NCBI GenBank assembly: GCA_902609065.1 | Contig: CACLQJ010000007.1 | Coordinates: 1 to 42,735, forward strand | Length of the DNA stretch: 42,735 nt | Direction: 5' to 3' | Source: an uncultured Pelagibacteraceae bacterium | GTDB taxonomy: Bacteria; Pseudomonadota; Alphaproteobacteria; Pelagibacterales; Pelagibacteraceae | Shown: positions 1 through 42,735 of the stretch, one piece after another | How positions within the stretch are numbered: the first letter of the stretch is position 1 | How the letters are laid out: the number at the start of each line of letters is the position of its first letter | The notes under the pieces: model-generated | Database searches by the model: none | What the model was told of the DNA's origin: nothing | What the model saw: only the letters and a program-made list of their open reading frames with translations | Position numbers and translations under genes: made by a program

Positions 1-191
1 ATATTTTTAATAAAAATGATAAAAACTTCAGAAAAAAATTATTTCAGAGTAAAAAAATTAATTCTTTGATCAATAAAAAAGAAGTCAAAAAACTTCTCAA
101 AAGCAAAAAAAAATTATCTAATAGTCAATCCCATTTTATTTTTTCAATTCTGAATTTTGTAATCCTAGAAAAATACTATGGTAAAACGTAA
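1..191 (+). CDS. C-terminal end of an upstream CDS truncated by the left window edge; product unknown
   Basis: Frame 3 is open from the window edge (…NKNDKNFRKKLFQSKKINSLINKKEVKKLLKSKKKLSNSQSHFIFSILNFVILEKYYGKT*) to TAA at 189-191 and overlaps the next ATG at 178. The tail loosely resembles an asparagine-synthase C-terminus, but this is not secure. Confidence 0.45.
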   Translation, partial: IFNKNDKNFRKKLFQSKKINSLINKKEVKKLLKSKKKLSNSQSHFIFSILNFVILEKYYGKT

Positions 192-1371
192 AAAAAATAT
201 CCTATTATTGATAAGAAGAGGAGCATCTGAGATTGAGTGGATTGCACCTGTAATTAAAAATATCAATTTTAGATTTAATTTATATACTTTTTATTTATCT
301 GACAGTTCTTACCAAAATTGTATGGATGACAAGATATCATCTTCAATTATTAAAAAATATCAAAAGAAGCATTTTATTCAAAAAAAAAAAAATAATTTAA
401 TTTTAAAGATTCTTAGAAAAATTTTACCAAAAAAATATTTTTTTAAAAAAATTACTGAACTAATACACGATACAAAATATTTGAAATTAAAATTATCAAT
501 CAGAGAGAAAGAAAAAATAGACATTGTTTTGGCTGAGTTTGGCAATTATAGTTTTTGGTTAAATTCTTTAAAAAAAGAGGAGAAGTCAAAAATAATTCAT
601 TATCCAAGTACTCCAGCTGTATACATTGGGGAAAAGGAATTAAAAATCAGTGCAAAAAAACTTCCAGGTGATTTTTTAATTGTTAATTCAAAAAAAGATA
701 TTAATTATTGGTCTAATTTCATTAAAAAAGAAAAAATTTATTATTTTGGCGTACCTTTTTTTGAAAATAGATGGCAATCTTTTAGAAAAAATTATGAAAA
801 ACCTTTTAGTAAAAGAAACGGAGAAAAAATAATTTTATTTGCCTATAGTTCTTATTTTGGAAAAGTAAATAAATATGAATTTAAGATCTTGGAAAGGCAA
901 TTATTTCAAATTATGCAAACTATAAGTCGATTAAAAAATATAAAAGTATTTTTTAAAATTCACCCACATAAAAGCGATAAATATTTTTTTAAAATAATAA
1001 ATAATTTCAGTAAGAATTTAAGGAATTTAACAAAAAAAGATCTCTATTTTTGTACGTCAGAATGTGATTGTATAATTTCTAACTTTCAGTCAGCTGCTAG
1101 TTTATATGGAACTTCGCTGAATAAACCTTCATTAGAGATGTGGAGGGGGATAAACTCAATTTACAAAACAAATGTCTCATATAATTCAAGATTAGGACTA
1201 ATTGAAAATACTAAAAACGTGAAAGATTTCGAAAAAAAACTACATTTGGCTATTTATAAGCCGAATAATGTCATTTGGAAAAAAAAATATCGAAATTTTC
1301 AGAAAGTATATTTAAATAATAATACTTCACATAAAATTATAAAATTTATAAAAAAATGTTCAGAGACCTAA
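178..1371 (+). CDS. GT-B-like surface polysaccharide transferase or biosynthesis protein
   Basis: 397 aa ORF; late motifs FFKIHPHKSDKYF and CDCIISNFQSAASLYGTSLNKPSLEMW resemble the C-terminal donor half of GT-B capsule/surface carbohydrate enzymes. Confidence 0.5.
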   Translation: MVKRKKNILLLIRRGASEIEWIAPVIKNINFRFNLYTFYLSDSSYQNCMDDKISSSIIKKYQKKHFIQKKKNNLILKILRKILPKKYFFKKITELIHDTKYLKLKLSIREKEKIDIVLAEFGNYSFWLNSLKKEEKSKIIHYPSTPAVYIGEKELKISAKKLPGDFLIVNSKKDINYWSNFIKKEKIYYFGVPFFENRWQSFRKNYEKPFSKRNGEKIILFAYSSYFGKVNKYEFKILERQLFQIMQTISRLKNIKVFFKIHPHKSDKYFFKIINNFSKNLRNLTKKDLYFCTSECDCIISNFQSAASLYGTSLNKPSLEMWRGINSIYKTNVSYNSRLGLIENTKNVKDFEKKLHLAIYKPNNVIWKKKYRNFQKVYLNNNTSHKIIKFIKKCSET

Positions 1372-3032
1372 TAGAAATATTGACATTCAGTCAAAAGAAA
1401 AAAGCAATTCTTATAATCATAATTTATATAATTATTAGCTTTTTAGATTTTGTGTCAATTGGTTTGGTAATTCCGTTTTTGGAATTAATTCAAAATAATA
1501 ACCATGAGTCGCTAAATTTCTTACAAAATTATTTTAATGTAAATAACAATCTACATTTAATTTTGATTATTTTTTTTTCTGTATTTTTTATAAAAAATAT
1601 AATCGTTTTTTTTACGAACTACTACCAGTCGAGTTTTATAATTAAAATTAATCACTCTATACAAAAAAAACTATACAAAGATTATATAAATAAAGATTAT
1701 ATTTATTTTTCCAAGAATCATTCATCAAAATTTTTAAGAAATTTAACCTCGGAAGTAGCTCTATTCTCTAATTCTTTTTTATCACCATGCTTAACTATAG
1801 TTTCTAATGTAATATTGATTTTTTTTATTTCATTCTTACTATTAATTTATGATTTTTTTTCAACATCTATAGTAATTTTGTCTGTAGTTTTTGTAATGTA
1901 TTTATATAAATTAATATTTTCAAATTATCTCAAGACACTTGGAATAAATAGACAGATATTTCATAAAGAATATTTGAAAGTAGTGGCAGAGACATTTAAT
2001 ATCGCTACAGAAATTAAATTATTAAAAATTCAAAAATTTTTTGAAAAAAGTTTTTCATATAGGTTACAAAACTTATATGTTAATGCAATAAAGAGAAATA
2101 TTATTAGCCCACTTCCGAAAATATTTTATGAAATTTTTTTCTTATTAGTTTTATTTTTTATAATATTAATTAACTTAGATAATAATACAAATTTATTTAC
2201 GACTTTAGGTGTCTATGTAGCATCAATATTCAGAATTATACCTTCTGCAAACGCTATAACTTCATCTTATAACAAGATCAAATATTCACAGGCAACGATT
2301 CAGATTGTTAAAGAGGGTTTAAAAAAAGTAAATGATATGAAAGATATCAAATCAAAGAATTTAAGCTTTAAAAATATGATTGAGTTTAAAGACGTAAATT
2401 TTAGTTTTGATGATAATTTAATTTTTTCTAAGCTGAATTTCCAAATAAAAAAAGGAGATAAGATTGGAATTATGGGGTCATCTGGGTCAGGAAAAACAAC
2501 CTTCATAAATATTTTGATGGGTCTTATTAAACCTACGCAGGGTTCTATAAAAGTTGATGGAATTGATATAGAAACAGGGGTAGAATCTTGGCAAAATTTA
2601 CTTTCCTATGTTCCCCAAAATGTAAAAATTCTTGATGAGTCTTTAAAAGTAAATATTTCTCTGAATAACGAAGAAAATACAATAAATCAAACAAGATATA
2701 ATGACTCATTGAATAAGTCCCAATTGAACAAATTTATCAAAAAATTCCAATTTAATGATGAAATTAAACTAGGAGAGAATGGCTCCAAAATATCTCAAGG
2801 TGAAAAACAAAGGATTGGTATAGCAAGAGCTATATATAGAAATAGCCAATTATTGATTCTTGATGAGTCCACAAATTTTTTAGATCAAGAGACCAAAAAC
2901 TTATTTTTGCAGGAAATAAGAGATAACTTAAAAAATCTTACAATTATATTTATATCACATGATAAAAAATCACTGGAATTTTGCGAACAAATTTTTAATT
3001 TAGAGAACAATAGATTACAAAAGATTAGTTAA
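1356..3032 (+). CDS. ABC transporter, fused permease/ATPase (MsbA/PglK-like glycolipid or lipid-linked oligosaccharide exporter)
   Basis: N-terminal multi-TM domain; Walker A GSSGSGKTT, Q-loop SYVPQN, signature ISQGEKQRIGIARA, Walker B LLILDEST, H-loop IFISHD. Confidence 0.9.
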   Translation: MFRDLIEILTFSQKKKAILIIIIYIIISFLDFVSIGLVIPFLELIQNNNHESLNFLQNYFNVNNNLHLILIIFFSVFFIKNIIVFFTNYYQSSFIIKINHSIQKKLYKDYINKDYIYFSKNHSSKFLRNLTSEVALFSNSFLSPCLTIVSNVILIFFISFLLLIYDFFSTSIVILSVVFVMYLYKLIFSNYLKTLGINRQIFHKEYLKVVAETFNIATEIKLLKIQKFFEKSFSYRLQNLYVNAIKRNIISPLPKIFYEIFFLLVLFFIILINLDNNTNLFTTLGVYVASIFRIIPSANAITSSYNKIKYSQATIQIVKEGLKKVNDMKDIKSKNLSFKNMIEFKDVNFSFDDNLIFSKLNFQIKKGDKIGIMGSSGSGKTTFINILMGLIKPTQGSIKVDGIDIETGVESWQNLLSYVPQNVKILDESLKVNISLNNEENTINQTRYNDSLNKSQLNKFIKKFQFNDEIKLGENGSKISQGEKQRIGIARAIYRNSQLLILDESTNFLDQETKNLFLQEIRDNLKNLTIIFISHDKKSLEFCEQIFNLENNRLQKIS

Positions 3033-4413
3033 TCACTCTTTTAAGCAGTCCTATTGATGGGGTGTCCTCTAAAGACATTAAATAATTACTTTCGTCAATT
3101 TTAATTATATCCCTAATTCTTTCTCCTATATCTAATTGGTTAAAAATGCTTAAATTGTTTATTTTTTCATCAATTTTAAAAAAGAAAAGTTTATTAGCTT
3201 TTAATGATGATAAAACTAAAATATTATTTTGATCTACAAAAATTTCACTAGGCCCTATATTTCCATCTTTAAAGAAAAAGATTGGTTCAATAAAACCATA
3301 TTTTATATGAGATTTATTTAGTGGTGCTTCTTCTCTAAATTTACCATCATAATGATTTCCGTATGAGGAAATTGGATAGCCAAAATTCTGTAATTTATCT
3401 TTTTTATCTAACCTTATCAAATTAATTTCATCTCCACCTTTAGGACCATGCTCTGACGAAAAAAGTAAATTTTTATCGGGTAAATAAAATAAACCTTGTG
3501 GATTTCTATGTCCTATTGATAAAATATTATATTCTTTATTTTTTACATTTATTCTTAATATCTTACCAAATATAGAATTTTTATTTTGTGCAATTGGCCA
3601 TGAACGGTAATTTCCAATCGTAAAAATAATTTCGTTACCTACTTTTATTATTCTGCCACCACTTTGATTAAGTTGACCATAATTAATTTTTGGATCAAAT
3701 TTCCCCAAGTTGGTTCTAGAATCAACAATACACTCCTTATTTCTAAAAAAATATGTAAAATTAATATTACTCAAATTCATTTCACCTTCTAGTATTGCAT
3801 TTCCAAAGCAGTTTTCTGAAACCTCTCTTACATAAGATATGTAAATCTTATTATCTTCAATTAAAATATCTTTAACCGTATCAGCAAAAGACTGCTGGTG
3901 ATTAATTTTTACAAAATCATTTAAATTACTTTTTATAATTTTAATATTAAGATTATTTTTTAATAAATTTTTTTTATCAAAAAAAAATAATTTACCTGAT
4001 GATAATGCAATTATAATATTATTTTCGTAATCATCTATATAATTCCATTTTATGGTTGGATCATTATAAATCTTAGTTGGATTAGGTATAAAAAATTTCT
4101 TTAGATTAAACTCGTCTTCGTTATCAGAGATCAAATTTTTATTGAAAAAAATTCTTCCCGAATTAAATTCGTACAATTCTTTAATTTCCTTATTTAATTT
4201 TATAATTTCATCTTTTTTTAATTCTATTTCTTTTTTTAGGGTATAATTTCTAAATACCGTTTTTTTTAGGTAATGTTTTATATTTGGATTTATTTTTGCT
4301 TTTAAATTTGAAATTAATTCATTTTGATTATTTAATTGACTTATAAGTATATTTTTACCTAAAAAAAATAAAATTACAAAAAAGACAAAAAATAAAATAT
4401 ATTTTTTTTTCAT
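3025..4413 (-). CDS. PQQ-dependent glucose/sorbosone dehydrogenase-like (GSDH/YliI-type) beta-propeller protein with N-terminal signal anchor
   Basis: Motif GHRNPQGLFYLPDKNLLFSSEHGPKGGDEINLI…NFGYPISSYG is the GSDH family signature. The ORF track begins at a TTG at 4467; the ATG at 4413 (MKKKYILFFVFFVILFFLG) is a better start. Confidence 0.8.
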   Translation of the reverse strand: MKKKYILFFVFFVILFFLGKNILISQLNNQNELISNLKAKINPNIKHYLKKTVFRNYTLKKEIELKKDEIIKLNKEIKELYEFNSGRIFFNKNLISDNEDEFNLKKFFIPNPTKIYNDPTIKWNYIDDYENNIIIALSSGKLFFFDKKNLLKNNLNIKIIKSNLNDFVKINHQQSFADTVKDILIEDNKIYISYVREVSENCFGNAILEGEMNLSNINFTYFFRNKECIVDSRTNLGKFDPKINYGQLNQSGGRIIKVGNEIIFTIGNYRSWPIAQNKNSIFGKILRINVKNKEYNILSIGHRNPQGLFYLPDKNLLFSSEHGPKGGDEINLIRLDKKDKLQNFGYPISSYGNHYDGKFREEAPLNKSHIKYGFIEPIFFFKDGNIGPSEIFVDQNNILVLSSLKANKLFFFKIDEKINNLSIFNQLDIGERIRDIIKIDESNYLMSLEDTPSIGLLKRVIN

Positions 4414-4512
4414 AGTTATGGTAATAAATTTAAATAATAAAAATATCAATAAATTAGATATTTTCAAATCTTTAATTGATAAATTGTTTGATTTAACTAA
4501 TTTAAATACTCA

Positions 4513-5235
4513 ATGAATTTTATAATTAGAAAACTAAATCATATTGGAGATTTAACAAATTTTATATACCACTATTTTAGACATATTGGATTATTTAAAT
4601 TAAATTATAATGTAGATACAAACTTAAAATTTAGACATAAAAAACAGAATGAATACTTTTATAAAAAAATTTCACAAAGTAAATTATTTCTAGAATTTGG
4701 AAGTGGAACAACAACACTACTAGCTCAAACCTTAAACAAAAATTTTATTTCAATAGAAAGTGATAAAAGGTTTTATATCTACCTAAAACGAAAAATTGAA
4801 AGTATCCCAAAAAGAAAAAAAAATAAATCAAAATATCTTTTAAAATCATTTGGGGTAACTGGTTTTTACTCTAGAATTCATTTTATAAAATGGAAAAAAT
4901 ATAATGAAACATTTCAAAACAAAGTAAATAAATATAGTTCAGAAGTTTTTAAAAATTTAAAAAAAATTCCTGATTTAGTTCTTGTTGATGGAAGATACAG
5001 ATTATTATGTTTGATAAATTTGTATGAGTTTTTGAAAAAAAAAAGATTTAGTATAAGTCCAACAATCATCTTAGATGATTTTTCAATTAGAAAACACAAT
5101 TATCAAGCAATAAATAGATTATATGAAATTAAAACATATTATGACTTTGCCTTACTTACGCCTAAAACAAAATTAAAAAACAAGGAAATGGTCATTAATG
5201 AAATGAAAAAAATACATTTAATAAACCACGCTTAA
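4513..5235 (+). CDS. class I SAM-dependent methyltransferase-like protein
   Basis: LFLEFGSGTTTLLAQ…FISIESDKRFYIYLKRK…PDLVLVDGRYR…ILDDF: glycine-rich SAM motif I, acidic motif II and a post-motif acidic loop. Confidence 0.6.
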   Translation: MNFIIRKLNHIGDLTNFIYHYFRHIGLFKLNYNVDTNLKFRHKKQNEYFYKKISQSKLFLEFGSGTTTLLAQTLNKNFISIESDKRFYIYLKRKIESIPKRKKNKSKYLLKSFGVTGFYSRIHFIKWKKYNETFQNKVNKYSSEVFKNLKKIPDLVLVDGRYRLLCLINLYEFLKKKRFSISPTIILDDFSIRKHNYQAINRLYEIKTYYDFALLTPKTKLKNKEMVINEMKKIHLINHA

Positions 5236-5251
5236 ATTTATTAATATATAA

Positions 5252-6376
5252 ATGAATAAAGTGCTCAATAAAATAATAATAGGGGGAACAAGCGCTTCCT
5301 TTAAGTCAATTCTTTGTATGCAAATAGATAGTCACCCGGATGTGAATGTCATTCATAGGCATGACAAAATTTTGCAAATTTTTATTAAGCCATTAATAAG
5401 TTTTTCCTCTTTTAAAGAAAAATATTTAAAGTTACAAAAAGAAATAAACTATTTAGTAGTAGAACAATCTAAACTTAAAAAATTATTATTTAAAAGTAGA
5501 GATAAAAATTTTTTTTTCTCTCCATTTTTATTAAGAAAACTTTTAATGGACCATTCAGGTTATTATGTAAACGAACAGTATTCTTGGATAAACAAAATAG
5601 GTTCTGACATTTCAAGTATTTCTACTGCCTCAAAAAGTTTTAAATTCGATTTTTATAAATATGATAAATTGATCTTTAGCAAAATTTTCAAATCTAAAAT
5701 TAAAAATTTTTCGCCGGAACTTTTACATGATATATTTTTGAAGTCGTACCTTTATTGCCAAAATAAAAAGATAAAAAAAAATATTGCTTTAATGGCACCT
5801 AATAATTACGAGTCGATTAATTTTCTTATAAATGAAAAATTTAATATTAAAGTAATATATTTGAAGAGGAATTCAGAAAATATAGTTTTAACAAGAGCCA
5901 TTCGAGAAATTGTAAATAAACAAGGTATTAAAAGTAAAATTTTAGTTCAAAAAGAAATTAACAAAAAAATTGAAAATATTTTATACGGAAACTTTTACAA
6001 ATCGGTCTTAGAACAGGAAAAAAAAATTGATAACCTTGAAAAAACAAACAAAAAAAAAATAAAAATAATCAAATCTGAGGATTTAATTTATAAAAATAAA
6101 AAAACTATAAAAGAGATAGTAAATTGGCTAGGTATAAAAAAACATAAATCTTTAGATAATCTTTCCTATGATAACTCTTTAATTAAAAATCAAAAAAAAT
6201 ATTTGGGTAAAATAAATGATGATGATTTTGTTATAGATAATTCAATTAGAAATTTTTTTTATATTCAAAAATATGGTTTTAAAAATTTTTTTTTTAATTT
6301 TAAAAATAAAAGTCCTAAAGTATTTATTTTTTTATTAAAGCAATTTGTTTATAAAAACTTAAAATTTTTAATTTAA
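5252..6376 (+). CDS. divergent sulfotransferase-family protein
   Basis: N-terminal IIIGGTSASFKSILCMQIDSHPDVNVIHRHDKI resembles the PAPS-binding 5'-phosphosulfate loop; IKVIYLKRNSENIVLTRA resembles the 3'-phosphate motif. Confidence 0.5.
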   Translation: MNKVLNKIIIGGTSASFKSILCMQIDSHPDVNVIHRHDKILQIFIKPLISFSSFKEKYLKLQKEINYLVVEQSKLKKLLFKSRDKNFFFSPFLLRKLLMDHSGYYVNEQYSWINKIGSDISSISTASKSFKFDFYKYDKLIFSKIFKSKIKNFSPELLHDIFLKSYLYCQNKKIKKNIALMAPNNYESINFLINEKFNIKVIYLKRNSENIVLTRAIREIVNKQGIKSKILVQKEINKKIENILYGNFYKSVLEQEKKIDNLEKTNKKKIKIIKSEDLIYKNKKTIKEIVNWLGIKKHKSLDNLSYDNSLIKNQKKYLGKINDDDFVIDNSIRNFFYIQKYGFKNFFFNFKNKSPKVFIFLLKQFVYKNLKFLI

Positions 6377-6377
6377 A

Positions 6378-7259
6378 ATGAAAAAAAATATATGCATAAT
6401 AGGTGGCAGCGGTTTCCTGGGATCACACGTTAGCGATCAATTTTCCAAATTTAAAAATTATAACGTAACTATATTTGATAAACAAAAGTCAAAATTTTTA
6501 CAAAAAGGTCAGAAAATGACAGTTGGTGATATAATGAATTTTAAACAACTTAAAAAAACATTAGTAAATAAAGATTATGTTTTTAATTTTTCAGGGATTT
6601 CTCAATTAGATCTTGCTTTATATCAACCTTACAAAACTGCAAAATTTAACATTTTAGGATTAATAAATATATTAGAAGCATGTAATTTAAATAAAGTAAA
6701 ACATTTTATTCAAGCTAGCTCTATTTACTCTTTAAGTAATGATGGTGGTTTTTATAGTTGCAGCAAAAGGGCAGCAGAGGATTATATTAAAGAATTTAAA
6801 AAAAAATATAATTTAAACTATACAATTTTACGATACGGATCTTTATATGGACCGAGAGCTGACAAAAATAACGGAATTTACAAAATCATAAACTACGCTA
6901 TCAAAAATAAAAAATTGGTATATGAGGGTAGTAAGTCAACTAGAAGAAATTATATAAGTGTGGAAGATGCATCTATTCTAAGTATGAAAATTTTAAATAA
7001 AAAATTCCAAAATAAGACTTTAATCCTGAAAGGGAGAGATTCAATAAAAGTATTGGATTTATTAAATAAACTATCAAAAATTTTAAAAATCGAAAAAAAA
7101 AAAATTTATTTTAACGAGAATAAACATCAATTAGGGCACTATATCAAAAGACCCGATCCATATAAAATTGACGAAGGACAAGAATTATACTATGAAAAAA
7201 AAATTAATTTTACTCAAAGTATTGAAAAATTAGTGTTAAGTATGAAAAATGCGAAATAA
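6378..7259 (+). CDS. NAD-dependent epimerase/dehydratase (extended SDR)
   Basis: GGSGFLGSHVSD Rossmann motif; YSCSKRAAEDY catalytic YxxxK; LRYGSLYGPRAD. Confidence 0.85.
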   Translation: MKKNICIIGGSGFLGSHVSDQFSKFKNYNVTIFDKQKSKFLQKGQKMTVGDIMNFKQLKKTLVNKDYVFNFSGISQLDLALYQPYKTAKFNILGLINILEACNLNKVKHFIQASSIYSLSNDGGFYSCSKRAAEDYIKEFKKKYNLNYTILRYGSLYGPRADKNNGIYKIINYAIKNKKLVYEGSKSTRRNYISVEDASILSMKILNKKFQNKTLILKGRDSIKVLDLLNKLSKILKIEKKKIYFNENKHQLGHYIKRPDPYKIDEGQELYYEKKINFTQSIEKLVLSMKNAK

Positions 7260-8001
7260 CCTAAGAAAAATAAATGAGATAAGAGAAAAATTAAAAAAGA
7301 AACAACCATCTTTTGGAAGTTGGATGCAAATTCCTCATCCTGAAATAGCAAAAATTTTAACAAATAATAAATTTGACTGGATTGTTTTAGATTTAGAACA
7401 TGGATCAGGTTCTATTATTGATATCGGAAAACTCAGCTTTGTAATAGGAGACTCAAAGTCTGCTTTTATCGCAAGAATATCTAATGAAAACTTTAAAAAC
7501 GTAGGTAGATTTTTAGATTTAGGTGTTGAGGGTTTTATTTTATCTAAAACAGAAGACCCAAATGAATTAAAGGTATTTATAAAAAAATCAAACTACACTC
7601 CACACGGAGATAGAGGTTATGGATTTTCTATTTCCAACGACTATGGAGTACAAAATATGAGTGAAACTTTAAGTTTCAAACCTTTAATTGTTGCAATGAT
7701 TGAATCTGTTAAGGGTATCAAAAACCTAAACAAAATACTTAAGGTAAAAGGTATAGATGCAGTTTTTATAGGACCATATGACTTGAGCCTATCACTAGGA
7801 ATACCTGGACAGTTTAGAAATAAAAAATTTATAAAAAATTTATCTTATATATTAAAAATGTGTAAAAAAAATAAAATTGCATGTGGCATACATATGGTGG
7901 ATCCAAATAAAAATGATCTAAAAGATAATTTAAAAAAAGGTTTTACATTTATAGCCTATGCGATGGATACAAGCTTTCTAAAGAAAATTAAATTAAAGTG
8001 A
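7249..8001 (+). CDS. HpcH/HpaI-family aldolase (class II pyruvate aldolase)
   Basis: FGSWMQIPHPEIAKILTNNKFDWIVLDLEHGSG; VAMIESVKGIKNLNKIL; VFIGPYDLSLSLGIPGQ. Confidence 0.88.
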   Translation: MRNNLRKINEIREKLKKKQPSFGSWMQIPHPEIAKILTNNKFDWIVLDLEHGSGSIIDIGKLSFVIGDSKSAFIARISNENFKNVGRFLDLGVEGFILSKTEDPNELKVFIKKSNYTPHGDRGYGFSISNDYGVQNMSETLSFKPLIVAMIESVKGIKNLNKILKVKGIDAVFIGPYDLSLSLGIPGQFRNKKFIKNLSYILKMCKKNKIACGIHMVDPNKNDLKDNLKKGFTFIAYAMDTSFLKKIKLK

Positions 8002-8741
8002 AAATTCTAACCTTAATACCCGCAAGGTTAAACAGTTCAAGGTTTCCTAGGAAACCTCTTAAAAAAATATTTGAAAATTCAATGATCCTAGAGGTTTATA
8101 AAAACGTGTCCAAAAGTAAACTACTTAAAGATATTTATGTTGCAACATGTGATAAAGAGATTTTTGATCATATTTCTTTGAATAATTGCGATGCTATAAT
8201 GACTTCTAAAACTCACGAAAGAGCAAGCGATAGGTGTGCAGAAGCTTTATATAAGATAGAAAAGAAAAAAAAAATTATATACGATATTGTTTTAATGGTA
8301 CAAGGAGATGAACCTCTAGTTAACCCAAAGATGATAGAACAATCTTTAAAGCCATTTAAAAATGATAAAACAATTAATGTTGTAAATTTAATTGGAAAAA
8401 TAAATAAAAAAGAAGCCATGAATAGTGATTGTATCAAAGTAGTAAAAAATAAATTTGATAAAGCAATATATTTTACAAGAAGCTTGATACCTAGTGGTGT
8501 TAAAAGTGGAGGAACCTATTTTAAGCAAATTTGCATTATACCATTTAGGAGAAATTTTCTTAAAAAATATATAAAATTAAAGCCCACTAATTTAGAAAAA
8601 TTAGAGTCTATTGATATGTTGAGAATATTAGAAAATGGATATGATGTCAAATTGGTAGAAACAAAAGAAATTTCAATTCCAGTCGATAGAAAAGAAGATA
8701 TCGTAAAAGTAAGAAAGTTTTTAAATAACCTAAAAAACTGA
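7998..8741 (+). CDS. KdsB-like CMP-3-deoxy-ulosonate cytidylyltransferase
   Basis: TLIPARLNSSRFPRKPL nucleotide loop; VLMVQGDEPLVNPKMIEQ; IDMLRILENGYDVKLVET C-terminal KdsB-type motif. GTG start overlaps the upstream stop. Confidence 0.85.
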   Translation: MKILTLIPARLNSSRFPRKPLKKIFENSMILEVYKNVSKSKLLKDIYVATCDKEIFDHISLNNCDAIMTSKTHERASDRCAEALYKIEKKKKIIYDIVLMVQGDEPLVNPKMIEQSLKPFKNDKTINVVNLIGKINKKEAMNSDCIKVVKNKFDKAIYFTRSLIPSGVKSGGTYFKQICIIPFRRNFLKKYIKLKPTNLEKLESIDMLRILENGYDVKLVETKEISIPVDRKEDIVKVRKFLNNLKN

Positions 8742-8760
8742 ATTTTTTGAAAAAAATTAT

Positions 8761-9435
8761 ATGACGATTTTTTACAAGAAAATTAACTTATTAATATCGA
8801 AAAAAGTTAAGAAAAAAAAAATTAATATGTTATTAACTGGGGGACAAACAGCAAAGGGTCTTTACAAATATTGGCAAAAAAATAACTACTTTTTGAAAAA
8901 TAAGAACATAAATTTTTTTTTATCAGATGAAAGAATTGTATCTACAAATCAAAAAAATAGTAATTATAATGCGTTGAAAAAAAATTTATTTTTTAATGAT
9001 GGTTCTATTAAGTATAGATTTTTCACATTTTTTTACGACAAGAAAAAAATGAAAACACAAATAAAAAAATATGAAAACGTATTACCAAAATATTTTGATA
9101 TAGCAATTCTCTCATCAGGCAATGATGGACATGTAGCGTCAATCTTCTCAAACAACAAAAATCAATTAGATACGAACAAAAAAATAGTATTTAGTTATGC
9201 TATTAATAAGCCAATAAAAAGAATTACGTTAAGTTTAAAATTCATCAAAAAGACAAAAATCATTATAATTATGTTTAAAGGAACAAAAAAAGGTAAGATT
9301 GCAGCAGAAACGAGGATTAATCCAAAAAATAGTAAATTTATAATATCAAATTTTTTAAAAAGTTATTGGATATTTGATAAAAAAGCACATACTGCGTATA
9401 GGAAAAAATTATTAAACAAAAACTTAAAAAATTGA
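8761..9435 (+). CDS. 6-phosphogluconolactonase/NagB-family isomerase-like protein
   Basis: LLTGGQTAKGLYKYW; FFLSDERIVSTNQKNSNYNALKKNLF; ILSSGNDGHVASIF. Confidence 0.8.
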   Translation: MTIFYKKINLLISKKVKKKKINMLLTGGQTAKGLYKYWQKNNYFLKNKNINFFLSDERIVSTNQKNSNYNALKKNLFFNDGSIKYRFFTFFYDKKKMKTQIKKYENVLPKYFDIAILSSGNDGHVASIFSNNKNQLDTNKKIVFSYAINKPIKRITLSLKFIKKTKIIIIMFKGTKKGKIAAETRINPKNSKFIISNFLKSYWIFDKKAHTAYRKKLLNKNLKN

Positions 9436-10385
9436 ATATTCTTGTTACAGCCACACCATTTTGTGAAGACAGTAAAGAGCCGATAAAGTTATTAAAAAAG
9501 CATAATTTGAATTTTATTTTCTATTCTAAAGATATTAATACCGAAACAAAACTTATTAATTTGTTAAAAGATAAAGATATAGTTATTGCTGGGCTAGAGA
9601 ATTATTCAGAAAAAGTTTTAAAAAAATCAAAAAAATTGAAACTTATATCAAGAGTTGGCATAGGTTTGGATAATATAGACTTAAAGGCAGCGAAAAAATA
9701 TAAAGTTAGTGTTACAAACACCCCAGATGGTCCAACAGCCGCTGTTGTAGAATTTACTATTGGTTTAATTTTTTCATCTCTTAGATTAATACATAAATCT
9801 TATTTAAATATTTTAAATTCAAATTGGACAAGGGAAACAGGTTTTAGAATTGAAAATTGTATTATTGGTGTAATAGGTGTAGGTAGGACAGGCAGTGGTG
9901 TAGTAAATTTGCTAAATAAGTTGGGTGTTAAAAAAATTTTAGTCAACGATATTAATTACAATAATATTAAATTTAAAAAAAATACTTTCAAAACAACAAA
10001 AAAAAAAATTTACAGGCAAGCCGATATAATTTCGCTTCACATTCCCTATACAAAAAAAACTCATAAATTAATTTCATATAAAGAGCTCAAGATGTTTAAA
10101 AAAAATAGCATTTTAATTAATACTTCAAGAGGAGGAATTGTCGACGAAAAAGCACTATATTCCGCATTAAAAAATAAAAAATTGTTTTCTGCGGCAATGG
10201 ACGTTTTTTTAAATGAGCCGTATAAGGGACAACTAAAAAAATTAAAAAACTGCTTATTAACCTCACATATGGCATCAATGTCAAAAGATTGCCGCATAAA
10301 AATGGAGACAGAAGCGACTGAAGCAGCAATTAGATTTATAAATAAAAAAAAATTAAAAAATTATTTAGGTAAAATTGAGCTGTAA
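9432..10385 (+). CDS. D-isomer-specific 2-hydroxyacid dehydrogenase (phosphoglycerate dehydrogenase-like)
   Basis: ISRVGIGLDNIDLKAAKKYKVSVTNTPDGPTAAVVEFTIGLI; GVIGVGRTGSGV; INTSRGGIVDEKAL; LTSHMAS. TTG start. Confidence 0.88.
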   Translation: MNILVTATPFCEDSKEPIKLLKKHNLNFIFYSKDINTETKLINLLKDKDIVIAGLENYSEKVLKKSKKLKLISRVGIGLDNIDLKAAKKYKVSVTNTPDGPTAAVVEFTIGLIFSSLRLIHKSYLNILNSNWTRETGFRIENCIIGVIGVGRTGSGVVNLLNKLGVKKILVNDINYNNIKFKKNTFKTTKKKIYRQADIISLHIPYTKKTHKLISYKELKMFKKNSILINTSRGGIVDEKALYSALKNKKLFSAAMDVFLNEPYKGQLKKLKNCLLTSHMASMSKDCRIKMETEATEAAIRFINKKKLKNYLGKIEL

Positions 10386-11101
10386 TGTTTAAAATTGAAA
10401 AAAACGATGTCATATGTGTTATTCCTGCAAGAGGAGGATCAAAAGGATTAAAAAAAAAAAACTTAAAGAAAGTTTTAAAAAAGAAATTGATACATTATCC
10501 TATTAAATATGCTTTAAAATCTAAACTAGTAGGCACAGTTTTAGTTTCAACAGATAGTAAAAGTATAGCCTCTGAAGCAATAAAAGCTGGTGCAATTGTG
10601 CCTTTTTTAAGACCAAAGAAGTTGAGTACTGATCTTGCGACGACTGAAGCCACACTCAAGCATGCCTTGTTAACTTTTGAAAAAAAAATAAATAAAAAAT
10701 TTAAAATTTGTATTTTTCTAACCTGCACCGATATTTTTAGAAAACCAAAATGGATTGAAAAAGGTATTGACATTCTAAAAAAAAAAAAAAATATAGAGAG
10801 TGTATTCGTAGGATTTAAAACACATAAAAATTTTTGGGAAAAAAAGAGAAAGTCAGGTTGGAAAAGATTGAAAAATAGAATGAAAACCTACTCCTCTAGA
10901 CAAGTAAGAAATTATTTAATTAGGGAAGATACGGGTCTTTTTTGTGCCTCTAGAGCTGAATTATGGAGAAAAGGAAAAAGAATTGGAGACAAAGTGCAGG
11001 TAATTCAAAATGATGACACTTTTAGCAGTATAGATATTCATAATTTAGATGATTTAAGATTAGCCAACTCAGCTATGAAAATTTTTAATGAAAAAAAATA
11101 A
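10385..11101 (+). CDS. NeuA-like acylneuraminate/CMP-sugar cytidylyltransferase
   Basis: VICVIPARGGSKGLKKKNLKKV; VLVSTDSKSIASEAIKAGAIVPFLRPKKLSTDLATTEATLKHAL; SIDIHNLDDLRLAN acidic C-terminal motif. Confidence 0.85.
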   Translation: MFKIEKNDVICVIPARGGSKGLKKKNLKKVLKKKLIHYPIKYALKSKLVGTVLVSTDSKSIASEAIKAGAIVPFLRPKKLSTDLATTEATLKHALLTFEKKINKKFKICIFLTCTDIFRKPKWIEKGIDILKKKKNIESVFVGFKTHKNFWEKKRKSGWKRLKNRMKTYSSRQVRNYLIREDTGLFCASRAELWRKGKRIGDKVQVIQNDDTFSSIDIHNLDDLRLANSAMKIFNEKK

Positions 11102-12449
11102 ATTAGTATCAATTATAATTCGAACAAAGAATGAGGAGAGTTGGATTTCTATTTGTTTAGATAAAATTTTTAAACAAAATTATAAAAATTTTGAGGTGAT
11201 AATTGTTGACAACAACTCAACTGATAAGACTATAAAAAGAGCTTTAGAATATAAAGTAAGAATTGTAAAAATAAAAAAATTTTTTCCTGGAAAAGCGATT
11301 AATCTTGGTATCAAAAAATCAAAAGGAGATATTATTGTATGTCTATCTGCACACTGTATTCCAGTTAATGACAATTGGTTGAAAAATTTAATCCAACCTT
11401 TAAAAAATAAACAAATAGCTGGATCTTACGGTAGACAAGAGCCCTACTCGTTTTCAAGTGATTTTGATAAAAGAGACCTGTTGAATACATTTGGTCTAGA
11501 TAAAAAAATTCAAAAAAAAGACTCTTTTTTTCATAATGCTAATAGTGCATTTACAAAAAAAATATGGAAAAAATTTCCTTTTGATGAAAATATTACAAAT
11601 ATTGAGGATCGAATTTGGGGAAATATTGTTATTAAGTCTGGTTATAAAATACTTTATAATCCTGATGCTAGTGTGTTCCATTATCATGGAATACATCAAG
11701 ATCTTGATCCAGTTAGATGTAAACAAATAGTGGGTATACTCGAGTCCTTTGGCGATGAATTTAAATCCTCTCAGATAAAAGAAAATAATAAAAATAAAAT
11801 TTTAGCTATTATACCTCAGCGTGATAAAACGAAAATTTATAATAAACAAAATTTAATTTCTTTTACTATTAATGAGATAAAACAATCAAAGAAAATTAAA
11901 GAAATAGTAGTATCAACAAATGATTTTAATACAAAAAAAATTTCTGAAAATCTTGGGGCTAAAGTGCCCTTTTTAAGACCAAAAAATCTCTCCGAAAGTT
12001 ATGTAGACTTAAATTCAGTGCTTAAATTTACTTTAGAAAAATTAGAAAGAAACCGAAAATTTTTTGATATTGTTGTAATTGCAAGTGAAAATTATCCCCT
12101 GAGAAAAAAAAATTTATTTGATAAAATGATAAGTAAATTAATTTTAGGAAATTATGAGACAGTAATAGCATGCAAAACAGAAAAAGGAAGTGTTTGGCAG
12201 AAAAATAGATTTAAAACTATCAATCTTGTGGATAATTCAATTCCATCAAAAATCAAAAGTCAAAAGACTCTAATTGCAAATACTGGATATGCATGTGTAA
12301 CACGACCTAATAAAATTAGAAAAAATGATATTCTAAATGGAAAAGTTTATTTCTATGAAATAGATGACCAAAGTAGCTTTTTCGAAATTCAAAATTTTAA
12401 AAACTTTAAAAAATTTGTCGATCAAAAATTAAGTTATGAAAAAGGTTAA
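11088..12449 (+). CDS. bifunctional-architecture protein: N-terminal GT2 glycosyltransferase fused to a C-terminal NeuA-like cytidylyltransferase domain
   Basis: N-terminal SIIIRTKNEESWISICLDKIFKQNYKNFEVIIVDNNSTDKT (GT2); from about residue 236 KILAIIPQRDKTKIYNKQN…KEIVVSTNDFNTKKISENLGAKVPFLRPKNLSESYVDLNSVLKFTLEKL, collinear with the NeuA-like protein encoded just upstream. Confidence 0.82.
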   Translation: MKKNKLVSIIIRTKNEESWISICLDKIFKQNYKNFEVIIVDNNSTDKTIKRALEYKVRIVKIKKFFPGKAINLGIKKSKGDIIVCLSAHCIPVNDNWLKNLIQPLKNKQIAGSYGRQEPYSFSSDFDKRDLLNTFGLDKKIQKKDSFFHNANSAFTKKIWKKFPFDENITNIEDRIWGNIVIKSGYKILYNPDASVFHYHGIHQDLDPVRCKQIVGILESFGDEFKSSQIKENNKNKILAIIPQRDKTKIYNKQNLISFTINEIKQSKKIKEIVVSTNDFNTKKISENLGAKVPFLRPKNLSESYVDLNSVLKFTLEKLERNRKFFDIVVIASENYPLRKKNLFDKMISKLILGNYETVIACKTEKGSVWQKNRFKTINLVDNSIPSKIKSQKTLIANTGYACVTRPNKIRKNDILNGKVYFYEIDDQSSFFEIQNFKNFKKFVDQKLSYEKG

Positions 12450-13503
12450 AACAACAATCATTGGATGTGGAAGAGTTGCTGAACATTATAAAAAAATAAT
12501 TAAAAGATATAAAATCAATAATTTATCAATAGTTGGTGTGTGTGATCTTGATGAAAAAAAAGCATTAAGATTCTCTAAGTTATTTAAATGTAACCATTAT
12601 AAAAATTACAAAAAAATGCAACAACTTGAAAAGCCTCAGTTAACCTTGATATTAAGCCCCTCAGGCTCTCATTTTATGCATTCTAAACATGCCTTAGAAA
12701 ATAACATAAATGTTTTAAGTGAAAAACCAATGACTATGTTACCAAATAATATTAGAAAACTAAATAAATTAGCAAAAAAGAAAAAATTAATGTATGGAGT
12801 AGTTTTTCAAAACAGAGAAAACTTAGCCATTAAAGCACTCAAAAAAGCTTTGAAGCAAAAAAGATTTGGAAAGATTGTAAATATATCAATTAATATTTTT
12901 TGGTGCCGGTATCAAAACTATTATAATGATGGATGGCATGGAACATGGAAAGATGATGGGGGGGTATTAAATCAACAAGCGATCCATCATGTAGACGTTC
13001 TAAATTGGTTATTTGGACCTATACATTCAGTTTTTGCTAAATCAACAAGGAGATTAAATAAACTTCAAGCAGAGGATACAATAATTGTAGCTTTTGAAAA
13101 TACCAAGGGTGTTTTGGGCACTATTCAAGCTACTACTGCAGCAAGACCATCAGATTACGAGGCTTCAATAAAAGTTTTCGGCGAAAAGGGATATGTTCAA
13201 ATAGGAGGAATAGCACTTAATAAAATTTTAGTTTGGAATTTTTTATCAAAAAGAAAGAGTGACAATCAAATTAAAAAAAAATATTCAGAAAATGTTGATT
13301 CTGGTTATGGCAATAGTCATTATATTGTCTTGGGTGAAACACTTAAAAGATTAATTAACAAAAATTCTAATGCTTTAGTAAGCGCTGATGAGGCCGAAAA
13401 CACAGGTAGATTAATTCATTCTATATATAATAGTTGTGAAAATAAAAAATTAGTTTTATTAAGTAAAAAATTATTGTCAAATAAACTTGGATTAAATAAT
13501 TGA
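12436..13503 (+). CDS. Gfo/Idh/MocA-family oxidoreductase
   Basis: TTIIGCGRVAEHYKKII; LSEKPMTM; GGVLNQQAIHHVDVLNWLFG. Confidence 0.9.
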   Translation: MKKVKTTIIGCGRVAEHYKKIIKRYKINNLSIVGVCDLDEKKALRFSKLFKCNHYKNYKKMQQLEKPQLTLILSPSGSHFMHSKHALENNINVLSEKPMTMLPNNIRKLNKLAKKKKLMYGVVFQNRENLAIKALKKALKQKRFGKIVNISINIFWCRYQNYYNDGWHGTWKDDGGVLNQQAIHHVDVLNWLFGPIHSVFAKSTRRLNKLQAEDTIIVAFENTKGVLGTIQATTAARPSDYEASIKVFGEKGYVQIGGIALNKILVWNFLSKRKSDNQIKKKYSENVDSGYGNSHYIVLGETLKRLINKNSNALVSADEAENTGRLIHSIYNSCENKKLVLLSKKLLSNKLGLNN

Positions 13504-14396
13504 TGTCAAATTTAGAAAATAAATTTCCTGGAAAAGATATAACAATTGAAGATATTAAAACTAAATTCCCTTTAGTTGCTAAAAAAACTAAAAATCATTA
13601 CTCAAAATTTAAAATTGCAGGAGTAGAATTTGGGGGCAAATTAATTCCAATATTTGCAGGTCCAAATATGGTAGAGACAAAATCTTTAATTCTTAATACT
13701 GCGAAAAATGTAAAAAAAATTGGAGCTCAATTCCTTAGAGGTGGTGCTTTTAAACCCTTAACTTTTCCTTACAGAAGCAAAAAATATAATGAAACCCGTG
13801 AAATTGGTTTACAATGGTTAAAAGAGGCAAAAATAAAATATAAAATTCCTGTGATAACAGAAGTTATGGAGGAGAGATTTATACCTATTGTTTGTGAAAC
13901 TTCTGATATTTTACAAATAGGATCAAGAAATATGCAAAACTTCCCTTTGTTAACAGCTTGTGCAAAAACAAAAAAACCTATTATGCTCAAACGACATTAT
14001 GGATCTTCTTTAAGAGATTGGTTGGGTGCTGCAGAATATTTAATGGTAGAAGGAAATAAAAAAATTTTATTATGTGAAAGAGGAGTTTCTGTACCTCATA
14101 CTCATAGAAATACCTCAAGATTTTTAATAGACTTACAAGTAGTGCCTGCAGCAAAAGAAATTACTCATTTACCTATAGTTATTGATCCGTCTCATGCCAC
14201 TTTTTGGAGACCATGGGTTCCCTCAATGACACTTGCTTCTATAGCTGCTGGTGCTGATGGGATAATGTTAGAAGTTCATCCAAATCCAACTAAGGCAGCG
14301 GTTGATCCTCTACAACCAATCAGTTTCAGTTCATTTAAAAAATTACATAAAGAAATGCAAGCAGTAGCAAAATCTATTAATAGAAAAATTGATTAG
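13503..14396 (+). CDS. 3-deoxy-7-phosphoheptulonate (DAHP) synthase-like, type Ibeta/KDOPS superfamily, with altered active-site motifs
   Basis: AGPNMVE…LRGGAFKPLTFPY…VITEVM…LQIGSRNMQNFPLL…LLCERGV…IDPSHATFWR…ADGIMLEVHPNPTKAAVDPLQPI follows the type Ibeta DAHPS layout. ATG at 13503 preferred over TTG at 13500. Confidence 0.85.
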   Translation: MSNLENKFPGKDITIEDIKTKFPLVAKKTKNHYSKFKIAGVEFGGKLIPIFAGPNMVETKSLILNTAKNVKKIGAQFLRGGAFKPLTFPYRSKKYNETREIGLQWLKEAKIKYKIPVITEVMEERFIPIVCETSDILQIGSRNMQNFPLLTACAKTKKPIMLKRHYGSSLRDWLGAAEYLMVEGNKKILLCERGVSVPHTHRNTSRFLIDLQVVPAAKEITHLPIVIDPSHATFWRPWVPSMTLASIAAGADGIMLEVHPNPTKAAVDPLQPISFSSFKKLHKEMQAVAKSINRKID

Positions 14397-16210
14397 TGTA
14401 CACAATAGGTATCCATTACGGTCATGATAGCAATGTATCTTTAATTGAGGATGGCAAATGTATATTTGCAATATCGGAGGAAAGACTAACAAGGGTTAAA
14501 TTTGACAATAGATGGCCGAAAGAAGGTATTAAATACATTTTTGAAAAATTTAAACTTAATCCTGAAAATATAGCTGCAGTAGCTGTAGTAGGAAGCTCAA
14601 AACAAGAAGAAACCTCTGGTGGATCAATAGAAAATATTTATAAAAAATTTGGCAAACAAACAAATTCATTTATTAAAATGATATCAAGGATAATCAACCC
14701 TTTTGATAATATATTTGATTTTTTAAAAATAAGAAAAAAGATTACTATTAGTTTTATTAAGAAAAAAATTTTCGAATTAGGAATAAAAAATGATAGAATA
14801 TTTTTTTTAGACCATCATTTTTGCCATGCTGTTGGTGCGTTTTATGCCTCAAATTTTAAAGAAGCTTTGATTATAACGTGTGATGGAAAAGGTGACGACT
14901 CCTGTCATAAATCATTCATTGGAAGTAAAAACGAAAATGGTTTGAGTAGCTTAAAATTTATCGCAAAATCTGATCCAATTGACTCAATTGGTTTTTTTTA
15001 TTCAACAATCACAGAATTCTTAGGATTTAAAAGAATGAGACATGAAGGCAAAATTACTGGCCTAGCAGCTTTCGGTACCAAAGATTATGATAATGATATA
15101 TCACCGATTGGACTATCCTCTAATGGATTATCATTAAAAAATAATTTGATAAAAGAAAAAATTAAAAAATCAAAATTTTTTCTTTTTTTAAAATTTTTTT
15201 TGCTTGATCCTAAAATGTTCTGTAAAATTTTATTTAATAATGCGGCTATAAAAGGGAGATTCTCACAATTAACATTAAAAAAATTTGTCTCTACTAAATT
15301 TATAAAAGAAGATAAAGCTAATGTAGCAAAGTATGCTCAAACAGTTTTAGAAAATACACTTAGGCAGCTTATTCAAAACACGTTGAAAATAGTTAAAGTA
15401 TCTAAAATATGTTTATCAGGTGGAGTTTTTGCAAACGTCAAACTAAATCAAAAAATTTATGAAATTACAAAAAAAGAAATTTACGTTATGCCAGGGATGG
15501 ATGATGGTGGATTATCTATTGGTGCAGGACTTTACATCTATGAAAGAAATTTGAAAAAACCAATTATTGAAAAGTTTGAAAATATTTATTATGGACCAAG
15601 TTATGATGAAAAATATATTTTAGAGGTATTGAATAATTCTGGTTTTAAATTTGAGAAAATTGAATTTATTGAAAAAAAAATTGCAGAAAATCTAGCTGCC
15701 GGAAGTATAGTTGGTAGATTTGATGGATCTATGGAGTGGGGACCAAGGGCTTTAGGAAATAGAAGTATTCTTGCAAATGCGAAAAATAAAGAAATAAATA
15801 CAATTTTAAATAATAGACTCTCTAGAACTGAATTCATGCCTTTCGCACCAATAATTCTAGAGGAAGATGCAGATAATTATTTTGAAAATTATAAAAAATT
15901 TAAGTGTTTTGAATTTATGACAATGACACTTAAAGTTAGAGACGGAAAAATTCAAAAAATTCCAGCAGTGGTTCACACTGATAATACTGCAAGACCTCAA
16001 TGTGTAAAAAAAAATATAAACAAATCTTTATATATTTTATTACAAGAGTATAAAAAGTTTAGTGAAATTCCTGTTCTTATTAATACAAGTTTTAATTTGC
16101 ACGAGGAACCAATTGTGTGTACGCCTAATGATGCTTTAAAAGCGTTAGAAAGAAACGCTGTTGATTTTTTAGCAATTGGAAATTTTTGGGTTGAAAATAA
16201 ATCTGTATGA
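14396..16210 (+). CDS. NodU/CmcH-family carbamoyltransferase
   Basis: IGIHYGHDSNVSLI; ISEERLTRVKFDNRWP; DHHFCHAVGAFYAS; CLSGGVFANVKLNQKI; GRFDGSMEWGPRALGNRSILANA. GTG start overlaps the upstream TAG. Confidence 0.93.
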   Translation: MYTIGIHYGHDSNVSLIEDGKCIFAISEERLTRVKFDNRWPKEGIKYIFEKFKLNPENIAAVAVVGSSKQEETSGGSIENIYKKFGKQTNSFIKMISRIINPFDNIFDFLKIRKKITISFIKKKIFELGIKNDRIFFLDHHFCHAVGAFYASNFKEALIITCDGKGDDSCHKSFIGSKNENGLSSLKFIAKSDPIDSIGFFYSTITEFLGFKRMRHEGKITGLAAFGTKDYDNDISPIGLSSNGLSLKNNLIKEKIKKSKFFLFLKFFLLDPKMFCKILFNNAAIKGRFSQLTLKKFVSTKFIKEDKANVAKYAQTVLENTLRQLIQNTLKIVKVSKICLSGGVFANVKLNQKIYEITKKEIYVMPGMDDGGLSIGAGLYIYERNLKKPIIEKFENIYYGPSYDEKYILEVLNNSGFKFEKIEFIEKKIAENLAAGSIVGRFDGSMEWGPRALGNRSILANAKNKEINTILNNRLSRTEFMPFAPIILEEDADNYFENYKKFKCFEFMTMTLKVRDGKIQKIPAVVHTDNTARPQCVKKNINKSLYILLQEYKKFSEIPVLINTSFNLHEEPIVCTPNDALKALERNAVDFLAIGNFWVENKSV

Positions 16211-17028
16211 AAAAAAATTATGTATTAATTATCGGAAAGTCACCATCAAAGGGAGCAAGATCCCCTATTTTATGGAATAAAGTTTTTAAAAAAAAAAAAA
16301 TTGATTGTAAAATGTTTGCTTTAGATATTCCAAATAAAAATACTCTTAAAAAAAAATTTATAAAACTTCAGAAGGATAAATATTTTTTAGGTGGAGCTAT
16401 AACTACACCCTACAAAGAAGATATTGCAAAATTACTGAAAAACAATTTAACACCTGGAGCAAAAAAAATTAAGGCAGTCAATTGTCTATTTAGAAAAAAA
16501 GACATTCTTTATGGTACCAACACTGATGGTGAGGCAGCAGTAGAAAGTTTGACAAATAATTTTGGAAAAATTAAAAATAAAAAGATTCTTTTAATTGGAT
16601 TTGGAGGCGCTGGCAAAGCAATTGCTTCATATTTAAGTTTTGAGCTAAGAAAAAAAAATTATCTTAATATCTTAGTAAAAGATAACAAAAAATATAAATC
16701 AAATTACGTATTTATTAATTATAAGAATTTAAAATTAAGAAATTATGAGATAATCATTAATGCCACTTCCATGGGTTTTGATAATAAAAAAAATTTATCA
16801 CCATTGTCGGAGTATGATATTTTAAATCTCAAACCTAATTGTTTTATATTTGATATTATCTATAATCCCAAAAAAACTAATTTCCTAAATATGTGTAACA
16901 AAAATAAATTTAAAACTTTAAATGGTTTAGACATGAATCTTAGACAAGCGGCAATAGCATTTAAGTATACAATTAGAGTGCCAAAAAAATATAAAATAAG
17001 AAAAATAATGGATATAATGGCAAAATAG
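16207..17028 (+). CDS. shikimate dehydrogenase (AroE)-like oxidoreductase
   Basis: GARSPILWN; GGAITTPYKEDI (catalytic Lys); KAVNCLF; YGTNTDGEAAVESL (catalytic Asp); LIGFGGAGKAIASYL; IINATSMGF; LNGLDMNLRQAAIAFKYT. Confidence 0.85.
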   Translation: MKKNYVLIIGKSPSKGARSPILWNKVFKKKKIDCKMFALDIPNKNTLKKKFIKLQKDKYFLGGAITTPYKEDIAKLLKNNLTPGAKKIKAVNCLFRKKDILYGTNTDGEAAVESLTNNFGKIKNKKILLIGFGGAGKAIASYLSFELRKKNYLNILVKDNKKYKSNYVFINYKNLKLRNYEIIINATSMGFDNKKNLSPLSEYDILNLKPNCFIFDIIYNPKKTNFLNMCNKNKFKTLNGLDMNLRQAAIAFKYTIRVPKKYKIRKIMDIMAK

Positions 17029-17106
17029 TTAAGAAGTCAAACAATCGACTTATTTTATTTGCATGAATTTACAAAACCAAATAAATAAAAATAAATCATT
17101 CAAACT

Positions 17107-18084
17107 ATGAAAAAAAATTATTTTATAACAGGTGGAACAGGCTCTCTAGCTAAAAAACTTATTGAACATCTTATAAAACACAGATTGGCTAAAAAAATAG
17201 TTTTATTTAGCAGAGATGAATTTAAGCAAAGCAAATTACATGAACTACCCTTTGTAAGAGACAATGTATCAATTTTTAGATTTTTCATTGGTGATATTAG
17301 AGATATATCCAGATTAAATTGGGCTCTTGGAGAAGATATTAATGTTGTAATACACACTGCAGCATTAAAACAAGTCCCAACAACAGAATACAATCCATTT
17401 GAAACAGTTCAAACTAATATAGTTGGTACTCAAAATTTAATTGAAGTATCTATTAAAAAAAAAATAGATAAGATAATATTAATAAGCACAGACAAGGCAG
17501 TCTCCCCAATTAATTTATATGGCTCAACTAAGCTTACGGCTGAAAAGCTTTTTATTTCAGCTAACCTTTTTAAAGGCAAATCCAAATCAAAATTTAGTGT
17601 AGCCAGGTATGGTAATGTTATGGGTAGCAGAGGTTCTGTGATCCCAATTTTAATTAATCAAAATAAACAAAAAAAAAAATTCACAATAACAGACGAAAGG
17701 ATGACAAGATTCAATATATCCTTAAATCAAGCAGTATTATTTGTAATAAAATGTATTTCAAAAATGAAGGGAAAAGAAATTTTTGTACCTAAATGTCCTT
17801 CATATAAAATTATGGATGTTGCAAAAGCTATTAATTCAAAAAATAAAATTAAATTTATCGGTATAAGACCTGCCGAAAAGATACACGAAGAATTAATCAA
17901 TAAGTCAGAATATTTTAATTGTAAAGAAAAACAAGACGAATTTATTATTTACCCTACTGTCACTAAAATAAAAAAAAATTTGAAGGAAGGAATTTCATAC
18001 AATAGTTATGAAAATAAAAAATATCTAACTATAAATAAAATTAGAGAATTAATTAAAAAAAACATCTCGGATTTTGAAAAATAA
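17107..18084 (+). CDS. pseB: UDP-GlcNAc 4,6-dehydratase (PseB/FlaA1-like)
   Basis: YFITGGTGSLAKKLIEHL; HTAALKQVPTTEYNPFETVQTNIVGTQNLIE; STDKAVSPINLYGSTKLTAEKLFISAN; VARYGNVMGSRGSVIP. Confidence 0.85.
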   Translation: MKKNYFITGGTGSLAKKLIEHLIKHRLAKKIVLFSRDEFKQSKLHELPFVRDNVSIFRFFIGDIRDISRLNWALGEDINVVIHTAALKQVPTTEYNPFETVQTNIVGTQNLIEVSIKKKIDKIILISTDKAVSPINLYGSTKLTAEKLFISANLFKGKSKSKFSVARYGNVMGSRGSVIPILINQNKQKKKFTITDERMTRFNISLNQAVLFVIKCISKMKGKEIFVPKCPSYKIMDVAKAINSKNKIKFIGIRPAEKIHEELINKSEYFNCKEKQDEFIIYPTVTKIKKNLKEGISYNSYENKKYLTINKIRELIKKNISDFEK

Positions 18085-18094
18085 AACATTAAAA

Positions 18095-19234
18095 ATGTTT
18101 ATATCTTACGGAAAGCAAAGTATTGATAAATCAGATATTAAGTCAGTTCAAAATGTTTTAAGGAAGGACTTATTAACCCAAGGACCTTTAGTTAAAAAAT
18201 TTGAACTAAGTTTAAAAAAAAAACTAAATTCAAAATATGCTACAGTTGTAAATAATGGTTCATCAGCACTACTAACTATCGGAAAAATTTTAAATTGGAA
18301 AAAAGGAGATATTATTGCAGTGCCTCCAATAACTTTCTTGTCCTCAGTAAATACAATTGAACATTGTGGCGCAAAACCAATTTTTATCGATATAAGCTTA
18401 AATGATTATTGTATGGATCCAAATATTTTAGAAATAGCTTTAAAAAAGGATAAAAAAAAAAAAATTAAAGCTGCAATCATCGTTGATTACGGTGGGCGAC
18501 CAGCACAATGGGATAAGTTTCTTGCCTTGAAAAGAAAATATAAAATCAAACTGGTAAACGACAATTGTCACGCTATCGGTTCATCATTAAACAAAAATAA
18601 AGGATATGCCGTAAAGTATGCAGACTTAGTCTCTCTGAGTTTTCATCCAGTGAAAGCAATAACAACGGGCGAGGGAGGTGCAATACTTACTAACAATCCA
18701 TATTACGAAAAAAAAGCAAAAATTTTAAGGACGCATGGAATAATTAGGCAAAATGATCACTGGAAGTATAAAATGCATGAACTAGGTTACAACTTCAGGT
18801 TGCCAGATATTAATTGTGCACTAGGAATAAGTCAAATAAAAAGATTAGAAAAATTTATAAATAAAAGAACAAAGATAGCAAAAATTTACGATGAATTATT
18901 TTCAGATAATAAAAAATTTGTTAAAATAAAAGACAATAATAATATTCAAAATTCATATCATCTGTATCCACTATTATTAAATTTGGAAACAATAAAAAAA
19001 AAGAAAGATGAAATTATAAAAGAATTTTTAAAGTATAATATAAAGCTACAAGTTCATTATATTCCTGTAAATACACAACCGTTTTATAAAAAAAAATACG
19101 GATTTAATAAAAACAATTATCGAAATTCTCTTAAATTTTTTAGTCGTTGTATTTCTCTACCGATATATAATGATTTAAACAATAAACAATTAAATTATGT
19201 AACTAAAATTTGCAAAAAAATATTTAAAATTTAA
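18095..19234 (+). CDS. pseC: PLP-dependent nucleotide-sugar 4-aminotransferase (PseC-like, DegT/DnrJ/EryC1 family)
   Basis: ISYGKQSIDKSDIKSVQNVLRKDLLTQGPLVKKFE; VNNGSSALL; SFHPVKAITTGEGGAILTNN; immediately downstream of the pseB-like gene. ATG at 18095 preferred over TTG at 18074. Confidence 0.85.
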   Translation: MFISYGKQSIDKSDIKSVQNVLRKDLLTQGPLVKKFELSLKKKLNSKYATVVNNGSSALLTIGKILNWKKGDIIAVPPITFLSSVNTIEHCGAKPIFIDISLNDYCMDPNILEIALKKDKKKKIKAAIIVDYGGRPAQWDKFLALKRKYKIKLVNDNCHAIGSSLNKNKGYAVKYADLVSLSFHPVKAITTGEGGAILTNNPYYEKKAKILRTHGIIRQNDHWKYKMHELGYNFRLPDINCALGISQIKRLEKFINKRTKIAKIYDELFSDNKKFVKIKDNNNIQNSYHLYPLLLNLETIKKKKDEIIKEFLKYNIKLQVHYIPVNTQPFYKKKYGFNKNNYRNSLKFFSRCISLPIYNDLNNKQLNYVTKICKKIFKI

Positions 19235-19237
19235 TAA

Positions 19238-20326
19238 ATGAATATAATTTATGACCATCAAATATTTACAAATCAGAGCAATGGAGGACCGTCAAGATAC
19301 TTTACGGAATTAATTAAAGAAATATCAATTCTTAATAATAACCCCTTAATTATTGCACCATTCCACAAAAATTTTTACCTTAGAAAAATATCGCATCTAA
19401 ACAAAAAAGAATTTTCGGCAAATTTAAGAAAAAACCTAATTATTAATTTATTGAACAATTTAATTTCAAATCATTATTTTAAAAATTTGAAATATGATCT
19501 TTATCATCTTACATATTACAACAATTGCTTCAAAACTTCTAAACCAAAAGTAATTACAGTTTATGATTTAATACACGAAAAATATGACAAAGAATATAAA
19601 TTTAAAAATTTACCAAAAAAAAAAATCTTCAAAAATATTGATCATTTTCTCTGCATTTCTAATAATACAAAAAAAGATTTAATTAATTTTTATAATATTG
19701 ACGAAAATAAAATTACAGTAACTTACTTAGCAAATTCAATTAAACACAAATTTGAAAATTTGTCTGAATACAAAAAAAATTCAAAAGTTTTTAAAAAACC
19801 TTTTTTTCTTTATGTAGGTTCTAGAAAAAGGTATAAAAATTTTAAATTATTTGCTAAATCATATTCCCATCTAGAAAAAATTAAAAATAATTTTGATATT
19901 ATTTGTTTTGGTGGTGGAAAATTTTTAAGTGAAGAGTTGAATTATATGAAAAATCTGTCAATAAACTTAAGTAACATACATCAATTAAGTGGAAGCGATG
20001 ATTTATTAACTAATTTGTATTTAAATGCTGAGGCGTTAATATATCCATCTAGATACGAAGGATTTGGATTGCCTATTCTTGAAGCTATGTCTTTAGGTTG
20101 TCCTGTAATATCTAGTAATTCTAGCAGTTTACCAGAGGTCTATGGGGATGCAGCGATTAATTTTTCTCCTAATTCAGAGGAAGACTTGATGAACTGTATT
20201 ATGAAACTGACATTTGATAGTGATTTAAAAAGTAACTTTGTCAGAAAAGGTTATTTAAGAGAAAAAAAATTTTCATGGAAAAAATGTGCCGAACAAACTA
20301 ATTTTGTATATAAAAAAGTTACTTAA
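19238..20326 (+). CDS. glycosyltransferase, GT4-type
   Basis: YVGSRKRYKNFKLF…SGSDDLLTNLYLNAEALIYPSRYEGFGLPILEAMSLGCPVISS. Confidence 0.9.
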   Translation: MNIIYDHQIFTNQSNGGPSRYFTELIKEISILNNNPLIIAPFHKNFYLRKISHLNKKEFSANLRKNLIINLLNNLISNHYFKNLKYDLYHLTYYNNCFKTSKPKVITVYDLIHEKYDKEYKFKNLPKKKIFKNIDHFLCISNNTKKDLINFYNIDENKITVTYLANSIKHKFENLSEYKKNSKVFKKPFFLYVGSRKRYKNFKLFAKSYSHLEKIKNNFDIICFGGGKFLSEELNYMKNLSINLSNIHQLSGSDDLLTNLYLNAEALIYPSRYEGFGLPILEAMSLGCPVISSNSSSLPEVYGDAAINFSPNSEEDLMNCIMKLTFDSDLKSNFVRKGYLREKKFSWKKCAEQTNFVYKKVT

Positions 20327-20328
20327 TA

Positions 20329-21270
20329 ATGAATCTGAAAAAAGCATTAATATTTGGTATAACCGGTCAAGACGGTGCTTATCTGGCCAAGATTTTAATT
20401 GACAAAAAATATAAAGTTTACGGAATAAGCAGAAAAAAAAATTACGTTAATTTAAAAAAATTAGGAATTTTAAAAAATACAAAAATTTTTAACTTTTTAA
20501 GCTTTTCCAATAATAAAATTGAAAATATTTTAAGAAAAAAGTTTGATGAAATTTACTATTTAGGTGGACAATCAAGCGTTAGTGTTTCTTTTAAAAGAAG
20601 CTTTGAAACATATGAAAGTCAAGTTGCACCATTAAAGCTAATTTTGAATTTTATACTAAATCAAAAAAATAAAAAAACAAAATTTCTTTATGCAGGAAGT
20701 AGTGAAATGTTTGGCAATATAAATAAACAGAATAAAATTAGTGAAAACAGTCCAAAAAAACCAGTAAGCCCCTATGGGATGTCAAAATTAATTGGATATG
20801 AAATAATTAGATCTTATCGTTTGACTTTTAAACTACCTGTTTGCACAGCAATATTGTTTAACCATGAGTCATCTCTTAGAACAAATAATTATATAATAAA
20901 AAAAATTATTAATTATGCAAAAAAAATAAATTTCAGTAAAAATAAAATTCTAGAGGTGGGTAATATTAATATAAAAAGAGACTGGGGATGGGGACCAGAA
21001 TATATGATTGGTTGTAACAAAATTTTAAAATCTAAAAAGATAGATGACTACATAATAGCATCGGGCAAAACAGTAAGTTTAAAAAAAATAATATATTTGA
21101 TTTTTAAACAATATAATTTAAATTGGAAAAGTTTTACTAAAGTAAATAAAAAATATATAAGAAAATTTGAGATTTTTGAGAATTACTCTAATAACAAAAA
21201 AATAAAAAAACAAATTAATTGGTCTCCAAAAATAATATACACTCAAGTAGTAAAAAAAATGTCAGAGTAA
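20329..21270 (+). CDS. divergent GDP-mannose 4,6-dehydratase-like SDR
   Basis: ALIFGITGQDGAYLAKILIDKKYKVYGISRK; YYLGGQSSVSVSFKRSFET; AGSSEMFGN; SPYGMSK; LFNHESSLRTNNYIIKKI; RDWGWGPEYM. Confidence 0.75.
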   Translation: MNLKKALIFGITGQDGAYLAKILIDKKYKVYGISRKKNYVNLKKLGILKNTKIFNFLSFSNNKIENILRKKFDEIYYLGGQSSVSVSFKRSFETYESQVAPLKLILNFILNQKNKKTKFLYAGSSEMFGNINKQNKISENSPKKPVSPYGMSKLIGYEIIRSYRLTFKLPVCTAILFNHESSLRTNNYIIKKIINYAKKINFSKNKILEVGNINIKRDWGWGPEYMIGCNKILKSKKIDDYIIASGKTVSLKKIIYLIFKQYNLNWKSFTKVNKKYIRKFEIFENYSNNKKIKKQINWSPKIIYTQVVKKMSE

Positions 21271-21277
21271 ATTAAAA

Positions 21278-22102
21278 ATGAAAGAAAATTTTGAGTCAAT
21301 TGACAGAATTGAAAATAGTATTATTGAGGGAGGTTTAAGATTAAAAAAAAATTTTAAAAATTCCATTCCCAATAAACCTCTCATAACTGTTATTACCGCA
21401 GTCTTAAATAACGATAAGTACTTAGAAGAATGTATTTTAAGTCTGCATAAACAAAAATATGAAAATTATGAACATATAATTTTAGACGGAGGGTCTGGAG
21501 AAAGTACAATAAAGATTATTAAGAAATATGAAGATAAGATAGATTATTGGTGTTCTAAACGAGATAATGGCATTTATGACGCGTTTAACAATGGAATGAA
21601 ACTTGCAAGAGGTGATTATTTAGGTTTTTTAAATTCTGATGATACTTACTCTGATAAAACATTTGAATTATTAATTAGTTATATAAAAAAATTTCCAGAA
21701 AAAGATTTCATTTTTGGAGCAGTAAATAAGCATTGGGGAACTTTATATGGATTTAAACCATATAAAATTTATTGGAGTTGGGGATTTTATTCAAGTCACT
21801 CTACAGGATTTTTCATAAAGAGAAATTCTGCAAAAAAAGTGGGATTATATAATATAAAATATAGATATTCTTCAGATTATGACTATTTCTTTAGGATGAT
21901 AGTGAAAAAAAAACTAAAAGGCGTAGGTACAAAAAAAAATGAAATATTTGGTAATTTCAGAAGGGGTGGATTTTCTAGTAGAACAAATTTTTTTGACCAT
22001 TTTGTAGAGGAAATCAAAATTAGATTGGATAATGGGCAAAATAGGTTGCTTGTACTCATAATTTTTATTTATAAATTTTTTAAAAATATTAAAAAAATAT
22101 GA
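21278..22102 (+). CDS. glycosyltransferase, GT2 (WfgS/WcaA-like)
   Basis: PLITVITAVLNNDKYLEECILSLHKQKYENYEHIILDGGSGESTIKIIKKYEDKIDYWCSKRDNGIYDAFNNGM…GDYLGFLNSDDTY. Confidence 0.9.
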   Translation: MKENFESIDRIENSIIEGGLRLKKNFKNSIPNKPLITVITAVLNNDKYLEECILSLHKQKYENYEHIILDGGSGESTIKIIKKYEDKIDYWCSKRDNGIYDAFNNGMKLARGDYLGFLNSDDTYSDKTFELLISYIKKFPEKDFIFGAVNKHWGTLYGFKPYKIYWSWGFYSSHSTGFFIKRNSAKKVGLYNIKYRYSSDYDYFFRMIVKKKLKGVGTKKNEIFGNFRRGGFSSRTNFFDHFVEEIKIRLDNGQNRLLVLIIFIYKFFKNIKKI

Positions 22103-23052
22103 ATATATTAGTCACAGGGGTCGCAGGTTTTATTGGATACAGTCTTTCAATTAATTTATTAAAAAAAAAATATAAAATTTACGGAATAGATAATCTCGAC
22201 AATTATTATAATGTTGAACTTAAAAAGAGTAGAATAAATTTATTAAAAAAAAATAAAAATTTTTTTTTTAGGAAAATAAGCGTCACAAATAAGAATAAAT
22301 TAAATAAATTTTTTATACAAAAAAAAATTGATATTATAATAAATCTCGCAGCACAAGCTGGTGTGAGGTATTCTTTCGAAAATCCAGGTAAGTATATTGA
22401 TGCTAATATATTAGGTTTCCTGAATCTTATAGATATAGCTAAAAATAATAATATTAAAAAATTTATTTATGCATCATCTAGCTCGGTATACGGTGAAAAT
22501 AAAAATTTTCCTTTGAAAGAGTCAGAAAAATTAAATCCTAAAAATATATATGCCGTCAGTAAAAAACTTAATGAAGAGATAGCAAATCTACACCATAATA
22601 TTAGTAGTACTAAGTTTGTAGGTTTGAGATTTTTCACAGTATTTGGTGAATGGGGTAGACCAGATATGTTTATGTTTAAACTATTTAAAGCACAAGTAAC
22701 AAATAAAACATTTTACTTAAATAATTATGGCAATCATTTAAGGGATTTTACTTATATCGAGGATGTAGTAAAAATAGTAACTAAAATAATGAACAAAAAT
22801 TTTAAAAATCATGAAATTTTCAATATTTGTTCTAATAATCCTCAAAATATATACGAAATAGCTAATGAATTTAAAAAAAAAAATAATGTTAAAATCAAAT
22901 TAGTGGAAATGCATAAAGCAGACATTTTAAAGACACATGGAAACAATAAAAAATTGAGTAAATACGGCATTAAATTGAAATATTCAAATTTTTACGAAAA
23001 ATTTTATAAAACATTTAGCTGGTACAAAAAAAATAAAATATATAAGTTTTAA
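22099..23052 (+). CDS. NAD-dependent nucleotide-sugar epimerase (UDP-glucuronate/UDP-glucose 4-epimerase-like)
   Basis: ILVTGVAGFIGYSLSINLLKK; LAAQAGVRYSFENPGKYIDANILGFLNLID; ASSSSVYG; YAVSKKLNEE. Confidence 0.85.
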   Translation: MNILVTGVAGFIGYSLSINLLKKKYKIYGIDNLDNYYNVELKKSRINLLKKNKNFFFRKISVTNKNKLNKFFIQKKIDIIINLAAQAGVRYSFENPGKYIDANILGFLNLIDIAKNNNIKKFIYASSSSVYGENKNFPLKESEKLNPKNIYAVSKKLNEEIANLHHNISSTKFVGLRFFTVFGEWGRPDMFMFKLFKAQVTNKTFYLNNYGNHLRDFTYIEDVVKIVTKIMNKNFKNHEIFNICSNNPQNIYEIANEFKKKNNVKIKLVEMHKADILKTHGNNKKLSKYGIKLKYSNFYEKFYKTFSWYKKNKIYKF

Positions 23053-23093
23053 TCTTATATTAATTGATTAAATTTTTAGTTAGAAAATATTTA

Positions 23094-24263
23094 ATGAAAA
23101 ATAAATGTAATATATGTAAAAAAAAATTTTTAGATTTTTTAAATTTAGGTAAGCATCCTTGTGCAGATACTTTTCTTTCATCTAAAAATGAAGCTTTAAA
23201 TTTACAAAAATTTCCATTAATTGTAGGATATTGTAGTTGTTCTCACTTATCAGCATTATACCCTATCTCTGGTTTTATGAGATATGAAAAGTATGATTAC
23301 TCTTATACATCTGATAATTCAATTGTATCGAGAACACATTTTAAAAATATTGCAATATATTTGAGTAAGAGATTAAAATTGAATAAAAAAAGTTTTGTAA
23401 TTGAGGCAGGAAGCAATGATGGAACATTTTTAAAAAAAATTTATGATCTAACAAATGCAAAAGTTTTAGGAGTAGATCCTTCAAAAAATATATCAGAAAT
23501 ATCTAAAAAAAAAAGAATCGATACAGTTACTGACTATTTTAATAAAAAGGTGTCGAAAATTATACTAAAAAACTCTGGTAAAGCTGATATTATTTATGGT
23601 GCAAATGTATTTAATCATGTAGATGATATCGATGATTTCTTAAAAGGAGTATCAATTTTACTAAAAGACAAAGGTAATTTAATTTTGGAAGTTCCAGATT
23701 TAAGCTCTTTAATTAAAAAAGTTGGATTCGATACTATATATCATGAGCATAGGCATTATTTTAGTGAGAAATCAATATACAAAATATTAAAACAAAATAA
23801 TCTGTTTATTTATAAAATCCAAAGAATAAATTACATGTCTGGATCGCTTAGGATTTTTGCTTCTAATAATAAAAATTTAAAGAGATTTAAAAATCCTAGA
23901 AAAGTTAATCTTAGGGAATTCAAAATATTTAAAAAGAAAGTATTATTAACAATTGAAGAGGTTAAAAAATTTTTAAAAAAATATAAATTTACAATTGGGG
24001 TAGGCGCGGCAACAAAAGGCAATACTTTATTAAATTGCTGTAAGATGAGTGACAAAGAATTAAAATTTATCTTTGATAAATCAAAATTTAAGATTAACAA
24101 GTTTACTCCTGGAACTGGTATTAAAATTATTAAAGAGACTAATAATATAAAAGCTGATTCAGCAGTAATTTTACCGTGGAATATTACAAAATATCTTATA
24201 AAAAAAAAATTTTTTAAAAAAATTAAATATACATCAATTCCAAAAATTATTAAAAGTCTATAA
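23094..24263 (+). CDS. sugar C-methyltransferase-like SAM enzyme (Methyltransf_13/14-type)
   Basis: N-terminal Cys-rich CNICKKKFLDFLNLGKHPCADTFL…GYCSCSHLS; VIEAGSNDGTFLKKI; YHEHRHYFSEKSI; C-terminal GVGAATKGNTLLN. ATG at 23094 preferred over TTG at 23064. Confidence 0.83.
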   Translation: MKNKCNICKKKFLDFLNLGKHPCADTFLSSKNEALNLQKFPLIVGYCSCSHLSALYPISGFMRYEKYDYSYTSDNSIVSRTHFKNIAIYLSKRLKLNKKSFVIEAGSNDGTFLKKIYDLTNAKVLGVDPSKNISEISKKKRIDTVTDYFNKKVSKIILKNSGKADIIYGANVFNHVDDIDDFLKGVSILLKDKGNLILEVPDLSSLIKKVGFDTIYHEHRHYFSEKSIYKILKQNNLFIYKIQRINYMSGSLRIFASNNKNLKRFKNPRKVNLREFKIFKKKVLLTIEEVKKFLKKYKFTIGVGAATKGNTLLNCCKMSDKELKFIFDKSKFKINKFTPGTGIKIIKETNNIKADSAVILPWNITKYLIKKKFFKKIKYTSIPKIIKSL

Positions 24264-24652
24264 TGATACAAAAAAAAAAAATAAATCAAAAAGATAAAAG
24301 AGGCTTCATTCTGGATATTTTTGTAGACAAACCTAAAGATCATTGCACATTAGTTACATTTAATAAAGGCTCGATTAGAGGGAATCATTTTCATAAAAGT
24401 AGTACCCAGTATTCTTTTATATTAGATGGCAAATTAACTATGATTACTTCCAAAGTAGACAAAAATGGTAAATTATTTGGAAAAAAATTTAAAAAGATTG
24501 TTAGGAAGTATGATCTCATCAAACATAAACCATTTATCTCGCATGCTTTTAAAGCTATAACAAAATCAAAAATGCTAGCATTCGCAGATGGTCTTAGGGG
24601 TGGTAAAAATTACGAAAAAGATACTTTTCGATTAAAAGATAAACTTTTCTAA
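24263..24652 (+). CDS. small cupin (nucleotide-sugar-associated, WxcM/FdtA or CapF-C-like)
   Basis: SIRGNHFHKSSTQYSFILDGKLTMITSK…KHKPFISHAFKAITKSKMLAF is a single cupin fold pattern. Confidence 0.7.
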   Translation: MIQKKKINQKDKRGFILDIFVDKPKDHCTLVTFNKGSIRGNHFHKSSTQYSFILDGKLTMITSKVDKNGKLFGKKFKKIVRKYDLIKHKPFISHAFKAITKSKMLAFADGLRGGKNYEKDTFRLKDKLF

Positions 24653-24665
24653 AATATTTTCTTAA

Positions 24666-26696
24666 ATGATTTATAGGAAAGATATTGACTGCTTACGAGG
24701 CCTATCTGTAATCGCAGTAATTTTGTATCATTATAAGTTTGATTTTTTCTCAGGTGGCTATTTAGGTGTAGATATTTTTTTTGTAATAAGCGGTTATTTA
24801 ATTACTTCAATAATTTTAAAAGAAATGCTTATAAAAAAATTTTCTTTGATAAATTTTTATGAAAGGAGAATTAGACGTCTTTTCCCTGCCTTGATTTTTG
24901 TAATATCTATCACATGTATTTTATTTCAAACTATCCTTTTAGAATCAGAACTAAAAAAACTTTTTTCTTCCGTAACTTCTGCTATTTTGTTTTATGCTAA
25001 CTTCTTCTTTCAAAGTTCTGGATCTTATTTTTCACCACTTAACGAGCAACAGCCTTTATTACATACTTGGTCACTTTCAATTGAAGAACAATTTTATCTT
25101 ATTTTTCCAATATTTTTATATTTTTTTTTTAAAAGAATAAATTTAATTTTTGTTATTACATTTTTATTTGCATTTTTTAGTATTTGCCTTTCTCAATTTG
25201 GAGGTAACTTAAAGTTTTCCTATCCATATTTTGAAGACAGTTTTCAATTTTTTGCAACACCGCAATTTGCATTTTATTTTACATTAACCAGAATTTGGGA
25301 AATTTTAGCCGGATGTTTACTTGCAATATTCATGTTCAAAAATAAAAAAAAGTACGAAAATAAATATTTAACACTTTTTGGATATATTTTAATTTTATCA
25401 ACAATATTAAGTTTTGACAAAGATTCACTTCATCCTTCAATTATCTCTTTAATCCCCGTTGTTGGCACATTGTTAGTACTTATGTATAGTAATACGAAAT
25501 TTAATGAGAAGGGTGTATTCAAAATTTTCAATAATACTTTCTTTTTGAATATTGGAATTATTTCTTATAGCTTATATTTGTGGCACCAGCCCATTTATCA
25601 ATTTTTTAATAAAATTTATTTTATAGACTCGAATATTAGTTTTAAAATACTAGTTATTTTTATTATATTAACCTTATCAAACCTATCGTTTAAATTTATT
25701 GAAAAACCTTTTAGAAAAAAAGAAAAAATTAAAAATAAAAAAATATTTTTATATTATTGTTTATCGTCTTTTTTAATTGTTTCGTTCTCTTATTATTTTT
25801 CGAATATAAAAGATTATTCAAATACATATTCAAATTTGGTTTTAAATATTTCCAAACACTCAAAATACTTTCAAGATAATAAATTTATTTGCAGCACAAA
25901 TGCAGATTTTTATATTTCACCCAAAAATGCCTGTATTTTAGGAAAAACAAAAGATCCAGAATTAGCATTAATTGGGGACTCACATTTAGATCTCATTACA
26001 TTGGAATTAGAGAAGCAATTAATCGATTATGGTGTTTCAGCATATCAATTTAGCTACAGAGGTTGCGTGCCCTCTATCAATTTAAAAGTGTTTAACGACA
26101 AAAGATATAATTGTGATAAGTATTTTAATGAAGTTTTAAATCAAATAAAAATCAATAAAAACATAAAAAAAATACTAATATTTTCTAGATGGTCTTTCAA
26201 TCTTAAAGGAGAAAGATTCAAAAATGAACAAGGTGGAAACGAGATTGGTGAAGGACATTATTTTATACCTCTTGATAAAGATACTCTAACCGAAAGCCAG
26301 AATAGAAAAGAAAATATATTAAAAAACATAGAAACTTTTATTAAGCAACTAAATAATCTAGACAATAAAATTTATATTGTTATGCCAACCCCTGAAATGG
26401 GATGGGAAATACCTAATAATCTAGCTAGGATTGTTTATTATAAAAATGAAATTAGCAAAGATACTTTATCAATTTCAAAAAATAAATTCGAGGAGAGAAA
26501 TAAAGAAATTAAAAATTTTTTCGAAACAATAAGTTTAAAATATAAATTAAATTTAATATATCCAGACGATATTTTTTGTGATAATTTAAGATGTTACTCA
26601 CATTATAATAATGTACCTTTATTTTTCGATGATGATCATTTAAGCAGTGAGGGCGCTAAGCTATTATCACAAAAAATATTAAAATTGATTTATTAA
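24666..26696 (+). CDS. acyltransferase 3 family (OafA/YrhL-type) with C-terminal SGNH domain
   Basis: YRKDIDCLRGLSVIAVILYHYKFDFFSGGYLGVDIFFVISGYLIT; FYERRIRRLFPAL; WSLSIEEQFYLIFP; C-terminal LIGDSHLDLI and FFDDDHLSSEGA. Confidence 0.93.
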   Translation: MIYRKDIDCLRGLSVIAVILYHYKFDFFSGGYLGVDIFFVISGYLITSIILKEMLIKKFSLINFYERRIRRLFPALIFVISITCILFQTILLESELKKLFSSVTSAILFYANFFFQSSGSYFSPLNEQQPLLHTWSLSIEEQFYLIFPIFLYFFFKRINLIFVITFLFAFFSICLSQFGGNLKFSYPYFEDSFQFFATPQFAFYFTLTRIWEILAGCLLAIFMFKNKKKYENKYLTLFGYILILSTILSFDKDSLHPSIISLIPVVGTLLVLMYSNTKFNEKGVFKIFNNTFFLNIGIISYSLYLWHQPIYQFFNKIYFIDSNISFKILVIFIILTLSNLSFKFIEKPFRKKEKIKNKKIFLYYCLSSFLIVSFSYYFSNIKDYSNTYSNLVLNISKHSKYFQDNKFICSTNADFYISPKNACILGKTKDPELALIGDSHLDLITLELEKQLIDYGVSAYQFSYRGCVPSINLKVFNDKRYNCDKYFNEVLNQIKINKNIKKILIFSRWSFNLKGERFKNEQGGNEIGEGHYFIPLDKDTLTESQNRKENILKNIETFIKQLNNLDNKIYIVMPTPEMGWEIPNNLARIVYYKNEISKDTLSISKNKFEERNKEIKNFFETISLKYKLNLIYPDDIFCDNLRCYSHYNNVPLFFDDDHLSSEGAKLLSQKILKLIY

Positions 26697-26701
26697 AAAA
26701 T

Positions 26702-27787
26702 TTATTCTAATACTTTTCTATAAACTTTAACTAATTCCTCTGAAGTATTATTCCAATTAAACAATTTTGATCTATGCAAACCAATAATCTTTTTTCTCTC
26801 TTTCTCATCTGTTGAGTTGATAAATTTTTCAATTGAATTAGAGAGACTTTCTTCATCTTTAGGATCAAAGTAGAAACCTGCATCACCAACAGCCTCTTTA
26901 ATTGCAGAATTTTCGCTAGCAATTATAGAACAATTATATTTCATTGCTTCCAGTGGCGGAAAACCAAAACCTTCATTTAAGGATGGATAAATCAAAGCTT
27001 CTGCTTTTATATATAAAGAAACTAATACATTATCTCCACCTGAAAATAATTTTATATTTTCTTGATCTATATTTAATTTTCTCATCAACTCAATTTCATC
27101 TTTTTCAAATTTTTCGTAGCCAAAACAAATTAACTTATATTCCTTAAAAATATTTTTGTTTAATGCAAATGTTTTTAAAACAAATTTAAAATTTTTATAT
27201 TTTTTTCTACTTCCAACGTACAAAAAAAATTTAAAATCAATATCTAAATTATCATTTTTACCAAATAAATCCGGGGTGCCTTGATAAATTACAGATGTCT
27301 TTTTTAAGTCAATGTTATAAAAATTCATCAAGTCCTTTTGAGTATTTTTTGATGAGCATATTATGTGATCTGCATCTCTTAATGCATTTTCTTTTGGCCT
27401 CCATCCAGAAGGCTTATTATACATGTAATGATAAATTTCATGGCTCAAGTCCCAAACATTAATTATTTTTTTTACACCCTTAATATTATATTTATTATTA
27501 TTAAAATAGGTTTTATGAATTATTTGAGGTTTCCAAAATTTCAAATATATGTCGTTTATTATATAATTTGACTTGTTGATCAACTTTGTAGAATATTTTG
27601 GTATTTTATTTATTTTTAAAAATTTAAATGTATTTTTTTCATCTAAGAGATAATCATTCAAATAAATTGGGCAGAGGATTTTGACATCATTTGTGCTTTC
27701 TATTTTTTTTTTTAGCTCTAAAAAATACCTTGAAATTCCACCATAAGGTTGAATTAAAAAAATTGTATGATCAAATGCAATTTTCAT
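26702..27787 (-). CDS. glycosyltransferase, GT4-type
   Basis: FLYVGSRKKYKNFKFVLK…SGGDNVLVSLYIKAEALIYPSLNEGFGFPPLEAMKYNCSIIAS. Confidence 0.9.
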   Translation of the reverse strand: MKIAFDHTIFLIQPYGGISRYFLELKKKIESTNDVKILCPIYLNDYLLDEKNTFKFLKINKIPKYSTKLINKSNYIINDIYLKFWKPQIIHKTYFNNNKYNIKGVKKIINVWDLSHEIYHYMYNKPSGWRPKENALRDADHIICSSKNTQKDLMNFYNIDLKKTSVIYQGTPDLFGKNDNLDIDFKFFLYVGSRKKYKNFKFVLKTFALNKNIFKEYKLICFGYEKFEKDEIELMRKLNIDQENIKLFSGGDNVLVSLYIKAEALIYPSLNEGFGFPPLEAMKYNCSIIASENSAIKEAVGDAGFYFDPKDEESLSNSIEKFINSTDEKERKKIIGLHRSKLFNWNNTSEELVKVYRKVLE

Positions 27788-27793
27788 TAATTT

Positions 27794-28804
27794 TTATAAT
27801 CCACCAAAATATTTTGGTAAAATTGATTTTAAATACCAAAAATATTGAGAGATAATAATATTTTTAGAATTTATGCCATTATTGATTTCAAACCTTTTTT
27901 GTTTTTTATTTAAGTTAAAGGAAATAGCAGCGGAGCTTACATTAGAGCATAAATAAATAAAATAGTCACATTTTGATAGCAAAAGAGTTTCGAGTATTGC
28001 CTCTCGTCCCATTTTATATCTATGAAGTCGTCTTGGATATTTCTTAAATGCATCATTTTTGTCAGATCGAAAGCAGCAATTTAGATATAATAATTTATCT
28101 GGAAATTTTTTTTTAAAAAAATTTAAATAATTAAGTTCTTCAGTGACTAGAAATATTTTATCAACTTTTTCCCTTTCAATTATTTTTTTAGTCATTTTAT
28201 ACATTTGGCCTTTTGTTGCTGGCAAAGGATGACCAGGCGATCTTTTGTAACTTGTTCCTCTAAAATGAATTCCTAGAATTTTTTTACCATTAAATATTTT
28301 ACTTATTTTAAAAAAAGTTTTCTCTAATATTTTATTTAATTTGATATCGTTCTGAAGTAATTTTACAAGATCTTCATCAAGATCAATGTTGTAAGTAAAA
28401 TGTGAAAAAAACTTATTACTAGTAAATATTACGTTTTTGCTTTTATATATCTCGTCTAATGAATAATGACTTAAATTTCTAAAATAATATTCCCAGGCAT
28501 TATCCGTTCTTTTAATTGATTTAGCCTCATTATAAATTGTTTTAAAATTCTTCATATCTATAATTGGTATATAGTTTTTTTCTTTACAAATTTTCAGGTG
28601 ATTTAAAACAAAAGTCACATTAGAAAATAAACCTGTTCCTGGCGTTCTTTTGATTACGTAGAATGTTTTATCACTATTTAAGTTACCAAAAGTTTTTTTT
28701 TCTTCATCCTTTTCTGCATAATGCAAATTATTTTGAACACCATTTAATAAAGAGGGAGTTTGGAGGGTCATTTTTTTTATAATTTTTTTTATTAATTTAA
28801 TCAT
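27794..28804 (-). CDS. fucosyltransferase-like protein (NodZ/O-FucT-type fold)
   Basis: RTPGTGLFSNVTFVLNHLKICKEKNYIPIIDM; LGIHFRGTSYKRSPGHPLPA; EAILETLLLSKCDYFIYLCSNVSSAAI. Confidence 0.6.
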   Translation of the reverse strand: MIKLIKKIIKKMTLQTPSLLNGVQNNLHYAEKDEEKKTFGNLNSDKTFYVIKRTPGTGLFSNVTFVLNHLKICKEKNYIPIIDMKNFKTIYNEAKSIKRTDNAWEYYFRNLSHYSLDEIYKSKNVIFTSNKFFSHFTYNIDLDEDLVKLLQNDIKLNKILEKTFFKISKIFNGKKILGIHFRGTSYKRSPGHPLPATKGQMYKMTKKIIEREKVDKIFLVTEELNYLNFFKKKFPDKLLYLNCCFRSDKNDAFKKYPRRLHRYKMGREAILETLLLSKCDYFIYLCSNVSSAAISFNLNKKQKRFEINNGINSKNIIISQYFWYLKSILPKYFGGL

Positions 28805-28858
28805 TTGTAATGTGCCTAATAATAATTTATTTTAAATATATAACAAATCATCAATTAA

Positions 28859-29869
28859 ATGAAAACGTCTTTAGTTATTACCACTATAAATCCCCCAAAC
28901 CAAAATATAAAAAAATTTATTAAAGGATGCATCTCTAATAAATGGAATTTAATAATTATCGGAGATAAAAAAACACCAAAAAACTTTAAAATTAAATATG
29001 GAAAATATTTTTCTTTTGATGATCAAATTAAGTTAAGTAACTCATTTGCTAAAATTTGTCCGCCCAATAATTATGCTAGAAAAAATATCGGATATTTAAT
29101 TTCAGCTGAACTTGGTTCTAATTTTATTATTGAAACTGATGATGATAATGGACCAAAAAATAATTATTTTAAAGAGATAAAATTAAATCACAGTGTAAAT
29201 CAAATTACAAACCGAGAATGGATAAATATATATGATTTGTTTAAAAAAAATAAAAAAGAAAAAATATGGCCACGAGGACTTCCATTAGAAGAAATTTTCA
29301 AGAATAAAATTTCTATACAAAAAAAAAAATTTTTAAATTATTTTTACTTGCAACAAGGTGTGGCTGAAATAAATCCTGATGTAGATGCCATATTTAGATT
29401 ACTTAATAAAAAAATTAATATTAAATTTAAAAATTACAAGGTTTCTTTAGGAAATGCAAAATCTACTTTTAATAGCCAAAATACAATATGGCATAAATCG
29501 ATACTTAAGCTAATGTATTTGCCTGTCACTTGTACAATGAGGTGTACAGACATTTGGAGAAGTATAATAGCACTACACATTTTGAAGATAAATAATTTAA
29601 AAATTCTTTTTTTTGGTACTAATATGTATCAAAATAGAAATCCTCATAAATTAATCAATGATTTTAAACTTGAGATACCAATGTATTTAAATAGTAAGTT
29701 CGTGTCTGAGACTATTGAAAATTTAAATTTAAAAAATGGTATAAAGTATTTTGATAATAATATGATTAAAATTTACAAATGTTTAATTAAAAACAAAATT
29801 TTCAAATATCAAGAAATGAAATACTTAAAATGTTGGTTAAAGGATTGTAATAAAGTTCAGAAGCAATAA
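28859..29869 (+). CDS. STELLO/DUF288-like glycosyltransferase-related protein
   Basis: SLVITTINPPNQNIKKFIKGCISNKWNLIIIGDKKTP…ARKNIGYLISAELGSNFIIETDDDN…WPRGLPLEEI. Confidence 0.75.
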   Translation: MKTSLVITTINPPNQNIKKFIKGCISNKWNLIIIGDKKTPKNFKIKYGKYFSFDDQIKLSNSFAKICPPNNYARKNIGYLISAELGSNFIIETDDDNGPKNNYFKEIKLNHSVNQITNREWINIYDLFKKNKKEKIWPRGLPLEEIFKNKISIQKKKFLNYFYLQQGVAEINPDVDAIFRLLNKKINIKFKNYKVSLGNAKSTFNSQNTIWHKSILKLMYLPVTCTMRCTDIWRSIIALHILKINNLKILFFGTNMYQNRNPHKLINDFKLEIPMYLNSKFVSETIENLNLKNGIKYFDNNMIKIYKCLIKNKIFKYQEMKYLKCWLKDCNKVQKQ

Positions 29870-29871
29870 AT

Positions 29872-31062
29872 TTAATTTAATATATTTACGATATTATTAA
29901 AACACTCCTTTTCATAAAAAACTTTATTTTTAAATTCTGTTAATTTTTTTTTGTATTTTTTAGATATTTTAAATTTGTTTTTATTTAAAATTATTATTTC
30001 ATTTTTTAATTCGGAAAAATTTTTTGCAATAGGTGAAATACTAATTTTTTTTATATCGAAATTTAATCCGGGATCAATTTTATACTCCGTAAGATCGGGA
30101 GTAAAAAAAATAATAGGTTTTTCGGATAACAAAAAATCGAAGATTGCTCCAGAATAATCAGATATTAACGCATCACATTTATGCATTATTGAGTTTAAAT
30201 CAATATCATATTTTAGAACATAAAAAGATTCTTGATTTGACAAAAAAGAATAAATTTCATCTTGTTTTTTGTTATATAATCTATGTTTATCTTCTTTGAA
30301 AGAATTTGGATGTTTCTTTATTACTAGTAGAATTTTTTTTTTAATTAAAAAATTATTTAGTTCAATTATTTCACGTTTATTCGTATTTTTTGGAAATATC
30401 TCCATACCATTAAGTCTCCAGGTTGGAAAATATCCTATTACTTTTTTCTTTGAAATTTGCAAATCTTTTGCAATTTTTCTCTCATTGTTAAGCGTGAAAT
30501 ATTTATTATCAACTTTATTTTTAAATAAAATATTTCTTGGTGAATTTGATATTATTAATTTATATTTGTTTTTAGGATAATGATTTATTAAGTGTTTAGA
30601 AAAAATTTTATTAGGATATACTATATATTTTTTAAAAAATAATTTGCTAATACTAAAAAATTTATTACCTAAATAAGTATTATTATGTTTTTTCAACTTT
30701 TTAAAAAGTATACCATGCCATAAATTAACATTATTCGAAATTTTAGTAATACTTTCGTGAATATCATCCTCAGTACAATCATATACATGCCATTTTGCTC
30801 TTAAACATAAGTAAATTCCTTTGAAACTATTTCTTAGATAAGCCTCATAACCAAGTTTTTTTAATCTTTTTAATATAAGTCTATTTTTTGTGATCCAGAC
30901 TGGTCTTTTTTTTTTTTTAAACTTATTATAATACATGAAAAGAAACCGTGAATTATCACCAAATCTCCTTCCTGCTCTATGACCAAAAATAATTAAGTTG
31001 TGATTAGTTGGTAATGCTATCTTAATAATTAAAAAAAAAAAATACAAAATATATTTAAACAT
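29872..31062 (-). CDS. CDP-glycerol glycerophosphotransferase (TagB/TagF)-like protein
   Basis: NLWHGILFKKLKKH; GYFPTWR; LLVIKKHPNSF; MHKCDALISDYSGAIFDFLLSEKPIIFF. Confidence 0.83.
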   Translation of the reverse strand: MFKYILYFFFLIIKIALPTNHNLIIFGHRAGRRFGDNSRFLFMYYNKFKKKKRPVWITKNRLILKRLKKLGYEAYLRNSFKGIYLCLRAKWHVYDCTEDDIHESITKISNNVNLWHGILFKKLKKHNNTYLGNKFFSISKLFFKKYIVYPNKIFSKHLINHYPKNKYKLIISNSPRNILFKNKVDNKYFTLNNERKIAKDLQISKKKVIGYFPTWRLNGMEIFPKNTNKREIIELNNFLIKKKILLVIKKHPNSFKEDKHRLYNKKQDEIYSFLSNQESFYVLKYDIDLNSIMHKCDALISDYSGAIFDFLLSEKPIIFFTPDLTEYKIDPGLNFDIKKISISPIAKNFSELKNEIIILNKNKFKISKKYKKKLTEFKNKVFYEKECFNNIVNILN

Positions 31063-31687
31063 TTTTAAAAATTATCCTACATATACTTGGTTTTTCTTTT
31101 TTTTTAATTGCAAACTTATAACTTGTTTTATTATATATTACTCTAAATTTATTTTTTTTTAGTTTATTTACAAAATCCTTAATATTTATAAATCTCCTGT
31201 AATGCGAGGTATACCTTTCATTTTCGGAAATTTTTATTCCTTTGTTAATTAGAGGATCTCTTGTTGTTCTAAACTCGCAAAAAAAAAGAGAATTCGTTTT
31301 AGATAATTTTTTTATATTTTTTAACAACTCGGTTTCCATATTTATAGTGATTGCATGTATAAAAAACCTTAAATAAAAAATGTCAAATTTTTTTTTTAGC
31401 TTTAAATTTGTCCTGCAAAAATCTTCTTTATAAAAAAAATTCCCAAAATTTTTGTTATTGCTTACAATAATCTTTTTTGATTGGTCGTAACCAATTGGTT
31501 TAAAACCTTTATTTTTAAAGAAAACAGTGTCTCTTCCATTACCACAGCCTATATCTGCCAATGTTAGATTATTTATTTTAATTTTTTTTTTAACGAATTT
31601 CGCAAAATTTGACTCCGTATCAAACTTGCTAAATTTATAATAATTTTCCCAATAATTATTAATTGTCTTATTTGTAATTTTTTTCAT
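31055..31687 (-). CDS. class I SAM-dependent methyltransferase
   Basis: LADIGCGNGRDTVFFKNKGFKPIGYDQSKK; FDIFYLRFFIHAI. Confidence 0.85.
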   Translation of the reverse strand: MKKITNKTINNYWENYYKFSKFDTESNFAKFVKKKIKINNLTLADIGCGNGRDTVFFKNKGFKPIGYDQSKKIIVSNNKNFGNFFYKEDFCRTNLKLKKKFDIFYLRFFIHAITINMETELLKNIKKLSKTNSLFFCEFRTTRDPLINKGIKISENERYTSHYRRFINIKDFVNKLKKNKFRVIYNKTSYKFAIKKKEKPSICRIIFKNV

Positions 31688-31697
31688 ATATAACTTA

Positions 31698-32795
31698 TTA
31701 AATTATTTGCTTAATTACATTTAAATACTTATTACAATTTTTTTTATAGTCAAATCTAACAAGGCTATTAAATCCTAGAAGGATTTTTCTTCTAATTAAT
31801 TTTTTATTTTTACTGGAATAAATAATTAGAGAAGCTAATTGATTATAATTTTTAGGCTTAAAAAGAAAACCGTATTTACCATTTTGTAGTATCTCTTTTG
31901 GACCTGTTGGGCAATCAGACGAAATAACAATTTTTTTTAGACATAAAGCTTCTAATATTACATTTGGAGCACCTTCAAAAATTGAACTAAGTATCAACAT
32001 GTCAGCTTTTTTTAAATATTTGTAGGGGTTTTTTTGAAATCCAATAACTTTTACAATACTATTTAAATTATTGTCTTTTATGTAATTTCTAATTAAAAAC
32101 TCATTAGATCCATATCCAATAATTAGTAGTTGTAATTTTATTTTATTTTTTAAAAGATTAACAGCTTTTAACAATGTTAAATGATCTTTTTGGTCTGTGA
32201 ATCTAGCTATATTTATTAATTTTAAATTACCTTTTTGGAAAAAATTATTTTTTATAATTTTTTTACTCATTTTAATAATTTCGGATTTATTTAAAGGGTT
32301 ATAGATGACCAAACTGTTTGTGTTAAATTTTTTGTCAAGCTCTTTTTTAAAATCTTTACTATTTACAATAATTTTTCGTGAATAATTTAAATAAGTTTTA
32401 AATAAAATTTTTTTTATTTTGTTATTTGACCAACCAGATGGAGAAGAATTGGATCTGACTATTACATTAAAATTCAAAAATTTGGATATTATTAAGCAAT
32501 ATATGTTCGCCTGAAAGGACAAAACAGTTATTTTTTTATTTTTTAAAATTTCTTTAATCAACAAAATGCAGCAAAAAAAATATTTTAAATACTTACTTGT
32601 ACTGTAGCTATTTTCTTTTATATAAACTAAATTTACTTTTTTCGAAAACTTGTATTTAAATCTCGCATCATAAGTAATTAAAGTTACATTTTTTAGGTAT
32701 TTTGATAAATAATTCGAAATTATAATTATATTTTTTTCAACACCTCCTCCTTCCATAGCAGGCATAAAAAGAATTATTTTTTTATTTTTCTCCAT
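31698..32795 (-). CDS. glycosyltransferase, GT4-type
   Basis: FMPAMEGGGVEKNIIIISNYLSK; LINIARFTDQKDHLTLLKAV; ADMLILSSIFEGAPNVILEALCLKKIVISSDCPTGPKEIL. Confidence 0.93.
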   Translation of the reverse strand: MEKNKKIILFMPAMEGGGVEKNIIIISNYLSKYLKNVTLITYDARFKYKFSKKVNLVYIKENSYSTSKYLKYFFCCILLIKEILKNKKITVLSFQANIYCLIISKFLNFNVIVRSNSSPSGWSNNKIKKILFKTYLNYSRKIIVNSKDFKKELDKKFNTNSLVIYNPLNKSEIIKMSKKIIKNNFFQKGNLKLINIARFTDQKDHLTLLKAVNLLKNKIKLQLLIIGYGSNEFLIRNYIKDNNLNSIVKVIGFQKNPYKYLKKADMLILSSIFEGAPNVILEALCLKKIVISSDCPTGPKEILQNGKYGFLFKPKNYNQLASLIIYSSKNKKLIRRKILLGFNSLVRFDYKKNCNKYLNVIKQII

Positions 32796-33403
32796 ATTTT
32801 TCTTATAATATTTTTTATTGATATACTTCGTTCATTTAATTTTTTTTTTTTTATAAGATCTGAATTATCTTTTTTTTTTATTATTGCTAGTCCAGATGAA
32901 AAAAAAGAAAAATTTAAATCAAAATGTTCTGAGTTCTCCGAATAAATAGAGAGTATTTTCTCAAAAGTTTCTTTATTATTTATCTCACAATAAAAATTAT
33001 TTCTTTTTTTATCCTTTAAGTAAGGTAAGTGTGATATATCATCTATGAAAATATACCCGCCAATATTTAAAATTGGATAATAATTGTAAATTAACTTCTC
33101 TACATGTGCAGCCTCATGTAAACTATCAATAAATAGAACATCAATTTTTTCCGGCAATTTAGATTTAATAAATTCAAAATTGTCATCTCTTGTTTTAAAG
33201 AACTTCCAATTTTTATCGTTAGTCACAGATGAACAATCATTGATGTCAACAGAAAATACTTTCCCATATTTATTTGAACATATATCTAAAAATTTTTTTG
33301 TTGATCTACCGTTTTCTACTCCTAACTCCAGTATAATAGGGTTTTTAATGTTTGATAATAAAGGAATTAAAAACTTGTCTAATTTAAGACTATATTCATC
33401 CAT
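32774..33403 (-). CDS. class I SAM methyltransferase (Methyltransf_24/CmcI-like)
   Basis: PIILELGVENGRSTKKFLDI…FSVDINDCS…IDVLFIDSLHEAAHVEKLIYNYYPILNIGGYIFIDDI. Confidence 0.75.
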   Translation of the reverse strand: MDEYSLKLDKFLIPLLSNIKNPIILELGVENGRSTKKFLDICSNKYGKVFSVDINDCSSVTNDKNWKFFKTRDDNFEFIKSKLPEKIDVLFIDSLHEAAHVEKLIYNYYPILNIGGYIFIDDISHLPYLKDKKRNNFYCEINNKETFEKILSIYSENSEHFDLNFSFFSSGLAIIKKKDNSDLIKKKKLNERSISIKNIIRKIWRKIKK

Positions 33404-33475
33404 ACTATTTGTTAAAAAAATTAATTTGTAATATAAATATTTTAAACATATTACTATAAACCTTTAAATGCAAAT

Positions 33476-34618
33476 TTGAAAAAATTGAAAAAAAAAAATG
33501 TATATTATTGGTCTCCGTTTTTAACTCAGATTGCAACAATTAAAGCTGTAATAAATTCAGCATATAGTTTAAATAAATTTGATACAAAATTTGATGCTAC
33601 GATTTTAAATATATTCGGTGAATTCAATCAAAACTTATCTGAAATAAAAGATAAAAAAATAAATATATTGAATTTTTATAATTTAAATATTTTGAGATAT
33701 TTGCCGAAACATGGCAAAATATCTAGTAGATTTTCATTTATAATTTTCTTTTTATTAGGTTTTTTTCCTCTGCTAAGAATTTTAAAAAAAAAAAATCCTG
33801 AATATATTATTATTCATTTAATTACTTCATTACCATTAATTTTATTAATTATGTTCAAATTTAAAACAAAATTTGTTCTAAGAATATCTGGCTTACCAAG
33901 ATTAAATTTTTTTAGGAAATTTTTATGGAAGATTGCTTTAAAAAAAATTTACATGATTACATCACCAACGAAAGAAACCCACGAGTATTTAAAGAGTTTA
34001 AAATTATGTGAGGAAAAGAAATTGAAAGTTCTTTTTGATCCTGTAATAAATGTAAAAGAAATCAGAGAAAGTTCAAAAGAAGAATTAAAACAACAAGGTG
34101 ATTTTTATATAGCGATTGGAAGACTAACTAAGCAAAAAAACTTTTTATTTCTTTGTGATAGTTTTAGGGAAGTAATAAAAAAAAAGCCTAATATAAAATT
34201 GTATATTTTAGGAGAAGGCGAAGATCGTCATGCATTATATAAATTTATTAAAAAACACCAGCTAAAAGAAAACATATACTTGTTAGGATACAAAAAAAAT
34301 ATTTTTCCTTATTTTAAAAACGCAAAAGGTTTTATATTGTCATCGCTATGGGAGGACCCAGGATTTGTACTAATTGAGGCTGCTTATTGCAAGGTTCCTG
34401 TATTTTCATCAAACGCAAAACCAGGACCATTTTCTCTAATAATAAATAATCTAAATGGCACATTATTTGAAAATAACAACAAAAATAGCTTTGTAAATAA
34501 TTTTGAAAATTTTTTAAAAAATTCAGAAAATAAAAAAATTATTTTAGAAAATCTTAAACTTAGTCGAAACTTTACTATTTTTGGCCATTATAAAAATTTA
34601 TCAAATTTAATCTTATAG
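33476..34618 (+). CDS. glycosyltransferase, GT4-type
   Basis: FYIAIGRLTKQKNFLFLCDSF; LYILGEGEDRHALYKFI; AKGFILSSLWEDPGFVLIEAAYCKVPVFSSNAKPGP. TTG start. Confidence 0.9.
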   Translation: MKKLKKKNVYYWSPFLTQIATIKAVINSAYSLNKFDTKFDATILNIFGEFNQNLSEIKDKKINILNFYNLNILRYLPKHGKISSRFSFIIFFLLGFFPLLRILKKKNPEYIIIHLITSLPLILLIMFKFKTKFVLRISGLPRLNFFRKFLWKIALKKIYMITSPTKETHEYLKSLKLCEEKKLKVLFDPVINVKEIRESSKEELKQQGDFYIAIGRLTKQKNFLFLCDSFREVIKKKPNIKLYILGEGEDRHALYKFIKKHQLKENIYLLGYKKNIFPYFKNAKGFILSSLWEDPGFVLIEAAYCKVPVFSSNAKPGPFSLIINNLNGTLFENNNKNSFVNNFENFLKNSENKKIILENLKLSRNFTIFGHYKNLSNLIL

Positions 34619-34620
34619 CG

Positions 34621-36333
34621 ATGTTTATAAATACTTTAATTTTTATAATTTTAAGTTTTGCAATAGTTTTAAGTACTTTAGGATATGGGATGGCATTCTG
34701 TAATCAAATATTTCAAAATAAAAAATTTTTGAATTTGCCATTTATTGGAATTTTTGGAATTTTTTTTTTGTATATCATTTCAAGCATAACACATTTAATA
34801 ATAGCACACAATTATATTCATAATTCAATATTATTATTATCAGGGTTAGCTTTTTTTTACATATACTCTAAGAAAAACTTGATAGAAAAAAAAGAATTTA
34901 GAACTATTATTTTTTTTTTTGTAGTACTTTTTTTAGGTTATTTAATTTCTAAAACTAACGAAGATTTTTCATATTACCACTTGCCGAATTCACTTCAATT
35001 TTCTTCACATAAATTAGAATTTGGATTAGGTAACTTAAGCCATGGTTTTAAACATTTCTCTTCAATTTTTTTGATTAATTCAATTTTTTATTTACCTTAT
35101 GTAGAGGCTTATTTATTTAACATTACCAATTTTATGTTACAAATTTTTTTCTTTTCAGGTTTATTTATTTTAATTAGTAAATTAAATTTAAACAACTTTA
35201 GTAAGGTATTATCCTCAATAATATTAATAACATTTTTGGTAAAATTTTACAGATTGTCAGAATATGGATCGGATTATCTTGGACAATTTTTAGTACTGTT
35301 AAGTTTTATATTTGCCACTATAGCAATCAAAAAAAAAAAACTTACCGTTAGTGAAAATAAAGAATTATTTTATATATCATTTTTGTTAATAATCTTTTCT
35401 ATAACAACAAAATTTTTATACATTATTTATATTATTGTACCTATAACAGTATTTTTTTATATATTAACTTTTGAGCAAGTATTTAAATTTGCACTTAACA
35501 AAAAATTTCTTTCCATCTCCTTTTTTGCAATTTTATCTATTATATTTTATAATTTAACGGCAACAGGATGTATTTTGTACCCAGTTGTATTTACTTGTTT
35601 TACAGAAACAATAGATTGGTCGATCTCAGAGGCTACTGTAAAATATTTAAATATTCATTATAAGGCTTGGTCAAAAGCAGGTATCGGTACAGGCTATGGA
35701 ACTTTAAATCCCCAAGAATATATTTCAGGAATTAATTGGATTGAAAATTGGTTTAGAAAATATTTTTTTACAAAAGTTTCAGACTATATTCTAGTCGTCA
35801 TTTTCGTTTTATTAATTTTTTTAATTGTTTTTAAAAAAAATTTTAAAGTTTATAATAAAATAGATTTTAATTTAAAAATTGTTTTATTAAGTTACCTTTC
35901 GATTTTGGCTGTTTTTCTAATATGGTTTTTAAATTTTCCAACTCTAAGATATGCAGGGTATACAATTGTTTTTTTAGTCTTAGCTGTCCCAGTTGCTTTA
36001 TTTATTGCGAAAAGATTAAATTTTAATAACAAGATTATTTATAAAAAAATTAAAATCTTAATCATTTTAGCAATATTTGTTTTTAATTTTAAAAATATTA
36101 ATAGGATTCATAAAGAACTTAGTCTAAAAAATTATGAAAATCACAATTTTTCTAATTTTCCATTTTATTGGGTAGATAAAGTTGAATTTAGAACAATTTT
36201 ACTAGAAGAAAAATTTTTTAGTGAAGTTACAAATAAAAAGCATTGTTGGAATGTTCCACCAACTTGTCTTAAAAACAAATCTCAACTAAAAATAGAATAT
36301 CGAAATAACTATTATTTTTATAAAAATAAATGA
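34621..36333 (+). CDS. multi-pass integral membrane protein, candidate GT-C-type transferase or O-antigen polymerase
   Basis: 570 aa, many hydrophobic segments; NEDFSYYHLPNSLQFSSHKLEFGLGNLSHGFKHFSSIFLINSIFYLP extracytoplasmic-loop-like motif; next to GT genes. Confidence 0.6.
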   Translation: MFINTLIFIILSFAIVLSTLGYGMAFCNQIFQNKKFLNLPFIGIFGIFFLYIISSITHLIIAHNYIHNSILLLSGLAFFYIYSKKNLIEKKEFRTIIFFFVVLFLGYLISKTNEDFSYYHLPNSLQFSSHKLEFGLGNLSHGFKHFSSIFLINSIFYLPYVEAYLFNITNFMLQIFFFSGLFILISKLNLNNFSKVLSSIILITFLVKFYRLSEYGSDYLGQFLVLLSFIFATIAIKKKKLTVSENKELFYISFLLIIFSITTKFLYIIYIIVPITVFFYILTFEQVFKFALNKKFLSISFFAILSIIFYNLTATGCILYPVVFTCFTETIDWSISEATVKYLNIHYKAWSKAGIGTGYGTLNPQEYISGINWIENWFRKYFFTKVSDYILVVIFVLLIFLIVFKKNFKVYNKIDFNLKIVLLSYLSILAVFLIWFLNFPTLRYAGYTIVFLVLAVPVALFIAKRLNFNNKIIYKKIKILIILAIFVFNFKNINRIHKELSLKNYENHNFSNFPFYWVDKVEFRTILLEEKFFSEVTNKKHCWNVPPTCLKNKSQLKIEYRNNYYFYKNK

Positions 36334-37088
36334 AAAAATACCCATTAATCTCAATAGTAACTACTTATTTTAACAAAAAAAAATATATTGCAAAAACATT
36401 GAATTCAATATTTGTGCAAACTTACAAAAACTATGAAATTGTATTTATCTATGATGATAAAAATTATTCAGACTTAAAATTCATCAAAGGTGCATTAAGT
36501 AAATTCAAAAAAAAAAGTATCATATTGAACAATAAAAATTTGGGCGTATCAAAATCAAGAAATATAGCATTGAGACACTGCAAAGGTAAGTATATTGCGT
36601 TTATCGATGCCGATGATTTATGGAGAAAAAATAAACTCTTAAAACAAATTGAATTTATGGAAAAAAAAAATACTAATTTTTCATTTACCTCATATGATGT
36701 AATAGATGCCTGTGATAAAATAATTGGAAATCGGAAGATAAATAAAGACCCAACTTATAAAAGTCTTTTAAAAAAAAATACTATTGGGCTAAGTACTGTA
36801 ATTTTTAATAAAAAAATTTTAAGTGATATCAATTTCCCAAATTTGAAAACCCAAGAAGATTTTGCAGTATGGCTAAATTTATTAAATAAAGGTTATAAGT
36901 TATCACATATGTCTGCTACATTATCTTCTTGGAGACTCACTAAAGACTCTTTATCATCAAATACCTTACAGAAAATAAAAGATGCATTTAAGCTGTATTA
37001 TATTTATCAAAAAAAAAATTTAATATTATCTATTTTTAGTGTAATAGTCCTAGGATATAACAAACTATTTAAACAGACTAACTTTTGA
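36330..37088 (+). CDS. glycosyltransferase, GT2
   Basis: PLISIVTTYFNKKKYIAKTLNSIFVQTYKNYEIVFIYDD…GVSKSRNIALRHCKGKYIAFIDADDLWRKNKL. Confidence 0.93.
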   Translation: MKKYPLISIVTTYFNKKKYIAKTLNSIFVQTYKNYEIVFIYDDKNYSDLKFIKGALSKFKKKSIILNNKNLGVSKSRNIALRHCKGKYIAFIDADDLWRKNKLLKQIEFMEKKNTNFSFTSYDVIDACDKIIGNRKINKDPTYKSLLKKNTIGLSTVIFNKKILSDINFPNLKTQEDFAVWLNLLNKGYKLSHMSATLSSWRLTKDSLSSNTLQKIKDAFKLYYIYQKKNLILSIFSVIVLGYNKLFKQTNF

Positions 37089-38140
37089 AAAAAAAAGCTC
37101 TCATTACAGGTATAACTGGACAAGACGGATCATATCTTGCAGAACTACTTCTAAAAAAAGGCTATATGGTTCATGGTATCAAAAGGAAATCTTCAACATT
37201 TAATACAAATAGAATAGATCACATTTATAAAGATATTCATACAACTAAAAATTTCTTTTTACATTATGGAGATTTGGCGGACTCAAATAGTTTGGTAAAC
37301 ATTATAAATAAAATTAGACCAAATGAAATTTACAATCTTGGTGCGCAAAGCCATGTAGGACATTCTTTCGAAATACCAGAATATACCTCTGAAGTAAGTG
37401 GTTTAGGAACTTTAAGAATTCTAGAGGCTATGAGGTTTCTTAAATTGAAAAATTGTAAATTTTATCAAGCAAGTACTTCTGAACTATTTGGAGAAACTTT
37501 TGGAAAAAAATCTTTTACAGAAGAATCAATTATGGTACCAAAATCTCCGTATGGTGTTTCAAAATTATACTCTTTCTGGATTACAAAAGTGTATAGAGAA
37601 GCTTACGGATTTCATGCATCTAATGGAATACTATTTAACCATGAAAGTCCAAGAAGAGGAGAGACATTTGTAACAAGAAAAATAACAATGTTCTTTGCCA
37701 AGTTAGTTTGTGGAATTAATGAGATACTCTATATTGGAAATTTAGATGCAAAAAGAGATTGGGGACATGCAAAAGATTATGTTGAAATACAGTGGAAAAT
37801 TTTACAACAAAAAAAACCTAATGATTTTGTAATAGCGACTGGCAAAACTATTAGTGTAAGAGATTTTATCAATGAATGTTGTAAATATTTAAAGCTAAAA
37901 GTTATTTGGAATGGAAATGGTTTAAAAGAAAAAGCCTATTTAGATTTGGGAAGAAAAAAAAAATTAATCATAAAAGTTGACAGCAAATATTACAGACCTT
38001 TAGAAATAGACTATTTAAAAGGAAACCCAAAAAAAGCATCTCAATTATTAAAATACAAACTAAAGTATAACTTAAAATATTTGGTAAAAGATATGTTGGA
38101 CTCAGATATTTCACTAATTAAATCAAATCAAATTAAATGA
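37085..38140 (+). CDS. gmd: GDP-mannose 4,6-dehydratase
   Basis: ALITGITGQDGSYLAELLLKKGYMVHGIKRKSSTFNTNRIDHIY; NLGAQSHVGHSFE; STSELFG; SPYGVSK; LFNHESPRRGETFVTRKI. TTG start overlaps the upstream stop. Confidence 0.96.
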   Translation: MKKKALITGITGQDGSYLAELLLKKGYMVHGIKRKSSTFNTNRIDHIYKDIHTTKNFFLHYGDLADSNSLVNIINKIRPNEIYNLGAQSHVGHSFEIPEYTSEVSGLGTLRILEAMRFLKLKNCKFYQASTSELFGETFGKKSFTEESIMVPKSPYGVSKLYSFWITKVYREAYGFHASNGILFNHESPRRGETFVTRKITMFFAKLVCGINEILYIGNLDAKRDWGHAKDYVEIQWKILQQKKPNDFVIATGKTISVRDFINECCKYLKLKVIWNGNGLKEKAYLDLGRKKKLIIKVDSKYYRPLEIDYLKGNPKKASQLLKYKLKYNLKYLVKDMLDSDISLIKSNQIK

Positions 38141-39084
38141 AAAAAAAAAGCTTCATATTTTTAGCAGGTCACAAAGGACTTGTTGGAAGCTCTATGTTAA
38201 ATCTTTTAAAGAGCAAAGGTTACAATAATATCATAACTGTTGATAAAAAAACTTTAGATCTTAGAGACTACAAACAAGTAAAACGTTTTTTTAAAAAAAA
38301 AAAAATTGATTATTTGGTTATGGCTGCAGCAAGAGCAGGTGGTATAATAGCAAATAGTACTAACCAAAAAGATTTTTTTTTAGAGAATGTAGAAATCCAA
38401 AATTCCTTACTACAACTAGCTTTAGAAAAAAAAATAAAAAGAACAATTTATTTGGGAACTTCATGCATATATCCTAAATTTGCCAAAAACCCAATTTCGG
38501 AGAGTAGTTTGCTAACCGGAGAACTTGAGAAGACTAATCAATGTTATGCAATAGCTAAAATATCTGGAATTAAACTTTCAGAAGCTTTATTTCATGATTA
38601 TAAATTGGATATTATTTGCCTAATGCCGACCAATGTCTACGGAATTAACGACAATTTTGACAAGGTAAATGGGCACGTAATACCAGCTATGATTTCTAAA
38701 TTTTTAGGGGCAAAAAAAAAGAAAAAAAAAGAAATAAGACTTTTAGGCACTGGAAAACCAGTCAGAGAATTTATTCATTCGAGTGATTTAGCTAATGCAA
38801 TATTTACTTGCCTAAAATCTTCACAAAAAAAAATTAAAAAATTATTTAAAAATAAATTACCAATAATTAATGTAGGCAGTGGAGAAAGATTAACAATACT
38901 TAAACTTTCAAGAATTATCGCAAAAGAGTTAAAATACAATGGAAATATTGTTTTTGATAAAAATTTTCCTGATGGAACCTATAAAAAAAATCTTAATTCA
39001 GAAAAAATACTTAAACTTGGTTGGAAACCTAAAATTAAATTATCTACTGGCATTTCTGAGGTTATAAAATATAAAAATAATTAA
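38137..39084 (+). CDS. fcl: GDP-L-fucose synthase
   Basis: FLAGHKGLVGSSMLNLLKSKGY; AAARAGGIIANSTNQKDFFLENVEIQNSLL; YLGTSCIYPKFAKNPISESSLLTGELEKTNQCYAIAKI. Confidence 0.96.
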   Translation: MKKKSFIFLAGHKGLVGSSMLNLLKSKGYNNIITVDKKTLDLRDYKQVKRFFKKKKIDYLVMAAARAGGIIANSTNQKDFFLENVEIQNSLLQLALEKKIKRTIYLGTSCIYPKFAKNPISESSLLTGELEKTNQCYAIAKISGIKLSEALFHDYKLDIICLMPTNVYGINDNFDKVNGHVIPAMISKFLGAKKKKKKEIRLLGTGKPVREFIHSSDLANAIFTCLKSSQKKIKKLFKNKLPIINVGSGERLTILKLSRIIAKELKYNGNIVFDKNFPDGTYKKNLNSEKILKLGWKPKIKLSTGISEVIKYKNN

Positions 39085-40115
39085 TGTTAATAAGTCAAAT
39101 TGTTTTAGCAACCTCTTTGTTAGTATTTTTTTTATTTGTTTTTAAAAAATTTAATATTCTTAATGATAACGCTTTATCATCATCACATAAAAAAATTATT
39201 AATATTGACAATTCGCCAGTTTTAATAGGAGGAATTTTTCTATTTTGTTGTATGTCAATTTTTGTATCTAACGATTTTATTAGTTTGAAAATTTTTGGTT
39301 TCTTAATATTATGCATTGGTCTTTTTTCAGATAAAAATATTATACATAATCCTCAAATAAGAATTGTCTTCCAAATTCTAATTTTAACAATATTTGTTAC
39401 ATTAAATAAATTACAAATTGAAGAAATTAGAGTAGTATTTTTTGACTCACTTTTACAAAATAGATATTTTAATATTTTCTTTACAGTATTTTGTTTAGCT
39501 ATTCTTTTAAATGGTAGTAACTTTATTGATGGATTAAACGGACTGACCACAGGTTACTATATATTAATATTTTCTGTCATTTTTTACTTACATTTTTCAA
39601 ATTCAAACATCGAGATAGACAATTTAATTGAATTTAAAATATTAATAATTTGTATGTTTATATTTCTCGCTTTTAACATTTTTGGCAAATGTTTTTTAGG
39701 CGATGGAGGTGCATATTTAGTCTCTTTCTTAGCTGGCTATTTTTTAATTAAGTTTTATAATTTAAATTTAGTTATATCTCCATATTTTATTGCATTATTA
39801 TTATGGTATCCAGCTTTTGAAACTCTTTTTTCTCTAATACGAAGATCTGTCTCAAAATTCAATGTATCAAGTGCAGATAATTTGCATCTTCATCACTTAA
39901 TACTTTTCTATTTAAAAACAAAGGTATTAAATAATTATATAAATCCAACAGCTTCAATATTAATAATTTTTTATAATTTTATAATTTTTATTATAAGCTT
40001 AAAATTTATTAATAATTCAAAAATTATGATTATTTTAATTTTACTAAATATTTTAAATTATGTAATATTATATAACCAGTTATCTAAACTAAATTCCAAA
40101 AATTTTAAATCATAA
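39084..40115 (+). CDS. undecaprenyl-phosphate glycosyl-1-phosphate transferase (WecA/MraY family)
   Basis: Polytopic; LNGSNFIDGLNGLTTGYYI and FLGDGGAYLVSFLAGYFLI catalytic signatures; C-terminal SADNLHLHHLIL. Confidence 0.92.
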   Translation: MLISQIVLATSLLVFFLFVFKKFNILNDNALSSSHKKIINIDNSPVLIGGIFLFCCMSIFVSNDFISLKIFGFLILCIGLFSDKNIIHNPQIRIVFQILILTIFVTLNKLQIEEIRVVFFDSLLQNRYFNIFFTVFCLAILLNGSNFIDGLNGLTTGYYILIFSVIFYLHFSNSNIEIDNLIEFKILIICMFIFLAFNIFGKCFLGDGGAYLVSFLAGYFLIKFYNLNLVISPYFIALLLWYPAFETLFSLIRRSVSKFNVSSADNLHLHHLILFYLKTKVLNNYINPTASILIIFYNFIIFIISLKFINNSKIMIILILLNILNYVILYNQLSKLNSKNFKS

Positions 40116-40757
40116 TATCCCAGAGTCATTAAGTTCAATGAAAGAGTTTACATACTTAGAGAATTTTTGATTTCTATTATTTAATTTATTTTTTAATACA
40201 AAATTATTACAAAAGATCGAGTATTTCGGATGATATTTAATTTCTACAATATGTTTTTCTATTTCTAAAGGCTTTAACTCAATATCTTTAAAAATTTTAA
40301 TATTTTTATCGATAGTAACTCTAAGTTTTCTTGAAACATCTTGATAGTATTCTCTGTCATAAGATACAGTTAAAATTTCACTTAAGTTAAGATGTTTACT
40401 TGAAATTAACTTTTCATGAGACAAAGTTTTTTTTAAAAATTTTTTAAGTTCTAATGTATCTTTAAAAACTCCTAAGGATTTTATGTTTTTTACTGTCATT
40501 AGATTTATTTTTTTTTTCTCCTCTAAAAAAACCTCTTTATTGAATAATTGATTGTACCATCTTAATCTAATTTTAATTCTTTTACCAAATCCATTAATAT
40601 TATCCCAAACATTTTTTAAATTTTCACAGTCAAAATATATAGAGTTAATCTTACGGTTAGGATAAATTTTTTTAAACATTCCATTTATTAAAAATGATTT
40701 GTATGTAGTATCACCATTTTGATAAACAAATTTTTTTTCCAATCTCATATCTTTCAT
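40110..40757 (-). CDS. VTC-domain (polyphosphate polymerase-like) protein
   Basis: MRLEKKFVY…INSIYFDCENLKNVWDNINGFGKRIKIRLRWYNQLFNKEVFLEEKKK…HIVEIKYHPKYS: EKxF, YFD, RxR, LExK and late ExK layout of VTC domains. Confidence 0.8.
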   Translation of the reverse strand: MKDMRLEKKFVYQNGDTTYKSFLINGMFKKIYPNRKINSIYFDCENLKNVWDNINGFGKRIKIRLRWYNQLFNKEVFLEEKKKINLMTVKNIKSLGVFKDTLELKKFLKKTLSHEKLISSKHLNLSEILTVSYDREYYQDVSRKLRVTIDKNIKIFKDIELKPLEIEKHIVEIKYHPKYSIFCNNFVLKNKLNNRNQKFSKYVNSFIELNDSGIL

Positions 40758-40793
40758 TTTGTAAAACCTTTTATATTTATTAAATTTAATTTA

Positions 40794-42735
40794 TTAATAT
40801 AGTTTAGAATTAATATCTTCATTTAAGAGCGTTCCATTTAATATCTTTTTGTCTAATTTAAAAAAAGTATTTTCAGACTGAAGAATTTTTTTTTTATTAA
40901 GATTATTAACATTATTTAAATAAAGCGATGGTTGATCAAATTCATTTTTTTTATTAAATAATGCTACATCATATAGGTTATTATCAAAGCTTACATTATA
41001 TAATTCAGCATCCGACCCATCTTTAACTGCCAAAGCTACTCTATTATTAATAGTAGTTATATCTTTAATTTTAACTTTTGAGTTTTCTCCAATACTTAAA
41101 CCTTTATCATTTGTATCTAGAGTAAATAATTTATTCCCATTTACCTGCGCCCCAGATACATCCAAACAATCATTCTTAATATTATAACATTCTATATTAT
41201 CAAAATTTGATTTTCCAAAATCAATATCCAATGCATCCGCAAAAATATTTTCAAATCTTACATTTGACAAAAATGATTTTGAATTAATTATGTTAATTGC
41301 ATCTTCATCATTAGAGTTACTAAAAACAATATTATCTAATAATATTTCTGAATTTATAAAATTCACCCCTCCATATAATATTAAATCGTTTAATTTTGGT
41401 GAAGATAAATTTTTAAATATTAAGTTTTTAAATTCAAATTTATTACCAATAAAAATTAAAGAACCACTTCCATCGCTCGAGTAAATTTGTGTTGGGTTAT
41501 TTTTGCTATTTTCAAAGTTTAGTTTGCCCTCAATAAGAAATATTGCATTATTTGTTATATTAATATTTTTATTTTTAATTATAAGTTTATTTTTTTTACT
41601 CAATAAAGTATTTTCATATATATTTAAATCTTCATTTAAAATAAATTCATCATTTGACTCTTTTAAAACAGAGATGTGTGTTTTTATGTTTTTAAATTTA
41701 TTTCTAAAATTTCTTATATTCTTAGAATTCAAAACTATATTTTCTTTCAAATCAAATATTTTTGAATTACCTCTATGATCAAATAGTTTTATTTGTTTGC
41801 ATGAATTATTGAATTTTATTTCCATTTTTCCTGCTAGATACATCTTTTTTTTATCATTTATATTTACACAATTAAGAGTCTGTGCTTTCAATGGGAAATG
41901 TGAAGCTTCATAATCCTCATATTTAAAAACATTATTAATTTTCGAAATAGTAACACTATCTAGGTTTATCAAATTTATCCTTTCTTTAATAAATTTTGAT
42001 CTTTTATAAAGATATTGGTCGTCGTAAATAAAATATCCTAACCCAATCCTGTTAATCTTATCTACTTTGGAATTATCTTTATAAATTGCATTGTTGAACT
42101 TTTTTAATTTTGTATTATTTTTTTCTAAAAATTCTTTAATAAATTCTTCACTTGTAAATTTTTTAAGATATTCAATATATAAATTTATAAATTTATAATT
42201 TAAATTTTTATTTTCATCTAAGAAAAAATTTAAATACCATGTTTTATGATCACATAAATATATGCATGCTGGTCTTTTTTCTTGTAAAAAATCAAGTAAT
42301 ATAAAATCTTTAAAATTCCCAGTACCCTTGTGTAGATCGTAACCTATAGGCTCAAATAATGCAGTTGTTGGATTATAGTACTTTTTCACACTTTTTGCTA
42401 AAGATCCATGATAAGATCCGGTTAAATCTATAATTGCAAAATACTTTGCCCATTTATCTATATCGAAATGCTCATTTACATGCGCATCACCATTTCTAAT
42501 ATTATTTAAAATAGAAAATAAATTTGAGGTCATTTCGGGGTAATCATTGGTCCAATATATTTCTGAATATAATTCGTATTTAATGTTTGGATATACTTCA
42601 CCAAATTCCTCACTTATACCAAAAATAGGACCATTTCTTAATTTTTGTCTCTCAATTAACTCTTTTGAAAAACTTTCCTCTACTGCGTACACTCCAAGAT
42701 TTTGATCATTAATATATAAATTTACAAAAAAGTAT
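40794..42735 (-). CDS. CotH-kinase-like protein with C-terminal right-handed parallel beta-helix; N-terminus truncated by the right window edge
   Basis: WAKYFAIIDLTGSYHGSLAKSVKKYYNPTTALFEPIGYDLHKG is CotH-like; C-terminal half is repeated short beta rungs (…DDEDAINIINSKSFLSNVRFENIFADALDIDFGKSNFDNIECYNIKNDCLDVSGAQVNGN…). Reading on past the listed GTG start (42692), the frame stays open to the edge (YFFVNLYINDQNLGVYAVEESF…), a typical internal CotH segment. Confidence 0.8.
   Translation of the reverse strand, partial: YFFVNLYINDQNLGVYAVEESFSKELIERQKLRNGPIFGISEEFGEVYPNIKYELYSEIYWTNDYPEMTSNLFSILNNIRNGDAHVNEHFDIDKWAKYFAIIDLTGSYHGSLAKSVKKYYNPTTALFEPIGYDLHKGTGNFKDFILLDFLQEKRPACIYLCDHKTWYLNFFLDENKNLNYKFINLYIEYLKKFTSEEFIKEFLEKNNTKLKKFNNAIYKDNSKVDKINRIGLGYFIYDDQYLYKRSKFIKERINLINLDSVTISKINNVFKYEDYEASHFPLKAQTLNCVNINDKKKMYLAGKMEIKFNNSCKQIKLFDHRGNSKIFDLKENIVLNSKNIRNFRNKFKNIKTHISVLKESNDEFILNEDLNIYENTLLSKKNKLIIKNKNINITNNAIFLIEGKLNFENSKNNPTQIYSSDGSGSLIFIGNKFEFKNLIFKNLSSPKLNDLILYGGVNFINSEILLDNIVFSNSNDEDAINIINSKSFLSNVRFENIFADALDIDFGKSNFDNIECYNIKNDCLDVSGAQVNGNKLFTLDTNDKGLSIGENSKVKIKDITTINNRVALAVKDGSDAELYNVSFDNNLYDVALFNKKNEFDQPSLYLNNVNNLNKKKILQSENTFFKLDKKILNGTLLNEDINSKLY

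Follow-up and report, generated by a model that had tools for sequence, protein, structure and literature searches.

A conserved five-gene cassette around a DAHP synthase-like enzyme, within an eleven-gene run of a Pelagibacteraceae genome, as a candidate route to a surface sugar acid

Eleven closely packed genes of an uncultured Pelagibacteraceae bacterium, at positions 6378-17028 of the window (the whole stretch of DNA analysed, 42,735 nucleotides), combine families of CMP-ulosonate, aromatic-pathway and carbamoyltransferase enzymes, which raises the question of whether they form one pathway and what such a pathway would make. All eleven open reading frames lie on the plus strand and overlap or abut, the sole gap being 19 bases (8742-8760), and a PseB-like gene starts at 17107, 78 bases past the end of the run. 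Pfam and NCBIfam upheld the family call of each gene, so that the layout and families described in an earlier note on this DNA are borne out; the note's statement that no aroB, neuB or kdsA partner is present also agrees with our results, since we identified no such gene among those examined in the window. The genes are as follows.

A, 6378..7259, plus strand: NAD-dependent epimerase/dehydratase (SDR); upstream module, optional
B, 7249..8001, plus strand: HpcH/HpaI class II pyruvate aldolase (HpcH_HpaI, 1.2e-26); upstream module, optional
C, 7998..8741, plus strand: KdsB-like CMP-ulosonate synthetase (NF003952, above cut-off); upstream module, optional
D, 8761..9435, plus strand: 6-phosphogluconolactonase/NagB-like protein (Glucosamine_iso/6PGL); upstream module, optional
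E, 9432..10385, plus strand: PGDH-like D-2-hydroxyacid dehydrogenase (2-hydroxyacid dehydrogenase family); upstream module, optional
F, 10385..11101, plus strand: NeuA/PseF-like cytidylyltransferase (PseF, 9e-34) with an intact ARGGSKGxxxKN motif
G, 11088..12449, plus strand: GT2 glycosyltransferase (4.6e-27) fused to a degenerate NeuA-like domain (PseF-like C-terminus, 3.7e-14)
H, 12436..13503, plus strand: Gfo/Idh/MocA oxidoreductase (family profile match)
I, 13500..14396, plus strand: DAHPS type Ib-like synthase (DAHP_synth_1, 6.8e-52), with a likely ATG start at 13503
J, 14396..16210, plus strand: NodU/CmcH-type O-carbamoyltransferase (Carbam_trans_N/C); optional insertion in the core
K, 16207..17028, plus strand: AroE-like dehydrogenase (TIGR00507, 2.5e-44, below cut-off)

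Comparative genomics divides these genes into three units rather than one pathway. The only conserved unit is F-G-H-I-K (10385-14396 plus 16207-17028), which recurs, usually in the same order, in SAR11, Prochlorococcus, Marinomonas, Roseibium, Denitromonas and other proteobacteria, and keeps the exact order in 26 loci. Within 5 kb of the DAHPS-like gene, the 36 loci with enough flank contain the AroE-like and the Gfo/Idh gene in 35 cases each, the GT2-cytidylyltransferase fusion in 33 and NeuA in 28; of the adjacent set whose conservation the earlier note had proposed to check, these five genes are found together across phyla. I, H, G and K have correlated distances (r 0.42-0.66, with permutation maxima up to 0.25). 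NeuA is the most variable core member and its distances correlate poorly with those of the other four, which suggests that the activated sugar may differ among hosts. A few members of the DAHPS-like family lack the AroE and Gfo neighbours (L080, L150, L081). In Marinomonas and Roseibium, the core stands alone, flanked by unrelated genes; in four Prochlorococcus loci, it lies near tRNA-Cys, and in L022 near tRNA-Ala and tRNA-Ile, probably at an rRNA operon, while the window itself contains no rRNA. A horizontally spread, mobile, compact and dedicated cassette is the best reading of this distribution. Viral carriage was rejected, as no relative was detected in viral_contigs and every match in phage records stayed under 60% identity (the listed ones at about 40%). 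Plasmid carriage was rejected as well: the best matches reached about 40% identity, and the six plasmid matches fetched were ordinary DAHPS.

The remaining genes behave differently from the core. SDR-HpcH-KdsB(-6PGL-PGDH) forms a module of its own that is rarer than the core: L127-L129 carry A-B-C in the same order with no core nearby, and in L024, A-E are parted from the core by three genes, two of them on the opposite strand. J is inserted in the core only in the window and, at the same position, in HTCC9565 (L082), the only two places where the complete eleven-gene set was found; other NodU-type genes lie near five further loci, and most loci have the core without A-E and without NodU. The earlier claim of one eleven-gene pathway does not survive this separability. 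That every gene serves a single carbamoylated sugar acid would suit the shared strand, the near absence of gaps and the identical run in HTCC9565, but given the loci in which the units occur apart, we regard it as quite improbable.

The synthase I is the most informative core member. TIGR01361 accepts it as DAHPS type Ib (272.2 bits, cut-off 267.75), its homologues from Marinomonas and Roseibium score 283 and 273, respectively, and the best PDB matches of its AlphaFold model (pLDDT 84) are type Ib DAHPS. With residue roles taken from PMC6362186, the PEP-site residues R60, K65, R120, K141 and R171, together with H206, E232 and D243, are kept in all 69 aligned cassette members. The metal-ligand Cys (AGPCS) is Asn in 69/69, a count in which Asn was partly preselected, because the peptide patterns of the genome scan included FAGPNMVE; pattern-free searches also gave members with AGPN and KPL, including an AGPNTVE variant, the Asn being read out for all of these hits but L006 and L150. 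The same substitution marks metal-independent KDO8P synthases (PMC3052366). In all 69 members, the E4P-binding Arg67 of the KPRT motif, present in six control DAHPS, is replaced by Leu, and a Ser by Phe. The cassette proteins form a clade apart from real DAHPS (support 0.995), and their acceptance by TIGR01361 means that the family is probably misannotated. Of the heptulosonate unit proposed earlier, a version built from E4P, the substrate of true DAHPS, becomes less likely with the loss of the E4P-binding Arg. A further conserved Arg follows in the motif of I (KPLTFPYR) and could hold a phosphate, so that the acceptor may be phosphorylated.

K scores 151.5 bits against TIGR00507, under the cut-off of 200.2, and separates from housekeeping AroE with support 1.0. 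Its family keeps K65, N86, T101 and D102, including the catalytic Lys65 and Asp102, in 65/65 members; in the carboxylate-binding SxS motif, S14 is Ala in 62/65 and S16 is kept, and the pocket is further altered by L15->R and H->W, while all six SAR11 housekeeping AroE read HSLSP. K thus retains its catalytic residues, while its substrate pocket is altered. The DAHPS-like and AroE-like genes are not the sole housekeeping copies: the same genome holds a separate class II DAHPS, an AroE and a KdsA, the last located outside the module (G000:C1:30692), of the Cys type and with a KANRSS-type motif. A housekeeping origin of the two genes was rejected on the basis of these separate DAHPS and AroE copies and the distinct clades.

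The RGGSKG-type loop of cytidylyltransferases, which reads ARGGSKG in F of the window, is present in 45/54 members of the F family and absent from the C-terminal domain of G in 56/56. This domain aligns with the F family over 222 columns (hhalign, prob 100, E 2.5e-40), and is NeuA-derived but has lost the catalytic loop; in L152, the GT2 and the NeuA-like domain are separate genes. The curated models nearest to H are inositol 2-dehydrogenase and UDP-GlcNAc 3-dehydrogenase, and H lies under both cut-offs. To our knowledge, GT2 enzymes that use CMP-ulosonates are not established, a point against the reading favored below.

Two further explanations concern the role of I and K. They might be extra ordinary isozymes that boost aromatic flux and reside in a surface island by chance, which would accord with the TIGR01361 score and the predicted fold of I; the invariant active-site changes in I, the pocket changes in K and the constant company of a CMP-sugar synthetase and a GT2 make this very improbable. 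Alternatively, I could supply DAHP or an analogue, housekeeping aroB and aroD would close the ring, and K and H would make a glycan-attached quinate- or shikimate-like unit. Such a cyclitol branch draws on the DAHPS-like and AroE-like genes being the tightest pair of the cassette and on inositol 2-dehydrogenase being the best curated Gfo/Idh model for H. It is nevertheless rather unlikely, as both the metal Cys and the E4P-binding Arg are gone throughout the I family, the shikimate carboxylate-binding Ser14 of AroE is mostly Ala in the K family, and the most recurrent gene clusters (read by eye, partly with Pfam) showed neither an aroB- nor a kinase-like gene. Moreover, a NeuA-like enzyme with an intact motif normally requires the anomeric hydroxyl of an ulosonate, which a cyclitol lacks.

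We therefore favor reading F-G-H-I-K as a cassette that is complete in itself, has spread horizontally and serves one surface sugar, and we consider this reasonably likely. The product is best read as a CMP-activated 3-deoxy-2-ulosonic acid whose precursors would be PEP and an acceptor different from E4P. The idea, already put forward in the earlier note, that an unusual CMP-activated sugar acid has a module of its own, distinct from housekeeping metabolism, is supported by the separate housekeeping copies and the conserved set. For substrates, step order, docking role and acceptor glycan, we infer the following scheme: I would join PEP to an aldehyde, probably without metal, to give the 3-deoxy-2-ulosonic acid; the NAD(P)-enzymes H and K would either ready the acceptor or, through an oxidation and a reduction, reset a stereocentre; F would form the CMP-sugar; and G would move the sugar onto a surface glycan, its inactive NeuA-like domain perhaps serving as a dock for F. 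J probably decorates the product in this strain, and we take A-E as a second CMP-ulosonate module abutting the core by happenstance. The Pfam and NCBIfam matches of the cassette genes include no phosphatase, in keeping with a non-phosphorylated route. More tentatively, the cassette may build a new class of 3-deoxy-2-ulosonic acids on a non-phosphorylated acceptor by way of a DAHPS-fold enzyme that works without metal, with a GT2 whose inactive CMP-sugar synthetase domain channels the donor, spread horizontally among the ocean's most abundant bacteria.

If this holds, an enzyme annotated as aromatic-pathway in SAR11, Prochlorococcus and other marine bacteria begins a surface-sugar pathway, the family-level misannotation of this enzyme as catalysing the entry reaction of aromatic amino acid synthesis would be corrected, and a further route joins the few known for making ulosonic acids. 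It would also give a testable handle on surface variation in the most abundant ocean bacteria, with a bearing on phage attachment and grazing, and it is already open to testing in the named carriers Marinomonas ostreistagni, Roseibium and Prochlorococcus MIT 9302.

A literature search found no publication naming this gene set, and a considered link to bradyrhizose was unsupported by the literature found. The site of L022 near tRNA-Ala and tRNA-Ile likens the cassette to SAR11 HVR2, surface polysaccharide islands that vary from strain to strain (PMC2217521); the words DAHP, aldolase and cytidylyltransferase do not appear in the text of that paper. I resembles type Ib DAHP synthase (TIGR01361, aroF) in fold (Foldseek TM ~0.8), in identity (~40%) and in its full PEP site, but differs by the three invariant substitutions and its separate clade. 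With metal-independent KdsA, it shares the Asn in place of the metal Cys and the other three ligands (PMC3052366), whereas it is only ~22% identical to KDO8P synthase and lacks a KANRSS-type acceptor motif. The Kdo and 8-amino-Kdo pathways (KdsA, KdsB, KdnAB) share CMP-ulosonate chemistry and a KdsB-like enzyme, C; the module, however, has no kdsA, kdsC or kdnAB, and C sits in the separate unit with the HpcH aldolase. A NeuB-type synthase is absent from the core, only 13/74 loci have a neuB-like gene in the vicinity, and the core has no NeuC/PseB-type steps; yet the cassette follows the logic of the NeuB/NeuA, Pse and Leg pathways, from PEP condensation through CMP activation to transfer, with a DAHPS-fold synthase in the place that NeuB occupies in nonulosonic acid pathways.

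Within an AT-rich window (G+C about 19-31% per kb over 42,735 bases) that constitutes contig C7 of a 743-kb, 62% complete genome, eleven ORFs encode SDR, HpcH, KdsB-like, 6PGL-like, PGDH-like, NeuA-like, GT2-CT (GT2 plus a NeuA-like domain), Gfo/Idh, DAHPS-like, NodU-type carbamoyltransferase and AroE-like proteins, and every family name given to them in the earlier note holds. Among named genomes, Candidatus Pelagibacter ubique HTCC9565 (SAR11) matches most closely, with 94% identity in the DAHPS-like synthase.

3025-4467, minus strand: glucose/sorbosone dehydrogenase-like protein with a hydrophobic segment at the N-terminus
6378-17028, plus strand: the eleven ORFs, abutting or overlapping
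17107-19234, after the module: PseB- and PseC-like genes, scoring just under equivalog cut-offs

Since PseB- and PseC-like genes, glycosyltransferases and sugar dehydratases lie downstream, the locus is assigned to a surface-polysaccharide region; hypervariable regions of this kind are known in SAR11 genomes (PMC2217521). PseG, PseH and PseI were not seen among the window genes examined. Look-alikes of the 3025-4467 protein, of comparable size, turn up around other core loci (cluster c24, judged by eye).

The adjacent set proposed in the earlier note is conserved in part: a core of five genes recurs across genomes, whereas the first five genes and NodU seldom accompany it. With the DAHPS-like protein as query, 68 loci (56-94% identity) were found in named genomes of SAR11, Prochlorococcus (including MIT 9302), SAR324, Marinomonas, Denitromonas, Roseibium, Azospirillum and several MAGs. 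By pattern-free searching, 8 of the 151 relatives carry it, as do 6 of the 386 class-level and 3 of the 399 phylum-level genomes (own genome counted each time), and the protein is therefore sporadic. Among 36 loci with sufficient flank, AroE-like (35), Gfo/Idh (35), GT2-CT (33) and NeuA (28) genes lie within 5 kb of the synthase gene; the exact order NeuA, GT2-CT, Gfo/Idh, DAHPS, AroE was found in 26 loci, although related genomes in the sample mean that locus counts are not independent events. In Marinomonas and Roseibium, the five genes stand alone amid unrelated neighbours; stand-alone cassettes are flanked by ArsP permease and MerR upstream and sulfotransferase and EF-P-like genes downstream, or by histidine phosphatase and LysR. 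In four Prochlorococcus loci, tRNA-Cys lies a few kb or less from the core.

DAHPS, AroE, Gfo/Idh and GT2-CT show correlated pairwise distances (r 0.42-0.66 versus permutation maxima ≤0.25); those of NeuA correlate weakly with the other four, and NeuA is the most exchanged part. Mean identity is by far the highest for the DAHPS-like protein (0.72 versus 0.38-0.45). In one uncultured Alphaproteobacteria group (L062-L076, L084 and similar loci), the cassette sits between PMT_2 genes, with a PagL-like gene close by; this constant context suggests stable vertical inheritance there.

Of the loci examined, only the window, L024 and HTCC9565 carry the five genes SDR to PGDH as a set. SDR-HpcH-KdsB keeps its order in three further SAR11-family genomes (L127, L128, L129) where no core lies close by, and NodU lies inside the core only in the window and HTCC9565. 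The eleven genes thus resolve into three units, and the single pathway proposed earlier is not borne out. SDR-HpcH-KdsB forms a small conserved SAR11-family module, possibly a pyruvate-aldolase route to a CMP-ulosonate.

The cassette DAHPS-like and AroE-like genes are not housekeeping, nor are they the only copies: the same genome separately carries a class II DAHPS (C3:19218-20531), AroE (C2:14450) and a Cys-type KdsA (C1:30692), as does the complete, cassette-carrying SAR11 genome G012 for all three functions. In tree analysis, a split with support 1.0 sets the AroE-like proteins apart from six SAR11 housekeeping AroE, and one with support 0.995 divides the DAHPS-like proteins from both SAR11 KdsA and ordinary type Ib DAHPS.

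The predicted structure of the synthase (pLDDT 84) matches the type Ib DAHPS fold. Relative to Pyrococcus DAHPS, with residue roles as in PMC6362186, all 69 cassette members replace the metal-binding Cys with Asn (partly preselected, as the named-genome scan used patterns including FAGPNMVE), the E4P-binding Arg with Leu and the Ser two positions beyond it with Phe; R60, K65, R120, K141, R171, H206, E232 and D243 are unchanged in 69/69. All reported DAHPS are metalloenzymes (PMC6362186), and Cys to Asn sets apart the metal-independent form of KDO8P synthase (PMC3052366). These residues point to PEP chemistry with an aldehyde other than E4P, probably metal-free. A phosphorylated acceptor is possible, because a conserved Arg lies further along the same loop (KPLTFPYR). 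NCBIfam TIGR01361 accepts the synthase as DAHPS, and mislabelling by automated annotation is therefore likely. A divergent family member in L150 (2215-5354) and L080 adjoins GmhA-like, GmhB-like, transaldolase and GT41 genes without AroE/Gfo partners; in L010, L039 and L040, genes resembling adenylylsulfate kinase and pyruvate kinase (clusters c33 and c34, named by eye) come after the synthase.

The AroE-like proteins retain Lys65, Asn86, Thr101 and Asp102 (65/65) and carry S14 to A (62/65), L15 to R and His to Trp (64/65 each). Their superfamily includes a ketosugar reductase, 5-ketofructose reductase (7cok), which makes action on an open-chain ketosugar plausible. In G012 (L013, about 18043-18900), a frameshift breaks this gene, reflecting either decay or sequencing error. 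The C-terminal domain of GT2-CT matches the NeuA family across 222 alignment columns (E 2.5e-40) and lacks the catalytic loop in 56/56 members; L152 encodes GT2 and the degenerate domain in two distinct genes. A docking role for this domain is our conjecture.

The most economical reading is that PEP and a free sugar would yield a putative 3-deoxy-2-ulosonic acid, which the two dehydrogenases (Gfo/Idh and AroE-like) would tailor before CMP activation and transfer by GT2. PMT-type glycosyltransferases and the PagL-like gene beside the cassette in the Alphaproteobacteria group hint at lipopolysaccharide as the target. Our literature search, covering open-access papers, found no description of this enzyme set or of the synthase signature; a CMP-ulosonate surface sugar pathway is itself of a known kind.

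Follow-up and report, generated by a model that had tools for sequence, protein, structure and literature searches.

A DAHP-synthase-like clade with altered metal and acceptor sites, encoded in a conserved CMP-sugar gene module of SAR11 and other bacteria

Introduction

The type Ibeta DAHP synthases (TIGR01361), including those of Pyrococcus furiosus (1zco), Thermotoga maritima (1rzm) and Aeropyrum pernix (1vs1), are TIM-barrel enzymes with a Cys/His/Glu/Asp metal site and a KPRTS motif for erythrose-4-phosphate (E4P). The acceptor phosphate is gripped by Arg and Thr/Ser of KPRTS or, in the KDO8P synthases, of KANRSS. We know of no natural DAHP-synthase branch that is metal-independent. KDO8P synthase can dispense with Cys plus metal when Asn takes their place, and the role of the metal is to position the substrates, not to act itself as an activator (PMC3052366). 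The NeuB pathways of sialic, legionaminic and pseudaminic acid combine PEP condensation, a NeuA/PseF-like CMP-sugar step and transfer into surface polysaccharide.

The gene described here lies in a 42,735-nucleotide stretch of DNA (the window; contig CACLQJ010000007.1) from an uncultured Pelagibacteraceae bacterium. The superfamily and the pathway logic are known; the clade, the state of its metal site within the Ibeta branch and the gene combination are new, and neither an Asn-type or metal-independent DAHP synthase nor a DAHP-synthase/AroE/cytidylyltransferase cluster was found described in the open-access literature. The explanation that we favour, and consider probable as a whole, is that the enzyme derives from a type Ibeta DAHP synthase, no longer feeds the shikimate pathway, and is a probably metal-independent PEP-aldol synthase leading to an undescribed CMP-activated 3-deoxy-2-ulosonic acid on a surface glycan.

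Results and Discussion

Family assignment of the synthase

The synthase ORF extends over 13500-14396 on the forward strand and begins with TTG; translation from an in-frame ATG at 13503 yields a protein of 297 amino acids, and residues are numbered from this ATG (Table 1). DAHP_synth_1 was the sole domain found in the Pfam scan, which returned no NeuB domain (PF03102). The protein passed the type Ibeta model narrowly (272.2 bits versus a cut-off of 267.75) and failed the KDO8P synthase model TIGR01362 (84.2 bits versus 314). Its best PDB sequence matches were Pyrococcus DAHP synthases, and its identity to type Ibeta enzymes is about 30-44%. The AlphaFold model (mean pLDDT 88.6) had the DAHP synthase 1vs1 as its top PDB match in Foldseek (E 1.1e-29, TM 0.82/0.90), and engineered C11N structures, such as 2nwr, which bear on the Asn-for-Cys solution of the KDO8P synthases, were among the other structure matches.

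The passing of the TIGR01361 cut-off counts against the explanation favoured here. These sequence and fold affinities, and the fact that the synthase travels with an AroE homologue, would also suit an ordinary extra DAHP synthase isozyme that, with an extra AroE, raises the output of the shikimate pathway or frees it from regulation, perhaps to supply aromatic precursors; this reading is weighed below with the AroE data. Acceptance of the protein as a DAHP synthase by TIGR01361 is probably a misannotation. Automatic annotation by this model would file the synthase under aromatic amino acid synthesis, so that pathway reconstructions for the genomes concerned are probably wrong at this point.

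Table 1. Coordinates of the module genes and of the active-site features of the synthase within the window.
Feature	Position	Strand	Evidence
Putative CMP-acidic-sugar synthetase, NeuA/PseF-like, motif ARGGSKG..KN intact	10385..11101	+	PF02348 3.4e-19
GT2 glycosyltransferase fused to cytidylyltransferase-like domain, ARGGSKG degenerate	11088..12449	+	PF00535 4.6e-27, PF02348 2.9e-4
Gfo/Idh/MocA dehydrogenase, WlbA-like (EKP; WHGTW..DGGV.NQQ..H.D)	12436..13503	+	PDB 3q2i 2.5e-56, 3q2k 1.1e-51
DAHP-synthase-like putative PEP-aldol synthase, GPN clade	13503..14396	+	PF00793 6.8e-52; TIGR01361; tree; model
Asn55 (AAT) for Cys metal ligand, motif GPNMVE	13665..13667	+	Asn 56/56 clade, Cys 10/10 Ibeta
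KPLTFPYR (K84-R91), changed acceptor motif; KPRTS Arg/Ser replaced by Leu86/Phe88; Arg91 inserted	13752..13775	+	alignment, 56 sequences
KRHYGSSLRD (K163-D172), PEP-side Lys/Arg retained; Arg171-Asp172 clade-specific	13989..14018	+	alignment
HTH (199-201), clade-specific motif	14097..14105	+	56/56; model pLDDT <50 at 198-202, low confidence
DPSHATF (228-234), His231 retained; Phe234 for otherwise invariant Gly	14184..14204	+	alignment
Glu257 (EVHP), metal-ligand position retained	14271..14273	+	56/56
Asp268 (AVDPLQP) retained; altered loop V-D-P-L-Q	14304..14306	+	Asp 56/56, Pro269 55/56
NodU-type carbamoyltransferase, accessory	14396..16210	+	PF16861, PF02543
AroE (shikimate dehydrogenase) paralogue, motif PSKGARSP	16207..17028	+	TIGR00507; module clade 100/100

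A distinct clade and its distribution

A scan of the genome collection for relatives of the synthase found 126, of which 80 were kept. In the maximum-likelihood tree, the clade of the synthase was monophyletic (100/99) and stood beside the type Ibeta DAHP synthases, far from the KDO8P synthases; membership in the latter group was rejected on this tree. The closest neighbour of the clade, on a long branch, is a divergent DAHP-synthase relative from a SAR11 genome (G295; locus L016, 1426-2280), in which the motifs GPCSVE and KPCTYPVR keep the Cys and lack the acceptor Arg. The long branch makes this join unsure; if this protein and the Asn clade are true sisters, the change at the acceptor motif may have preceded that at the metal site.

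The window has its nearest relative, with 94% identity, in Candidatus Pelagibacter ubique HTCC9565, which places it in SAR11. The synthase was detected at an identity of at least 56% in 12 of 297 genomes of the order, including its own (an assembly of 743 kb, 62% complete), and in three further genomes among 190 of the class. Carriers of the clade comprise SAR11, Prochlorococcus (including the isolate MIT 9302), SAR86, SAR116, SAR324, Thalassobaculum, Nisaea, Azospirillum halopraeferens, Roseibium and others; some host labels from metagenome-assembled genomes (MAGs) may be wrong, while those of isolates are not in doubt. A phage or plasmid origin was rejected, since the best phage, plasmid and viral-contig matches reach only ~40% identity and those inspected have the Cys.

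The metal position and the acceptor motif

For the active-site alignment, 56 clade members, down to 55% identity, were compared with 10 type Ibeta DAHP synthases and 18 KDO8P synthases. The PEP-side residues and motifs KR, IG.RN.QN, CERG, DPSH and E.HP are common to the synthase and the type Ibeta enzymes. In contrast, the metal site is incomplete throughout the clade: the Cys is Asn55 in all 56 members, with the other three ligands kept. The E4P motif is likewise absent, its Arg being Leu86 and its Ser Phe88 in 56/56; the surrounding KPLTFPYR is otherwise invariant except for Thr87, which is Ser in eight sequences. At these three sites the type Ibeta enzymes have Cys (10/10), Arg (10/10) and Ser (9/10), and the KDO8P synthases 14 Cys and 4 Asn, Arg (18/18) and Ser (18/18). 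Position 234 is Phe in every clade member versus Gly in all 10 and all 18 members of the comparison sets, and Arg91 and Trp238 are also invariant in the 56. Altogether, 61 positions are invariant in the clade and 15 of these residues were never seen in the 10 type Ibeta enzymes; most of the 15 belong to motifs adjoining catalytic residues (N55, L86, F88, R91, E97, R171, D172, H199, H201, S205, F234, W238 and L270).

The initial annotation had reported an Asn in place of the GPCxVE Cys at about 13665, KPLTF at about 13752-13766, and a remaining DPSH His, EVHP Glu and downstream Asp, all of which were borne out at the exact coordinates of Table 1. It had also proposed alignment and structure prediction against the type Ibeta and KDO8P enzymes; neither the alignment nor the AlphaFold model placed an alternative Cys at the metal site. 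Because the 56 clade members share the changes, neither a sequencing error nor an isolated aberrant gene can explain them.

Metal independence of the synthase, which the initial annotation had proposed, appears plausible: the non-metal KDO8P synthases show exactly this combination of an Asn at the Cys position with retained His, Glu and Asp (PMC3052366). The loop around the Asp, VDPLQ, is unlike the CDGP of those enzymes, and this difference counts against the favoured explanation. Invariant His231, Glu257 and Asp268 might still hold a metal together with water, Asn55 serving as a weak ligand, in an enzyme with a new acceptor and pathway. We regard such continued metal use as possible but doubtful, in that the non-metal KDO8P synthases keep the equivalent residues too and the complete fixation of the Asn accords with a functional replacement (PMC3052366).

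The AroE paralogue and the housekeeping copies

The AroE paralogue of the module scored 151.5 bits, under the TIGR00507 cut-off of 200.2. Among 73 module copies, Lys65, Asn86, Asp102 and Gln244 were present in every sequence, whereas Ser14 was replaced by Ala in 70 and Asn59 was lost in all. We take Lys65 and Asp102 to be the catalytic pair, which is thus kept as in shikimate dehydrogenase, and Ser14 and Asn59 to be shikimate contacts, which are not. The module copies, including those of Prochlorococcus and SAR86, form one clade apart from the housekeeping AroE of the same genomes; a single clade across such hosts is the mark of a module passed on as one block. In three SAR11 genomes that lack the synthase clade (G003, G005 and G013), one full AroE is accompanied by weak partial matches only.

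Elsewhere, the source genome encodes a class II DAHP synthase (682.6 bits), a true AroE (236.6 bits) and, between pyrG-like and eno-like genes, a Cys-type KDO8P synthase (kdsA). The separate housekeeping genes exclude a lone shikimate isozyme. An extra isozyme working with an extra AroE is, in our estimate, very unlikely: the genomes already possess full housekeeping copies, the whole clade has lost the Cys ligand and, from the E4P motif, Arg and Ser, the AroE partner is devoid of the shikimate-contact residues, no AroB, AroD or other shikimate gene occurs among the recurrent neighbours, and it is CMP-sugar and glycosyltransferase genes that regularly accompany the synthase.

A conserved five-gene module

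The initial annotation had handled the synthase as a lone enzyme, whereas it belongs to a conserved module of five genes, usually in the order cytidylyltransferase, GT2 fusion, dehydrogenase, synthase and AroE. Same-strand genes within five of the synthase were counted at 75 loci. A cytidylyltransferase or the GT2 fusion was found at 64, so that the putative PEP-aldol synthase is linked to a CMP-acidic-sugar synthetase, as in a CMP-ulosonate pathway, at 64/75 loci; AroE-like genes occurred at 63 and WlbA-like (Gfo/Idh/MocA) genes at 61, and the next family at 11. The synthase adjoined the module AroE in six of the seven genomes followed up outside SAR11. In the seventh, Azospirillum halopraeferens DSM 3675, the synthase (L091) lies apart from the other module genes and a GARSP-type AroE is on another contig (L199), indicating that parts of the module persist together without linkage. 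As much can be learned from the altered AroE, the dehydrogenase and the cytidylyltransferase as from the two motifs of the synthase.

Among PDB entries the dehydrogenase is closest to 3q2i and 3q2k, which we take to be WlbA, the UDP-GlcNAcA 3-dehydrogenase. It shares with them the Gfo/Idh/MocA fold, EKP and the pattern W.GTW..DGG..NQ...H..D, and differs in having WHGTW for WRGTW, NQQAIH for MNQASH, and different partners; the WlbA structures are cited in PMC10622841. The cytidylyltransferase resembles NeuA/PseF, not KdsB; NeuA was its best PDB match, and it scored 117 bits with the PseF model, under the cut-off of 205.7. At Thalassobaculum-type loci, the second domain of the GT2 fusion seems to be free-standing (226-232 amino acids).

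The Asn/His/Glu/Asp site of the non-metal KDO8P synthases (PMC3052366), together with a KdsB-like gene at 7998-8741 in the same island, could suggest that PEP is joined to a phosphorylated pentose (A5P or R5P) to form an octulosonate phosphate, so that Kdo or an epimer of it could be made in a second way. Such a Kdo-type role is unlikely, given that the synthase branches with the DAHP synthases and is 21-26% identical to the KDO8P synthases, that the phosphate-binding Arg and Ser of KANRSS are lost as well, that the genome has a normal kdsA, and that the cytidylyltransferase is of the other type, KdsB being no conserved neighbour. Nor was a phosphatase found among the recurrent neighbours examined, which is also compatible with an unphosphorylated acceptor, although no proof of one.

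That a DAHP-synthase homologue is paired with a homologue of AroE also recalls the shikimate and aminoshikimate pathways, and the product might be a shikimate-like carbocyclic acid or other cyclitol, decorated or activated, rather than a sugar ulosonate. This appears most improbable: no dehydroquinate-synthase-like ring closer occurs among the recurrent neighbours, and the NeuA/PseF type of the cytidylyltransferase speaks for a 2-ulosonic acid.

Proposed pathway

A changed acceptor and pathway are well supported by the clade-wide rebuilt motif, the separate housekeeping DAHP synthase and AroE, and the conserved CMP-sugar neighbourhood; the initial annotation had already proposed a DAHPS-like enzyme of changed acceptor specificity. 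The Asn solution known from KDO8P synthase and the altered phosphate motif lead us to infer an aldol condensation in which PEP reacts, without a metal, with an acceptor not of the E4P type. The synthase would thus condense PEP with an acceptor other than E4P, probably without a divalent metal, Asn55 holding PEP and acceptor as in the non-metal KDO8P synthases. The end group of the acceptor would not be gripped as that of E4P is; a new contact, perhaps to an acidic or unphosphorylated acceptor, might be made by Arg91, Arg171 and the HTH motif.

The WlbA-like dehydrogenase and the AroE paralogue may carry out oxidations and reductions at hydroxyl groups of the acceptor or of the product, the cytidylyltransferase would form the CMP-sugar (a CMP-ulosonate), and the GT2 fusion is the likely transferase that would place the resulting 3-deoxy-2-ulosonic acid into a strain-variable surface polysaccharide. 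A separate clade with a rebuilt active site and conserved sugar genes probably signifies an undescribed acidic cell-surface sugar. The fullest version, in which a natural metal-independent branch of the DAHP-synthase family uses an unphosphorylated or acidic acceptor and a synthase/WlbA-like/AroE-like route yields a new CMP-3-deoxy-2-ulosonic acid, is offered tentatively.

Although its logic is that of the NeuB pathways, the module differs from them in a synthase of PF00793 rather than PF03102 and in having no conserved NeuC or legionaminic/pseudaminic acid precursor genes. No obvious gene for supplying the acceptor (NeuC-type hydrolase, kinase or isomerase) is conserved in the module, and nothing among the flanking genes in a Rhodospirillales MAG, Thalassobaculum, Nisaea, Azospirillum and Roseibium hinted at what the acceptor might be. 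The 8-epipseudaminate enzymes EpaA/EpaB (PMC12053666) follow a similar logic and were rejected as a counterpart, being another pair (a cytidylyltransferase-aldo-keto-reductase fusion and an SDR).

If correct, the favoured explanation would mean that the DAHP/KDO8P synthase superfamily lost its metal independently for a second time, offering a natural test of the purpose of the metal, and that the pathway occurs in some of the most abundant bacteria of the ocean. The module points to a new acidic sugar on the surface of SAR11 and Prochlorococcus, the site of phage and grazer recognition.

The surrounding island

The island around the module contains many glycosyltransferases, epimerases and one aminotransferase; strain-variable O-chain islands of a similar kind are known in Pelagibacter (PMC4033161). 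In the window and in HTCC9565 the carbamoyltransferase lies between synthase and AroE, and it adjoins the synthase only there and at a few other loci; its insertion suggests a carbamoylated sugar in these two strains. Upstream, a sub-operon at 5252-10385, common to HTCC9565, encodes a 374-aa protein, an NAD epimerase, an HpcH/HpaI pyruvate aldolase, the KdsB-like CMP-Kdo synthetase, a 6-phosphogluconolactonase-like protein and a 2-hydroxyacid dehydrogenase. The aldolase and this second KdsB suggest another 3-deoxy-ulosonate, made through pyruvate aldol addition.

At other loci, CMP-sugar synthetase-methyltransferase domain fusions of ~580 amino acids occur near the module (L036, 11943-13691; similar in L044 and L045). 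In a Thiotrichaceae MAG (L068, 4899-5945), and at a few other loci, a true NeuB nonulosonate synthase is encoded a few kb from the synthase, showing that both synthase types can share an island. Finally, the window encodes at 28859-29869 a protein whose C-terminal part matches PF03385 (8e-13), the STELLO glycosyltransferases, a family that has its name from plants.
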